A DNA stretch of 50,440 nt from Chthoniobacteraceae bacterium (GTDB lineage Bacteria; Verrucomicrobiota; Verrucomicrobiia; Chthoniobacterales; Chthoniobacteraceae): positions 1-50,440 of the forward strand of contig CANIWM010000044.1 of NCBI GenBank assembly GCA_947471505.1, written 5' to 3'. A program made the translations under genes and the position numbers. This document shows, piece by piece, positions 1-50,440 of the stretch. Position 1 is the first letter of the stretch. Every line of letters begins with the position of its first letter. The notes under the pieces were generated by a model. It was not told where the DNA came from. It did not search any database and worked only from the letters and a program-made list of their open reading frames with translations.

Positions 1-145
1 CCTAAAAACGGCAGTTGACCCCGTTTTTGAGGCCGAAAAATAGGGTATTTTACTCTGGAAATTGCCAACTGCGGAGCAGTTGAAAATCACTCACCCGTCC
101 AAGGCTCATTTTTCTCTGAAAATCCGTTCAACTGCCGTTTTTAGG
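1..145. repeat. Palindromic repeat with perfect 18-bp arms
   Basis: Positions 1-18 (CCTAAAAACGGCAGTTGA) are repeated as an exact reverse complement at 128-145. Inside lies a second perfect hairpin, CAACTGC at 66-72 and GCAGTTG at 76-82 around GGA, which reuses the CAACTGC core of the outer arms. I see no gene between the arms. The left arm starts at the first base of the window, so the element may extend further left. The structure suggests a MITE-like or other palindromic mobile repeat. It lies downstream of the 3' end of the oxidoreductase gene and has no T-tract typical of a terminator. Bases 146-233 hold nothing I recognise. Confidence 0.7.
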
Positions 146-233
146 ATTAATGACTTGATAGCCTCGTATTTCGGGATTCATGGTGTTGGTTTATTATTTG
201 TGCAATTCTGCAAAGGCAACCTTGTTTTTACCT

Positions 234-2297
234 TCATTTCGCGATCAACTGCACGCCGTCGGCGACTACGAAGCCGTCGGTGTCTTTTGTGGTGATGGTG
301 ATGAGGAGTTGGTCGGTGGTTTTGAACTCGATGGTGCCTAGGAGGGCGCTGCCTTCTTTGAGGGTTTCGTTGACTTGGGTGGTGAGTTGGCGGGCGGCGC
401 TTTTTATTTGGATGGGGACGTTGGTGGCGCGGTTGGGGTTGGGGGGGTAGTGGAAGTGGATTTCGTAGGTGCCGGGTTTTTCGATGGGGATGGTCCATGT
501 GAGGGTTTTTTCGCCTTTGCCGACGTTGCCGTCGTGGATGTAGCCGTCGCCGATTCGTTGGGTGCCGTTTAGGGTGCCGGGGGTCCAGTCGCCGAGCTTT
601 TGGGCGGTGGTGTCGTCGATGAGTTGGCCGTCGAGTTTTACGGATGGGGGTTTTGTTGCGGCTCCGGCGGGGCGGGTGTAGTCGAGGATTTGTCCGTCTT
701 TTTCGAGGCGGGCTTTGAGTTTGTCGTAGGGGACTTCTTGGACGGGGGTGTTGGCTTCGAGGGCGAGGATGGCGGCGGTGGTGGCGCTTTGGCCGAGGAT
801 CATGAAGACGGGTTCCATTCGGATGCTGCCGTAGGCGATGTGGGTGGTGGAGCATGCGACGGGGACGAGGAGGTTTGTGGCGTCGGTTTTGTGGGGGATG
901 AGTGCGCCGTAGTCGATGGGGTAGGGTCCGCCGGGGTTCACTTGGACGTCGCCTTCGTTGCGGGCGAATCCGCGGGCATCGACGTAGCGTTGGACGTTGT
1001 GGGAGTCCATGTTGTAGGAGCCCATGCCGATGCTGCGGGGTGTAGGGAATTTGCGGGTGAGGTGGTTTTCGTTGATGATGGTTTCGCCGAGCATGCGGCG
1101 GGCTTCGCGGACGTAGATTTGGTGGGGCCAGCCGCCGTTGTCGGTGAATTCGTCTTTGGGGAGGCCCCATTGGTTCATGCGCTGGCGGATTTCGTCGGGG
1201 ATGCCGGGGTCGTTGGCTAGGAAGTAGAGGAGGCCGCGTTGGTAGGTTTGGTGTTCGGCGAGGATTTCGCGGCGGCGTTCGTAGGTGGCGTCGGGGTAGT
1301 CGTAGTTCATGCCGATGTTGTCGAAGGAGTATGCGCCGTGGTTGTTGGTGTCGGTCTTGTGGTTGGGGATGGGGTCGAATTTGGCGATGATGTTGCCCCA
1401 TTTCCAGCCGGCGGCGATGTAGCGTTTGAGGAGTTCGTATTGTGCGGGGTCGTAGCCGTCGGGCCGGGCGAAGGGGATGCGGTTTGCGGGGTCGTTGGTG
1501 AGGCACATGCGGTAGCAGTAGGCTTGGATGCGTTTGTCGCCGTCGCCGTCTTTGCCAGGGTCGCCGTCGTGGATGCGGGGGACGAGGCCGCTGGTTTTGT
1601 CGCCGGGGATTTTGTAGGGGCTGACGTCCTTCTCGAACTGATGGCTCTTGGAATGGGCGGCTACGATGCCGTTGAGGGTTTCGTTGAATTGGGACTTGGG
1701 CTCGCGGCCGACGGTGTAGGGGATGCGGGCGGCGGCCATGAGGTCGCCTTCGTAGGTGGCGTCGATGAACATGGCGCCGGTGTATGTTTGGCCGGTGAGC
1801 ATGGTGATGCTTTGGATGCGGGCGTCTTTTTTGACGACGCCGCGGTCGCGGTCGAGCCACTGGTCGCGGAATACGGGGATGTTGTGTTCTTTGATGAGGC
1901 CCTCGAAGACGCGCTCGGCGACGCTCGGCTCGAATATCCACATGGTGCGGTTTTCGCCGTCGATGGCTGCGGTGCCCTGGCCTTTGTTTCCGTATTCGGT
2001 TTTCTTCTGCTGCTTCCAGGAGGTGTCTTTTTGGTACTCCAAATAGATGCGGTGGTAGAAGTCGCGGGCGAGTCCGCCGATGACGGCTTTATTCCCGGTG
2101 TCGGTCCAGCCGAGTCCGCCGCTGGAGAGGCCGCCGAGGTGTTTATCAGGGCCGACGAGGACGACGGTTTTACCCATCTTTTTCGCCTGCACGGCGGCGA
2201 TGACGCCCGCAGAGGTGCCGCCGTAAACGACGACGTCGTATTGCTCGGCGGTGGCGATGCTGGTGAGTGTGGCGAGGACGAGGAGTGTGTTGCGCAT
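234..2297 (-). CDS. Secreted FAD-dependent oxidoreductase with C-terminal beta-sandwich
   Basis: A 687-residue protein. Residues 1-17 form a signal peptide ending in TAEQ. It is followed directly by a dinucleotide-binding start: YDVVVYGGTSAGVIAAVQAKKMGK with the GGTSAG turn and a GGLSSGGLGWTD motif. This is the pattern of the FAD_oxidored family (PF12831, annotated as FAD-dependent oxidoreductase or xanthan lyase-like). The last 130 or so residues (IHDGNVGKGEKTLTW, PGTYEIHFHYPP) look like a golvesin or xanthan-lyase type beta-sandwich that probably binds carbohydrate. It most likely works in the periplasm on a sugar or polysaccharide; the substrate cannot be told from sequence. It stands alone, divergent from the small membrane genes at 2395. 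The family call is secure; the reaction is not. Confidence 0.85.
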   Translation of the reverse strand: MRNTLLVLATLTSIATAEQYDVVVYGGTSAGVIAAVQAKKMGKTVVLVGPDKHLGGLSSGGLGWTDTGNKAVIGGLARDFYHRIYLEYQKDTSWKQQKKTEYGNKGQGTAAIDGENRTMWIFEPSVAERVFEGLIKEHNIPVFRDQWLDRDRGVVKKDARIQSITMLTGQTYTGAMFIDATYEGDLMAAARIPYTVGREPKSQFNETLNGIVAAHSKSHQFEKDVSPYKIPGDKTSGLVPRIHDGDPGKDGDGDKRIQAYCYRMCLTNDPANRIPFARPDGYDPAQYELLKRYIAAGWKWGNIIAKFDPIPNHKTDTNNHGAYSFDNIGMNYDYPDATYERRREILAEHQTYQRGLLYFLANDPGIPDEIRQRMNQWGLPKDEFTDNGGWPHQIYVREARRMLGETIINENHLTRKFPTPRSIGMGSYNMDSHNVQRYVDARGFARNEGDVQVNPGGPYPIDYGALIPHKTDATNLLVPVACSTTHIAYGSIRMEPVFMILGQSATTAAILALEANTPVQEVPYDKLKARLEKDGQILDYTRPAGAATKPPSVKLDGQLIDDTTAQKLGDWTPGTLNGTQRIGDGYIHDGNVGKGEKTLTWTIPIEKPGTYEIHFHYPPNPNRATNVPIQIKSAARQLTTQVNETLKEGSALLGTIEFKTTDQLLITITTKDTDGFVVADGVQLIAK

Positions 2298-2357
2298 GGG
2301 GCGGAGGGTGGAGATTTGGGGGGATTGTGCAAGCGGGATGCGGGACGTGCAGTCGGG

Positions 2358-2384
2358 TTGACACTATGGCGGGGGAATTACATC
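2358..2384 (+). promoter_or_regulatory. Possible promoter for the 2395-3221 gene pair
   Basis: A perfect TTGACA -35 hexamer lies at 2358-2363. The best -10 is weak: TTACAT at 2379-2384 with a 15-bp spacer, which is short. The start codon at 2395 follows closely, so the leader would be very short. The region also separates two divergent genes, where a promoter is expected. The call is tentative. Confidence 0.25.
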
Positions 2385-2394
2385 GTCCGGACAA

Positions 2395-2634
2395 ATGGTC
2401 CTTGCTCAGCCCAATATAAATAGTGATCCCGAGACTTGGTTTCCGTGGATCATCTTAGTCCTCAGCATCCTTGTCTTTGTCTTTCCTCGAACCGTTTGGT
2501 TTTTTCAGGAAGGCTGGAAGTTTCGACAGAAACTCGATCCGTCATGGGCGTGGCTCGCGTCAACCCGGCTCGGGGCATTGTTTACGGCGGGCTTCATGGT
2601 GTTCGTGATCTTCGGGGATAAATGGGCGAAATGA
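2395..2634 (+). CDS. Small two-helix membrane protein (DUF6199-like)
   Basis: A 79-residue protein with two predicted transmembrane helices, about residues 16-34 (WFPWIILVLSILVFVFP) and 57-74 (LGALFTAGFMVFVIFG). Between them is the hydrophilic segment TVWFFQEGWKFRQKLDPSW followed by S-T-R-L-G. The W-x-x-x-E-G-W-K-F ... P-S ... R-x-G spacing is what I recall for small uncharacterised membrane proteins of the DUF6199 type, but I cannot run the profile. The next gene starts 13 bases before this one ends, so the two are probably translated together. Function unknown. Confidence 0.65.
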   Translation: MVLAQPNINSDPETWFPWIILVLSILVFVFPRTVWFFQEGWKFRQKLDPSWAWLASTRLGALFTAGFMVFVIFGDKWAK

Positions 2635-3221
2635 GGGCGCGGTTTGTTCGTAATTTAGCAAGACCGCGCACGCTCGCTGTTCTAGTCCTTGTGGCTCTAG
2701 TTCTTTGGTGGCCGGTAACGCGGCTTCATTACTATTGGTGGGTAAGGGAGTGCGGGGGCCACCCAGAGCGAAATACCGATTTCACTTTAATCTCCAAAGT
2801 GCTGCCTCCGGCGGGTGCGACCTTGGAAGCTGTTTACCGTGGGCTGCCGCACCAGCGCTGGGAAAAGAATGAATTATTCAAGGAACTCTTTACGAGCGAG
2901 AATCGAGCGATTGGCGGCTACCGATTCTATTCACGGCAGATGCGACCTGCTGCTGAAGCAGAGCAAAGAAAGCTAACGGAGGCACTTCAAACGCCCCGAT
3001 TGTACATGGAATATCAACCGGGAAAACAGTGCGGAGGTTTCCATCCGGATTTCTGCTTCGAGTGGAAATCACAAGGCGGTGAGCGGTTCCAACTCCTGCT
3101 CTGTGCCGGCTGCGGCGAGGCAATCATCATTGGTGGCGGGGACGAACTTCATTGCGACGTTGACCTTGGACCCGGTGGAATGGGCCTCGTTGATTTGCTT
3201 CGCGGAATCCCGGCCCGGTGA
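2622..3221 (+). CDS. Hypothetical membrane-anchored protein
   Basis: A 199-residue protein whose start overlaps the end of the preceding gene by 13 bp. Residues 15-33 form one hydrophobic helix (TLAVLVLVALVLWWPVTRL) that would leave the rest outside the cytoplasmic membrane. The C-terminal part has four well spaced cysteines: CGGFHPDFC and, after a short strand, CAGCGE, which suggests disulphides or metal binding. I do not recognise a family. The next gene starts 18 bases downstream on the same strand, so this pair may form the head of the HlyD/M50 operon, but nothing in the sequence shows a functional link. Confidence 0.6.
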   Translation: MGEMRARFVRNLARPRTLAVLVLVALVLWWPVTRLHYYWWVRECGGHPERNTDFTLISKVLPPAGATLEAVYRGLPHQRWEKNELFKELFTSENRAIGGYRFYSRQMRPAAEAEQRKLTEALQTPRLYMEYQPGKQCGGFHPDFCFEWKSQGGERFQLLLCAGCGEAIIIGGGDELHCDVDLGPGGMGLVDLLRGIPAR

Positions 3222-3239
3222 CGTATTTGTAGCGCACCA

Positions 3240-5033
3240 ATGTCCACCACCGCCAATCAACCGCAGCACCGCGTCGCCGCGCAGCCGCCACCGCCGGGTC
3301 TTCCGGACGGGCCGCGCGTGCAGGAGCAGCTCGCGTCGCTCACGGAAGGCGGAGAGGTGCGTCCGCTGCTGGAGTTTCTCCGCGCGCTGCTGAATGCACG
3401 GGCGCTGGCGATTTTCCCGACGAGCGATCGGCCCGGTGCGGCGAGTGTGACGATTACGACGCGAGGGATTCTGGCGACTTCGCTGGAGCCGCTGGCGGAA
3501 CGGCTCGGCAAGGCGAAGGCGGCGGTCGTAGAGCCTGCGGAATCGCTCGGTGCGGAGGGCTACACGATCGCGGTGCCGGTGCAGCGCGACAGTCATCCGC
3601 TGTGGGTACTCATCGCGCAGTTCGTAGTGCCCAATGCGCGTGACGTGCAGGGCTATCTGGTCATTTTGCAAAGCGTCGCGGGTTACTTGCTCTACCGCGA
3701 ACAGCGGGTGGTGACGGAGGATATTCATTGGGTGCTGGCTCGCACGAGTGGGCTGCTGGATGTTTTTCGCCGTGCGGGCGCTGAGGAGGACTACGAAAAA
3801 GCCTGCCGAATCGCAGTGGACGCGCTGCGCGACTATCTCGGCTGCTCGCGCGTGGTGTATGCGGACGGTGCGCGGCTCGCGGCCATCAGCGGCGTGTCGA
3901 AGCTCGATGCGAAGAGCCCGACGCATCAGCCAACCGAGACTGCGGTGCGTGAAGCCGTGCTGGAAGCCGAGCGCATCGACTTCCCCGAAAACGAAAGCGC
4001 GCTGGCCCACGAGCTTCTCGCCACTGCGGTGGGTGCGGTGCGGATTACGACGCTGCCTTTTGGAGAACGCGCGTGTCTTTTCCAATGGAGCGACGAGCCG
4101 GACCACCGGACGCCCGCGCTGCTCGATGCGGCGCTGCCATTTGTGCAGCCGCTGTTCGATCTACTGGAGCGCGCAAAGCCGAATCCCGCCGCATTTTTCG
4201 TCCGTCGCGTGTGGGGCAAGGCGACTGCGAACAAACGCCGCGCCATTGTCGGCGGTCTCGTCGCTCTTGCAGCGCTGCTGGTCTGGCCGGTGCATTATTC
4301 CATCAAGTGCGACTGCCGACTGGTGCCGAAAACGAAACGAGTGATCGCGGCGCCGTTCGATGGACTTCTCGGACGCACCAAAGTCCAGCCCGGCGACCGC
4401 GTAAAGGAAGGCGACCCGCTCGTCACGCTCGACAGCCGCGAGCTAAAGCTCAAGGAAGCCGAGCTGATCGCCGCGCGCGACCAGGCACTCAAGAAGCGCG
4501 ACCGCGCGCTGAGCAACCCGGATGGCGTGGATTTCTCCGCAGCGCAGGTGGCGTCATTTGAGGCTGCTGGTGTGATGGAGGAACTCTCGCTCGTGCAGCA
4601 AAAGCTCGCCTTTCTCGACATCCGCGCGCCCATTTCCGGCATCGTTGTATCGGGAGACTTGCGTCGAGCAGAAGGACAGCCCGTGAGGCAAGGGCAGGTG
4701 CTCTACGAAGTCGCGCCGCTGGAAGAGATGCTCGTGGAAATGGATGTGCCAGACCACGAATTTAGCCGCGTCCGCGCCGGGCAGCCCGTGACTTTCCGCA
4801 TGGAGGCATACAGCGGATGGAGCGGCGATTCACGCGTCACGCGGCTCTACCCGCAGAGCGAGCAGCGCGATGGGAAAAACGTCTTCGTCGCCGAAGCCGC
4901 CGTCGTCGGAGCCGCGCTTGATTTGCGTCCTGGGATGCGTGGCCGCGCGAGCATCGAAGGCGACCGCAAGACGATCGGGTGGATACTCGGGCATCGCTTC
5001 GTGGACTGGGCGCAGACGGCGCTCTGGTGGTGA
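3240..5033 (+). CDS. HlyD-family adaptor with N-terminal GAF-like region
   Basis: A 597-residue protein in three parts. Residues 1 to about 330 are a soluble, probably cytoplasmic region with GAF-like character (EDYEKACRIAVDALRDYLGC). A single membrane helix follows near 338-356 (IVGGLVALAALLVWPVHYS). The rest is a periplasmic HlyD/biotinyl-lipoyl arm: VIAAPFDGLLGRTKVQPGD, VKEGDPLVTLD, a short helical hairpin, then LDIRAPISGIVVSGD and a C-terminal beta-barrel. Adaptors of this type join an inner-membrane transporter to an outer-membrane channel. A sensory or dimerising region in front is unusual. The stop codon overlaps the start of the M50 gene (GTGA at 5030-5033), so the two are translationally coupled and probably act together. 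No ABC or RND pump is encoded next to them. Confidence 0.8.
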   Translation: MSTTANQPQHRVAAQPPPPGLPDGPRVQEQLASLTEGGEVRPLLEFLRALLNARALAIFPTSDRPGAASVTITTRGILATSLEPLAERLGKAKAAVVEPAESLGAEGYTIAVPVQRDSHPLWVLIAQFVVPNARDVQGYLVILQSVAGYLLYREQRVVTEDIHWVLARTSGLLDVFRRAGAEEDYEKACRIAVDALRDYLGCSRVVYADGARLAAISGVSKLDAKSPTHQPTETAVREAVLEAERIDFPENESALAHELLATAVGAVRITTLPFGERACLFQWSDEPDHRTPALLDAALPFVQPLFDLLERAKPNPAAFFVRRVWGKATANKRRAIVGGLVALAALLVWPVHYSIKCDCRLVPKTKRVIAAPFDGLLGRTKVQPGDRVKEGDPLVTLDSRELKLKEAELIAARDQALKKRDRALSNPDGVDFSAAQVASFEAAGVMEELSLVQQKLAFLDIRAPISGIVVSGDLRRAEGQPVRQGQVLYEVAPLEEMLVEMDVPDHEFSRVRAGQPVTFRMEAYSGWSGDSRVTRLYPQSEQRDGKNVFVAEAAVVGAALDLRPGMRGRASIEGDRKTIGWILGHRFVDWAQTALWW

Positions 5034-7168
5034 ATTACTCCGTCCGCGAACTCGAATCACTCCGCCCGCTCTTGCGTGGAGACTTGCGCTTCTCCGTGCA
5101 GGAACACGGCGACGAACGCTCGTGCGTGATCGAGGACTCAGCCGCGTCGAAGTTCTACCGCGTGGGCTTTGACGAATACCGCTTCTTCCGCTCGCTCGAC
5201 GGCACGCAGACCGTCGCCGCGATCCTCTCCCGTCTCGCCCGCGATGCGAAGGGCGAGGCATACTCCGAACACGAAGCACTCCAGATGCTCCGCTGGCTCA
5301 AAGACAACCACCTCATCGCCGTGGAAAGCGAGCGCGCCAAGACTGACACCGAGCAAGACCAACGCGCGATGAAGAGCGCAGTCACTTGGCTCAACCCGCT
5401 CATCGTCCGCATCCCGCTCGGGCGGCCCGACCGCTTTTTCGCATGGCTCGCCGCACGCATGAAGCCGCTGCTCGGCGGCTTCGGCTTTCTCATTTGGCTG
5501 GCCGTCGTGTCGTTCGGTGCGGCGCAAGTCGCCGTTGAATGGCCGCGTTTTTCCCGTGGGTTCGACCACATTCTTGGGCGCAACAATTGGCTGTGGCTCG
5601 GGCTCGTCTGGGCGGGGCTCAAAGTGCTCCACGAACTCGGCCACGGCGTCTTTTGCCGGCACTACGGCGCACGAGTCCGCGAAGTCGGCGCGATCTTCGT
5701 GATGTTCGTGCCGATGGGCTACGTGGACGCCACTGCCAGCATCGGCATCGCGTCGAAGTGGAAGCGCATCGGCGTCGCGTGCGCCGGGATGTACGTCGAG
5801 CTTTTCATCGCCGCGCTCGCTGCGTGGTGGTGGAGCAACACGCCCGAAGGCGAACTCGCCGCGGTCCTTCACGACGCCGTCGTCACCGGCAGCGTGCTCA
5901 CCCTTTTCTTCAACGCGAACCCCCTCATGCGCTTCGACGGCTACTACATTCTCGGCGACCTGCTCGGCGTGCCGAACCTCTCCACCCGCTCCCGCTCATG
6001 GTTCCAGCGCTTCGCCGCGTGGTGCCTGCTCGGGGCGAAGAAACTCCGCCCCGCGTTCCCCTCGTCTCGCGAAGAGTGGGTCGTCGCGCTCTACGGCGTG
6101 TGCTCTTGGGCGTGGCAGATTCTCGTGCTCGCCGGGCTCCTCCTCGGCGCGACGGTGTTGCTAAAAGGCGGCGGGCTTCTGCTAGCAGCGCTTGCTGCCG
6201 TCGCGTGGGTCGTGCTGCCGCTCGTGATGTTTTCGCGGCAGCTCGCGAGCATCGCACACGGCGTCGCCGGAGGGCTTGGCGGGTTTATTTTACGGTCGGC
6301 GATTGTTGCAGGGCTCGCTGGGCTCGCCCTCTTTTCCCCCTACCGGAAAACCGTCGTCGCGCCCGGCGTCATCGAGGTTGCCGACACGCGAATACTCCGC
6401 GCCGAGTGCCCCGGCTTTGTGGAAAAAGTCCACGTCCACGATGGCGATGTCGTCGCCGATGGCACGCTGCTCATCGAGCTTCGCAACGATGAAGTCGCCT
6501 CCGGGTTCGCACGCACAGAGCGCAACGTCGAAGCGCAGGAACAGCGGACGCGGCACGCCTACTCGCGGGAAGATGTCTCCGCGTATCAGACCGAACTTTC
6601 CAAGCTCGACGGCCTCAAAAGCGGCCTCGCGCAAAACAGGCTCTACCTCGGCACACTCAGCATCCGCGCGCCGATAGCGGGCAGGATTTCCGGGCGACTG
6701 CTGCCACAGATGGCGGGGAGTTTTATGCAGTCCGGCTCCGAGATACTCCGCATCGGAGAGACGACTGGGCGAGAGATCAAAGTCGCGGTCGCACAGGGCG
6801 CAGAGCCGCACTTCCGCACCGCGCTCGGGCAACTCGTCGCCGTGCGTGTAGAGGGCCGCGAAGTGGCGCTTTCCGGCATTCTGAAGAACTTCGCAGGCGA
6901 GGCATCGCGCACCATTCCCCACGCCGCACTCACTGCGCCCGCCGATGGCCCACTGCCCGTCCGCCGGGCGGAAGGCACTTCGCAGGATGCCGCAAAGTTC
7001 GAGCTGGCCGATCCGCACTTCACCGCGACCGTCGGCCTCCCCGCACAAGCCGCAGAGCTGGCCGACGGCGAACTCGCTCGGGTGAAATTCCACAGCACGC
7101 AAAGCGTCACCCTTTTCAACGAACTCCGCAGCGCAGTCGCCCGCTGGACGAGGAAGTTCGGCGGATAG
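5030..7168 (+). CDS. PqqD-like / M50 metalloprotease / HlyD fusion protein
   Basis: I start this gene at GTG 5030, which gives a 4-bp GTGA overlap with the adaptor gene; an upstream GTG at 4979 would only add out-of-place residues. The product is 712 residues. Residues 5-95 resemble a PqqD-like winged helix (the RiPP-recognition fold): FYRVGFDEYRFFRSLDG and a helical C-terminal half. A polytopic M50 (site-2 protease) core follows, with the zinc motif HELGH at 201-205 and the second motif N-x-x-P-x-x-x-x-D-G at 295-304. After further helices, residues from about 430 form a HlyD arm (APGVIEVADTRILRAECPG, VHDGDVVADGTLLIELRND, LSIRAPIAGRISG). Intramembrane proteolysis and export of a peptide is the natural reading, but no precursor peptide is visible nearby. 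Family assignment is strong, role inferred. Confidence 0.85.
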   Translation: MNYSVRELESLRPLLRGDLRFSVQEHGDERSCVIEDSAASKFYRVGFDEYRFFRSLDGTQTVAAILSRLARDAKGEAYSEHEALQMLRWLKDNHLIAVESERAKTDTEQDQRAMKSAVTWLNPLIVRIPLGRPDRFFAWLAARMKPLLGGFGFLIWLAVVSFGAAQVAVEWPRFSRGFDHILGRNNWLWLGLVWAGLKVLHELGHGVFCRHYGARVREVGAIFVMFVPMGYVDATASIGIASKWKRIGVACAGMYVELFIAALAAWWWSNTPEGELAAVLHDAVVTGSVLTLFFNANPLMRFDGYYILGDLLGVPNLSTRSRSWFQRFAAWCLLGAKKLRPAFPSSREEWVVALYGVCSWAWQILVLAGLLLGATVLLKGGGLLLAALAAVAWVVLPLVMFSRQLASIAHGVAGGLGGFILRSAIVAGLAGLALFSPYRKTVVAPGVIEVADTRILRAECPGFVEKVHVHDGDVVADGTLLIELRNDEVASGFARTERNVEAQEQRTRHAYSREDVSAYQTELSKLDGLKSGLAQNRLYLGTLSIRAPIAGRISGRLLPQMAGSFMQSGSEILRIGETTGREIKVAVAQGAEPHFRTALGQLVAVRVEGREVALSGILKNFAGEASRTIPHAALTAPADGPLPVRRAEGTSQDAAKFELADPHFTATVGLPAQAAELADGELARVKFHSTQSVTLFNELRSAVARWTRKFGG

Positions 7169-7216
7169 AGCAGCTTTTTGCTTCCGCCGCGCCGCTGTGC
7201 TGCGTAACGAAGAGCA

Positions 7217-9346
7217 ATGGCAAATGTTGTTTTCGTTTGGCACATGCACCAGCCGTATTACGTGAATCCCACGACGCGGCTGGCGATGATGCCGTGGGTG
7301 AGGCTCCACGCGGTGAAGGGGTATCTCGATATGGTAAGTGTTCTCGGGGAGTTCCCCGGCGTGCATGTGAACTTTAACCTCACGCCCGTCCTCATGCTCC
7401 AAATCGAAGAGCTGGTGAACGGCACCGTCCGCGACCTGTGGCTGGAGTGGTCGCGCAAACCCGCTGCCGACCTTGATGTGAACGAGCGCCTCGCCATCTT
7501 GGAGCACTTTTTCAAAATCCAGCACGAGAACCTCCTCCGACCTTTCCCGCGATACTCCGAGCTGCTCACCAAGCGCGGCTCGGGCTTCTTTCGGGATAAA
7601 GCGCACGCTGAACTGGCGAGCTGGAGTGATGCCGATTTCCGCGACCTGCAAACGTGGTACAATCTCGCGTGGTGCGGCTTTACCGCCGTGGAGAAGTATC
7701 CCGAACTCGCCGAGCTGAAGCGCAAAGACCGCGACTTCACCGAGGGGGAAAAGAACCGCGTCCTCGACATCCACATGGAGATTCTCGCCAGCATCGCCCC
7801 GCTGTACGCCGAGGCGGAAAAGCGCGGGCAGGCCGAGCTGACGACGACGCCTTTCTTTCACCCGATCCTGCCGCTCGTGTACGATACGGAGTTTGCCGAA
7901 CGGTGTATGCCCGGCAGGCAGCGGCCCACACGGTTCCACTGGCCGCAAGACGCGCTGGCTCAGCTACAGCTCGCTGTGGAGCAGCACACGCGGATGTTTG
8001 GCCGTGCGCCTCGCGGGCTGTGGCCGAGCGAGGGCAGCATCGCGCCGGAGTTGGTGCCACTGATGCGCGAGGCGGGGCTCGAATACTTCTGCTCGGACGA
8101 GGAGAACCTCTTTAATTCGTTGCGGCGAAACGGCGAGCACGCGAACCATCTGGAGCTGTTCCAAGGCTGGCGCGTGGAGCACGAGGGCTCGGCTATCAAT
8201 GCCATCTTCCGCGAGAAGCCGCTCAGCGATTTCGTCGGCTTCATGGCGTGGCGCAATGAGCCGCACCAAGCCGCCGAGCATCTGCTCACGCACTTCCGCC
8301 ACCTCGCCGATCAGTTGCCGCACGACACGGGGCTCATCCCCGTCATCCTCGACGGCGAGAACTGCTGGGAGCACTTCCGCGATGGCGGCAAGGGCTTCCT
8401 GCGCAACCTCTACGCCGGGCTGGAAATAGACGCGCGGCTCACGAGTTGCACGGTCGAAGACTACCTCCGCCGCTGCCCGCCAAAGCGCACGATCACGACG
8501 CTGCACAGCGGCTCGTGGATTCGCAGCGACTTCGACATCTGGGTGGGCGACGAGGAGGAGAATCACGGCTGGGATTTGCTCGGCGAGACGCGCTCCTACT
8601 TGGAGAAAAAGGAGGGCATTTCCCCCGAGGCCCGCGCCTCCGCGCTGCGCGAAATCTACGCCGCCGAGGGGAGCGATTGGTTCTGGTGGTACGGCCCCGA
8701 TTTCTCCACGGACTGCGATGCGCTGTTCGATGAACTCTTCCGCCAGCACCTCAAAAACGTGTATGCCCTCTGCGGCGACATGCCGCCCGCCGCGCTGGAT
8801 CGGCCCATCATCGGCACCAGCGTCCCGCCGCTCTACACGCGCCCGCGCCGTCTCCTTTCGCCCACCATTGATGGCTCCGCTGCGCCTTTCTACAACTGGT
8901 GCGGCGCAGGCAGCTACCTCGCCGGGAGCGAGCAAGGCGCGATGTTTCGCGACGACCGCTTCATCGAATCGCTGCACTACGGTTTCGACGAAGAGCGGCT
9001 CTCCATCCGCGTTGACCTCCGTCGCTGGGGCCAGTTCAAACTCGCGCTCACTTTCCACCAACCGCAGGGCCTCGTCGTCGTCACGCCCGCGCTCATGCAC
9101 AGCCATCGCGGCCCGCTCACGCTCAGCGAACGAGGGACCGAACGCGCCATCGGCGAACTAGCCACGGGCCAAGTCGTAGAGCTGGCCATCCCATTTGCCG
9201 ACCTCGGCATCGGGCCCGGCGGCATCGTGCAGTTCCAGCTCAAGCTCTTCCACAACAGCATCGAACGCGAATGCTACCCGGAGACCGCGCCTATCGAGCT
9301 GGCAGTGCCGAGCGCAGAGACGCGGCTGGCGCAGTGGGGCGTGTGA
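7217..9346 (+). CDS. Glycoside hydrolase family 57 (alpha-amylase type)
   Basis: A 709-residue cytoplasmic protein with no signal peptide. The N-terminus VVFVWHMHQPYYVNP carries the H-x-H-Q-P motif of GH57 at residues 9-13. The nucleophile region is GLWPSEGSIAPE (about 268-279, Glu in PSEGS) and the acid/base Asp lies in ILDGENCWEHF (Asp379). The spacing fits the five conserved GH57 regions. GH57 enzymes hydrolyse or rearrange alpha-1,4/1,6 glucans; here glycogen or maltodextrin is the likely substrate. The C-terminal 200 residues form the usual beta-rich domain. An AAGAG-like purine run lies shortly before the ATG. It starts 48 bases after the M50 gene and may be co-transcribed by proximity only. 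Confidence 0.9.
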   Translation: MANVVFVWHMHQPYYVNPTTRLAMMPWVRLHAVKGYLDMVSVLGEFPGVHVNFNLTPVLMLQIEELVNGTVRDLWLEWSRKPAADLDVNERLAILEHFFKIQHENLLRPFPRYSELLTKRGSGFFRDKAHAELASWSDADFRDLQTWYNLAWCGFTAVEKYPELAELKRKDRDFTEGEKNRVLDIHMEILASIAPLYAEAEKRGQAELTTTPFFHPILPLVYDTEFAERCMPGRQRPTRFHWPQDALAQLQLAVEQHTRMFGRAPRGLWPSEGSIAPELVPLMREAGLEYFCSDEENLFNSLRRNGEHANHLELFQGWRVEHEGSAINAIFREKPLSDFVGFMAWRNEPHQAAEHLLTHFRHLADQLPHDTGLIPVILDGENCWEHFRDGGKGFLRNLYAGLEIDARLTSCTVEDYLRRCPPKRTITTLHSGSWIRSDFDIWVGDEEENHGWDLLGETRSYLEKKEGISPEARASALREIYAAEGSDWFWWYGPDFSTDCDALFDELFRQHLKNVYALCGDMPPAALDRPIIGTSVPPLYTRPRRLLSPTIDGSAAPFYNWCGAGSYLAGSEQGAMFRDDRFIESLHYGFDEERLSIRVDLRRWGQFKLALTFHQPQGLVVVTPALMHSHRGPLTLSERGTERAIGELATGQVVELAIPFADLGIGPGGIVQFQLKLFHNSIERECYPETAPIELAVPSAETRLAQWGV

Positions 9347-9397
9347 TGAAGCCCGGAAGCGGAAGTCTATTCTGCTCTGGCGTTCTGGCACACGGGC

Positions 9398-10609
9398 TCA
9401 CTTCCAGCGCCACAGCGATATCCCCTCCAAATCCCGCACAATCACTTCATCTCCGCACACCGCCACATGCGCCCACGTCTCGTTGTCCGACACCTTTTTT
9501 GAGCCGAGTCTCGTGAACTTTTCCCCGGACGCCTCCATTAAAAACAACTCGCCTTTCGTATCCAGCCCCAGCACGCGGTCGCCATTCGTTACGAGGCTCA
9601 CGTAGTCCCCGAAACTCTCGCTGCTCGTCCACCGCTCAGCGCCCGTCGCCACGTCGATCGCCATCATCCGCCCACTGCGCAGGCTGGTAAAAGCAGTCCC
9701 CTTCACTACGACAGGGGTCGTCATGTAGCCTTGCGATTTATGCTCCCACGCCTTTGCCACTGTCCATTTGCCCGCCGCTTCATTGACCCGCCAGCCCGTC
9801 GTCTTTCCCCCATACGTGCTCGTAAAAAGCACATCACCCACGGCGAATGGCGTCCCGATATTCATACCCCGAAATGCCTCTACCTCTTGCGACCACAGAA
9901 CTGCGCCGGTGTTCGGATCCACGCCAGCCAATGTCGAGCGTGACTGCACGAACAGTTGTCGTTTTCCACCGAGCAATCCGAAGGACGGCGACGCAAATGC
10001 ACCGCCCATCATCCCGCCCTCGTCTTCCATCGCGCGCCACTTTACAGCGCCCGACTTTTTATCGAGACGGCACAGCGCTCCGCCCGCTTGGACGTAGAGA
10101 TCATCTCCGTCAATCAGCGGCGACGACACCGCGCCAAACGCCGGAAGCGGCTTATTGTATTTCGAGGAGAAATCCACCCGCCACCGCTCGTCGCCCGTCT
10201 TCGCATCCAGCGCCACGAGCAAATCCCGAATTCCTGCTACGAACAGCGTCTCTCCATCGCACGCTGGCGTCGCCCGAATCCAGTCCCCGTTTCGCTTCGC
10301 GAAAAATGGCACCGACATCGCCCCATCCCACGTCTTTTCCCAGAGCACCTTCCCCGTCGCACGGTCCAGCGACCGGACGCGCTCCAGTTTTTTTGACACC
10401 GTCTCGGTAGTGAAAATCCGCTCTCCGACTACGACAGGTGACGAATAGCTTGGTTGCAGCTCCACACGCCAAACACGGGCGATTCCATCAAGCCCGTCCG
10501 GCCATTTTCCAGCTACGGCACCATCCCGAGAAGGTCCGCGCCATTGCGGCCAATCGGCGGCATCGGATAAAAGAACGGTGCTTAAAAAAAGGAAAACAAT
10601 AGCGCGCAT
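9398..10609 (-). CDS. Secreted PQQ-like beta-propeller protein
   Basis: A 403-residue protein. Residues 1-17 are a signal peptide (IVFLFLSTVLLSDAADW). The mature protein opens with DWPQWRGPSRDG and then repeats the propeller pattern: strand, then G-x-x-L/V-W or A-T-G-x-x-x-W (RATGKVLWEKTW, AKTGDERWRVDF, PNTGAVLWSQEV, VATGAERWTSSE). This is the PQQ_2 type of eight-bladed propeller common as secreted proteins in Verrucomicrobiota and Planctomycetota. Residues needed for PQQ catalysis were not seen, so it may be a binding or scaffold propeller. It is the last of a run of minus-strand genes. Confidence 0.85.
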   Translation of the reverse strand: MRAIVFLFLSTVLLSDAADWPQWRGPSRDGAVAGKWPDGLDGIARVWRVELQPSYSSPVVVGERIFTTETVSKKLERVRSLDRATGKVLWEKTWDGAMSVPFFAKRNGDWIRATPACDGETLFVAGIRDLLVALDAKTGDERWRVDFSSKYNKPLPAFGAVSSPLIDGDDLYVQAGGALCRLDKKSGAVKWRAMEDEGGMMGGAFASPSFGLLGGKRQLFVQSRSTLAGVDPNTGAVLWSQEVEAFRGMNIGTPFAVGDVLFTSTYGGKTTGWRVNEAAGKWTVAKAWEHKSQGYMTTPVVVKGTAFTSLRSGRMMAIDVATGAERWTSSESFGDYVSLVTNGDRVLGLDTKGELFLMEASGEKFTRLGSKKVSDNETWAHVAVCGDEVIVRDLEGISLWRWK

Positions 10610-10714
10610 CGACCTTCTTACGTTTTCAGAGCAACCCTTGGACGCCTATTGATTCTGGCTGTTTGCGATGCTCCGTTATTATCGAGAGGAAAGCAGCGTC
10701 ACTTCAGCTCGCGC

Positions 10715-11560
10715 CTAGTTCGTGGGAAGTTCCTCGCGCCGGACCCAACCGAGGTGCATCAGGACGTCGATGAAATTGGCGCGCTTTTGCTCGGGCCAGA
10801 TGAACTCTGCGCTCTTGGTCCACTCGGTTGCTTTGTCGCTGGCTTCTTTGCTGCGCTCCATGTCGTTGGCTTTTTTGGCAAGTTGCTCGCTTTGGAAATA
10901 GTAGGCGGCGTGGGCGTATTGGTAGGCGGGGGTTTCAGAGGGAAAGGGGATTTTTTTGAGCCAGACCTCGGTGTTCACAGCGTCGCCTTCTAGTAGATAG
11001 GTGAGAAAGATGCGATAAATGAGAAGCTCGTCTTTGGGCTGAGCAACGAGGAGTTTTTCCCACAGGGCGCGAGCTTCGGCGTATTTGCCTTGGTAGAATG
11101 GGATTTCGCAGAGGTTGAACTTCGCGGGGTAAAAGTTGGGGTCCACGCGGAGGGCGTCTATGGAGTAGCGCAGACCTTCGTCCCACTGGTGTTGCTCAAT
11201 GGCGATCGCACCTCGGATGTTCAGGGACCACGACGTAGGCGGCATGATTTCATCGGCTTTGACAAGGGCTGCTTCCGCGCCTTTGAAGTCCCGCGTGTGG
11301 AAGCTGCTCATCGACTGCGAGAGGAGCGCGCGGTAGCGGGTCGGGTAGGTGGAAGGGTCGGAGGGGCTCTTTGCCGCCCCGATCGCGGTGCCGTTGGCGA
11401 TCGGCTGTGATGGTGGGACTACCTTACCTCCCCCGGGGACGAGCGGCAGGCTCTCGGGCGCTGCAGGCCTTGAGGGGACGGGAACAGACGGGGCCTGGGA
11501 ATGGGCCATGAGCGCGCCGGATAGCAGGATGGCGGCGGAAATGCGAAGTGACGTGTTCAT
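10715..11560 (-). CDS. Secreted TPR-repeat protein
   Basis: A 281-residue protein starting at ATG 11560 (MNTSLRISAAILLSG), which puts a signal peptide at residues 1-23; an upstream ATG at 11575 would add five residues before it. A proline-rich linker (SVPVPSRPAAPESLP) is followed by helical repeats with TPR spacing: MSSFHTRDFKGAEAALVKAD, NIRGAIAIEQHQWDEGLRY and NLCEIPFYQGKYAEARALWE. TPR domains bind other proteins; the partner is unknown. It lies 40 bases downstream of the S1 protease gene on the same strand, which suggests co-transcription and a possible role as a periplasmic partner. Confidence 0.75.
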   Translation of the reverse strand: MNTSLRISAAILLSGALMAHSQAPSVPVPSRPAAPESLPLVPGGGKVVPPSQPIANGTAIGAAKSPSDPSTYPTRYRALLSQSMSSFHTRDFKGAEAALVKADEIMPPTSWSLNIRGAIAIEQHQWDEGLRYSIDALRVDPNFYPAKFNLCEIPFYQGKYAEARALWEKLLVAQPKDELLIYRIFLTYLLEGDAVNTEVWLKKIPFPSETPAYQYAHAAYYFQSEQLAKKANDMERSKEASDKATEWTKSAEFIWPEQKRANFIDVLMHLGWVRREELPTN

Positions 11561-11600
11561 GGGCTCAGTATGCAATGAGTGGGGCGGGCGGCAACATTGG

Positions 11601-12581
11601 TTATTTGTCGGCGACGGGCTTTTCTACCTCGGCAGGAGCTTCGGGCTTAAAGTCGCGCAAGGGTTGTGCAAGCTCGATCATCCCGCGCGCGGGCGTCGCG
11701 GCGTGGAGGGTGATGAGTGTCGCGCCGCCAAATCGGTCCGCCACTTTCGCGCCCTTTTTGGCGACGGGCGGAGTCTCGCCGAGCGGATGAATCGTCGAGA
11801 CGTGGCCGATGGCATTGCCCGATGAATCGAGGACAGCGGCCCCGCTGGAGCCCGGAGCCCAGTCGGTGCTCACATTGACTCGGAGCGTCTTCCATCGGCC
11901 TTGCGCGCCCTCTTTGCCCGGTGCGCCCTGCCAGAAAAAGCGATTCACGATCCCCTCACTGAAATACCCCGCCTGCCCCAGCGGCGCGCTGAAACAATAG
12001 GCGGCATCGCCGGGGGAAACTTCGTCGCAGAGCGGGAGCGCCGCGAAACTCCCGCCTTCCACGCGGAGGATCGCGCCGTCGAGCGTCTGGCTCTTCGCGA
12101 GGACGGCGGTGACGGGGAGAACTTCGCCCGTGTGGTCCACGGCGATCAGAAAGCCATCGCGCATCTTGTCATTCGGCTCGACGCAGTGGTGGCACGTCGC
12201 GACGGCGTCGCTCGCCACGGCGTAAGCGGCGGCAAGATTCAGGTGCCAGTTGTCGCAATCGGTGCAGAGATAGTACCAGCCAAACTGGAGCTGGGCGTCG
12301 CGTGCAGCCTGTGCGATTTCCCGCCCGGAGAGGCGCTGGTGCTTGGCCGCGGGGAATGTGACTGCGCCGGGGATCGGAGTTTTGAGCTGCTCCTTCGCGG
12401 CGGCGAGCGTGAGCTTTAGCTTGCCGCTTTCCTTGAGCACTTTCGCTTTTTCGAGGAGCCCTTCGTCTTGCTTCCGGTTGCCGTTGCGCTCGATGGGGAC
12501 GCCTGGACCTTGTGCGTGGAGCGGCTGGGAAAGAGCGGTCGCTAGTGAGAAGATCGCGGTCGTAAAAAGGAGCGGTTTCAT
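11601..12581 (-). CDS. Secreted trypsin-like serine protease
   Basis: A 326-residue protein with a signal peptide (1-23, cleavage after LHAQ). A charged, helical stretch at 33-70 precedes the protease domain. All three catalytic residues can be placed: His132 in ATCHHC, Asp169 in TLDGAIL, and Ser246 in PGSSGAA. In chymotrypsin terms these match TAAHC, D-x-A-L and GDSGG. A C-x-x-C pair (LCTDCDNW, 106-109) and the cysteine next to the catalytic His may form disulphides. No PDZ domain follows, so this is closer to a stand-alone S1 protease than to HtrA. It is probably active in the periplasm or outside. Located upstream of the TPR gene. Confidence 0.75.
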   Translation of the reverse strand: MKPLLFTTAIFSLATALSQPLHAQGPGVPIERNGNRKQDEGLLEKAKVLKESGKLKLTLAAAKEQLKTPIPGAVTFPAAKHQRLSGREIAQAARDAQLQFGWYYLCTDCDNWHLNLAAAYAVASDAVATCHHCVEPNDKMRDGFLIAVDHTGEVLPVTAVLAKSQTLDGAILRVEGGSFAALPLCDEVSPGDAAYCFSAPLGQAGYFSEGIVNRFFWQGAPGKEGAQGRWKTLRVNVSTDWAPGSSGAAVLDSSGNAIGHVSTIHPLGETPPVAKKGAKVADRFGGATLITLHAATPARGMIELAQPLRDFKPEAPAEVEKPVADK

Positions 12582-12621
12582 GTGCGTGTGGGGCGATGTG
12601 TGGCACCGATCCTCGCTGGCA

Positions 12622-13347
12622 TCAACGCCCGATGATCGCTCGCTGGCCGTCCAGCAGCTCGGCGATGCCCTTTTTCGCCAGCGCCAGCAGCGAGGCCATC
12701 TCGCTCTCGGAGAAAGTGCTCTCCTCCCCGCTGCCCTGCACTTCTACAAACTGGCCGCTCTCCGTCATCACCACATTCATATCCACGGAGGCGTCGCGGT
12801 CCTCCACGTAGTTCAGGTCGAGCAGCGGGGTTCCTTCATAAATGCCCACGCTCACAGCGGCGACGAGTTGTTTGATCGGCCAGTGCTTGATCAGCCCGTT
12901 CGCCATGAGCTTCTTACACGCGAGCGCAGCGGCGACGCTGGCTCCCGTGATGCTCGCCGTCCGCGTCCCGCCATCCGCCGCAAGCACATCGCAATCAATC
13001 CACATCGTGCGCTGGCCGAGCTTTTCCAAATCGATAGCCGCCCGCATCGAGCGCCCGATGAGCCGCTGAATCTCGGACGAGCGGCCATCCAGTTTCCCCT
13101 TGCTGATGTCGCGAGGTTTCCGCTGCTGCGTCGAGTACGGGAGCATCGAATACTCCGCCGTCACCCAGCCGCCGGTGACGCCCTGCTCCTTCATCCAGCG
13201 CGGCACGCCCTCCTCAATCATCGCCGAGCAGATGACGCGCGTATTCCCCGTGGAAATGAGGACGGACCCCGTCGCATTCGGCGCGAAATCGGGCGTGAAA
13301 GTGAGCGGGCGGAGTGAATCGGGCTGGCGGCCATCGTGTCGTGACAT
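12622..13347 (-). CDS. rph: Ribonuclease PH
   Basis: I start at ATG 13347, giving 241 residues (MSRHDGRQPDSLRPLTFTPD), in line with the family's usual 238-260; the upstream ATG at 13383 would add 12 residues with no counterpart. RNase PH is a phosphate-dependent 3'-5' exoribonuclease that trims the 3' ends of tRNA precursors and rRNA, working as a hexameric ring in the cytoplasm. Signature motifs are clear: GSVLISTGNTRVICSA, EGVPRWMKEQG, TAEYSMLPYST, DGRSSEIQRLIGRS, CDVLAADGGTRTASITGA and VDMNVVMTESG. The gene follows DUF3820 on the same strand, 42 bases away. Confidence 0.95.
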   Translation of the reverse strand: MSRHDGRQPDSLRPLTFTPDFAPNATGSVLISTGNTRVICSAMIEEGVPRWMKEQGVTGGWVTAEYSMLPYSTQQRKPRDISKGKLDGRSSEIQRLIGRSMRAAIDLEKLGQRTMWIDCDVLAADGGTRTASITGASVAAALACKKLMANGLIKHWPIKQLVAAVSVGIYEGTPLLDLNYVEDRDASVDMNVVMTESGQFVEVQGSGEESTFSESEMASLLALAKKGIAELLDGQRAIIGR

Positions 13348-13389
13348 GCCCTGCCGAATGCCGGTTCGAGCGGCGGGGTGCAATGGTTT

Positions 13390-13713
13390 TTAATCCTCGT
13401 CCTTCCACTTCGCCCGCAGCGGCACACGCTCGGGGCGGAGGGAAGTGCGGCCCCCGCGCTTCTTGCGGATGGGGTCGAAGACCTCGTCGCAGCCGTCCAC
13501 TTTGAGCTGATGGACGATGCGCAACAGTTCGCCGAGCCGCCCTTCCGGGAAGCCCTTTTTCTCAAACCACGCGAGATACTCCACCGGCAGATCGTAGAGC
13601 GGCACCCCGCGCGGCGGGTAGTGCTCCGGGCCGTATTTGCCGAAAGGCATCCCCGTCCTCGTGATGTCGCCGAGGTCGGCTGCCATCCAGTCGCGGAGAT
13701 TGTCTTCGAGCAT
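13390..13713 (-). CDS. DUF3820 family protein
   Basis: A 107-residue soluble protein. The core TGMPFGKYG ... YDLPVEYLAWFEKKGFPEGRLGELLRIVHQLKVDG is the characteristic DUF3820 pattern (sometimes named after a quorum-sensing-regulated virulence factor). The C-terminus is basic (DPIRKKRGGRTSL). The biochemical role is not established. It starts 6 bases downstream of the DUF1080 stop codon and is followed by rph, so all three are probably on one transcript. Confidence 0.8.
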   Translation of the reverse strand: MLEDNLRDWMAADLGDITRTGMPFGKYGPEHYPPRGVPLYDLPVEYLAWFEKKGFPEGRLGELLRIVHQLKVDGCDEVFDPIRKKRGGRTSLRPERVPLRAKWKDED

Positions 13714-13719
13714 CGCGCC

Positions 13720-14412
13720 TTACTTGATGGGGCGCAGTTTCAGGTTCTTCACCGAGACTTCATCGCCGTGGTCCTGAAGCAAAATGGGCGACACCTTTTT
13801 CTCCCCGAACCCCGCGACGTTTTTGTATTTCGACTTGGCGACCCGGTCTTTCAGGTCCGCAGAAGCGATTTCAAATTCGAGGGTCTTGGTCCCATTCAGC
13901 CAATGCTCAACCTTGTTCCCCTGCACGAGGATGCGGCTCTTATTCCACTCGCCCACCGGGCTCGCCTTCTTGTCGGCGGCGGGTTCCATCAAATCGTAAA
14001 GCCCAGCCGTTTGGTGCATCCGCCCGCCTTTGATTCCGTCTGGGTGCTTCTCGTCGTCAATCATCTGGTACTCAAAGCCCACGTTTTTCGCCTTATCGGG
14101 CAGATTGTATTTCAAGCCGCTGTTGCCGACCTCCGCGATCTTCCAGTCCCAAGTCAGCTCAAAGCTCTCGAAGTCCTCCACCGTCACGATGTCGCCCCCA
14201 CCGCCCTTGGCCTCGTGCTTCAGCGCACCATCCGCCACCACCCAGCCCTTCGCCGGAAACTCCGGCTTGCCGATAGCCCGCCAGCCCTCCGTAGTCTTGC
14301 CGTCAAAAAGGAGGCGCCACCCGGCTGCTTTTTCATCCGCCGAGAGTTCATTATCGGCAGCGAAAGATGGGGCGACAAGTGCGAGGGTAAAGAAGAGCGT
14401 TCGTAAGGTCAT
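13720..14412 (-). CDS. Secreted DUF1080 (3-keto-disaccharide hydrolase) protein
   Basis: A 230-residue protein starting at ATG 14412, which gives a clean signal peptide (MTLRTLFFTLALVAPSFAAD); an upstream in-frame start would add 33 unlikely residues. The domain is the DUF1080/PF06439 beta-jelly-roll: WRLLFDGKTTEGWR, DFESFELTWDWKIAEVGNSGLKYN, FEYQMIDDEKHPD, QTAGLYDLM, VEHWLNGTKTLEFE. Some members hydrolyse 3-keto-glycosides, while others are merely lectin-like. It is divergent from the DinG helicase gene, with about 125 bp between the two starts. Confidence 0.9.
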   Translation of the reverse strand: MTLRTLFFTLALVAPSFAADNELSADEKAAGWRLLFDGKTTEGWRAIGKPEFPAKGWVVADGALKHEAKGGGGDIVTVEDFESFELTWDWKIAEVGNSGLKYNLPDKAKNVGFEYQMIDDEKHPDGIKGGRMHQTAGLYDLMEPAADKKASPVGEWNKSRILVQGNKVEHWLNGTKTLEFEIASADLKDRVAKSKYKNVAGFGEKKVSPILLQDHGDEVSVKNLKLRPIK

Positions 14413-14537
14413 GGGTCGGCAGGTAAGCAGACCGGAGCAGGAGTGGCAGCAATTTTTCACTACCATCGCCGACTGCGCTTGCTCGCACTGCGCGTTGCGC
14501 GTAATCGCCACGCGTGATTTCCATCGGCGGCGGTAAT

Positions 14538-16514
14538 GTGTCTGATTTTCCCGAGCGTATCCGGCATATTTTTTCGCCGGAAGGCTTGCTCGGGCAGGCT
14601 GCGAATTTCGAGCAGCGGCGCGAGCAGCAAGAGATGGCCGTCGCTGTGGCTATGGCGCTCGTGGATGAGAAGCATCTCGTCGTGGAAGCGGGCACTGGAG
14701 TGGGGAAATCGCTCGCCTATCTCATCCCGGCGGTCTTGTGGGCGAAGGAGAAAGGGAAGAAGGCCATCATTTCCACGCAGACGATCAATTTGCAGGAGCA
14801 ACTCGTCTATAAAGACATCCCCATCGTGCGGAAAGTGCTCGTGGACCTTCTCGGCGAAGACGGCTTCACGGCGATGCTGTGGAAAGGGCGTGCGAATTAC
14901 GTCTGCCCCACGCGGATGGAGCGCGCGATGCAGCAGAGCGGCGAGCTTTTCTCGGGGCCGGAAATCGAGGAGCTAAAGCGCATCTGGGAATGGGCGCAGA
15001 CGACTCAGGACGGCTCGCTGTCGGACCTTGAAGTGGAGCCGGATTCCGCCGTGTGGGCGCAAGTGTGTAGCGAGCCGCACATCTGCACGACCAAGAGCTG
15101 CGGCACGAACCCGAAGTGCCACTACCAGCGCGTCCGCAAGTCGCTCATCTCGGCGGATGTCGTGGTGCTCAATCACACGCTTTTTTTCCTATCGCTCGGC
15201 AGTGCTGCGGAGGCGGATGAGGATGCGAGCGGCTATCTGTTTGCGAACGACTTTGTGATCTTCGATGAGGCTCATACGATCGAGGGCGTGGCCTCGAAAA
15301 TGATCGGCCTTAATGTCTCTCAATACGGCCTCCGCTACGCGCTCCAGCGGCTCTACAACCCGAAGTCGAAGAAGGGGCTCTTCCAGATTTTACGCAATGC
15401 GGAGGGCGTCCGCGCGGTCACGGAGACGATGGAAAAGGCGGATGAGTTCTTCGATAAAGTCGGCTCAAGGGCGGACTTCAAAAAGGGGAAGGAGTTCCGT
15501 GTGCGGCACCCGGACTTTGTGCCCGACACGCTCAGCGGCGAACTGACCAAGCTGCAAACGCTCGTCGTCCAGACGCTCAAGGCCGTGGACGACGAAATCA
15601 CCAAAGCCGAGCTGCAAGACCTCGGGCGCAAGATACGCGACGCGCGCAGCAGCCTCGCCACGTTTCTCAAACAGGACGCGGAGGAATACGTCTATTGGGT
15701 CGAGCAGACCGGAAAGACGGGAAATTTTCACAACCTCCACGCCGCGCCGATTGACGTGGCGGCGCATCTCCGTGCGCTGCTGTTCCGCGACGCGCATACC
15801 GCCATCCTCACGAGCGCGACGCTCAGCATCGGCGGGGAAAATCTCGACTATTTCCGCAAGCGCATCGGGGCTGAAGACGCGGTCGGCAAGAAGGTCGGCT
15901 CGCCTTTTGACTACGAGCGGCAGATGCGGCTCTACGTCACGAAAAAGATGCCCGACCCGCGCGACGAGGGCTACGAAGAGGCGCTGGCACGGCGTATTGA
16001 GGAGTTCATCCAACTCACCGATGGGCGCGCGTTTGTGCTCTTCACGAGCTACCGGACGATGACGAATATCGCCGCGCTTTGCCGCGAGGCATTCGACGAG
16101 AAGCACGACTGGAAGCTGCTCGTGCAGGGCGAAGGGCTCTCTCGCACGCGGCTCATCGCGGAGTTTAAGCGCGACCAAAAGCACGTCCTCTTCGGCACCA
16201 AGAGCTTTTGGAGCGGCGTGGATGTGCCCGGCGACGCGCTCAGCAACGTCATCATCACCCGGCTGCCCTTCGCCGTCCCCGATACGCCTCTCGTGGAAGC
16301 CCGGCTCGAAGCCATCGAAGCCGCTGGCGGTAACTCCTTTGGCGACTACTCGCTCCCCGAAGCGATCCTCGAACTGCGCCAAGGCGTCGGGCGACTCATC
16401 CGCACGAAGAGCGACAAAGGAATCGTCGTCATCCTCGACCCGCGCATCCTTACCAAGGCGTACGGGCAAGCGTTTCTGAAGGCGTTGCCGAAGTGTCCGG
16501 TGGAAATTGTTTGA
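14538..16514 (+). CDS. DinG/YoaA-type iron-sulphur DNA helicase
   Basis: From GTG 14538 ([18 protein letters not shown]) the protein has 658 residues; GTG 14514 in the same frame would add eight residues and cannot be excluded. Walker A is EAGTGVGKS. The iron-sulphur cysteines are seen as YVCPTR and then CSEPHIC-x-x-x-SC-x-x-x-x-KC, followed by a basic RVRK. The DEAH box is [10 protein letters not shown]. The second RecA domain shows [33 protein letters not shown] and RQGVGRLIR. This is the XPD/DinG superfamily 2 class that unwinds DNA 5'-3', including R-loops and stalled forks. No exonuclease domain is present. Divergent from DUF1080. Confidence 0.92.
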
Positions 16515-16605
16515 ACGCTTTCCGCTCGTGACTGTCTGAGGTGGCGATGACCTCACGCATCACAACATCGTTTTCAGCATCGCCAAGCGGTGCGGTATTT
16601 TGAAA

Positions 16606-17322
16606 ATGGCTGCCTCGTTTGCAAATAGCACCAGCCTGCTCCCGGACTTGAAGCATCTTTTTTCTACAACAGCGCCCGCCTTTTCCACCGGCATGGAAGC
16701 CAGTGCGGTGGACCCTGTTTTGGCGGAACGCGAGGCCAGCCGTAGGGAAGACGACGCGCTCGTTGCCCGGTGTCAAGCTGGCGAAGCTGCGGCGTTCGAC
16801 GCCATCGTGGTGAAGCACAGCCCTCGAATCTACGGCCAGATTTACAATATGACGTCGAACCACGACGACACGAACGACTTGATTCAGGACGTCTGGATGA
16901 AGGTCTATCGGAGCGTCTCGGGCTTCCGGGGGAAGTGCCAGTTCTCCACTTGGCTGCACAGCGTTGCCGCCAATACGACGATCAATTTCATCAACAAACG
17001 CGGGCGTCGCAAGACCATGAGCCTCGACGATGTGGATAATGGCATCGCCAACGACAAAGAGTTCACCGAACTGATCGCGCAGAGCACGCCAGCACGCGAC
17101 AGCGACCTCGGCGAGATGCAGCGGAAAATCAACGAGGCCATGATGAAGCTCTCGCCCGACCACCGCGCCGTCGTGACCATGTTCGACATCCAAGGCATGG
17201 CCCACGCGGAGATTGGCGCTATTTTGAAAATCAGCGAAGGCACCGTCCGCTCGCGCCTCTTCTACGCCCACAAGCAACTGCAAGCGTGGCTCAGTGAATT
17301 TGCCCCCAATTCCAAAACCTAA
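16606..17322 (+). CDS. ECF-type RNA polymerase sigma factor
   Basis: From ATG 16606 the protein has 238 residues; an in-frame TTG lies at 16600, and the first 45 residues are not part of the fold. Region 2 runs from ARCQAGEAAAFDAIVVKH to DLIQDVWMKVYRSVSGFRG-x-CQFSTWL and INKRGRR. Region 4 is MMKLSPDHRAVVTMFDIQGMAHAEIGAILKISEGTVRSRLFYAHKQL, with the helix-turn-helix near the C-terminus. It would direct RNA polymerase to its own set of promoters. Two genes follow with 6-bp spacing and then overlap, giving a sigma / membrane protein / HtrA-like arrangement typical of envelope-stress control. Confidence 0.92.
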   Translation: MAASFANSTSLLPDLKHLFSTTAPAFSTGMEASAVDPVLAEREASRREDDALVARCQAGEAAAFDAIVVKHSPRIYGQIYNMTSNHDDTNDLIQDVWMKVYRSVSGFRGKCQFSTWLHSVAANTTINFINKRGRRKTMSLDDVDNGIANDKEFTELIAQSTPARDSDLGEMQRKINEAMMKLSPDHRAVVTMFDIQGMAHAEIGAILKISEGTVRSRLFYAHKQLQAWLSEFAPNSKT

Positions 17323-17328
17323 AAACCT

Positions 17329-17826
17329 ATGGCCGACCAGCAACTCAACGAGAAACAGCTCCAAGCCCTCCTCCGCCTCAAGCGCTACGAACAGCCGCCA
17401 CCGGGCTACTTCGACGACTTGCTCTCCAGCATCCACCAGCGTCAGCGCGAGGAATTGCTCCGCCGCCCGGCTTGGCGGCTCTCGCTTGAGCGGGTGAAGA
17501 CCTTCTTCCAATCCCTCCGCGTGGATTGGCGCTACGCGGGCACCATGGCCAGCATCCTCCTCATAGGCATCGGGACGATTCAGCTCGCCCTCCCGAAGCA
17601 TAAAACCGCGCTCATCGTCGCCGCGCCGCAGCCCGCCGTGCCGCAGACGATGCCCGTCGCCTACGAGCCCGCGCTCACTCTCGAAGCCCCCAGCCCGCAA
17701 GGGCAGACGCTGCTCCCGCCGCTCCAGCGCGTGATCGTCCCTGCGCGCCCCGGCAGCCAACCTGCGCCGCAATTTGTCGGCGGATCGCTCCCTGCGAGCT
17801 ATGAGCCTACTCAAATCCGCTTCTAG
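17329..17826 (+). CDS. Single-pass membrane protein in the anti-sigma position
   Basis: A 165-residue protein starting 6 bases after the sigma-factor stop. The N-terminal 60 residues are helical and charged (LNEKQLQALLRLKRYEQPPPGYFDDLL), one transmembrane helix spans about 73-91 (AGTMASILLIGIGTIQLAL), and the remainder is a proline-rich periplasmic tail. Position and topology argue for an anti-sigma factor. I do not see the zinc-binding H-x-x-x-C-x-x-C motif of ZAS proteins, so it would be a different type, or the assignment may be wrong. The next gene starts 26 bases before this one ends. Confidence 0.7.
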   Translation: MADQQLNEKQLQALLRLKRYEQPPPGYFDDLLSSIHQRQREELLRRPAWRLSLERVKTFFQSLRVDWRYAGTMASILLIGIGTIQLALPKHKTALIVAAPQPAVPQTMPVAYEPALTLEAPSPQGQTLLPPLQRVIVPARPGSQPAPQFVGGSLPASYEPTQIRF

Positions 17827-18826
17827 CATCCTACTCGCGCTGGCGCTCAGCGCATTTGCCGGAGAGCCGTCCGTCCTCGAAGCGGTCTCCAACGAAGTGC
17901 AAGCCGTCTTCGCCCGCTCGCGAGACGCCATCGTCCGCATCGAAGCCGAAGACACCCTCGGCCCCATCGCCGGGACGGGATTTTACATCGAGCCAAACGG
18001 CACACTCATCACCAGCTACACCGTCGGCGGCGAGAGCGAGGAAATCTTCGCCGTGCAAGGCAACGAGCGGCTTCCCGCCCGGCGGCTCATCGCCGACAAG
18101 CGCAGCGGCATCGCCATTCTCAAAGTAGAAAGCGAACGCCCCACGCCATTCCTGCGGCTCGGCAAAGCGAACCGCATGGGCATCGGGGCAGTCGTCATCG
18201 CAGTCGGCTACCCGCTCGACTTCCCGCTCTCGCCCAGCCTCGGCATCACCTCCGGGTTCGACATGGGGCACGCCGGGCGATTCTTCGCCGCGCGCCACAT
18301 TCGCGCCACCTCGCCCGTCCAGCGCGGGCAAGGCGGCGCACCGCTGCTCAATACGAAAGGCGAAGTCGTCGGCGTCATCATCAGCACCCTCGAAAATGGC
18401 ATGGGCCTCTTCGCTCTGCCGGGAGAAGCTGCGGAGAAAGTCTATAACGACTTCCTCCACTTCAACCGCGTCCGCCAAGGCTGGCTCGGAGCCGATGTCC
18501 GCCTCACCGATGCACCCGAGGGTGGCAGCACCGCCCGCGTCCGCAACCTCCGCCTCAACGGCCCCGGCTTTGCAGGTGGGCTGCGACCCGGCGACGTATT
18601 GCTCCAAGTCGGCGACTGGAAAATCACCACCCCCGAAGACGTGCTCAACGCCTCCTTTTACGTCACCCCCGAAGAGCCCATCGCCGTCCGCATCTCCCGC
18701 GCTGGCAAGCAACTCGACCTCAAAATCACCCCCGGCGAAAGCCCCGATGGCAAAGGCGCAACGCCCAATACCGGCCAAGACCTCATCGCTCCCGGCGACC
18801 AAGTCGGGCTAAAAATCGGCGGCTAA
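17801..18826 (+). CDS. HtrA-like PDZ protein without catalytic triad
   Basis: I start at ATG 17801 (MSLLKSASSILLALALSAFAG), which gives a signal peptide and 341 residues; a TTG at 17774 would add nine. The fold is DegP/HtrA: GTGFYIEPNGTLIT, IADKRSGIAILKVE, VVIAVGYPLD, and a PDZ domain near 225-310 (GWLGADVRL, GFAGGLRPGDVLLQVGDW, ITTPEDV). The catalytic positions are all changed. The His of L-T-N-x-H-V-V is Thr74 (ITSYTV), the Asp of T-D-I-A-V-L is Gly103 (SGIAIL), and the Ser of G-N-S-G-G-P is Gly178 (GQGGAP). It should therefore be a non-proteolytic binding protein, perhaps a sensor feeding the sigma/anti-sigma pair it is coupled to. Confidence 0.85.
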   Translation: MSLLKSASSILLALALSAFAGEPSVLEAVSNEVQAVFARSRDAIVRIEAEDTLGPIAGTGFYIEPNGTLITSYTVGGESEEIFAVQGNERLPARRLIADKRSGIAILKVESERPTPFLRLGKANRMGIGAVVIAVGYPLDFPLSPSLGITSGFDMGHAGRFFAARHIRATSPVQRGQGGAPLLNTKGEVVGVIISTLENGMGLFALPGEAAEKVYNDFLHFNRVRQGWLGADVRLTDAPEGGSTARVRNLRLNGPGFAGGLRPGDVLLQVGDWKITTPEDVLNASFYVTPEEPIAVRISRAGKQLDLKITPGESPDGKGATPNTGQDLIAPGDQVGLKIGG

Positions 18827-18841
18827 GGCCAAGGATCGGGT

Positions 18842-19255
18842 TCACGGCGGCCATGAGTCCGAAAGGATGACGAACTCCGGTGGCTTGGTCCCGTTGGCAG
18901 GCCGGAAGGCGAGAACGAGTCGGCATTTGTCGTTCTCCATGATGACATCGGGGATGCCATCCCGCTCGGTGTCTTCGACCCGCAGTTTGAACTCGTAGTT
19001 GGCACCAGGGCATGCGGCGCCGGTGATGGTGCGTCCCTGAAAGTTCGTGGTATAGAGAGCCTCGACGAGCGCGGTCGTGCCGTAGTGATGCCACTCGGCT
19101 TCGACGCCGAAACGCTTCCACGGGTTGACTGGACCGGAGAGGCCACGAACCAGAACCCCCGTGCCGATAGCGACAACCGCGAAAACGACGAGAAAGACGC
19201 CGAATCGAACGCCGCCATGCAGCCAGAGGGTTCGGAGTGTCATCGTGAGCTTCAT
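18842..19255 (-). CDS. Hypothetical membrane-anchored protein
   Basis: A 137-residue protein with one N-terminal helix at about 17-39 (RFGVFLVVFAVVAIGTGVLV) and a small extracytoplasmic domain. The domain contains WKRFGVEAEWHHYGTTALVEAL and DTERDGIPDVIMENDKCRLVLAF. The D-x-E-x-D-G-I-P-D string is similar to a calcium-binding thrombospondin type 3 loop. No family recognised. It is convergent with the HtrA-like gene, ending 15 bases from it, and divergent from the propeller gene at 19364. Confidence 0.55.
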   Translation of the reverse strand: MKLTMTLRTLWLHGGVRFGVFLVVFAVVAIGTGVLVRGLSGPVNPWKRFGVEAEWHHYGTTALVEALYTTNFQGRTITGAACPGANYEFKLRVEDTERDGIPDVIMENDKCRLVLAFRPANGTKPPEFVILSDSWPP

Positions 19256-19363
19256 GGAGCTGGACGTATCCCATCCAAGCGGCAGCGGATAGGGAAAACA
19301 TAAGCCAGCACGAATCCCCTTATTTTTTACTAATGCCCCGTGCCGTTGGCGGTCCTATGGACG

Positions 19364-20878
19364 ATGAAAATTACCCGACTCTTCCTGCCGCTCCTCAGCC
19401 TTGCTTGCTCCACCGTTCTTGCCGCGCCGGGCGATGTCCCGCAGTGGCGGGGCGTGAATCGCGATGGCGTGTATCCCGATAAGGGGTTGCTCAAACAATG
19501 GCCCGAGGCGGGGCCGCAGCTTGTTTGGAAAGCGGAGAAGCTCGGCAAGGGCATGGCCAGCGTCTCCATTGCGGATGGGAAGATTTTCACCACGGCTTCG
19601 CGGAAGGGCGGGCAATTTATCGTCGCGCTGGATGTCGCGACGCAGAAGGAGCTGTGGGCTGCTTCGATGTGCGCGAAGGGCGGCGAGTGCAACTCCACGC
19701 CGACCATTGATGGCGGGCTCGTCTATGCCGTCAGCTCCGAGGGCGACCTCGTTTGCGTGAAGGCGGCGGACGGCAGCGAAGTGTGGCGCAAGAGCCTCGC
19801 GACGGACTTCGGCGGGGAGAGGCCGACGTGGCAGTTTAGCGAATCGCCGCTCGTGGATGGGGACAATCTCATCGTCATCCCCGGCAGCGACAAAGCAGTC
19901 GTCGCGGCGCTCAACAAGAAGACCGGCGACATCGTGTGGAAGACCGAATACGCCCTCACCGGCAAAGGCCACGGCGGCGCAGGCTACACGGGCGCAGTGC
20001 TCTCGAATGCGGGCGGCATTCGCCAATACGTGACGCTGGTCGGCAAGGGCGCAATCGGCGTGGATGCCAAGACGGGCAAGCTCCTCTGGCACTACAACCG
20101 CGTGGCAAACGGCACCGCCGTCATCCCCACCCCGCTCGTGTGGGACGACTACGTGTTCGTCTCCAGCGGCTACGGCACGGGCGCGGCGCTCCTCAAGATT
20201 ACCAAGGACGGCGCACCCGCCCCCGCAGCGCCCAAGGTGGACGAAGCCAAAGTCGCCGAGCTGACCAAGAAAGTCGCCGACCTCAAAGCCGCAATCGAGA
20301 CGCGCCGCGAAGCTCGCGGAAAGCTCGAAAAAGACACGCCCGCCTACGAAGCCGCCGACAAACTCGTGCAAAGCTCCAAGCCCGAACTCGCCAGCCTCGA
20401 AGCCGCCCTTGACGCCGCGCGCGGCACCAAAAGCGGCGAGCCCGGCCCCTCGAAGATCGCAGGCTCGCCCGTCGTCGCCAACGAGCAGTATTGGCTGAAT
20501 GCGGGCGTCTTCCAAAATCACCACGGCGGCATGGTGAAAATCGGCGATTACATTTACGCGGGCAAAGGCCACAACAACGGCTTCCCCATCTGCATCGAGT
20601 GGCAGACGGGCAAAGTCGTGTGGGAAAAGGAACGCGGCCCCGGCAAGGAAAGCGCCGCCGTTATCGCTGCGGATGGCGGGCTGTATTTCCGCTACCAAGA
20701 CGGCATCATGGCTCTCATCGAGGCCACGCCGACGGGCTACTCGCAGAAAGGCGCGTTCAAGCTCGCCACGGTGAACGGCAATAGCTGGCCGCACCCCGTC
20801 ATCCAAGGCGGGCGCTTGTTCATCCGCGATCAGGACGCGCTCCTTTGCTATGACTTGCGCGGGACGATTCGGCGTTAA
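19364..20878 (+). CDS. Secreted PQQ-like beta-propeller with coiled-coil insertion
   Basis: A 504-residue protein from ATG 19364 (MKITRLFLPLLSLACSTVLA, signal peptide); an in-frame start at 19340 would precede it. The mature N-terminus DVPQWRGVNRDG matches the other propeller in this window. Blades carry A-x-K/T-G-x-x-x-W: DVATQKELWAAS, AADGSEVWRKS, KKTGDIVWKTE, AKTGKLLWHYN, WQTGKVVWEKE. About residues 290-355 break this pattern with a charged heptad region (VAELTKKVADLKAAIETRRE ... ELASLEAALDAARG) that should form a coiled-coil hairpin standing out of the propeller. The insertion may mediate oligomerisation or partner binding. It is probably periplasmic and its ligand is unknown. Confidence 0.85.
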   Translation: MKITRLFLPLLSLACSTVLAAPGDVPQWRGVNRDGVYPDKGLLKQWPEAGPQLVWKAEKLGKGMASVSIADGKIFTTASRKGGQFIVALDVATQKELWAASMCAKGGECNSTPTIDGGLVYAVSSEGDLVCVKAADGSEVWRKSLATDFGGERPTWQFSESPLVDGDNLIVIPGSDKAVVAALNKKTGDIVWKTEYALTGKGHGGAGYTGAVLSNAGGIRQYVTLVGKGAIGVDAKTGKLLWHYNRVANGTAVIPTPLVWDDYVFVSSGYGTGAALLKITKDGAPAPAAPKVDEAKVAELTKKVADLKAAIETRREARGKLEKDTPAYEAADKLVQSSKPELASLEAALDAARGTKSGEPGPSKIAGSPVVANEQYWLNAGVFQNHHGGMVKIGDYIYAGKGHNNGFPICIEWQTGKVVWEKERGPGKESAAVIAADGGLYFRYQDGIMALIEATPTGYSQKGAFKLATVNGNSWPHPVIQGGRLFIRDQDALLCYDLRGTIRR

Positions 20879-20890
20879 AATTACGTATTT

Positions 20891-20937
20891 ATGCGCCCTA
20901 TCCGGCGCATGACGGAAGTGCTAAAAACCCGCCGTCA
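20891..20937. repeat. Two adjacent small hairpins downstream of the propeller gene
   Basis: ATGCGCC (20891-20897) pairs with GGCGCAT (20904-20910), and TGACGG (20910-20915) with CCGTCA (20932-20937). There is no T-run, so an intrinsic terminator is doubtful. It could be mRNA end structure. Bases 20940-21020 show no gene I recognise. Confidence 0.4.
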
Positions 20938-21020
20938 TCAACACTCTCGCAGTCTTGTTTGAGGTGGGGACCTTGATCAGGAACAAGCAGGATGCAGCGA
21001 CCGGGTAACCGGGAGTCAAG

Positions 21021-21101
21021 GAGCGGGGGTTCGGAATTGGAAAAGCCTAGGGGAGACTCTTACGAGTCTTTGGTTTTTTCAGGGGTGCCGAACCCTCGCT
21101 C
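21021..21101. repeat. Nested long hairpin between convergent genes
   Basis: GAGCGGGGGTTCGG (21021-21034) pairs with CCGAACCCTCGCTC (21088-21101) over 14 positions with one G-U. Nested inside, AAAAGCC (21041-21047) pairs with GGTTTTT (21072 onward), and AGACTC (21054-21059) with GAGTCT (21064-21069) around a TTAC loop. The inner hairpin plus the T-run at 21074-21079 would also serve as an intrinsic terminator for plus-strand transcription from the propeller gene. The outer arms are not needed for that and suggest a palindromic repeat or a structured RNA. Confidence 0.55.
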
Positions 21102-21111
21102 ATCCCCTTTC

Positions 21112-21153
21112 AAAGAAAAAGGGCGCGTCTGTTTCCAGACGCGCCCTTCTTTT
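21112..21153 (-). terminator. Intrinsic terminator of gap
   Basis: A perfect 11-bp stem, GGGCGCGTCTG (21121-21131) and CAGACGCGCCC (21136-21146), closes a four-base loop that reads GAAA on the minus strand. On that strand it is followed by a T-rich tract (complement of CAAAGAAAAA, 21111-21120). The gap stop codon lies about 20 bases upstream. A shorter T-tract on the plus-strand side means it may also work in the other direction. Confidence 0.9.
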
Positions 21154-21170
21154 GAAAAACTACCGGACGA

Positions 21171-22455
<1,285 letters not shown>

Positions 22456-22467
22456 CCAACGTCCTCC

Positions 22468-23322
22468 TTACACGTCGCAAATCTCCACGCCTTGCGCCAG
22501 CGACGCGATTTTGTCGGGATTCACGGGGATGAACTCTTGGCCGACGAAGCCGGTGTAGCCGATGTCGAGGAGGGCTTTCATCAGCGGCGGGTAGTTCAGC
22601 TCTTGAGTGCCGTCGATTTCTGCGCGGCCTGGGACGCCGGCGGTGTGGACGTGGGCGATGTAGTCCTTATGCTCGTGGATGCGGGAGATGACGTCGCCGT
22701 GCATGATTTGGACGTGGTAGAGGTCGAAGAGCACTTTGCACCGGGGCGAGCCGACCTGCTTGCAAATCTCCACCGTGCGCTCCATCGAGTCGCAGAAATA
22801 ATCCGGGTGCCCTTTCATCTGCGTCGCGTCACGGCTGTTGAGCATCTCCACGCACAACGTCACCTTTTTCTCCTCCGCAAAGCCCACGATTTCTTTCAGC
22901 CCAGCGACCATGTTTTTGATCCCCACGTCGTCCGTCAACCCGCGCCGGAAGCCGCTGAATGTGATGATGCGCTCTACACCCGCTGCGGCGCTCGCTTCGA
23001 TGTTTTGCCGGAGCTTCGCGTGGCACTCGGCCCATTCTTCGCGGTGGGCGAAGCCTTTGGCAAAGCCGTGGCTGCCTGCGATGGCGCACGTCATGCCGAG
23101 TTCTTTCAAAAGCGGCCAGTGCTTCGGGTCGCACAGTTCCACGGATTTGAGGCCCATGGCGGCTGAGTGGCGCGCGAGTTCCTCTACGGGCATCGGGTTA
23201 AAGCACCAGGGGACGACGGACTGCTTGATGCGTCCGTTTTTGATCTTGTAAGGCGCAGTCTGGGCGACGGCGGTGGCGGCGACTCCGGTGGCGAGGGCTG
23301 TGATTGCGGTGCGGCGGTTCAT
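22468..23322 (-). CDS. Exported hydroxypyruvate isomerase-like TIM-barrel protein
   Basis: A 284-residue protein of the AP-endonuclease-2 / xylose-isomerase-like TIM-barrel family, close to hydroxypyruvate isomerase (Hyi). The N-terminus MNRRTAITALATGVAATAVAQ has a twin arginine and a hydrophobic stretch, suggesting Tat export of the folded, metal-bound protein. Likely metal ligands are the Glu of LCVEMLN, the Asp of LFDLYHVQ, the His of HVHTAGVPGR and the Glu of VGQEFIP. It probably isomerises a small sugar or hydroxy-keto acid in the periplasm. The exact substrate is unknown. It lies between two related repeat elements, upstream of gap. Confidence 0.82.
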   Translation of the reverse strand: MNRRTAITALATGVAATAVAQTAPYKIKNGRIKQSVVPWCFNPMPVEELARHSAAMGLKSVELCDPKHWPLLKELGMTCAIAGSHGFAKGFAHREEWAECHAKLRQNIEASAAAGVERIITFSGFRRGLTDDVGIKNMVAGLKEIVGFAEEKKVTLCVEMLNSRDATQMKGHPDYFCDSMERTVEICKQVGSPRCKVLFDLYHVQIMHGDVISRIHEHKDYIAHVHTAGVPGRAEIDGTQELNYPPLMKALLDIGYTGFVGQEFIPVNPDKIASLAQGVEICDV

Positions 23323-23384
23323 GGTCGCCCTTCATGGCGCAATTGGTGCGTTCACGGAAGCAGTTTCGCGTCGGCAGTGCGGTC

Positions 23385-23567
23385 GGGTGTGATTAAAAGT
23401 GGAATAAGCGATGGAGTCGCAATGGTAGCGGGGCCGTCTCGGCCCCGAGCGCCAAAGGCGCTTGCGTAGAGCGCCACTGCGTGTCGTGCCGGGGCCGGGA
23501 CGGCCCCGCTACTTTCGCGTCTTCGCTCGACGAGGCCCATTCCGGCATTCCACTTCTAATCACACCC
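23385..23567. mobile_element. MITE-like element with terminal and subterminal inverted repeats
   Basis: The ends are inverted copies: GGGTGTGATTAAAAGTGG at 23385-23402 continuing AAT, and the complement at 23547-23567, with one mismatch in 21 bp. Just inside, GGTAGCGGGGCCGTCTCGG (starting 23424) pairs with the arm ending 23513 over about 24 bp with one mismatch inside the arm. A third hairpin, AGCGCC-AAA-GGCGCT, is at 23448-23462. The element is 183 bp and has no coding capacity, as expected for a non-autonomous element moved by a transposase encoded elsewhere. I could not find a clear target duplication. It fills most of the gap between two divergent genes. Confidence 0.75.
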
Positions 23568-23636
23568 AGCGCGGTCTGACGCGCAAAAAACCTCTTGCCG
23601 AACGAGCCTCAACCCCTACCGTCGACAAACCTTCCG

Positions 23637-24524
23637 ATGAAATACGCGACGGTTTTCACACTTTTGGCCGGGCTTTCGAGCGCGGTGTTGGCCCAGAACC
23701 CATACGGCAGCAACACGGACTTTGCGAAATTTGCCGCGCATCTACGGGAGAAATCCCTGCTGAAGCTGGAGCCGCAAGTCATCATACCCACCGAGCGTGC
23801 AAAGACCCTTTATCCCTGGAAGAAAGACATCGTCGCCACCGTATTCTGGGTCGGCGAACTCGCGACACAGAATAACCCCGTCCACAATCTCAGCAGCAGT
23901 TGGGATCTGACGTGGAAGAGCAGCTTCGGCGGGTACGACGACCCAAAGGACCGTGTGGGGCTCCAAAATGGCGGCTCGATCCCACGGGCATTCGTCCCGA
24001 AAGAAAACCCGTTTTACGTCGCGTTGCCCTATAACGACCGGATGAGCTCCGGCTTCAAACCAGAGGCGGCACAGGTCATTCCTTGGTTCAAAGTGGAGTT
24101 CGCCCGCCGGGGGAACGAATCCGTCTGCCGCGACCGGTGGATCACAATTCGCAAGAAGCTGCCCGGCGGTTCCCAGCGCGTCTGCTATGCGCAGTGGTCG
24201 GATTGCGGCCCATTCCGCACGGACCATTTTGAATACGTATTCGGCTCCGACCGACCGCGGCCAAACCTGAACGGTGGCGCGGGCCTAGACGTCTCTCCAG
24301 CCGTCCGCGACTTCCTCGGGCTCGCCAATACGGATGTGGTGGACTGGTGCTTCGTGGAGGATACGGACGTGCCATTAAACGGCCCGTGGGCGGACTTCGG
24401 CTCCAACAACCAAGTCGCGCAGAGGAAGCAGAGAACCCCTGGGGCCACGCTCGTCCAAAACGTCAAGCCGCAGCCGAAGAAAGCGCGCTCGGCAGACGAC
24501 GAGCCCGCAGTGGACGCGAGGTAA
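23637..24524 (+). CDS. Hypothetical secreted protein
   Basis: From ATG 23637 the protein has 295 residues with a signal peptide (MKYATVFTLLAGLSSAVLAQ); an in-frame start at 23595 would place 14 residues before it. The middle part contains WKVDFARRG-like strands and the block QRVCYAQWSDCGPFRTDH, then GGAGLDVSPAVRDFLGL and DVVDWCFVED. The G-P-F / G-L-D-V-S-P-A-V order is reminiscent of a double-psi beta-barrel (RlpA-like) fold, which is a guess. The C-terminus is basic and low in complexity (QPKKARSADDEPA). Not assigned to a known family. Confidence 0.65.
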   Translation: MKYATVFTLLAGLSSAVLAQNPYGSNTDFAKFAAHLREKSLLKLEPQVIIPTERAKTLYPWKKDIVATVFWVGELATQNNPVHNLSSSWDLTWKSSFGGYDDPKDRVGLQNGGSIPRAFVPKENPFYVALPYNDRMSSGFKPEAAQVIPWFKVEFARRGNESVCRDRWITIRKKLPGGSQRVCYAQWSDCGPFRTDHFEYVFGSDRPRPNLNGGAGLDVSPAVRDFLGLANTDVVDWCFVEDTDVPLNGPWADFGSNNQVAQRKQRTPGATLVQNVKPQPKKARSADDEPAVDAR

Positions 24525-24563
24525 GCCCTCGCCCTCGCACGCTTCTTTCTTTAGTGCTGGGTG

Positions 24564-25268
24564 ATGCCACAGCCCATTGCCAACCGCGCCAACGTCGCCG
24601 CGCTCATCCCGTGCTACTTCGAGGAAAAGCACATCCGCGATGTAGCCTCGCGAGCCATGAAGCAACTCGACCTCGTGCTCGCAGTGGACGACGGCTCGAC
24701 GGACCGGACCTCCGAGGAAGCGCGAGCGTCGGGCTGCGAGGTATTAAAACAGGAGCAGAATGTCGGGAAAGGCGCGGCGATTAAGGCCGGGCTGAAGACG
24801 CTGCTGGCGATGGAGCGCGTCGAGTTCATCCTCATCCTCGATGGCGACGGGCAGCATTTGCCCGAGGAAATCCCCGCATTTTTCGCGGCAGCGAACGACA
24901 CCGGAGCGCCGATGGTCGTGGGCAATCGCATGGACGACGTGCGCGACATGCCGTTCGTCCGCAAATGCACGAACCGCTACATGAGCTGGACGATCAGCCG
25001 TGTGATCGGCCAGCGCGTGCCCGATACGCAGTGCGGCTTCCGCATGTTTCACCGCTCGTTGGCGGCGGAGTTTTTGACGACGGAAAGCGCGGGCTTCGAC
25101 TTCGAGACAGAGATGCTCTCCATCGCCGCCCGCACCGGCTGCAAGATCGCGGCGGCAAAAGTGAGCACCGTGTACGGCGACGAAGTAAGCAAAATCCACC
25201 CCGTGCGAGATACGCTGAAGTTCTTCAAGCTACTCAAGCGGCTGCGGAAATCGAAGGCCCAAGTTTAG
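24564..25268 (+). CDS. Glycosyltransferase family 2
   Basis: A 234-residue cytoplasmic GT-A enzyme, close to the dolichol/polyprenyl-phosphate mannose synthase branch. It has VAALIPCYFEEKHIRDV, VLAVDDGSTDRTSEEA, the nucleotide-sugar and metal motif ILDGDGQHLPEEI, and the acceptor-side QCGFRMFHRSL. No membrane helices follow, so it probably works at the membrane surface on a lipid acceptor. GTG 24561 directly precedes the ATG used here. The stop codon overlaps the hemW stop on the other strand (TTAG at 25265-25268), so the two genes converge with shared bases. Confidence 0.88.
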   Translation: MPQPIANRANVAALIPCYFEEKHIRDVASRAMKQLDLVLAVDDGSTDRTSEEARASGCEVLKQEQNVGKGAAIKAGLKTLLAMERVEFILILDGDGQHLPEEIPAFFAAANDTGAPMVVGNRMDDVRDMPFVRKCTNRYMSWTISRVIGQRVPDTQCGFRMFHRSLAAEFLTTESAGFDFETEMLSIAARTGCKIAAAKVSTVYGDEVSKIHPVRDTLKFFKLLKRLRKSKAQV

Positions 25269-26374
25269 GCGACGAATATCTCCGCCACACTATCCGCGAG
25301 CATCTTGCCGTGTGTCGTAAGGCGGAGGTTTGCGCCGTGGTTTTCTAGCAACCCGAGCGATTCAAACTTCGCGAGGTCTTCTGCCCACGGTGCGAGTTCG
25401 GCGCGGGGGATGCCGTCGCTCATTCGGATGCGGAAGGCTGCGATTTCGCCGATGCGCTGGGGCTCGGTGAGTTCCTCGCGCGTCTCGGAGGTGCGCTCTC
25501 CGGCGAGCGCGCGGCGGGTGTATTCGGCGGTGTCGCGCACCGCTTCCCAGCGGTGAAGGCCGACGGTCGAGTAAGCACTGGGGCCGAAGCCGAGGTAGTC
25601 CGCACCAAGCCAATACGCACGATTGTGCCTCGACTCGCAGCCGGGGCGAGCGTGGTTGCTGATCTCGTATTGCGCAAAGCCCGCCGCCGCCAAAGTCGCC
25701 ATCGTGTCTTCAAACAACTGCGCGTCGTGCTCGATGTCTTGCACGAACGTCCCGCCCGTCAGCTTGCGGAAATACTCCGTGTCTTCCTCGTAGGTGAGGC
25801 AGTAGGTGGAGATGTGGTCGGGGCCTAGGGCGATGGTCTTCGCCAGCGTGGCGTGCCACTGCGCCGCCGTCTGGCCGGGGACGGAAAACATGAGGTCGAG
25901 ATTCACCGCCGGGATACCCGCTTCGCGCAAGGTATGATACGTCTCCTCCGCCGTCGCCGCCGTGTGGACGCGGCCTAGCGTCTTCAGCAAATCATCGTCC
26001 CAAGACTGCACGCCGAGGCTCACGCGGGTGACGCCGTGCGCTTGCAGCAGTCGGGCTTTCGAGGGCTTCACGGTCGCCGGATTCGCCTCTAGCGAAACCT
26101 CCTCCACGTCGGAAAAATCGAGCAGCTCCCGCAGTCCGCCGAGCAGCCGTTCGAGCTGTTCCTCCCGGAGCGCGCTGGGCGTGCCGCCGCCAAAATAGAT
26201 CGTCTTCGGGCGGAGGTCGTATTCATCGCCAGCGCGCCGCACATCGGCCAGCAGCGCATCAATAAAGGCGTCGTTTTTGTTCTGCGAACCCGTCTCCACA
26301 TAGAAGCTGCAATACGGGCACAGCTTCGGGCAAAACGGGATGTGGAAGTAAAGGTGGCGGACGCTCCCCGTCAC
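25265..26374 (-). CDS. hemW: HemW-type radical SAM heme chaperone
   Basis: A 369-residue protein. The radical SAM cluster motif is C-x-x-x-C-x-x-C at Cys15, Cys19 and Cys22 (FCPKLCPYCSF). Further signatures are IYFGGGTPSAL, EVSLEANPATV, RVSLGVQSWDDDLLKTLGR, NLDLMFSVPGQT and YEISNHARPG. RHNRAYWLG is the HNxxYW motif of HemW, which separates it from coproporphyrinogen dehydrogenase HemN. HemW binds heme and delivers it to respiratory proteins. The start is GTG 26374, overlapping the stop of the upstream proline-rich gene by 4 bp (GTGA), so they are coupled. Confidence 0.92.
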   Translation of the reverse strand: MTGSVRHLYFHIPFCPKLCPYCSFYVETGSQNKNDAFIDALLADVRRAGDEYDLRPKTIYFGGGTPSALREEQLERLLGGLRELLDFSDVEEVSLEANPATVKPSKARLLQAHGVTRVSLGVQSWDDDLLKTLGRVHTAATAEETYHTLREAGIPAVNLDLMFSVPGQTAAQWHATLAKTIALGPDHISTYCLTYEEDTEYFRKLTGGTFVQDIEHDAQLFEDTMATLAAAGFAQYEISNHARPGCESRHNRAYWLGADYLGFGPSAYSTVGLHRWEAVRDTAEYTRRALAGERTSETREELTEPQRIGEIAAFRIRMSDGIPRAELAPWAEDLAKFESLGLLENHGANLRLTTHGKMLADSVAEIFVA

Positions 26375-27144
26375 TTCAGGCGCTTGAGCACCGCTTGCTC
26401 CAGCCGGTCCACGTAAGCGTCGAGGCTCGGCTCGGTGTCGCGGATTTTGCGGAAAAGTGCGCGGTTGTAGGCGAGCGATGCGCGCTTGGCTTCGTCGGTG
26501 TCAGTCGTCGAGTCGGCCTTGGTTTTCAAAGCGAGCAGCGCTTCGTCTTTCAACGCGATTTCCTTCGACGCTTGGTAGCGCGCGGGCTCATCGAGCTTGC
26601 TCAGGTCGGGCTTCTCGGGCTGCGCGATTTTTGCAGGGACGGGCTTTCCTTTTCCAGCCTTCGGCTTTGCGGTTTCGGCAGGCGGTGGAGGCGTTGCATC
26701 TGCGGGAGCAGGCTTCTCGACGGGCTTTGGTGGTTCCGACACGACAGGTGCTTCGGCAGGCTTCGGTGGTTCCGAAACGACAGGTGCATCAACGGGCTTT
26801 GGCTTCTCAGTCGTGGCGGGGGGCTCCACGGGCTTTGCGTCAGGTGTCGCGATTTTCGCGGGCTTCGCCGGTTGCTCCACGACCGCTGGCGGCTCTGCGC
26901 CTTCCACGGGCGCGGGTTGAGCCTTCGGCCTTGGCTTCGGCTTTGGTTTCGGCTGTTCCACGGGCGCTGGAGTCGGCACCGGCACTGGCGTGGACTTGCG
27001 CCACAGGCGATCGAACAACCCCGGTTTGGGCTCCGGCGTCGGGACGGCAACCTCTGGTTTTTTGATGACACGCGCGGTCCTCGCCTCCTGTGCGGAAAGC
27101 GGGAGCGTGATGGCGGTGAAAAGAATGACGAGCAGCGTACGCAT
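26371..27144 (-). CDS. Secreted proline-rich protein
   Basis: I start at ATG 27144 (MRTLLVILFTAITLPLSAQ, signal peptide), giving 257 residues; the open frame extends further upstream but loses that signal. Residues 40-175 are a Pro/Ala/Lys/Glu-rich linker with an internal near-duplication (EPPKPAEAPVVS, EPPKPVEKPAPA), resembling TonB- or SPOR-type periplasm-spanning linkers. The last 75 residues are helical (RYQASKEIALKDEALLALKT, LDAYVDRLEQAVLKRL). I recognise no family. It is coupled to hemW by overlap and is divergent from alr with 57 bp between the starts. Confidence 0.7.
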   Translation of the reverse strand: MRTLLVILFTAITLPLSAQEARTARVIKKPEVAVPTPEPKPGLFDRLWRKSTPVPVPTPAPVEQPKPKPKPRPKAQPAPVEGAEPPAVVEQPAKPAKIATPDAKPVEPPATTEKPKPVDAPVVSEPPKPAEAPVVSEPPKPVEKPAPADATPPPPAETAKPKAGKGKPVPAKIAQPEKPDLSKLDEPARYQASKEIALKDEALLALKTKADSTTDTDEAKRASLAYNRALFRKIRDTEPSLDAYVDRLEQAVLKRLK

Positions 27145-27201
27145 GGCAGTGATTGGCAAGACGAGGAAATCTGTGTTCAAACGAATGTTCTGTCGAGTCT
27201 C

Positions 27202-28296
27202 ATGAACGAAACCAACGAATCTGCCACAAGTCTCCGCTGCTGGGTGGAAGTGGATACCAGCGCCATCCGTCACAACGCGACCTACCTCCGTTCGCGCACT
27301 TCTGCTGGGCTCATGGCCGTGGTGAAAGCAAACGCCTACGGCCACGGCACCGCCCATGTCGTCGCCGCGCTGGCGGGCATGGTGGAGATGTTTGGCGTGG
27401 CCAATTTACGCGAAGCACGGGAGGTCCGCGCCATCTGCAAACAGACGCCCATCTTCATCCTCGGCACCGCTCTCCCCTGCGAGCGCGGGGCGATCCTCCG
27501 CGAAGGCCACATCCCCGTCGTCTCCAGCGTGGATGAGGCCGCCGCGTTCGCCGTGTGGGGGAAAGTGCGCGTCCATCTTGCCATTGATACCGGCATGGGT
27601 CGCATGGGCATCTGGCAGGACGACGCCCTCGAAACCGCCCGCCAAATCCTCCGCCTGCCCGGCGTGGAACTCGCCGGAATCTGCTCCCACCTTCCCAGCG
27701 CGGATTGCGACGCCGAGTTCACCCGCGCGCAACTCGCCACCTTCCACTCCATCGCCGCGCAGGTCGCCGCCATCGCCCCCGGCCCGCTTTTGATCCACGT
27801 CGAAAACAGCGCCGCCACGCTGGCGTTCCCCGAGCACGCTGCCGGCATGGTCCGCTGCGGCCTCCCGCTCTACGGCGTCTCGCCCATCCCGGAATTTCAG
27901 CACCACTTTCGCCCCGCGATGACTTGGAAAACCCACGTCCTCCTCGTCCGCGACATGCAGCCCGGCAGAGGCATCAGCTACGGGCGTACCTACATCACCG
28001 ACCGCCCCACGCGCATCGCCACGCTCGCCGTGGGCTATGCCGACGGCTACCCGCGCCAGCTCTCCGGCAACGCTGCCCACGTCATCATCCGTGGCATCCG
28101 CTGCCCCGTCCTCGGTCGCGTGACGATGGATCAAATCATGGTGGACGCCACCGCCGCCGCAGGAGTCATCCCCGGCGATGAAGCCGTCCTCTTAGGCCGC
28201 GACATCCCCGCCACCGAGCTTGCGGAAAAAGCAGCCACCATCCCGTGGGACATCCTCACCGGCATCGGCCAGCGCGTCGCCCGCATCGCTGTCTGA
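27202..28296 (+). CDS. alr: Alanine racemase
   Basis: A 364-residue PLP enzyme that supplies D-alanine for peptidoglycan. The start is ATG 27202 (MNETNESATSLRCWVEVDTSA); the frame stays open for 800 bases upstream, but that is the shadow of the proline-rich gene. The PLP lysine is Lys42 in AVVKANAYGHG and the catalytic tyrosine is Tyr260 in GRGISYGRTY. Other signatures are HLAIDTGMGRMGI, ICSHLPSAD and LGRVTMDQIMVD. Length and motifs are complete. The product is cytoplasmic and probably essential unless a second racemase exists. Confidence 0.95.
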   Translation: MNETNESATSLRCWVEVDTSAIRHNATYLRSRTSAGLMAVVKANAYGHGTAHVVAALAGMVEMFGVANLREAREVRAICKQTPIFILGTALPCERGAILREGHIPVVSSVDEAAAFAVWGKVRVHLAIDTGMGRMGIWQDDALETARQILRLPGVELAGICSHLPSADCDAEFTRAQLATFHSIAAQVAAIAPGPLLIHVENSAATLAFPEHAAGMVRCGLPLYGVSPIPEFQHHFRPAMTWKTHVLLVRDMQPGRGISYGRTYITDRPTRIATLAVGYADGYPRQLSGNAAHVIIRGIRCPVLGRVTMDQIMVDATAAAGVIPGDEAVLLGRDIPATELAEKAATIPWDILTGIGQRVARIAV

Positions 28297-28354
28297 ACCA
28301 TCAACGGTCAAAATCTGTTTGCGCGACCCACCGCTCCACGCTTTCCTGCGTCTC

Positions 28355-29076
28355 ATGAAGCCGTCGAAGGAGGAACTCACTCATTGGACACTACCGGAAA
28401 CCATCATCAAACATTTTGCTGGCGTCCGTGGCCGTGTGCGGGCTGCTGTGGAGGCATCACCCCGCTCGGTTTCCTTGTCGGATGCCTTGGAGCAGGCACG
28501 ACGATTCAGGACGGCATCCCCGAAGAAGTAGCTGCTTCACAAAAAGCGGCTCTGCTCGATTGGGTCGCAAAGTGCCCGCATACCCAAGAGCACACCGTGG
28601 CTCTCCCCAAATTGGACGAAGGTTCTGAGCATATCGTCTATGTCGATGCACCCGTGGGCCGCGTGATGAAAGTCACCCGCCCTATGACATTCGGCGAGTC
28701 CTACTACCTCGAAAACAGCGTCGTCTGTCAGCGCAACTGTTCTCCGATGGACTACCTCCAACGCCTTCAGCATTGGGATTTCCTCTTCACCTCCGCCCCG
28801 GTTCCGTTAGGCGTGACGAGCCACGGGCAAATCGTATCCGAACAAGCCTACATCACCGGCAACAAGCCGCGGCAAGATGCAGTGGATGAATTTCTCACAG
28901 AGTCCGGTCTGCGTGCGGTCAAAAAGAACTGTTGGCTGTGGAGCGGCGTCTTCGATGGTTTGGAAATATGGGTCGGCGATGCCCGCGACGATAATTTCGT
29001 AGAAACGCCAAACGGCATCGTCCCCATTGATGTGCGCGTCTGGTCGTTTCTCCACATTGGCCATCCCTACGCGTGA
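28355..29076 (+). pseudogene. Kinase-like protein gene with a one-base frameshift
   Basis: The first frame from ATG 28355 reads MKPSKEELTHWTLPETIIKH to ALEQARRFRTASPKK and stops at 28531. A second frame carries the rest, from about DGIPEEVAASQKAALLDW (28510 onward) to the stop at 29076. Adding one G in the run at 28509-28510 would join them as ARRFR-DGIPEEV in a single 240-residue protein. The C-terminal part resembles the phage-associated putative polyvalent protein kinase domain: EHIVYVDAPVGRVMKVTR, DYLQRLQHWDFLF, and D-A-R-D-D-N-F with I-V-P-I-D-V in place of the metal-binding loops. It may be a sequencing error or a recent inactivation. Alternatively the 5' ORF could be a separate 58-residue gene, but the second frame then has no good start codon. 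Confidence 0.65.
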
Positions 29077-29109
29077 CACCCACGCCAGAGCCGTTATTAA
29101 AGAGCCCGT

Positions 29110-30006
29110 ATGTCCTGTAAAACTATAGACCCTGCACTGCACCAGTCGCGCAAGCCCGACTGGATCAAGGTTCGGCTGCCGTCGAATCCCGTCTATTTTT
29201 CCACCAAGACGCTCATCACGGACCTCAAACTGAATACCGTCTGCGAGAGCGCACAGTGCCCGAACCGCTGGGAGTGCTGGAGCAGCGGCACGGCCACTTT
29301 CATGATCGCTGGGGACCGCTGCACCCGCGCGTGCGGCTTTTGCGCGGTGACTACGGCGAAGCCTTTCGCCCTCGAAGGCGATGAGCCCGAGCGCGTCGCC
29401 GAGGCCATCCGCCGCCTGAAGCTCAAGCACGTCGTCATCACCGCCGTCGCCCGCGACGACCTCAAGGACGGCGGCGCGGCTCACTTCGCCCGCACCATTA
29501 CCGCCGTCCGCGCCGTGCAGCCGGAACTCGTCATCGAAGTCCTCACGCCCGATTTTCATGCCAAAGACGAATGCCTCCAGCTCGTCGCCGACGCCGAGCC
29601 AGACATCTTTAACCACAACCTCGAAACCGTCGAACGCCTCACCTCCGCCGTCCGCTCCCGCGCCAAATACCGCACCTCCCTCGCCGTCCTCCGGCGCATG
29701 AAAGAACTCGCGCCGCACATCAACACCAAGAGCGGCCTCATGCTCGGCCTCGGCGAACAGGAAGACGAACTCCTCACCGCGATGGACGACCTCCGCGCCT
29801 CAAATGTCGAAGTCCTCACCCTCGGCCAATACTTGCGCCCCTCGCCGCAGCACCTCCCCGTCATCGCCTACATCCACCCCGACAAATTCGAGGAATATAA
29901 ACGCATCGGCTACGAAAAAGGCTTCACCTACGTCGCCAGCGGACCCCTCGTCCGCAGCTCCTACCACGCCGCCGATTACAAGCCGACGCGGGCGGTGAAA
30001 GCGTAG
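29110..30006 (+). CDS. lipA: Lipoyl synthase
   Basis: A 298-residue radical SAM enzyme that inserts two sulphur atoms into octanoyl groups on lipoyl domains of the pyruvate, 2-oxoglutarate and glycine-cleavage complexes. The auxiliary cluster motif C-x4-C-x5-C is at Cys45, 50 and 56 (CESAQCPNRWEC), the radical SAM motif at Cys71, 75 and 78 (CTRACGFC). The C-terminal R-S-S-Y (LVRSSYHAADY) supplies the conserved serine ligand. TPDFHAKDECL, NHNLETVERL and TLGQYLRPSPQHLPV are further signatures. No lipB lies next to it in this window. Confidence 0.96.
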   Translation: MSCKTIDPALHQSRKPDWIKVRLPSNPVYFSTKTLITDLKLNTVCESAQCPNRWECWSSGTATFMIAGDRCTRACGFCAVTTAKPFALEGDEPERVAEAIRRLKLKHVVITAVARDDLKDGGAAHFARTITAVRAVQPELVIEVLTPDFHAKDECLQLVADAEPDIFNHNLETVERLTSAVRSRAKYRTSLAVLRRMKELAPHINTKSGLMLGLGEQEDELLTAMDDLRASNVEVLTLGQYLRPSPQHLPVIAYIHPDKFEEYKRIGYEKGFTYVASGPLVRSSYHAADYKPTRAVKA

Positions 30007-30071
30007 TATTTCACCATGCCGGTGCGAAACATCTTGGTTTCGGCGGGCAAAGCGTGTGTGTTGCTCGCCTT

Positions 30072-30182
30072 ATGGGACACTGCAAAGGCAAAAACAACGT
30101 CAAGAAAACCGCCGCACGCCGCAAAAAGGCAGAGCGCCTCGCGCTCGAGAAGATCAAGGTGACTGCGGTCGCCGCGAAGTAA
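30072..30182 (+). CDS. Small basic protein
   Basis: A 36-residue open frame, ATG 30072 to TAA 30182, reading MGHCKGKNNVKKTAARRKKA and then ERLALEKIKVTAVAAK. It is very rich in Lys, Arg and Ala and would be helical, like small nucleic-acid or ribosome binding proteins. It is 65 bases downstream of lipA. No good Shine-Dalgarno is seen. The composition and uninterrupted frame are unlike the flanking DNA, but so short an ORF cannot be proven from one sequence. Confidence 0.5.
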   Translation: MGHCKGKNNVKKTAARRKKAERLALEKIKVTAVAAK

Positions 30183-30301
30183 CACGGCGAGAAGCTGTGC
30201 CTTTTGGAGTCCCCTTTTTCTGAGCTTACACGCTTTAGGCTCCCTTGTGCCCGCGCCGCTGATGCAGTTTTAATCGCTACGATTGATTAGCACAAACGGC
30301 C

Positions 30302-31231
30302 TCAGCGCTTCGCCGGCGTGCTCGGGAGCGTGGAAACGCCGAAAGTGAACGGCTTGGCCGGTTGCTTGCCGAGCAGTTGAAGGTCGAACCACTCCGCCAT
30401 CCGCGCGTTGTCCTCGCCCATCTCCTGCCAGCCGCCGTGCCCTGCGCCGTCGCGAATCAGCACCTCGCAGACAGCGCCCACCTCGCCCGTGCGCTTGATG
30501 AACCGCATCGATTGCGTGTGCGAAACTTGCGGGTCCGCGTTGCCGTGCACGATGTAAACCGGCGGCTGTCCTTTGTGCACCCAGTAGAGCGGCGACACCT
30601 CGCGGCCCAGCGCCTCGCGGCCTTCCGGCGTCGTCGATTTCGGGCCGAACGCACCCGCGTAAGCCGCGAGCTTGCCGATGCCCACCGCATTATCACCATC
30701 CTCGAACCAGTTCAAATAATCCGTCGGCGGATAAAAGCACGCCACCGCCTGCACCGCGCTGCTTTCGCGGTCCACCGGGTCCGCCGCCTTCGGGTTCCCA
30801 TCGCCGCCGCGCGTCGCCAGCATCAGGCTCAGATGCCCGCCCGCGCTGCCACCCGTCACACCGAGCTTCATCGGGTCCACCCCATACTTCGCCGCATTCG
30901 CACGGATGAACCGCACCGCGCGATTCAGGTCCGACACAATCTCCTCCACCTGAAACCGCGGCTGCGACCCATGCACGACGACAAACGTCGTATAGCCCGA
31001 CTTCGTCCACCCGCCGTCGCTGATTCCATTGTGGTTCGACTTCCATCCCCCGCTGATAATCTTGATGACCCCCGCCCCATTCGGCTTCGCCGGCTTGAAC
31101 ACATCCATCGTCAGCGCCACGCCGTCGTGTTTCGTGTAGATGACGTCCTGAATCCGCTCCACGTCCTCCGCATGAACGTGGGCGAGGGATAAAGCGACGA
31201 GGCTGATGAGTGTGAGGATGTGTGTTTTCAT
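30302..31231 (-). CDS. Secreted alpha/beta-hydrolase (esterase)
   Basis: A 309-residue protein with a signal peptide (MKTHILTLISLVALSLAHVHAE). The alpha/beta-hydrolase fold shows the nucleophile elbow GVTGGSAGGHLS, the acid in YIVHGNADPQVSHTQS and the catalytic His in GAGHGGW. GGWKSNHNG is in the place of the oxyanion loop. It belongs with BD-FAE or carboxylesterase-like secreted enzymes, common in Verrucomicrobiota near polysaccharide-degradation genes, where some remove acetyl or feruloyl groups. Substrate not determined. It stands alone, divergent from the giant lamin-tail gene. Confidence 0.85.
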   Translation of the reverse strand: MKTHILTLISLVALSLAHVHAEDVERIQDVIYTKHDGVALTMDVFKPAKPNGAGVIKIISGGWKSNHNGISDGGWTKSGYTTFVVVHGSQPRFQVEEIVSDLNRAVRFIRANAAKYGVDPMKLGVTGGSAGGHLSLMLATRGGDGNPKAADPVDRESSAVQAVACFYPPTDYLNWFEDGDNAVGIGKLAAYAGAFGPKSTTPEGREALGREVSPLYWVHKGQPPVYIVHGNADPQVSHTQSMRFIKRTGEVGAVCEVLIRDGAGHGGWQEMGEDNARMAEWFDLQLLGKQPAKPFTFGVSTLPSTPAKR

Positions 31232-31333
31232 GGTGGACTGTTACTACCGGCGGAAGGCTTTCTCCTTTGCGCGGAAGGCGACGGAATAAAAAAACTGCAA
31301 CATCGTCCCTGCTGGCCCTCTTCGTTGGGTCCG

Positions 31334-31376
31334 CTTTCAGTCTCGAGTGCGGCGCGTTTTCCCCTTGCGCCGAAAG
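31334..31376. repeat. Short inverted repeat with GAGTGCGGCG core
   Basis: CTTTC (31334-31338) pairs with GAAAG (31372-31376) and CGGCGC (31350-31355) with GCGCCG (31367-31372). The core GAGTGCGGCG (31345-31354) recurs at 36976-36985 on the other side of the giant gene. Function unknown. Confidence 0.4.
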
Positions 31377-31434
31377 AACCGGCGTTTGAGTCCTTGTGGA
31401 GATTGAAACTGGAAGTATATTTTTATCGCCTTCT

Positions 31435-34400
31435 ATGTCCATGAACCGACTCGCCGCAGCCGTAATCTTCTCCTCATCCGCCTTAGTTTTGCCCGATCTA
31501 TTTGCCGAACAAGTCGTCGTCTCTGAAATCATGTACAATCCCCCCGGCGCGCTGCCGGAGTTTATCGAGCTCTCGAACATCACGGCCACGCCGCTCGACA
31601 TGGCGCTTTGGCGCTTTAGCGATGGTGTGGATTTTACGTTTCCGAATTTCAGCGCAGGGGCATCTTCCGCGCATTTGCTGCTGCCAAACGAGAAGATCCT
31701 AATTTCGTCTGCGACCGATGCGGCGACGCGGGCGGCATATCCGGGAATTCCGGGCGGGGTGAGGATTTTCGGGCCTTGGGGCGCGACGAAGGCGCTGGGG
31801 AACAACGGCGACCGAATCACCGTGAAGGACAAAAACGGCGTAGTGGTTTGCACAGTGAATTACAGCGATGGCGGGAAGTGGGCGGTGTCGCCGGATGGTG
31901 CGGGGCATTCGCTGGTGCTGGCCGATTCAGACCAGGCAATCGACGACTGGCGTGTCTGGCGCGCGAGCACGAACCGGCTCGGCTCGCCCGGCGTGGCCGA
32001 CCCAGCGGCTCCAGCGGCAGGGTTGGCGATCAATGAGGTGCATTTCAGCACGGTGACAGGCCGCGTGGATTGGGTGGAACTGCGGAACAATTCGGCGACG
32101 ACAACGATTTCGGCGACGACAACGATTTCGGCGGCGACGATGATTCTCTCGGCGGCGACGGATTTATCGAACCCCGTCGCGCTTTCGGGAAATGTGACAC
32201 CCGGCGCGGTGGTGTCGTTCAACGTGGATTTTGCGCCGGACAACGGGGGCAATGTTCGGCTGCATCTCGCCGATGCGACGAACAATGTGCTCGATGCGGT
32301 GAAGCTCACCCGGGTGGCCGGGCGGCCGTCGCAGCAGGTCTTCCCGGCAGGCGGGCGGCAGTGGTTCACAGATACGGCGGACACGCGCGATGCGCAGAAC
32401 AATCCGGCCCGGAACGTGGATATCGTCATCAACGAAATCATGGCAGACCCGCCGAGCGGACAACGCGACGGGGAGTTCATCGAGCTCTTCAACAAAGGCG
32501 CGGCGGCGGTGAACGTGGGCGGCTGGCGGCTCGATGATGACGTGGATCTCACCATCCCAGCGAACACGATGATCGCGCCGGGCGGCTATCTCGTGCTCGC
32601 TGCAAACGCGACATTTTTGAATGCGAACTACGGCGGACTGTCGGCGTTGGGAAACTGGAACGGTTCCCTTTCCAACGGCGGGAGCCGTGTGCAGCTCAAG
32701 GATGGATTCGGAAATCTGGTGGATGAAGTGGACTACCGCTTCGGCGGCGAATGGCCGGAGCTTGCGGCGGGAAGCGGCAGTTCGCTGGAGCTGGTGAATC
32801 CCGAGGCGGACAATGCGGTCGGCTCGTCGTGGCGCGATAGCAATGAGAGCGCAAAGAGCACATTCAGTTCGTTCACGATCAACGGCGGGAATTACAAGCG
32901 CATCGCGCATGGGGGCGTGACGGACGACGAAATCCTGATGTGGCTTGTCGGCGACGGACACATTGTTATGCGAAACGCAGAGGTGCGCCCAACAGCAGGC
33001 GGCGCGAATCTTTTGGTGAATACAAACGTGACCACCGCGACCCGAAACAATATCGACGGCTGGCTCGGACGAGGCAACCACTGGCCGACTTACCACGACG
33101 CGGAGGGAGTCCACATTTTGTCGGAAGGCGGCGGCGACAATAAAGTAAACCAGGTGGAAAAGGACGCCACCGGCATGGTGGCGAATACCGACTACACGCT
33201 GACGTTTGAAGCGCGTTGGGTGTCTGGAAAGCCGCGCATCGTCGCGCAGAGCTGGGATATGTCGTGGGGCGGTGTGGCGTTGGTCCCGGTGCCTGCAAAT
33301 CTTGGCACACCGGGCGCGCAAAACTCGCGCTATGTCGCCGCAGCGCCGCCGGAACTAACCGGCCTGAATCACAGCCCCGCGACGCCGACAACGGGATCGA
33401 CTGTAACGGTGACGGCGAAGGTTTCATCATCGTCTCCGATTGCGAGTGTGCAGCTTTTCCACCGGCTCGATAACATCAACTACACGGGCGCTTACACCGC
33501 GACCGCGATGGCCGACAACGGCAGCGGCGGCGACGCGCTGGCGGGCGATGGCATTTACTCCGTGCAGGTTCCGCTCGCATCATTCGGCTACAATACAGCG
33601 GGCGCGATTGTGGAGTTTTACGTCCGCGCGACTGCGGCAAACGGACAGACTGTGGACTTGCCGCGAGGCTCTACGAGCGGTGACCCGTTCCCGACAGCAC
33701 AACGCAAAACCGGCCTGTGGATCGTGGATAACCAGACGACGAGCACCGAGCTACGGAGGCTTCGCGTGGTGATTCCTGCTTTCTGGCTCGAAGCGCTGAA
33801 CACGCCCGACGTGGCGGCGACACCCACCGGCAGCGGCATTCCCACGACCGGCGGCGGCTCGGCGATTTACGGCTACAAATTTCCGAAATTTAACAGCCAC
33901 TATTTCCCGTGCACGATCGTGATGAATGATAGTCAAGTTTACTACGGCGGCTCGGTCCACAAGACCGGCAGCCCGTTCACCCGCGCGGCGACTAACGTCC
34001 TCGACCGTGGCCGCGTTGCATTTCCCGGCGACCGTCCATATCGCGGACACGGGAAGATGTACTGGGACAATGACGCTGCTGGCGGCAGTATGCTGCACAA
34101 CCGCGTGAACCGCTATCTCCTGTATTTATGCGGAGTCCCGGCGAACGAAAATGAAGTGCTGAAAGTGACACGCAACAACGTCGCTTACGCCGTCCGCGAA
34201 ACGAACGAGGTTTTCGACAAGGACATGCTCAACCGTATTTGGGACAACGGAAGCGCGGGTTACTTTTACGAGAACGATGATGCCCACGTCATAAGCGACG
34301 ATGGAAATGTGCGTCTGAACAGCATCGAGACCTGCTGGGACTACAATCCGGCAAGCCGTCCCGGCCCGGTGAATCCCGTGAGCTACCACAACAACTTCGT

Positions 34401-36960
34401 GCCCGGCTCGCGTGAGGTGGAATACGACTTCTCGCCGGTCTTCGAGTGGACCAATCAAATCGAAAACAACAGCGCGACACTCACCGTTGAGCAAATGGAG
34501 CGGATGGCCGACACTAAGGCGATGGCGGCATACGCTGCCGTCCGCGGATTCACCGCCGACTGGGACAGCATCACTCAGTCCCGCGCGAAGAACGGCTATT
34601 TTTACAACCGACCCGAAGACCACAAGTGGCTGTTGATTCACTGGGACAGCGACAACTCATTCCAGGCAAATCACATCAACGACGCGTTCATCGGCGCGGA
34701 GATCAACCTTCCGAATTACTACAACCGTTCGTCGGTCCGTCGGCAGGTCTATTACTACATGACGAAAATCATGGGCGACTACGCCTTGAATGGGCCACGG
34801 CTCGCCGCATGGCTGGCTGCGGAGGAAGCCTCATCGCCTTCTTTTACGGTGCCCGCGACCTATGCAACCTGGCCGACTACGAATGCGACATCAGGCACCG
34901 TGCAGACGCGTGTGGCGGTGATGCAGGCGTTCATCGGCGCAGCACTCACTGCACCATTTGCGCTGACCTCTCCGCCGACGACAACGACGAATACCGTGCT
35001 CACAATAAGCGGTACGGCCCCGGCGAATGTGTTCCGCATCGAATGCGTCGCCCATCCAGAAGCGACGTTTGCCTGGACGGGAACAAGTTCGTCAGACACC
35101 GCGCCGTGGTCCTTCACCGGCCTGCGCCTTCGCAACGGCGCAAATACGCTCACCTTCCGCGCGTTCGATGAAGACGGAGTGCAGATCGGTGCCGACCTCA
35201 CGCACAGCATGACGAAGACAAACAACGCTCCGCCTTACATGACGGCGACCGTAAGCCCCAGTTCGCAAAACGTGGCGCTCGGCGAGACAGTCGTCATAGA
35301 TGCATCGGGTAGTTTTGATCCGGATGGCACGGCGCTCACCTACACGTGGACGATTTCGCCGTCGGTCGGCTTTGCGACGGTTGCGTCCACTACGACGAGC
35401 AGGACGCTCCAGTTCACCACACCGGGCAGCTATTCGTTTTCGATTCGCGGCTCGGATGGAGCGGCAAACGTAACGATCATTCGAGACATCACAGCCTTCA
35501 GCAACTCGGATTTTACTTCGTTCGGTGGCGACTATCTCGACCCGACCTTTACGACAAACAACGTCGAACTGCTCGACAACCACTCACCGGATTCCTGGTT
35601 CTCGCTGAACGAGACCAGCGGCAGTATCGCGCTGAATTTAACCGACACCATCACGCGTCCGCTGACGAATCCAGCACCGACATTTCCCATCATCGCACGA
35701 CCTCTGCCCGCGACGACGAACTGGATTTTGCAGACCAGCATCACACCGGAAAACCGGGCATATGGCAGTTTTCTCAGCGGACTCTATCTGGAGACAGTCG
35801 AGAGCGGCGTGACGGTGCGCTACGCCTTCGGCTACGAAGGCGGGCTGAATTGGAAAGTATTCAAAGCGACCGGCACCGGAGCCTATACGCAAATCAGCTC
35901 TACCGTCAGCTTCCTGCCGCCCGACACCACGCTGCGCATCCGCAGGAGCGCGAATAATCTATTCTTCGAATACCGCCTCGTCGGAGTGCAGTGGGCAAGC
36001 GTCGGCACGGCATCAATGGCGGCGGGAAGCACCGCGACGCGCGGTGGCATCTTCAGCGCTACCGGGACTGTCGGGGCGGCACCGAGCGTGCCGGGCGTCG
36101 GCATTCGCACTGCGTTCGACTATCTGTTGTTCAGCGACCCCGGAAACACCGCTGACCTTTTCAACAGTCTGCGCATCACGGAAATCATGTATAATCCATC
36201 CGGCGCAGGCGGTGTGGAGTTTATCGAACTGAAGAACATCGGTGCGTCAGCGATTAGTTTGAACGGCGCGTATTTCGATCAAGGCGATCCGTTTTCGGAC
36301 GCTGCGGGCACCGGTCCTTTCACATTTGGAGCCATAACGCTTCAGCCCGGCCAATACTGTGTCGTGACGAACAACACGGCGGGATTCGTCGCGCAATACG
36401 GAAACGGCGCGCTGATCGCTGGGCAATACAGCGGCTCGCTGAACAACGACGGCGAACACATCGTCCTCCGCGATTCCGACGGAAATGCGGTGCATGATTT
36501 TAGTTACAGCGACATCGCCCCGTGGCCGACCGTCGCCGACGGCGGCGGACCGAGCATCGAAGCGCTCAGCGCCACTCTCGCCCTTTACGGAAACGGAACG
36601 AACTGGCGCGCGAGCCAGGAAACAGGCGGCTCCCCCGGCTACCTCGGCTTCGCCACAGACACGGACAGCGACGGTATTCCCGACGTCGTGGAATCGGCAT
36701 TCGGCAGCAACCCAAACAGCGCCACAAGCACCCCGCAACCGCCCACCGCAGCGCGCGACGCAGGCACCGGCGACGTCACCATCACATGGGCCTCGCTCAG
36801 CGGAAAACCGTACCTCGTCGAATACCGTGGCGACCTCATCGCCGGAACATGGCAAACGCTCGCAACGGTGAACGCAACTGGCGCGTCTTCAAGCTACACC
36901 GACACAACTGCCAACGCCACGACGCAGCGTTTCTACCGCATCAAAGCGCAGTTCCCATAG
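31435..36960 (+). CDS. Giant secreted lamin-tail / CotH-kinase / PKD protein
   Basis: From ATG 31435 (MSMNRLAAAVIFSSSALVLP, signal peptide) the protein has 1841 residues. Domains by nucleotide position: lamin-tail 1 near 31500-31900 (VVVSEIMYNPPG, EFIELSNI), lamin-tail 2 near 32020-32400, lamin-tail 3 near 32420-32860 (DIVINEIMADPPSG, GEFIELFNKG), a CotH kinase-like region about 33730-34700 (RLRVVIPAFWLEAL, YYGGSVHKTGSPF), a PKD/Ig-like domain at about 35230-35500 (VIDASGSFDPDG), a lectin-like beta-sandwich to 36150, lamin-tail 4 at 36170-36560 (LRITEIMYNPSGAGG), and a calcium-binding type loop DTDSDGIPDVVE near 36655. CotH domains phosphorylate secreted proteins in spore formers; here the role is unknown. 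It is probably exported and surface-attached. No PEP-CTERM tail is present. Confidence 0.85.
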   Translation: MSMNRLAAAVIFSSSALVLPDLFAEQVVVSEIMYNPPGALPEFIELSNITATPLDMALWRFSDGVDFTFPNFSAGASSAHLLLPNEKILISSATDAATRAAYPGIPGGVRIFGPWGATKALGNNGDRITVKDKNGVVVCTVNYSDGGKWAVSPDGAGHSLVLADSDQAIDDWRVWRASTNRLGSPGVADPAAPAAGLAINEVHFSTVTGRVDWVELRNNSATTTISATTTISAATMILSAATDLSNPVALSGNVTPGAVVSFNVDFAPDNGGNVRLHLADATNNVLDAVKLTRVAGRPSQQVFPAGGRQWFTDTADTRDAQNNPARNVDIVINEIMADPPSGQRDGEFIELFNKGAAAVNVGGWRLDDDVDLTIPANTMIAPGGYLVLAANATFLNANYGGLSALGNWNGSLSNGGSRVQLKDGFGNLVDEVDYRFGGEWPELAAGSGSSLELVNPEADNAVGSSWRDSNESAKSTFSSFTINGGNYKRIAHGGVTDDEILMWLVGDGHIVMRNAEVRPTAGGANLLVNTNVTTATRNNIDGWLGRGNHWPTYHDAEGVHILSEGGGDNKVNQVEKDATGMVANTDYTLTFEARWVSGKPRIVAQSWDMSWGGVALVPVPANLGTPGAQNSRYVAAAPPELTGLNHSPATPTTGSTVTVTAKVSSSSPIASVQLFHRLDNINYTGAYTATAMADNGSGGDALAGDGIYSVQVPLASFGYNTAGAIVEFYVRATAANGQTVDLPRGSTSGDPFPTAQRKTGLWIVDNQTTSTELRRLRVVIPAFWLEALNTPDVAATPTGSGIPTTGGGSAIYGYKFPKFNSHYFPCTIVMNDSQVYYGGSVHKTGSPFTRAATNVLDRGRVAFPGDRPYRGHGKMYWDNDAAGGSMLHNRVNRYLLYLCGVPANENEVLKVTRNNVAYAVRETNEVFDKDMLNRIWDNGSAGYFYENDDAHVISDDGNVRLNSIETCWDYNPASRPGPVNPVSYHNNFVPGSREVEYDFSPVFEWTNQIENNSATLTVEQMERMADTKAMAAYAAVRGFTADWDSITQSRAKNGYFYNRPEDHKWLLIHWDSDNSFQANHINDAFIGAEINLPNYYNRSSVRRQVYYYMTKIMGDYALNGPRLAAWLAAEEASSPSFTVPATYATWPTTNATSGTVQTRVAVMQAFIGAALTAPFALTSPPTTTTNTVLTISGTAPANVFRIECVAHPEATFAWTGTSSSDTAPWSFTGLRLRNGANTLTFRAFDEDGVQIGADLTHSMTKTNNAPPYMTATVSPSSQNVALGETVVIDASGSFDPDGTALTYTWTISPSVGFATVASTTTSRTLQFTTPGSYSFSIRGSDGAANVTIIRDITAFSNSDFTSFGGDYLDPTFTTNNVELLDNHSPDSWFSLNETSGSIALNLTDTITRPLTNPAPTFPIIARPLPATTNWILQTSITPENRAYGSFLSGLYLETVESGVTVRYAFGYEGGLNWKVFKATGTGAYTQISSTVSFLPPDTTLRIRRSANNLFFEYRLVGVQWASVGTASMAAGSTATRGGIFSATGTVGAAPSVPGVGIRTAFDYLLFSDPGNTADLFNSLRITEIMYNPSGAGGVEFIELKNIGASAISLNGAYFDQGDPFSDAAGTGPFTFGAITLQPGQYCVVTNNTAGFVAQYGNGALIAGQYSGSLNNDGEHIVLRDSDGNAVHDFSYSDIAPWPTVADGGGPSIEALSATLALYGNGTNWRASQETGGSPGYLGFATDTDSDGIPDVVESAFGSNPNSATSTPQPPTAARDAGTGDVTITWASLSGKPYLVEYRGDLIAGTWQTLATVNATGASSSYTDTTANATTQRFYRIKAQFP

Positions 36961-36967
36961 GCTGCTA

Positions 36968-37024
36968 GACTTTCGAGTGCGGCGGCGCGCCGAGATCGGA
37001 CTACGACAACAAACTGCCGCACTC
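36968..37024. repeat. Inverted repeat with GAGTGCGG arms
   Basis: GAGTGCGG (36976-36983) pairs with CCGCACTC (37017-37024), about 30 bases apart. The left arm extends into GAGTGCGGCGGCGCGCCG. This copies the core at 31345. It may act as a weak terminator for the giant gene, but has no T-run. Confidence 0.45.
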
Positions 37025-37069
37025 AAAACCCGAACGCCACATTTCGGCTGAAGCCTAGCAAGGCTGTCT

Positions 37070-37114
37070 TGCAAAATAAACCAGCCCTGTCACCGGCGAT
37101 GTCGACAGGGCTGG
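37070..37114 (-). terminator. Intrinsic terminator of the PEP-CTERM gene
   Basis: CCAGCCCTGTC (37081-37091) and GACAGGGCTGG (37104-37114) form an 11-bp perfect stem with a 12-base loop. On the minus strand a T-rich tract, TTTATTTTG, follows immediately. It lies 26 bases past the stop codon at 37141. Confidence 0.85.
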
Positions 37115-37140
37115 TCATGAAGTTTATCCGTTGAGTTCCT

Positions 37141-40100
37141 TTATGCCTGCTTGCGGCGGCGTCCGGCGAGCATGGCGAGTCCACCGAGGAGCAACGCTGC
37201 GCTGCCGGGCTCTGGAACCACATACGTGACTGTGACGTCGTTGTTGTTCGTTCCGCCCGCGTAGCTGATTGCGAATTCGTGCGCATCGACGAGGAAGTGT
37301 GCACCTTCCGTCAGGGGGGTTCCTGCGAAGCTAAATGCGAATCCACCGGTCACCGAATCGGAGGCGTCGTTCGAAACCAGTGTGAATACATCCGCCGGCG
37401 TCGGCTGGAACCCGACCGTTAGCGTGAATGGGACGTTTGAATTCAAGCTCACGGCTCCTACCACCGAGAGTTGGTCATACCCGGTGCCAGCCGTGAGTCC
37501 GTTGAGATCAAATGCAGCGCTTGCACCATTGAAGGTAAGCCCGCCATTCATCGATAGCTGTCCGGCGGTCGTGCCGATCACATCGCCTGGCTTCACTGTG
37601 CCGCCGCCAAGGGTCGTAAGACCGGCGATTAGCCCTCCGTTTCCGGAAAGGACACCGCTGCTCAGACTGACGGAGCCGGAGAGAGAGCCCGACAGGATAA
37701 ATGTGCCGCCGTTGATTCCCGTATCGCCAGTGTAGGTGTTGACCGCAGAGTTGGAAACGACGCCATCCGTAATCGAGGCGCTGATCTGGCCGGCACCGTC
37801 GCTCATGCCCGTCGTGGCGACGTTGATCACTCCGCCACTGAAGGTAACGAGCTTGTTCCCCGCATTGGCCGAACTGATTCCGCCAGTGATGTTGAGGGCA
37901 TTTGTCAACGTCGTCGCGGCCTGCGTGACGGTCAGATTCTGATTGGTGCTGATTGCTCCAGAGATGGTAGAAGTCTCATCGGCAGCACCACCAATGCTGT
38001 AGGATCCGGTTGTGGCTTGGTTGGCGATGGTGATTGGGCGAGCGATGGTGACTGCTCCACCGGTGAAGAGACCGACGCTGGAGTTGTTTGTCGTCGTCGC
38101 GGCATCGCCGAGGACGATGGCGCTAGCGGCATTTCCGAAGGCTCCGTTGGCACTGACAGGCGCGTTGGTGGCGGCGATGAGCGTGCCGGCGCTGATCGTG
38201 GTTGCGCCGGTGTAGGTATTCGGGTTGACCACGGTGATTGCGCCACTCCCCGCTTTCAGGAATGTCGCGGGACCGCTGATAACGTTGTTCGCGGTTCCGC
38301 TGAAGGATTGCTCCATCACGATCGCTTGGCTAGACGCAGCAGTGGTCACGATGCCGCCAACGAGGCTACTGGTGGTGCCTCGGAGAGTGACGGCGTTCGC
38401 GTTTCCGAATGTCGTGCCGCCCGCGTAGGTATTCACACCGACGTTCGCATTCGTCGGATCGCCGAAGGTAATTACGTTGCCCGCATTGGCTGTAATGGTC
38501 ACCGATCCCTGACCGGAGATGTTCCCAGTATAGGTGCCACTCGTGGTTTGTGCGAAGGTTACGTTACTGACGGGTGCGGATGCCGGCGCACCGTTGTCCA
38601 CGGCTCCCGAGATGATGATATTGCCCTGCGGGCCGGTGCTCGTGGTCAGGTCGCCTTGGAAGACCGTCGTCGTGCCGCTATAGTTGTTGTTCGTGGCGCT
38701 CAGCATGAGACGGTTGAGATTTGTTTTCACCAAACCGCCGCTGCCAGTGACTTGCCCTGCGATGATGCTATTGCCGGTCGCCGTGTCGATCGTGCCGAAC
38801 GAATTGGGGTGCAGCGTCACCGTGCGAGTTGCGGCAAGCGTTGTGGCGGCGTTGAGGACTAGGGTGCCTCCACCGAAGTTTATACCCGCGTTGACGTTGC
38901 CGAGAGCGGTGTCTGCGCTGACTACCAACCGGCCATTGATGGTTGTGACGCCAGTGTAGGTGTTCGCGCCGGTGAGCGTGAGGCTGCCCCCGGTAAGTTG
39001 GCCCAGATTGTTGGTGTTGATGTTGTTGGTGCCACTTACGGTAATGCCGTTCGAACCAGTGATCGCGACGCCGATGGTGGCACCGGCGGTGTTGGTGACG
39101 ATGATATTGCCTTCGGTCGTACCGAAGTTGATGCCATTTCCAGCAAGTCCCGATGCAATCGTGATGGCTGACTGTGTTCCATTGGTCGCGGTCAAGAGAA
39201 GCAGGCCTGCGCCACCGCTGAAATTAAGCACGTTGGTGTCCAAGGTCAGGGTCTGCGCTGTGGGCGACGAGTTATCCAAGGTGTAAGAATTGAGCAGAGT
39301 GTTGACGGTAGCCGGTCCAGTTGTCGTCGTTGCTCCACCGATGGAGCTACGGGTATTGCCATTCGCCACAGCGGCCGTCAGTTGCGTGATCTCGGTGGTT
39401 GTGTTGATAGGCCGGATGCCGTTAGTGGCATCATAGGTCACCGGCATGTAGGTCGGCGGGTTGGTCCCCGGATTCGACGCACCGACTGCGTAAGGCAGAA
39501 TGCTGATTGTTGAGGTCGCTGCCGCGCCACCGCCGCCCGTAAGGGTGGGGACCGTGGTGAATTTGACGAGGCTGGAGTTCGTGGCGGCTCCGCCGAGGCT
39601 CGTTCCTTGGAATTGAACGGTCGCCCGATTGTTGCGCACGAGGCTACCGCCGGTGAGCAATCCGGTGAAGCCAGCACCGGGTGTGTTCTGAAGGATGATC
39701 CGGTTCCATCCGGAATCTGCGGCAATGACCCCCAACGTTTCACCGCTGTTGGCCGTGGTGCTGGTGAGCAGGTTCAAACTACCCGCCCGCAGGGTAAGCG
39801 GTGCCGCCGTCGTAGCGTTGATACGCCCAGTGTTCACAGTGGCGCTGTCGTCTATGGTCAACTGTGCCTGATTTACCACGACTCCCGTCGAGCCGGAAAG
39901 CCTGCCCTGACCGTTAAGGGTTACAAAGAGCGGGTTGATGACATTCTGAGAGGCTAAGCCGCCGGTCAACGTTGTCGTGCCTGCGGCGGTGTTGTTCGCA
40001 TTCAGCGTTGCGCTGCCAAAGACCGGATACATTCCTTGGTCGAACTGGGTCGAACGGAAGGCCAGATTGCCAGTTCCAGTGATGGCTCCGGCAACGGTCA

Positions 40101-42789
40101 GCGCTGCACCTTGCACGCCAACGGCTTGCGCCTGGCCCGAGCCATTGGTGCGTGCGCCGCCGAAGAGATCGAACGTGAGCGTCGAGCCGCCGTTGAGCGC
40201 GACGCCGTTGGTGCCACCCAGCGTCTGGGTCAAATTTGATGGCACGACTTCGATCAGCGCGCTCTGCGAGACGGTGATCGCGTTATTGAAGGTCGCGTTG
40301 CCTTGCTTGCTGTCGAGCAACAGGCCGCCACCGTTGAGCCGCACCTGTGCACCGCTCAGCGGATTCGCTCCGCCCACGTAGCCTTGGGCCACAAGTTTTC
40401 CTCCCTGCACTTCGATGATCGTTCCGGCAGCGAGGTTTGAAGCGAGGCCACTCTGGGCGAAGTTCGTGTTATCGAGCACGAGCCGTCCGGCACCCTGCTT
40501 TACGATGGTCGTGGATGTTCCGCCGTCTGAGACCTGCCCGAGCGCAAGGTCCGCCGTCGTATTGAAGGTCACCGTGCCGCCGCTGACCACGGTGCCCGCA
40601 GCACGCGCCAGCTTTCCGGCATCACCCGTGACATTGAGCGTGCTGGACGCAGGCGCCGTAAGTGTCCCGAGTTGCACACCGGTGAAATTGCCACCGCTGA
40701 GGTTCAAAGTCGCGCTGCCGCTGACCGAGACGTTGGTGCCAGCATTGACGAGCGATGATGAGCCCGTGCTCGTCACGCTCTCCGCAGTAAAGATATTCGC
40801 TGCGGGGATAAACGCCTTGGCGACGCCAGGGCCCTGCCAATACAGGCTGGCGTCATCGCCACCCGTGCCCTGACCGTATTCGAATCGAATGTCGTGCAGA
40901 CCGGCGGTAAGCATCACGGAATTGCTCGCGCCAAACGTGCCCTTTCCAGCCTCATTGTTGACCACGAACACGCCGTCGATAAATACTCGTGTTCCGTCAT
41001 CCGAGCGAGGCGTGAATGACCAAGGCCCTGCGACATCGATCTTGAGCTTGCCGGTGAACTGCGCACCAAAGTTGTTGACGACGCCATTCGGGAAAAACGG
41101 AGCGGTGCCTCCAGTGACGGGCGTAGTACCTCCGGTAAAGAACGTTCCAGTAAAGATCGACGTCTGGCCGTAGAAGTTGTTAGCAGTTTGGCCGCCACTG
41201 GCGAGCCCGCCGATCACAATGCGCCCGGTGAGGCCGGCGGTGCTGGTGTTCGCTGTTCCATCCAGTCGCAGGGTGGTGCCGTTAGCAAGGCTCACCGAAC
41301 CACTGCCGAGGCTGTTGGTGGTAGAGGTCACATTGGCGCGGACGGTGCCGGCGTTGACGGCAATCGCACCGCCGAAGGTGTTGTTGCCGGTGAGTCGGAG
41401 GAGGCCCGTGCCGTTCTTGCTCAGGCCGCCAGCGAGCGCACCTCCGATGTCGTTCGCTATCGAGTAATCGTTACCGGCGCCACTGTTGGTCACCGTGATG
41501 GCCTGCGGGGTGCGGGCTCCGCCGACAATGGTCTTCACCAAGCCTGCGTTATTAAAGACGACCTGATCGCCCTCGCTGTAAGTAGGCCAGTTGCTCGTCG
41601 CCGTATCCCAAGTGCCGTTGACGCTGCCGTTCCAAGTTTTCGTCGGGTTTACCGACTGAACGACGAGGTCGATCGAGGTGCTCGCTCCGTTGTTTACCAG
41701 ACCGTAGAGGAGACCGCCGCCGGGCGTCGCCCCGATCTTCATGCCTGCCATCTGGTTGGCGGTGATCGCCGTGCCGCTGTAGTCGATGAGCGGATAGGTG
41801 CCCGCGCCAGTGGTGCCGGTGATATTGAAAGTGGTGAGCCCTGCGCTATTGACGCTGGCCGGAGTGGTGAGCGGTGCCGCCCCGGCTGGTGCGCCGAGAT
41901 TGAATGCCGCAGCCGATCCACTGTTGAACTGCAACCCGCCCGTGACCGCGCCCGTCCCAGCAATCGCGCCCGTGTCGTTCACAGCGACGAGTCCAGTGCC
42001 AGTAACATTGACACCCGCACCGCCGCCGAGCGTCAGGGTGCCACCATTGACGACGGTGCCGCCGGTGTAGCTACTGGCAGAGTTGGTGAGCGTCTGATTC
42101 CCAGTTCCCACCTTACCGAAGATGAGGCTGCTGTTAATGGTTCCGTCGAAAGCGGCGGTGCCATTGTCAGCGCCCACGTTCACCTGCGGTAGCACGGTGA
42201 TGTTATTGATAATTTGCGAAGTGACATTGAAGATGCCGTTTACGCTGTTCGTCACCGTGCCGGTGCCCGAGAGCGCACCGACGGTGCCATTAAAGCCGCC
42301 CGCGTTCAGCGTGCCCGCCGCTCCGAGGTTGACCGCACCAGTGACCCGCAAGTCATTGCGGAACGTGGCCGTAGCTGCATTTTGCACGAATTGAATGCTC
42401 CCTGCACTGACGTCGAAGCTTCCGGCAAACGCGGCGCTGTTGTTGCCGATGCCGAGGATGCCGTTGCCAGTCTTGCTGATTGCACCCGTTCCGGTGAGGA
42501 CGGAATTCAATTGAAGACCAACTTGCCCCGGTGCGCCCGCAAAAGTGCCTACGTTGACCGTGTGTGTCCCGGCTGCCAGCGCGAGGTTGCCCTGCAAGAC
42601 GGGGATCGTTGTCGCTTGGACTAGGTTAGTGGCGGTGATGTTGCCCGTCAGCGTGAGTGTGCCGGTCCCGGTTGAAACGCTGGAACCTTGGTTGCTGTTA
42701 CTGCCGCCGTCTGCCGCAAACACGAGGTTCGCCAGCGTGTTTGAGTTATTATTGAGGTTTAGCGCGGTGCCGCCGTTGGACCCATACAA
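37141..42789 (-). pseudogene. Giant autotransporter-repeat PEP-CTERM protein, 5' end missing
   Basis: About 1880 residues without a convincing start: the first possible codon is TTG 42789 (LYGSNGGTALNLNNN), and no ATG with a signal peptide precedes it. The body is made of autotransporter-associated beta-strand repeats (TLTLTGNITATN, LTGANTYTGVTTINGRLVVS, NPNTYTGATTISAGTLIAA). A PA14 domain sits at about 40780-41110 (WSFTPRSDDGTRVFIDGVFV, LHDIRFEYGQG). The C-terminus has the PEP-CTERM signal VPEPGSAALLLGGLAMLAG with RRRKQA, which directs sorting and anchoring by an exosortase system. Upstream of 42789 the frame runs into the 21-bp repeat array. The gene was probably cut when the neighbouring island was inserted, so export is doubtful. 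A distant or unrecognised start cannot be ruled out. Confidence 0.75.
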
Positions 42790-42863
42790 CCACCCGCGCC
42801 CCCGCTCCTTTGCACGGAAGGCAAAATCCCCCCACCCCGAGCCACAAGCCCCACCGCCCCAAA

Positions 42864-43199
42864 ATGCACCCCCACCACCCCGTCATGCAGCCGAACGCCC
42901 GCGTCATGCAGAGCGACAGCCCGAAAATGCACCGCGCCACCCCGACAATGCACCCCGACAGGAGCGCCAATCACCCCAGCAGCCCGGCCATGCAGCTTGA
43001 CAGACTGGAAATGCAGCCTGCCAGACGCCCAATGCAGCCCGCCAGACGCGAAATGCAGCGCGATACCCGCATCATTCATCCGATAAGACCCGTCATGCAG
43101 CACGCCAGACGGGTAATGCAGGCATCGAGAAACGGCAGGCACCACTACAGGCAGCGCACGCATCACCCGCAGACACCGCATATCGGCACCGTGCGGGCC
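42864..43199. repeat. Array of sixteen degenerate 21-bp tandem repeats
   Basis: Units start at 42864 and every 21 bases to 43179. Typical units are ATGCAGCCCGCCAGACGCGAA at 43032 (21 bases shown only as a pattern: ATGCA, then GCCAGACGC, then three variable bases), with ATGCAG or ATGCAC heading eleven of the units. The last three units are diverged. No stop codon interrupts a plus-strand frame (M-H/Q at every seventh residue) or a minus-strand frame (L-H at every seventh). The array lies between the truncated giant gene and the restriction locus. Because there are no unique spacers it is not CRISPR. Whether it is translated is unknown; bases 42790-42863 hold nothing else I recognise. Confidence 0.8.
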
Positions 43200-43224
43200 T
43201 CTGTGCGAAAAAGGCAAAAAGCTC

Positions 43225-43253
43225 TTGCAACCAGATGTGCTATATGTGACATA
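43225..43253 (+). promoter_or_regulatory. Probable promoter and operator of the restriction-modification operon
   Basis: TTGCAA (43225-43230) and GACATA (43248-43253) are spaced by 17 bp. The palindrome TATGT-G-ACATA (43243-43253) covers the -10 region, and ATGTG occurs twice 10 bp apart (43235, 43244), about one helical turn. This is the kind of site bound by a ribbon-helix-helix protein such as the one encoded from 43263. The assignment is inferred. Confidence 0.45.
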
Positions 43254-43262
43254 ACACGAACT

Positions 43263-43493
43263 ATGGCACGCGGACCTTCAGGCAGACTCGTTATCGAAAT
43301 GGACCCCATTCTCAAGCGCGACCTTCACTCCGCACTCGCGGCGGATGGAATCACGCTCAAAGACTGGTTTCTCAAGCACGTCTCCGAGTATGTCGCAGAC
43401 CGCCGCCGACTCAACATCGTACAATACTCCGCAGACCTCGACGAGCCCTCCGCCCGCGTTGCAGAAGAACCATCCGAAAATCCACAACCATGA
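43263..43493 (+). CDS. Ribbon-helix-helix-like small protein
   Basis: A 76-residue protein from ATG 43263 (MARGPSGRLVIEMDPILKRD). The opening strand GRLVIEMD, followed by two helices (ILKRDLHSALAADG and TLKDWFLKHVSEYVADRR), matches the MetJ/Arc or ParD/CopG ribbon-helix-helix layout, so it likely binds DNA as a dimer. The acidic C-terminus (DLDEPSARVAEEPSE) is extra. The frame is open for 450 bases upstream through the 21-bp repeats, but the promoter and the RHH start support this ATG. Its last four bases (ATGA) overlap the start of mod, so it probably autoregulates the restriction-modification genes, as control proteins do. Confidence 0.7.
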   Translation: MARGPSGRLVIEMDPILKRDLHSALAADGITLKDWFLKHVSEYVADRRRLNIVQYSADLDEPSARVAEEPSENPQP

Positions 43494-46387
43494 GCACCAC
43501 CACCCACACCGCCGGCCAGAAAGAGCGCCGCTTTCTCGATGCCCTGCGCGATCTCTTTGTCGGCGCAAAAGTGGACGGCCAGTCCGGCTATATCAATCTC
43601 ATGCGCATCAAGGCTGGCTACTTCGAGCACGCCGTCCACCCCGCCCTCATGCGCGACATTGACGACGCCCTCACCGCCTTCCCCCTCTTTCGCGAAGAGC
43701 TGTTCGACAAGCTCCACGCCTTCTTCTCCCGCTATTTCAGCAAATCCGGCTCCATCTGCTTTGCCTACACCCCGCAGCACATGAGCGTCTATGAGCGCGT
43801 CTATACGGACGAGCAGGATGTCGTCCTCTTTTGGAAGACGCACATGCTCTACTACGTAAAGACCGACCGCCTCTTCCGCGACCTCTCCGTGGAAGTGGAC
43901 GGGCGCAAGTTCTTCTTCGACTGCACCGCCCTCACCCACAAAAAGGCCAACGAAAAACGCGAACTCGTCTTCGCCTTGGACAAGGTGGAGGGCGAAGGCA
44001 CCATCCGCCTCGTCGTCTCCTACTCCGAGCGGGGCAAGATCACCAAGACCGACGACATCCTCAAAGCCCTGAAAAAGGCAGGCCATTCCGTAAAAGAAGC
44101 CACGTTCGACAAGGCCACCCGCGTCTTTGCCCGCCAGAGCGAGGTGGACTTCTTCATCAATAAGGACGCACGCGGCTTCCTCTCCGAGCAGCTCGACCTT
44201 TGGATGTTTCAATACCTCTTCAAAGACGAGACGCAGTGGAACGAAAAGCGCATCCAGCAGCTCCAGACCATCAAGAGCATCGCCCAAAAGGTCATTGCCT
44301 TCATCGCCCAGTTTGAGGACGAACTCGTGCGCGTCTGGAACAAGCCCAAATTTGTCCGAGGCACCCACTACATCATCACCCTCGACCGCATCGCCGCCCG
44401 CGAAGGTGGCACCGCGCTCATCGCGGACTTCCTCAAACACGAAGGGATGAAAGTGCAGATCACCGAGTGGCAGGAGCTTGGGATTGTGGCCGAGGGCTTC
44501 GATGCGCGCTCGATTTTGAATGACGAAAGCAAGAAAGCAGGAAAAGGCGTCGCGAAGGAAAAGACCAGCCCCGGTGCTTCCCTTCCTGCCTTCCTGCCTT
44601 CCTCATTGAATCCCGCTTGGCGCTCGCTGCCATTCGATACCCTGCACTTCAAATCGTTGGAACTGCGCCTGCTCGCACTGTTCGACGACCTCGACAACCA
44701 GCTCGATGGCCGCCTCATCAAGAGCGAGAACTATCAGGCGCTCAACACGCTCAAGGACAAGTTTAAGGGGCGGGTGAAGTGCTGCTATATCGACCCGCCG
44801 TATAATACTGGCAGCGATGGCTTCGTATATAACGACACCTTCCGACATTCATCGTGGATCAGTATGATGCAGGACCGGATTTCCGCTGCCGTGCCTCTGC
44901 TCGCGAACAAGGGAGTGATGTATGCCAGCATTGACGACAAGGAGCGTCGCCATTTGGAGTTTGCTCTGGATCAGGCTTTTGGACGCGACAATCGCGTGGA
45001 GGAAATCATCTGGGTGCAGAATACGACGAAGAACCAGTCGCCGACCTATTCTACGAATCATGAATATGTGGAAGTGTATGCCCGCGACTTGAAGGCTGTT
45101 TCGGCGGATGCGCGAATTTTCCGTGAGCCAAAACCCGGCTACGCTGAGGTGATGGAGCTGATCGAAAAGCTCAACCCTCAGTATCCCGCTATCGCGGACG
45201 TAGAAGCGGCCATTGCCGAGCTTTTTGAGACACATAAGATGGAGTTCAAGGACGAGCTGGAGGAGATGGGCGTCGAATACGACAAGAATCTCGATCTCTG
45301 GAAGGGGCTCTACAACTACGGCAACGCGGAGTATCGCGACGCGGATGGGAAACTGATTGCGGAGAAAGACGCGGCGAAGAAAGCGGCCGCGCTATGGATT
45401 TGAAAGGAAGCCGACCCGTCAATGCCTGCTGGCAAGCAGTCGGAAACTACGCGCGATCCTATAGACCCGAATTTCCGGTTCTACAAACCCACACACCCAA
45501 AAACTGATCGGGAGTGCAAGCATCCGAAACGTGGATGGTCTTGGCCGCTAAAGCAGGACAAGAGCCAACCAGAACGGGGCAGCTTTGAGACATTGGATAA
45601 GGACCATCGGATTGTCTGGGGATTGAACGAGAAGAAAACCCCGCAACTGAAGAAGTTTTTGCACGAGGTAGATACTCAGGTGTCGAAGTCGGTTGTGATG
45701 GATTACACCGACGGCGAGAAGCAACTCACCGAACTCATCGGAACCACAAACAGCTTTCCGAACCCCAAGCCCACCACCCTCATTTCGCGCTTCATCCTAC
45801 AGACGGCTGATGAAGGGGAATGGGTGATGGACTTTACCGGAGGCTCGGGCACGACGGCCCACGCAGTAGCAGAGGCATTTCACACCGACCGAGTCCGCCG
45901 CAAATTCTTCCTCGTGGAAGCCGCTGATTATTTCGACACGACTCTAGTGCCTCGCGTGAAGCGGGTATTTGCCGCAACAAGCTGGAAGAAAGGCAAGCCA
46001 GTCGCACTGAACGGCCCCGGCCTGTTCTGCAAAGTCAGCACCCTCGAACAATACGAAGAGGCAATCTCCAGCGCCGTCTATCAAGACGAAGCGCCGGACT
46101 TCTTCCGCAACACGAAGACGAACCCTTACGCCCGCTACGTGTTCTTCCGCGATATGAAGCAGGCGCGTGCGCTGGAGCTGGATTACGTGCGGGATGAAGT
46201 GAACGTCCACCTCAACCGGCTCTACCCGGATATCGACCTCGCCGAGACGCTCTCGTGCGTGACCGGGAAATGGATCAAACGCATCACCGCAGAGGAAGTG
46301 GAGTTTGCCGACGGCAGCAAACAAAGCCTCACGAAGCCCGACTGGGAACTCATCAAGCCCCTCATCTTCTGGGGGCCGGTCGTATGA
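43490..46387 (+). pseudogene. mod: Type III DNA methyltransferase (Mod), split by an in-frame UGA
   Basis: A 966-codon frame interrupted only by TGA at 45401-45403 (codon 638). The N-terminal 340 residues are an extension found in a large subset of these enzymes (GQSGYINLMRIKAGYFEH, VLFWKTHMLYYVKTDRLFRD). Motif IV, DPPYNTG, starts at Asp435, and motif I, DFTGGSGTTAHAV, at Asp781. That order is the beta class of adenine N6 methyltransferases used by type III systems. The stop separates the two motifs. The flanking residues LWI and KEADPSMPAGKQ are colinear with what I recall of homologues, where the position is Trp (TGG). Downstream, AAGGAAG (45404-45410) and ATG 45422 could restart a 321-residue second half. 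Residues 345-373 derive from an inserted palindromic repeat. Active, split or dead cannot be decided here. Confidence 0.85.
44516..44610. mobile_element. Palindromic repeat copy inserted in frame in mod
   Basis: The left arm TTGAATGACGAAAGCAAGAA (from 44516) and the right arm ending CTTCCTCATTGAA (44610) are imperfect inverted copies of about 30 bp. The 95-bp insert is translated as part of Mod: NDESKKAGKGVAKEKTSPGA, then SLPAFLPSSLNP. The flanking Mod residues (VAEGFDARSIL before, AWRSLPFDTLHFKSLE after) read as typical of the family, while the insert is low in complexity. Related to copies at 46385 and 46496. Confidence 0.85.
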
Positions 46388-46477
46388 ATGAGGAAAGCAA
46401 GAAAGCAGGAATGAGGGGAGTGAAGAAGGAGGGGGGCTTTGCTAAAGCCCTTCCTGCCTTCCTGCCTTCCTCATTCA
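46385..46477. mobile_element. Palindromic repeat copy between mod and the GxxExxY gene
   Basis: TGAATGAGGAAAGCAAGAAA (46385 onward, continuing GCAGGAA) and its near-complement ending TTCCTCATTCA (46477) bound a 93-bp palindrome. A central hairpin, GGGCTTT-GCT-AAAGCCC (46435-46451), completes a cruciform. The first three bases are the mod stop codon. ATG 46384 overlaps it and opens a 34-codon frame to 46488 (MNEESKKAGMRGVKKEGGFA ... LPAFLPSSFKKR), which is homologous to the peptide inserted in Mod. I regard that frame as a property of the element, not a gene. Confidence 0.85.
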
Positions 46478-46494
46478 AAAAACGCTGAAGCATT

Positions 46495-46923
46495 ATGAAT
46501 GAGGAAAGCAAGAAAGCAGGAAGTTTGGAGTTGGAAGCACTCAGCGGACGGGTGATCGGCTGCGCGATAGTTGTCCACCGTGAACTCGGGCCGGGTTTTT
46601 TGGAAAACATTTACGAGAATGCGCTGCGAATCGAACTTCGGCACGCTGGGATTCCGTTTCGGTATCAAGAAGATATGCCTGTCATGTATCGGGGTGAACA
46701 AGCGGGGCTTCAGCGTTTCGACCTACTCGTGTGCGATCAATTGCTCGTAGAACTCAAGGCCATCAAAGCACTTGAGGATATTCATTTTGCTCAAGCGCGT
46801 AGCTACATGAAATCGCTCCGTCTCAAGCACGGCATCTTATTCAATTTCGCCACGATGCCGCTCACCGTGAAGCGTGTCATCTACCGGGAAAACGCGCCCG
46901 ACGCCGGTTTCCTGATTTCCTGA
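46495..46923 (+). CDS. GxxExxY family protein (PD-(D/E)XK nuclease fold)
   Basis: A 142-residue protein. The family motif is GFLENIYENAL (G-x-x-E-x-x-Y), preceded by VIGCAIVVHRELGPG. The nuclease-fold core FDLLVCDQLLVELKAIKAL holds the Asp and the E-x-K expected of PD-(D/E)XK enzymes, so metal-dependent cleavage of nucleic acid is possible though not shown for the family to my knowledge. The first nine residues (MNEESKKAG) are encoded by the left palindrome arm, and the stop codon lies within the right arm. It sits between mod and res, 13 bases before res, but is more likely cargo or motor of the palindromic element than a restriction subunit. Confidence 0.85.
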   Translation: MNEESKKAGSLELEALSGRVIGCAIVVHRELGPGFLENIYENALRIELRHAGIPFRYQEDMPVMYRGEQAGLQRFDLLVCDQLLVELKAIKALEDIHFAQARSYMKSLRLKHGILFNFATMPLTVKRVIYRENAPDAGFLIS

Positions 46924-46934
46924 TTTCCTCATTC
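46496..46934 (+). mobile_element. Long palindrome-bounded element carrying the GxxExxY gene
   Basis: Left arm 46496-46523 (TGAATGAGGAAAGCAAGAAA, then GCAGGAAG) and right arm 46908-46934 (TTTCCTGATTTCCTGATTTC, then CTCATTC) are inverted repeats matching at about 22 of 25 positions. They are the same arms as in the 93- and 95-bp copies. Everything between is the GxxExxY gene. The layout is that of an autonomous element with short derivatives nearby. Target duplications were not clear. Confidence 0.65.
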
Positions 46935-46936
46935 CT

Positions 46937-49900
46937 ATGGCGCTCAAATCACTCGAACATCTCGCGGCCAAGACGCACTTCGACGCGCTGCCTGCCAACT
47001 GGAACAGCTTTGACCTCGCGCGCTTTTCCCCCGCCAAGCGACTGTGGGATTACCAGCAAGCCGGGCTGAAACTCGCGCTGGGCGTCCTCTACAAATACTT
47101 CGAGGACTTCGAAAACTACGAGCCCGGCGAGCGGGAACTACAAAGCAGCAACCGCAAAGAGTGGCTCGCCCGGTGGTACGAAGACGGCATGGTGCTCGCG
47201 CCCAAAGAACGGGAGTCGCTCAATCTCTCCCTGCACAAAGCAAAGCGCCCGCTGCGGGAACTCGTGGGGGAGTTTTACAAAGTGGATGAAGACAAGCCGG
47301 TGATTAACTTTGCCGAGCTGTGCAACCGCATGGGCTTTTGGATGGCGACGGGCAGCGGCAAGACCATTGTGCTCGTGAAGCTGCTGGAAATCCTCCACCT
47401 GCTGATGCGCCGCGAGGAAATCCCCGTATGCGACGTGCTCATGCTCACGCACCGGGAGGATTTGATGGAGCAGTTTGAGCGCACCGTGTGGGAGTATAAC
47501 CACGCGCCGAATTGCCCCGTCCACATCGAGCTACGCGAACTGCGCGAATACCCCGAGGCAAAGCGCGAGACGCCCGGCGGTCTGCTAGGGCGCAACTCCA
47601 CGCTGCGGGTGTTCTTTTACCGCTCGGATAATCTGAGCGATGAGCACAAAGAGCGCATCGTGGACTTTCACAACTACGACAACGGGGGCCGGTGGTACGT
47701 CCTGCTCGACGAGGCGCACAAAGGAGTGGCCGAAGACAGCAAGCGAAAGCACATCTTCAACATCCTGAGTCGCTCGGGCTTTCTGTTTAATTTCTCCGCG
47801 ACCTTCACCGACACGCTGGACCTCGCGACGACGGTGTACAATTTCAACCTCTCGGAGTTTATTTCCCGAGGCTACGGCAAACACATCGCCGTGCTGCGGC
47901 AGGAACTCGCGGCATTTAAGCGCGCGGGCGGCACGGGCGACTATAGCGACGATGAAAAGCGCAAAGTCGTGGTGAAAAGCATGCTGCTGCTCTGCTACAC
48001 CGCGCAAAAAGTCCGCGCCCTGCGCAAAGTGGCTGGGGAGCCGACGCTGTATCATCACCCGATGCTGATGACGCTGGTGAACTCGGTGAATACGGAAGAC
48101 GCGGACCTGAAGCTGTACTTCGAGCAGATCATCGCAATCGGCCGCGGCAATCTGCCGGCAAAAGTCTGGAACGAAGCGCGTGCAGAACTGTGGGAGGAAC
48201 TCAAAGACGAACCAGCATTTCTCTATGAAGACAAACGGGCGGTGCAGATCGCCAAGGAGGAACTGGATGCGCTGACGATGGCGGATGTGCTGCGCGACGT
48301 GTACAACGCGGAAAAGGCGGGAGACATCGAAGTCCTCGTGCGCCCCGGCAACACGAAGGAGCTGGCCTTTAAGCTGAAGACGGCAGCACAGCCGTTTGCG
48401 CTGATCAAAATCGGCGATGTGTCGGGATGGCTGAAGGACAAGCTGACGGGATTTGAGTTTGTGGAGACCCTCAAAGCGGAGAGTTTTTTCGAGACGCTGA
48501 ATGCGCCGGAATCGCCCATCAACATCCTCATGGGCTCGCGCACGTTTTACGAAGGCTGGGACTCGAACCGGCCCAACGTGATCAACTTTGTAAACATCGG
48601 CACGGGTGAGGATGCAAAGAAGTTCATTCTTCAATCCGTAGGGCGGGGAGTCCGGGTGCAGTCATGGCGCGGGGAGCGGCGGCGGTTTGAGGAGCTGTTC
48701 GAGCAATTCGACGACAAGGCAAAGTTTCGCGAGTTGCGTGCGCTCACCGTCGCCCCGGAGACGCTCTATGTGCTGGGGACGAACCGCGAGGCGCTAAATA
48801 CGGTGCTGTCGGAACTGAAAAAGGAGAAGCCAGCGACGCAGGATTTCCTCCGCTTGGACCTGAATCCCAAATCCAAAGACCGGCTGCTGCTGGTGCCCGA
48901 GTATCGAAAGAACGGAAAGCCAATCATCGAAGAACGGGCCCCATCGAAGTTCGAGATTCAGCGGGACGACTTCGCACTTCTGGAGCAATACGACGGAGCA
49001 CTGCCCGACGATAGTCTGCTGCTACTCGCTCACGGTGGCTCGCCGCAAAAGGTGCAATACTTCCGCAAGAGCATGGAGGATTCGGATACTTACTTCACCA
49101 AGCACAGCCTGCGGGAATACCGAAATCTGGAAGTGCTGACGGGACGGGTGATGGATTACTTTGGCCTTCGTGCCGAAGAACTCGACCGCATCCGAACGCT
49201 GGGTGACGGGGACATTATCCACTTCCGGCAGATGTCGGTGGACAAGCCGCACGCGGAGGAAATCCAGCGGAGGGTGGAGCGGGTGCTTTTCTCCGCGACG
49301 CCGGAGGGAAAGATCGCAAAAGAGGAAATCGAGCAACGGTATCATCAGGGCGAGATGGATTTCACGGAAGCAGCGCGGCTGATGGAGGACCAAGGCCTGA
49401 CCGGGCGACAAACCTACGACGCCGAAGCGCTGACCATAGACGCGACCGCATACCTCGCGAACCACTACTACCTGCCTGTGCTCTACACCAAGGGGCAGAA
49501 ACTGGACTACATCCGCCACATCATCGATGAGGATAGCGAGGTTCGTTTCCTGAACGCACTTCGTGAATACGCGAAAAAGCCGGACTCTGTTTTGAGGAAT
49601 TTGGATTGGTGGATGTTCAGCAAGCTCGACCAGTATTTGGACGAACCTTACATCCCTTACTACAACCCAAAGCAAAACCGCGTCGCACGATTCATCCCCG
49701 ACTTTATCTTCTGGGGGCGGAAGGGAGACCAATACACCATTCTCTTCGTGGATCCGAAGGGGATGGAACAACTCGATTGGGAAAGGAAAGTCGATGGATT
49801 CACGCGACTCTTTGAAGACGAGAAAGGGAATGCGAAGATTTCTAATCATGACGACGCACAGGTGGCCGTCCGCCTCGCGCTGTTCAGCCGCGACCGGAAC

Positions 49901-49990
49901 AAATGCCCTGAGGGATCGTATAGACGGTTTTGGTATGATCAGGCAGCGTCGATGTTTGCGGCGGCATTTCCATCGGCTGCTAAAAAGTAA
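46937..49990 (+). CDS. res: Type III restriction enzyme, Res subunit
   Basis: A 1017-residue protein starting at ATG 46937, three bases after the palindrome arm. It has a superfamily 2 helicase/translocase core: Walker A MATGSGKT (136-143), DEAH (258-261, VLLDEAHKG), motif III FNFSATFTDT, and later FYEGWDSNRPNVINFVNIG and ILQSVGRGVRVQ. The C-terminal endonuclease domain shows PD at 921-922 (RFIPDFIFWG) and D-P-K at 939-941 (LFVDPKGMEQ), the PD-(D/E)XK pattern. In type III systems Res works with Mod and cuts DNA beside pairs of unmethylated sites. Res appears intact while Mod is interrupted, an arrangement that is normally tolerated because Res needs Mod to bind DNA. Confidence 0.93.
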   Translation: MALKSLEHLAAKTHFDALPANWNSFDLARFSPAKRLWDYQQAGLKLALGVLYKYFEDFENYEPGERELQSSNRKEWLARWYEDGMVLAPKERESLNLSLHKAKRPLRELVGEFYKVDEDKPVINFAELCNRMGFWMATGSGKTIVLVKLLEILHLLMRREEIPVCDVLMLTHREDLMEQFERTVWEYNHAPNCPVHIELRELREYPEAKRETPGGLLGRNSTLRVFFYRSDNLSDEHKERIVDFHNYDNGGRWYVLLDEAHKGVAEDSKRKHIFNILSRSGFLFNFSATFTDTLDLATTVYNFNLSEFISRGYGKHIAVLRQELAAFKRAGGTGDYSDDEKRKVVVKSMLLLCYTAQKVRALRKVAGEPTLYHHPMLMTLVNSVNTEDADLKLYFEQIIAIGRGNLPAKVWNEARAELWEELKDEPAFLYEDKRAVQIAKEELDALTMADVLRDVYNAEKAGDIEVLVRPGNTKELAFKLKTAAQPFALIKIGDVSGWLKDKLTGFEFVETLKAESFFETLNAPESPINILMGSRTFYEGWDSNRPNVINFVNIGTGEDAKKFILQSVGRGVRVQSWRGERRRFEELFEQFDDKAKFRELRALTVAPETLYVLGTNREALNTVLSELKKEKPATQDFLRLDLNPKSKDRLLLVPEYRKNGKPIIEERAPSKFEIQRDDFALLEQYDGALPDDSLLLLAHGGSPQKVQYFRKSMEDSDTYFTKHSLREYRNLEVLTGRVMDYFGLRAEELDRIRTLGDGDIIHFRQMSVDKPHAEEIQRRVERVLFSATPEGKIAKEEIEQRYHQGEMDFTEAARLMEDQGLTGRQTYDAEALTIDATAYLANHYYLPVLYTKGQKLDYIRHIIDEDSEVRFLNALREYAKKPDSVLRNLDWWMFSKLDQYLDEPYIPYYNPKQNRVARFIPDFIFWGRKGDQYTILFVDPKGMEQLDWERKVDGFTRLFEDEKGNAKISNHDDAQVAVRLALFSRDRNKCPEGSYRRFWYDQAASMFAAAFPSAAKK

Positions 49991-50113
49991 AGCCACCGAG
50001 ATTTTCTTTTTGCCAAACTCTGCGGGGACTGCTCCTTTCGCGGCCAATCCCTCAGGGCGGAAATATGCCCCGGCGGAGTTCATTACCACTTAACCCATAA
50101 ACTACCTCTTACC

Positions 50114-50338
50114 ATGACAAGGAAACAACAACTCGAAGCACAAATGTTTGTCCGCGCACGCGCTTGGGCGCAGTCCCGCTCGGCCGATTTTACCCACAGC
50201 CCCTCTACGGCGGTGGATCTCAAATACAGCGGAGCGATGAGCAAGCTCGGCAGCGTTATCACATCACTCGGCGGGACGGCGGCGATTCAGGCGGGTAGTG
50301 TCCGTCAAGATTCAGCAAAAGGCGCGGGTCAAAGATGA
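50114..50338 (+). pseudogene. Hypothetical protein, probably cut off by an insertion sequence
   Basis: A 74-residue frame from ATG 50114. Residues 1-61 are a charged, helical start (MTRKQQLEAQMFVRARAWAQ ... MSKLGSVITSLGGTAAIQAG) that I recall as the N-terminus of longer proteins of about 200 residues in related genomes. The last 13 residues (SVRQDSAKGAGQR) are unlike the rest and begin where the DNA reads TAGTGTCCGTCAAGATTCAG, a plausible insertion-sequence end. The gene follows res by 123 bases. Function unknown; the truncation is inferred. Confidence 0.5.
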
Positions 50339-50440
50339 GGAAAGGAAATGTATTGTTGTGGATTCTGGGGGGGAACTAGGCGGCTAGTTGAAGTGAAGGT
50401 TTGAGGAGGTCGCGGAGGGGTTGCATGTCGAGATAGACCG
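50296..50440 (-). mobile_element. Probable insertion sequence end with transposase C-terminus
   Basis: On the minus strand a frame open at the window edge ends at 50376 (TAG) and reads VYLDMQPLRDLLKPSLQLAA, which looks like the last residues of a transposase. About 80 bases further on lies TAGTGTCCGTCAAGATTCAG (50296 onward), a likely terminal repeat. Only the end of the element is in view, so the family cannot be named. Confidence 0.4.

Follow-up and report, generated by a model that had tools for sequence, protein, structure and literature searches.

The window, the whole 50,440-nt stretch of DNA that was analysed, holds a type III restriction operon in which a small gene of the GxxExxY family sits between mod and res, accompanied by three palindromes. 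The GxxExxY family is annotated but, to our knowledge, has no assigned role, and the locus raises the question of whether its product is the enzyme of a mobile palindromic element. If so, the role of the family, the origin of the short palindromes that are very common in environmental genomes and the long-standing question posed by IVS/S23 elements merge into one testable question.

Three palindromes in one operon

Both host genes lie on the + strand and were matched in PADLOC: mod, the DNA methyltransferase (43490..46387), which houses two of the palindromes, and res, the restriction subunit downstream of the element (46937..49990). An in-frame TGA at 45401-45403, unnoticed in the initial annotation, splits mod into ORFs 43490-45403 and 45422-46387. 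Since both halves share one frame, the interruption is an in-frame stop and a frameshift is ruled out; an intact mod ortholog is present in genome G315.

All three sets of inverted arms described in the initial annotation were recovered by repeat search, and the three palindromes are real. The first, gene-less and without assigned strand, lies in frame inside mod (44514..44610, arms 44514-44543 and 44583-44610), within a methyltransferase linker whose length varies among homologs. Its arms are partly decayed, the repeat search pairing each with the arms of other copies rather than mutually, and as single-stranded DNA it shows no clear folding advantage over shuffles (z -1.19, 22 of 200). The second, likewise gene-less and strandless, lies at the end of mod (46385..46477, arms 46385-46411 and 46451-46477), its first three bases being the TGA stop codon of mod. 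Here the arms are 27 nt long, 89% complementary and separated by a 39-nt loop, and the single strand folds far above shuffles (z -4.73, 0 of 200). The third is gene-bearing, with 29-nt arms that are 86% complementary and stand 386 nt apart, enclosing the GxxExxY ORF at 46495-46923. Its left arm (46494..46522, + strand) contains the GxxExxY start codon (46495), while the right arm (46909..46937, - strand) covers the last part of the ORF and reaches the res start codon (46937).

The arms had been described as one sequence and its complement, which is only partly correct. Two copies carry the left arm TGAATGAGGAAAGCAAGAAA unchanged, and the mod-internal copy departs from it by one mismatch; the right arms form a related word set, three mismatches off in two copies, and are an inexact complement of the left. 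Searched in its own 6.07 Mb genome with up to three mismatches, the window's arms have no match outside the locus (reversed control 0). Gene-less copies with window-related arms are however present in genomes of the same genus, so the expectation that the arms recur elsewhere holds for the genus and not for the genome itself. The proposed pairing of short gene-less and long GxxExxY-bearing versions of one family is thus seen at the locus, with related arms in other genomes. On balance, we favor the view that a single palindromic insertion element is present three times at the locus, twice without a gene and once with GxxExxY in its loop.

The orthologous mod-res operon of G315 lacks all three palindromes, with 7 nt from stop to start codon at the junction that corresponds to the whole insert of the window (46385..46936, no strand), and the mod-internal palindrome is missing from the nearest mod ortholog. 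The palindromes are therefore insertions, and the view of the arms as ordinary mod or res coding sequence, fixed in all orthologues, is ruled out. Further empty sites, which the initial annotation had proposed to look for, were found at ureB-ureC and at gltB-gltD, and the gltB-gltD site is empty in a 96-97% identical relative as well. Visual inspection of the ure and mod-res sites, where the compared flanks are just 78-84% and about 68-72% identical, respectively, revealed no recognisable target-site duplication. For L328, a gene-less palindrome that follows dnaA and has a short hairpin beside it, the relatives compared offer no clean empty site, because the next gene differs among them. Insertion is well supported, and it is very probable that the elements were inserted where they now stand.

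The GxxExxY protein

The enclosed gene (46495..46923, + strand) encodes 142 residues and is a GxxExxY member as initially annotated, with profile matches to PF13366 (Pfam, E 3.1e-35; 121.5 bits against a curated cut-off of 22) and TIGR04256 (NCBIfam, E 1.1e-36; 125.7 bits against 35). RecB/Cas4-like PD-(D/E)XK nucleases are recognised by a D, ExK, QxxxY motif, and in this protein the catalytic positions are predicted to be D76, E86, K88, Q100 and Y104. Among 51 sequences of one clade the first four are invariant and Y104 is conserved in at least 90%. Across a broader sample of 20 family members, D and K stay invariant and E, Q and Y each reach at least 90%, the predicted catalytic set thus falling short of strict invariance in the wider family.

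The predicted structure (pLDDT 93.1) gave a best VIA Z of 9.3, to SSO0001, and, among the families compared, its fold comes closest to those of Cas4, lambda exonuclease and Hjc; the Foldseek matches include RNA splicing endonucleases as well. Judged by this model, the protein is of RecB/Cas4-like PD-(D/E)XK nuclease fold with a predicted nuclease activity, resembling Cas4, RecB, lambda exonuclease and Hjc in fold and in the D, ExK and QxxxY residues. It differs from them in its 142-residue length and in the conserved four-cysteine set: Cas4 proper has four cysteines for an Fe-S cluster, whereas four conserved cysteines were not found in GxxExxY, one nearly invariant cysteine being present in A3. 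Another difference is that CRISPR genes do not adjoin GxxExxY, either in the window or in the other gene neighbourhoods inspected. The protein is under purifying selection, with dN/dS of 0.02-0.20 in 18 of 21 pairs and saturation in three, values that are approximate as synonymous sites approach saturation in most pairs.

The full copy differs from an insertion sequence with its MITEs by having no transposase, the enclosed ORF matching PF13366 only. A PDB sequence search with the protein yielded nothing useful, and PHROGs held no match up to E 0.1. The literature search for the word GxxExxY returned passing mentions only, with no description of GxxExxY-bearing palindromic elements among the papers searched.

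Arms and gene-less copies in other genomes

We then considered 144 GxxExxY loci, a non-random set of the best-scoring matches per search (34 family, 80 named, 30 phylum). The 80 named loci were among the matches listed for the peptide pattern GPGLLE[ST][VTA]Y and consequently favor one clade. Two entries had been excluded beforehand, L011 (second domain of the L008 gene) and L012 (below cut-off), and four loci with short flanks (L021, L115, L128 and L151) were dropped from the arm test. The inverted-repeat score was reached at 115 of 140 loci, as compared to 8 of 288 control ORFs, which were chosen mechanically and include some non-genes, and 0 of 700 shuffles. GxxExxY genes without flanking arms had been named as contrary evidence, and a minority are of this kind: 25 of 140 loci fall below the threshold, and in a held-out plasmid set arms at that fixed threshold were found at 4 of 8 loci. 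One scored miss, L008, has same-sequence hairpins on both sides of its two-domain gene. In the window's own genome, all five above-cutoff GxxExxY loci have inverted arms by reading, each of another word. Between elements of two phyla (L149 and L157) similarity runs about from arm to arm, and there is little room for doubt that the element is a unit bounded by its arms.

In the sampled phylum a GxxExxY gene is present in 228 of 387 genomes. With the window protein as the one tblastn query (E up to 1e-5), matches in 50,697 phage records were confined to a single virus (two records), and 8 of 72,556 plasmids matched, so that no near-identical empty sites were available there. One arm pattern had 2199 matches in the 387 genomes, against 6 for the reversed control, and 2128 of these (97%) fall within GxxExxY-positive genomes, a plain genome association in which kinship is ignored. 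The pattern is contained in 18 of 159 GxxExxY-negative genomes and lacking from 88 of the 228 positive ones, where other words, such as those in the window's own genome, are uncounted; these tables were merged by hand and their totals match the tallies. Gene-less palindromes are many and dispersed. Another inverted repeat adjoins 8 of 37 of them, where 3-6% would be expected, in favor of hairpins as insertion targets. The flanks are common to three similar gene-less copies in G184, and likewise to two in G204, and these were rejected as independent insertions. Taken together, the cases examined suggest that GxxExxY, scattered over many bacteria, lies mostly inside a repeat-armed palindromic element of which many copies are gene-less.

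Within an arm, a word of 6-8 nt recurs about three times with a period of 8-10 nt, the word varying between elements. Genes for S23 four-helix bundles have the same arm architecture with a period of 7, and word period thus tracks the protein. Words were taken from loci with a looser inverted-repeat score of at least 13 (127 GxxExxY, 24 S23); of 30 S23 loci retrieved, 27 were tested, the weak matches L245-L247 being excluded. The GxxExxY elements are several arm-word types and not one sequence family. Mapped on the protein tree, after exclusion of eight loci with no listed word, the words require 54 changes over all 119 rows (200 shuffles, at least 66). The 66 named rows require 34, within the range of shuffles (mean 37.2, minimum 31), and strict arm-protein co-evolution was rejected for want of signal in these rows. 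Both arms change jointly at a conserved site and words are homogeneous within arms; as the arms were the best inverted pair per locus, left-right identity is favored by this choice, and 6 of the 18 pairs stem from four loci. At pheS-pheT, elements have stayed at one site over long divergence. The differing arm words, the S23 analogues and this persistence mean that transposition alone is insufficient to explain the scattered distribution of the family, which mobility had been invoked to account for.

Proposed mechanism, known systems and alternatives

The findings suggest a widespread, little-noticed kind of mobile DNA whose sole protein resembles a DNA-cutting enzyme. We lean slightly towards placing the locus element in a large class of transposase-free, hairpin-capable elements with two inverted word-repeat arms. 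The GxxExxY nuclease probably acts on folded arms: it would bind or cut arms of its own type that are folded in DNA as a hairpin or cruciform, after which repair would probably join the ends into intergenic junctions or the loops of other hairpins. Gene-less copies may be moved by the same protein, and their mobilisation in trans is somewhat better than an even prospect; that the nuclease is the driver we infer with confidence evenly divided. In favor of this reading are the arms around most GxxExxY genes, the gene-less copies, the empty sites, the match of word period to protein and the conserved predicted catalytic residues. Weighing against it are that neither movement nor a target-site duplication was seen, that the window's arm type is limited to this operon within its genome, that some loci fall below the arm threshold, that copies persist at pheS-pheT, that the named rows show no tree signal, that arm pattern and gene do not coincide in every genome and that the predicted catalytic residues vary somewhat in the wider family. 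Equally balanced is the broader proposal of a multi-phylum, transposase-free class with mirror-image arms of iterated words, in which the unrelated GxxExxY nuclease and S23 bundle, each with its own arm grammar (period 8-10 versus 7), would insert at junctions within operons and in the loops of hairpins, move palindromes that lack a gene in trans and change the two arms together.

Rickettsia palindromic elements occur as in-frame palindromes in ORFs, and cyanobacterial SDR elements are tiny, dispersed and mutually nested repeats. The present palindromes resemble both in these respects; we know of no gene-bearing partner for either. The IVS elements with S23p in 23S rRNA, in the available part of PMC4990558, are regarded as selfish, with ORF-based mobility named as a hypothesis, and are said to replace a hairpin tetraloop. 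Like them, the GxxExxY element is one small ORF in an inverted-repeat stem loop of about 430 nt, yet it encodes a PD-(D/E)XK nuclease fold in place of the S23 four-helix bundle, lies between protein genes (here mod and res) outside 23S rRNA, and has arms of iterated words with an 8-10 nt period and abundant gene-less copies. REPIN/RAYT systems, as far as the accessible text of PMC3116915 goes, similarly tie non-autonomous, hairpin-forming inverted doublets (here the mod-stop copy) to a single-gene enzyme. In contrast, the GxxExxY unit, judged by its enclosed ORF, has no RAYT Y1 transposase, the window's arms are without the GTAG or CGTC tags named in the title of PMC3733652, and genomes hold several gene-bearing copies with their own arms each. 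Iterated 7-nt words, mainly intergenic, are also found in the TAACTGA repeats of Beggiatoaceae, cyanobacteria and Bacteroidetes, for which mobility is one possibility discussed (PMC4679880). Those are direct, with one inverted case in the main genome, no linked protein is noted in the part of that report available, and their period of 7 is like that of S23-type arms and unlike the GxxExxY type.

Among the alternatives, GxxExxY and S23 could be passengers or host-useful genes, with the palindromes spread by other means, for example replication slippage, template switching, a reverse transcriptase or an unlinked transposase. Such a scenario, which we consider unlikely though worth serious weight, agrees with a unit devoid of transposase, two unrelated proteins in similar architecture, a word homogeneity reminiscent of slippage or conversion and the arms in 18 genomes without GxxExxY, but it sits poorly with an arm period specific to the protein family, with 97% of arm matches in GxxExxY-positive genomes and with the conservation of predicted catalytic residues. 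Less probable still, the arms may act as RNA, an IVS-like stem-loop in operon transcripts that is processed or protected, with the protein binding the stem and rare spread by recombination. In its favor, RNase III excises S23 IVS elements from 23S rRNA (PMC4990558, available part), the two arms vary in step where the site is conserved, and copies lie at junctions of neighbouring genes that run in the same direction (mod-res, ureB-ureC, gltB-gltD, pheS-pheT and fabD-fabG). However, the orientation bias is mild, both neighbours being co-directional at 81 of 130 GxxExxY loci as against 51 of 92 controls, so that distinctive co-direction was rejected; the fold is closest to DNA nucleases, the listed RNA splicing endonucleases aside, and the many gene-less palindromes are dispersed.

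Returning to the element and its putative nuclease, two further readings are highly improbable. The position between mod and res would fit an accessory role for GxxExxY in type III restriction, but the orthologous operon is without GxxExxY, PADLOC gave no strong match for it (best E 0.0027), and other copies lie among urease, glutamate synthase, phenylalanyl-tRNA synthetase and fatty-acid synthesis genes, a variety of contexts on which this role was rejected. Chance or ordinary terminator hairpins beside the gene, common as such hairpins are and exemplified by the one flanking the palindrome downstream of dnaA, are just as hard to reconcile with the scarcity of arms at control ORFs (8 of 288, versus 115 of 140 GxxExxY loci) and with 6 reversed-control matches against 2199.

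The mod-res palindromes and their empty sites

All three palindromes ascribed by the initial annotation to one restriction operon were recovered, exactly where they had been placed, by a repeat search of the window, and the ORF enclosed by the long one (46495-46923, +) was confirmed to encode a GxxExxY protein. The proposed identity of the arms holds in part: the exact left arm is found in two copies, while the third left arm is one mismatch off. Each right arm is a variant form of TTCCTGNN, three times in a row, and the mod-internal arms have diverged to the point that the repeat finder matches them to arms from the other two palindromes but not to each other. The second palindrome opens with the stop codon of mod, and the start codon of GxxExxY is contained in the left arm of its own element. 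Separately, mod, the type III methyltransferase gene, is broken by an in-frame TGA (45401-45403), with a pseudogene, recoding or an assembly error as candidate explanations; the ortholog in the compared genome G315 is intact.

The G315 ortholog, an open frame of 954 aa whose amino-acid identity to query residues 10-637 is 73%, lacks the mod-internal palindrome, congruent with an empty site, and the whole mod-res insert is likewise absent: res adjoins mod downstream (111 of 168 residues identical in its available part), with 7 nt from stop codon to start codon. The mod-internal site is weaker evidence, since this place is a variable-length linker in other mod homologs. A search of 39 further family genomes detected no copy of the mod-res operon. 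The source genome contains four more GxxExxY loci above the curated cut-off, one being two fused domains. One further locus lies between ureB and ureC (these gene names, as well as gltB, gltD, pheS and pheT, were assigned by reading flanking sequence), where the matching segments are 1 nt apart in G028 and G031 and the source genome has an additional 502 nt between them. Another element resides between gltB and gltD, a junction that is a short spacer in G026, G029 and G028, carries a different small hairpin in G031 (96-97% identical) and G025, and harbors a GxxExxY element in G033 and G032.

Arms around GxxExxY and S23 genes

GxxExxY genes within inverted arms represent a real and general element class, for which no earlier description was found in the searched literature using PF13366, its alternative names and six arm strings. 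We sampled 144 loci: 34 from the family (matches in 28 of 40 genomes), 30 at the level of the phylum (where 228 of 387 genomes match) and 80 named loci, the latter being among the matches listed for 84,980 species genomes and representing 14 phyla. Arms were scored as the best inverted repeat between the 300-nt flanks on either side, with four loci excluded because their flanks were too short. Of the remaining 140 loci, 115 scored at least 13, a level attained by 8 of 288 ORFs that lie nearby without overlapping and by none of 700 shuffles; lowering the threshold to 12 gave counts of 122, 13 and 7, respectively. Held-out plasmid loci reached the threshold of 13 in 4 of 8 cases, with weak iterated words in 3 of the remaining 4.

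Each arm consists of about three copies of one word, examples including CACAGAG, CACGAAG, CGCAAAG, CACCAAG, CACGGAT, CGCAGAT, CAGGAA and CAGGAT. Within 254 GxxExxY arms, the first recurrence of a 5-mer falls at 8 nt (398), 9 nt (499), 10 nt (125) and 7 nt (2), and recurrences at any distance amount to 1328 versus 140 in shuffled arms. S23-type four-helix-bundle genes (TIGR02436), present in 30 of 40 family genomes, possess inverted arms at 23 of 27 tested loci, with recurrence at 7 nt (287), 8 nt (21) and 9 nt (1) in 48 arms. Thus, with a period of 7 nt against 8-10 nt, arm grammar is tied to the protein family. The S23 genes inside palindromes of 7-nt words (L218-L244) form an unexpected parallel class. 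At one source-genome locus (L008/L011, G000:C66:32508-33269), a single reading frame encodes two fused GxxExxY domains, and hairpins built from a different word type flank it; two matches likewise share one long frame at G004:C40 and G032:C186.

The GxxExxY protein as a predicted nuclease

The structure model of the GxxExxY protein (pLDDT 93.1, pTM 0.85) has SSO0001 of the Cas4 family as its nearest fold (VIA Z 9.3). Several folds follow at Z of about 7, including LHK-Exo and the Holliday junction resolvase Hjc, a likeness that may merely reflect a common arrangement, and the best Foldseek matches to the model were all weaker than E 0.001. Across 51 proteins from a single clade, D76, E86, K88 and Q100 never vary and Y104 hardly does; a more diverse set of 20 family proteins keeps D and K in every member, with E, Q and Y at least 90% conserved. 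The dN/dS estimates, which are approximate, fall between 0.02 and 0.20 for 18 of 21 pairs; the remaining three are saturated. Considering residues, fold and low dN/dS together, GxxExxY is probably an active nuclease maintained by selection. We infer that it may also drive the element. No mobility account of GxxExxY was found in the accessible parts of the searched literature, most subscription journals and preprints lying outside.

Gene-less copies, nesting and arm change

The window's arms occur only at this locus in the source genome (6.07 Mb, 153 contigs; up to 3 mismatches; reversed control 0). A search of related genomes, as the initial annotation had suggested, however recovered gene-less two-arm palindromes of this type in G033, G028, G026 and G029, and its reading of an autonomous/non-autonomous pair fits. 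The gltB-gltD arms CGCAGATT are found again in the source genome on contigs C37, C2, C100, C11 and C35, there forming gene-less palindromes; 14 inspected gene-less palindromes measure 67-181 nt. One arm pattern yielded 2199 matches in 387 phylum genomes (reversed control 6), often with similar strand counts (51 + 51 in G267, 154 + 148 in G353), and unequal in some genomes (65 versus 30 in G291). GxxExxY-positive genomes contain 2128 of these matches. Arms and gene co-occur in 140 genomes, with 18 having arms only, 88 the gene only and 141 neither (odds ratio 12.5, counting genomes without phylogenetic correction); the source genome falls in the gene-only group because its own arms use other words.

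Similarity between elements of Melioribacter (Ignavibacteriota) and Flavobacterium (L149/L157) spans about arm to arm. In most other pairs shown, similarity either ends close to the gene, as the arms differ, or continues into common flanks. At the pheS-pheT junction, the element occupies an identical position in four genomes, although its arm word differs in every one of them; within each, the left and right arms match. Over 18 locus pairs, mean left-right identity within loci is 0.93 and 0.91 against 0.80 between loci, with arm selection favouring within-locus identity and one pair being without recognisable words. The hairpin is thereby preserved, and the pattern looks like one arm converting the other, or like selection for pairing. 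On the protein tree, 119 rows with a listed word require 54 word changes, and none of 200 shuffles needs fewer than 66; the 66 named rows alone require 34, no different from shuffles (mean 37.2, minimum 31). Cross-phylum pairs with at least 70% protein identity have a common word in 21 of 28 cases. Thus, the words drift fast.

A further inverted repeat (score at least 8) surrounds 8 of 37 gene-less palindromes, where 6% (cross-pairings) or 3% (shuffles) are expected, and window-type arms adjoin arms of other word types at L309, L314, L317 and L318. The nearest known kinds are REPIN/RAYT (PMC3116915), TAACTGA repeats (PMC4679880) and IVS elements (PMC4990558). The latter are described there as taking the place of hairpin tetraloops, resembling the gene-less palindromes flanked by further inverted repeats. 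At L327, L329 and L340, CGCAGATT palindromes are nested in an outer palindrome, AACCCGAACGCCGC...GCGGCGTTCGGGTT, recurring at all three loci.

The window holds more large inverted repeats of other sequence (23385-23567, 22323-22445 and 1-145), perhaps other palindromic elements; the first comprises two nested pairs, a GGGGCCG-rich pair within GGGTGTGATTAAAAGTGGAAT. A repetitive ORF of 1882 aa (37141-42789, -) has a tail that presumably resembles PEP-CTERM, and between this giant ORF and mod, irregular ATGCAG/CCAGACG-like word repeats are seen by eye (42850-43180).
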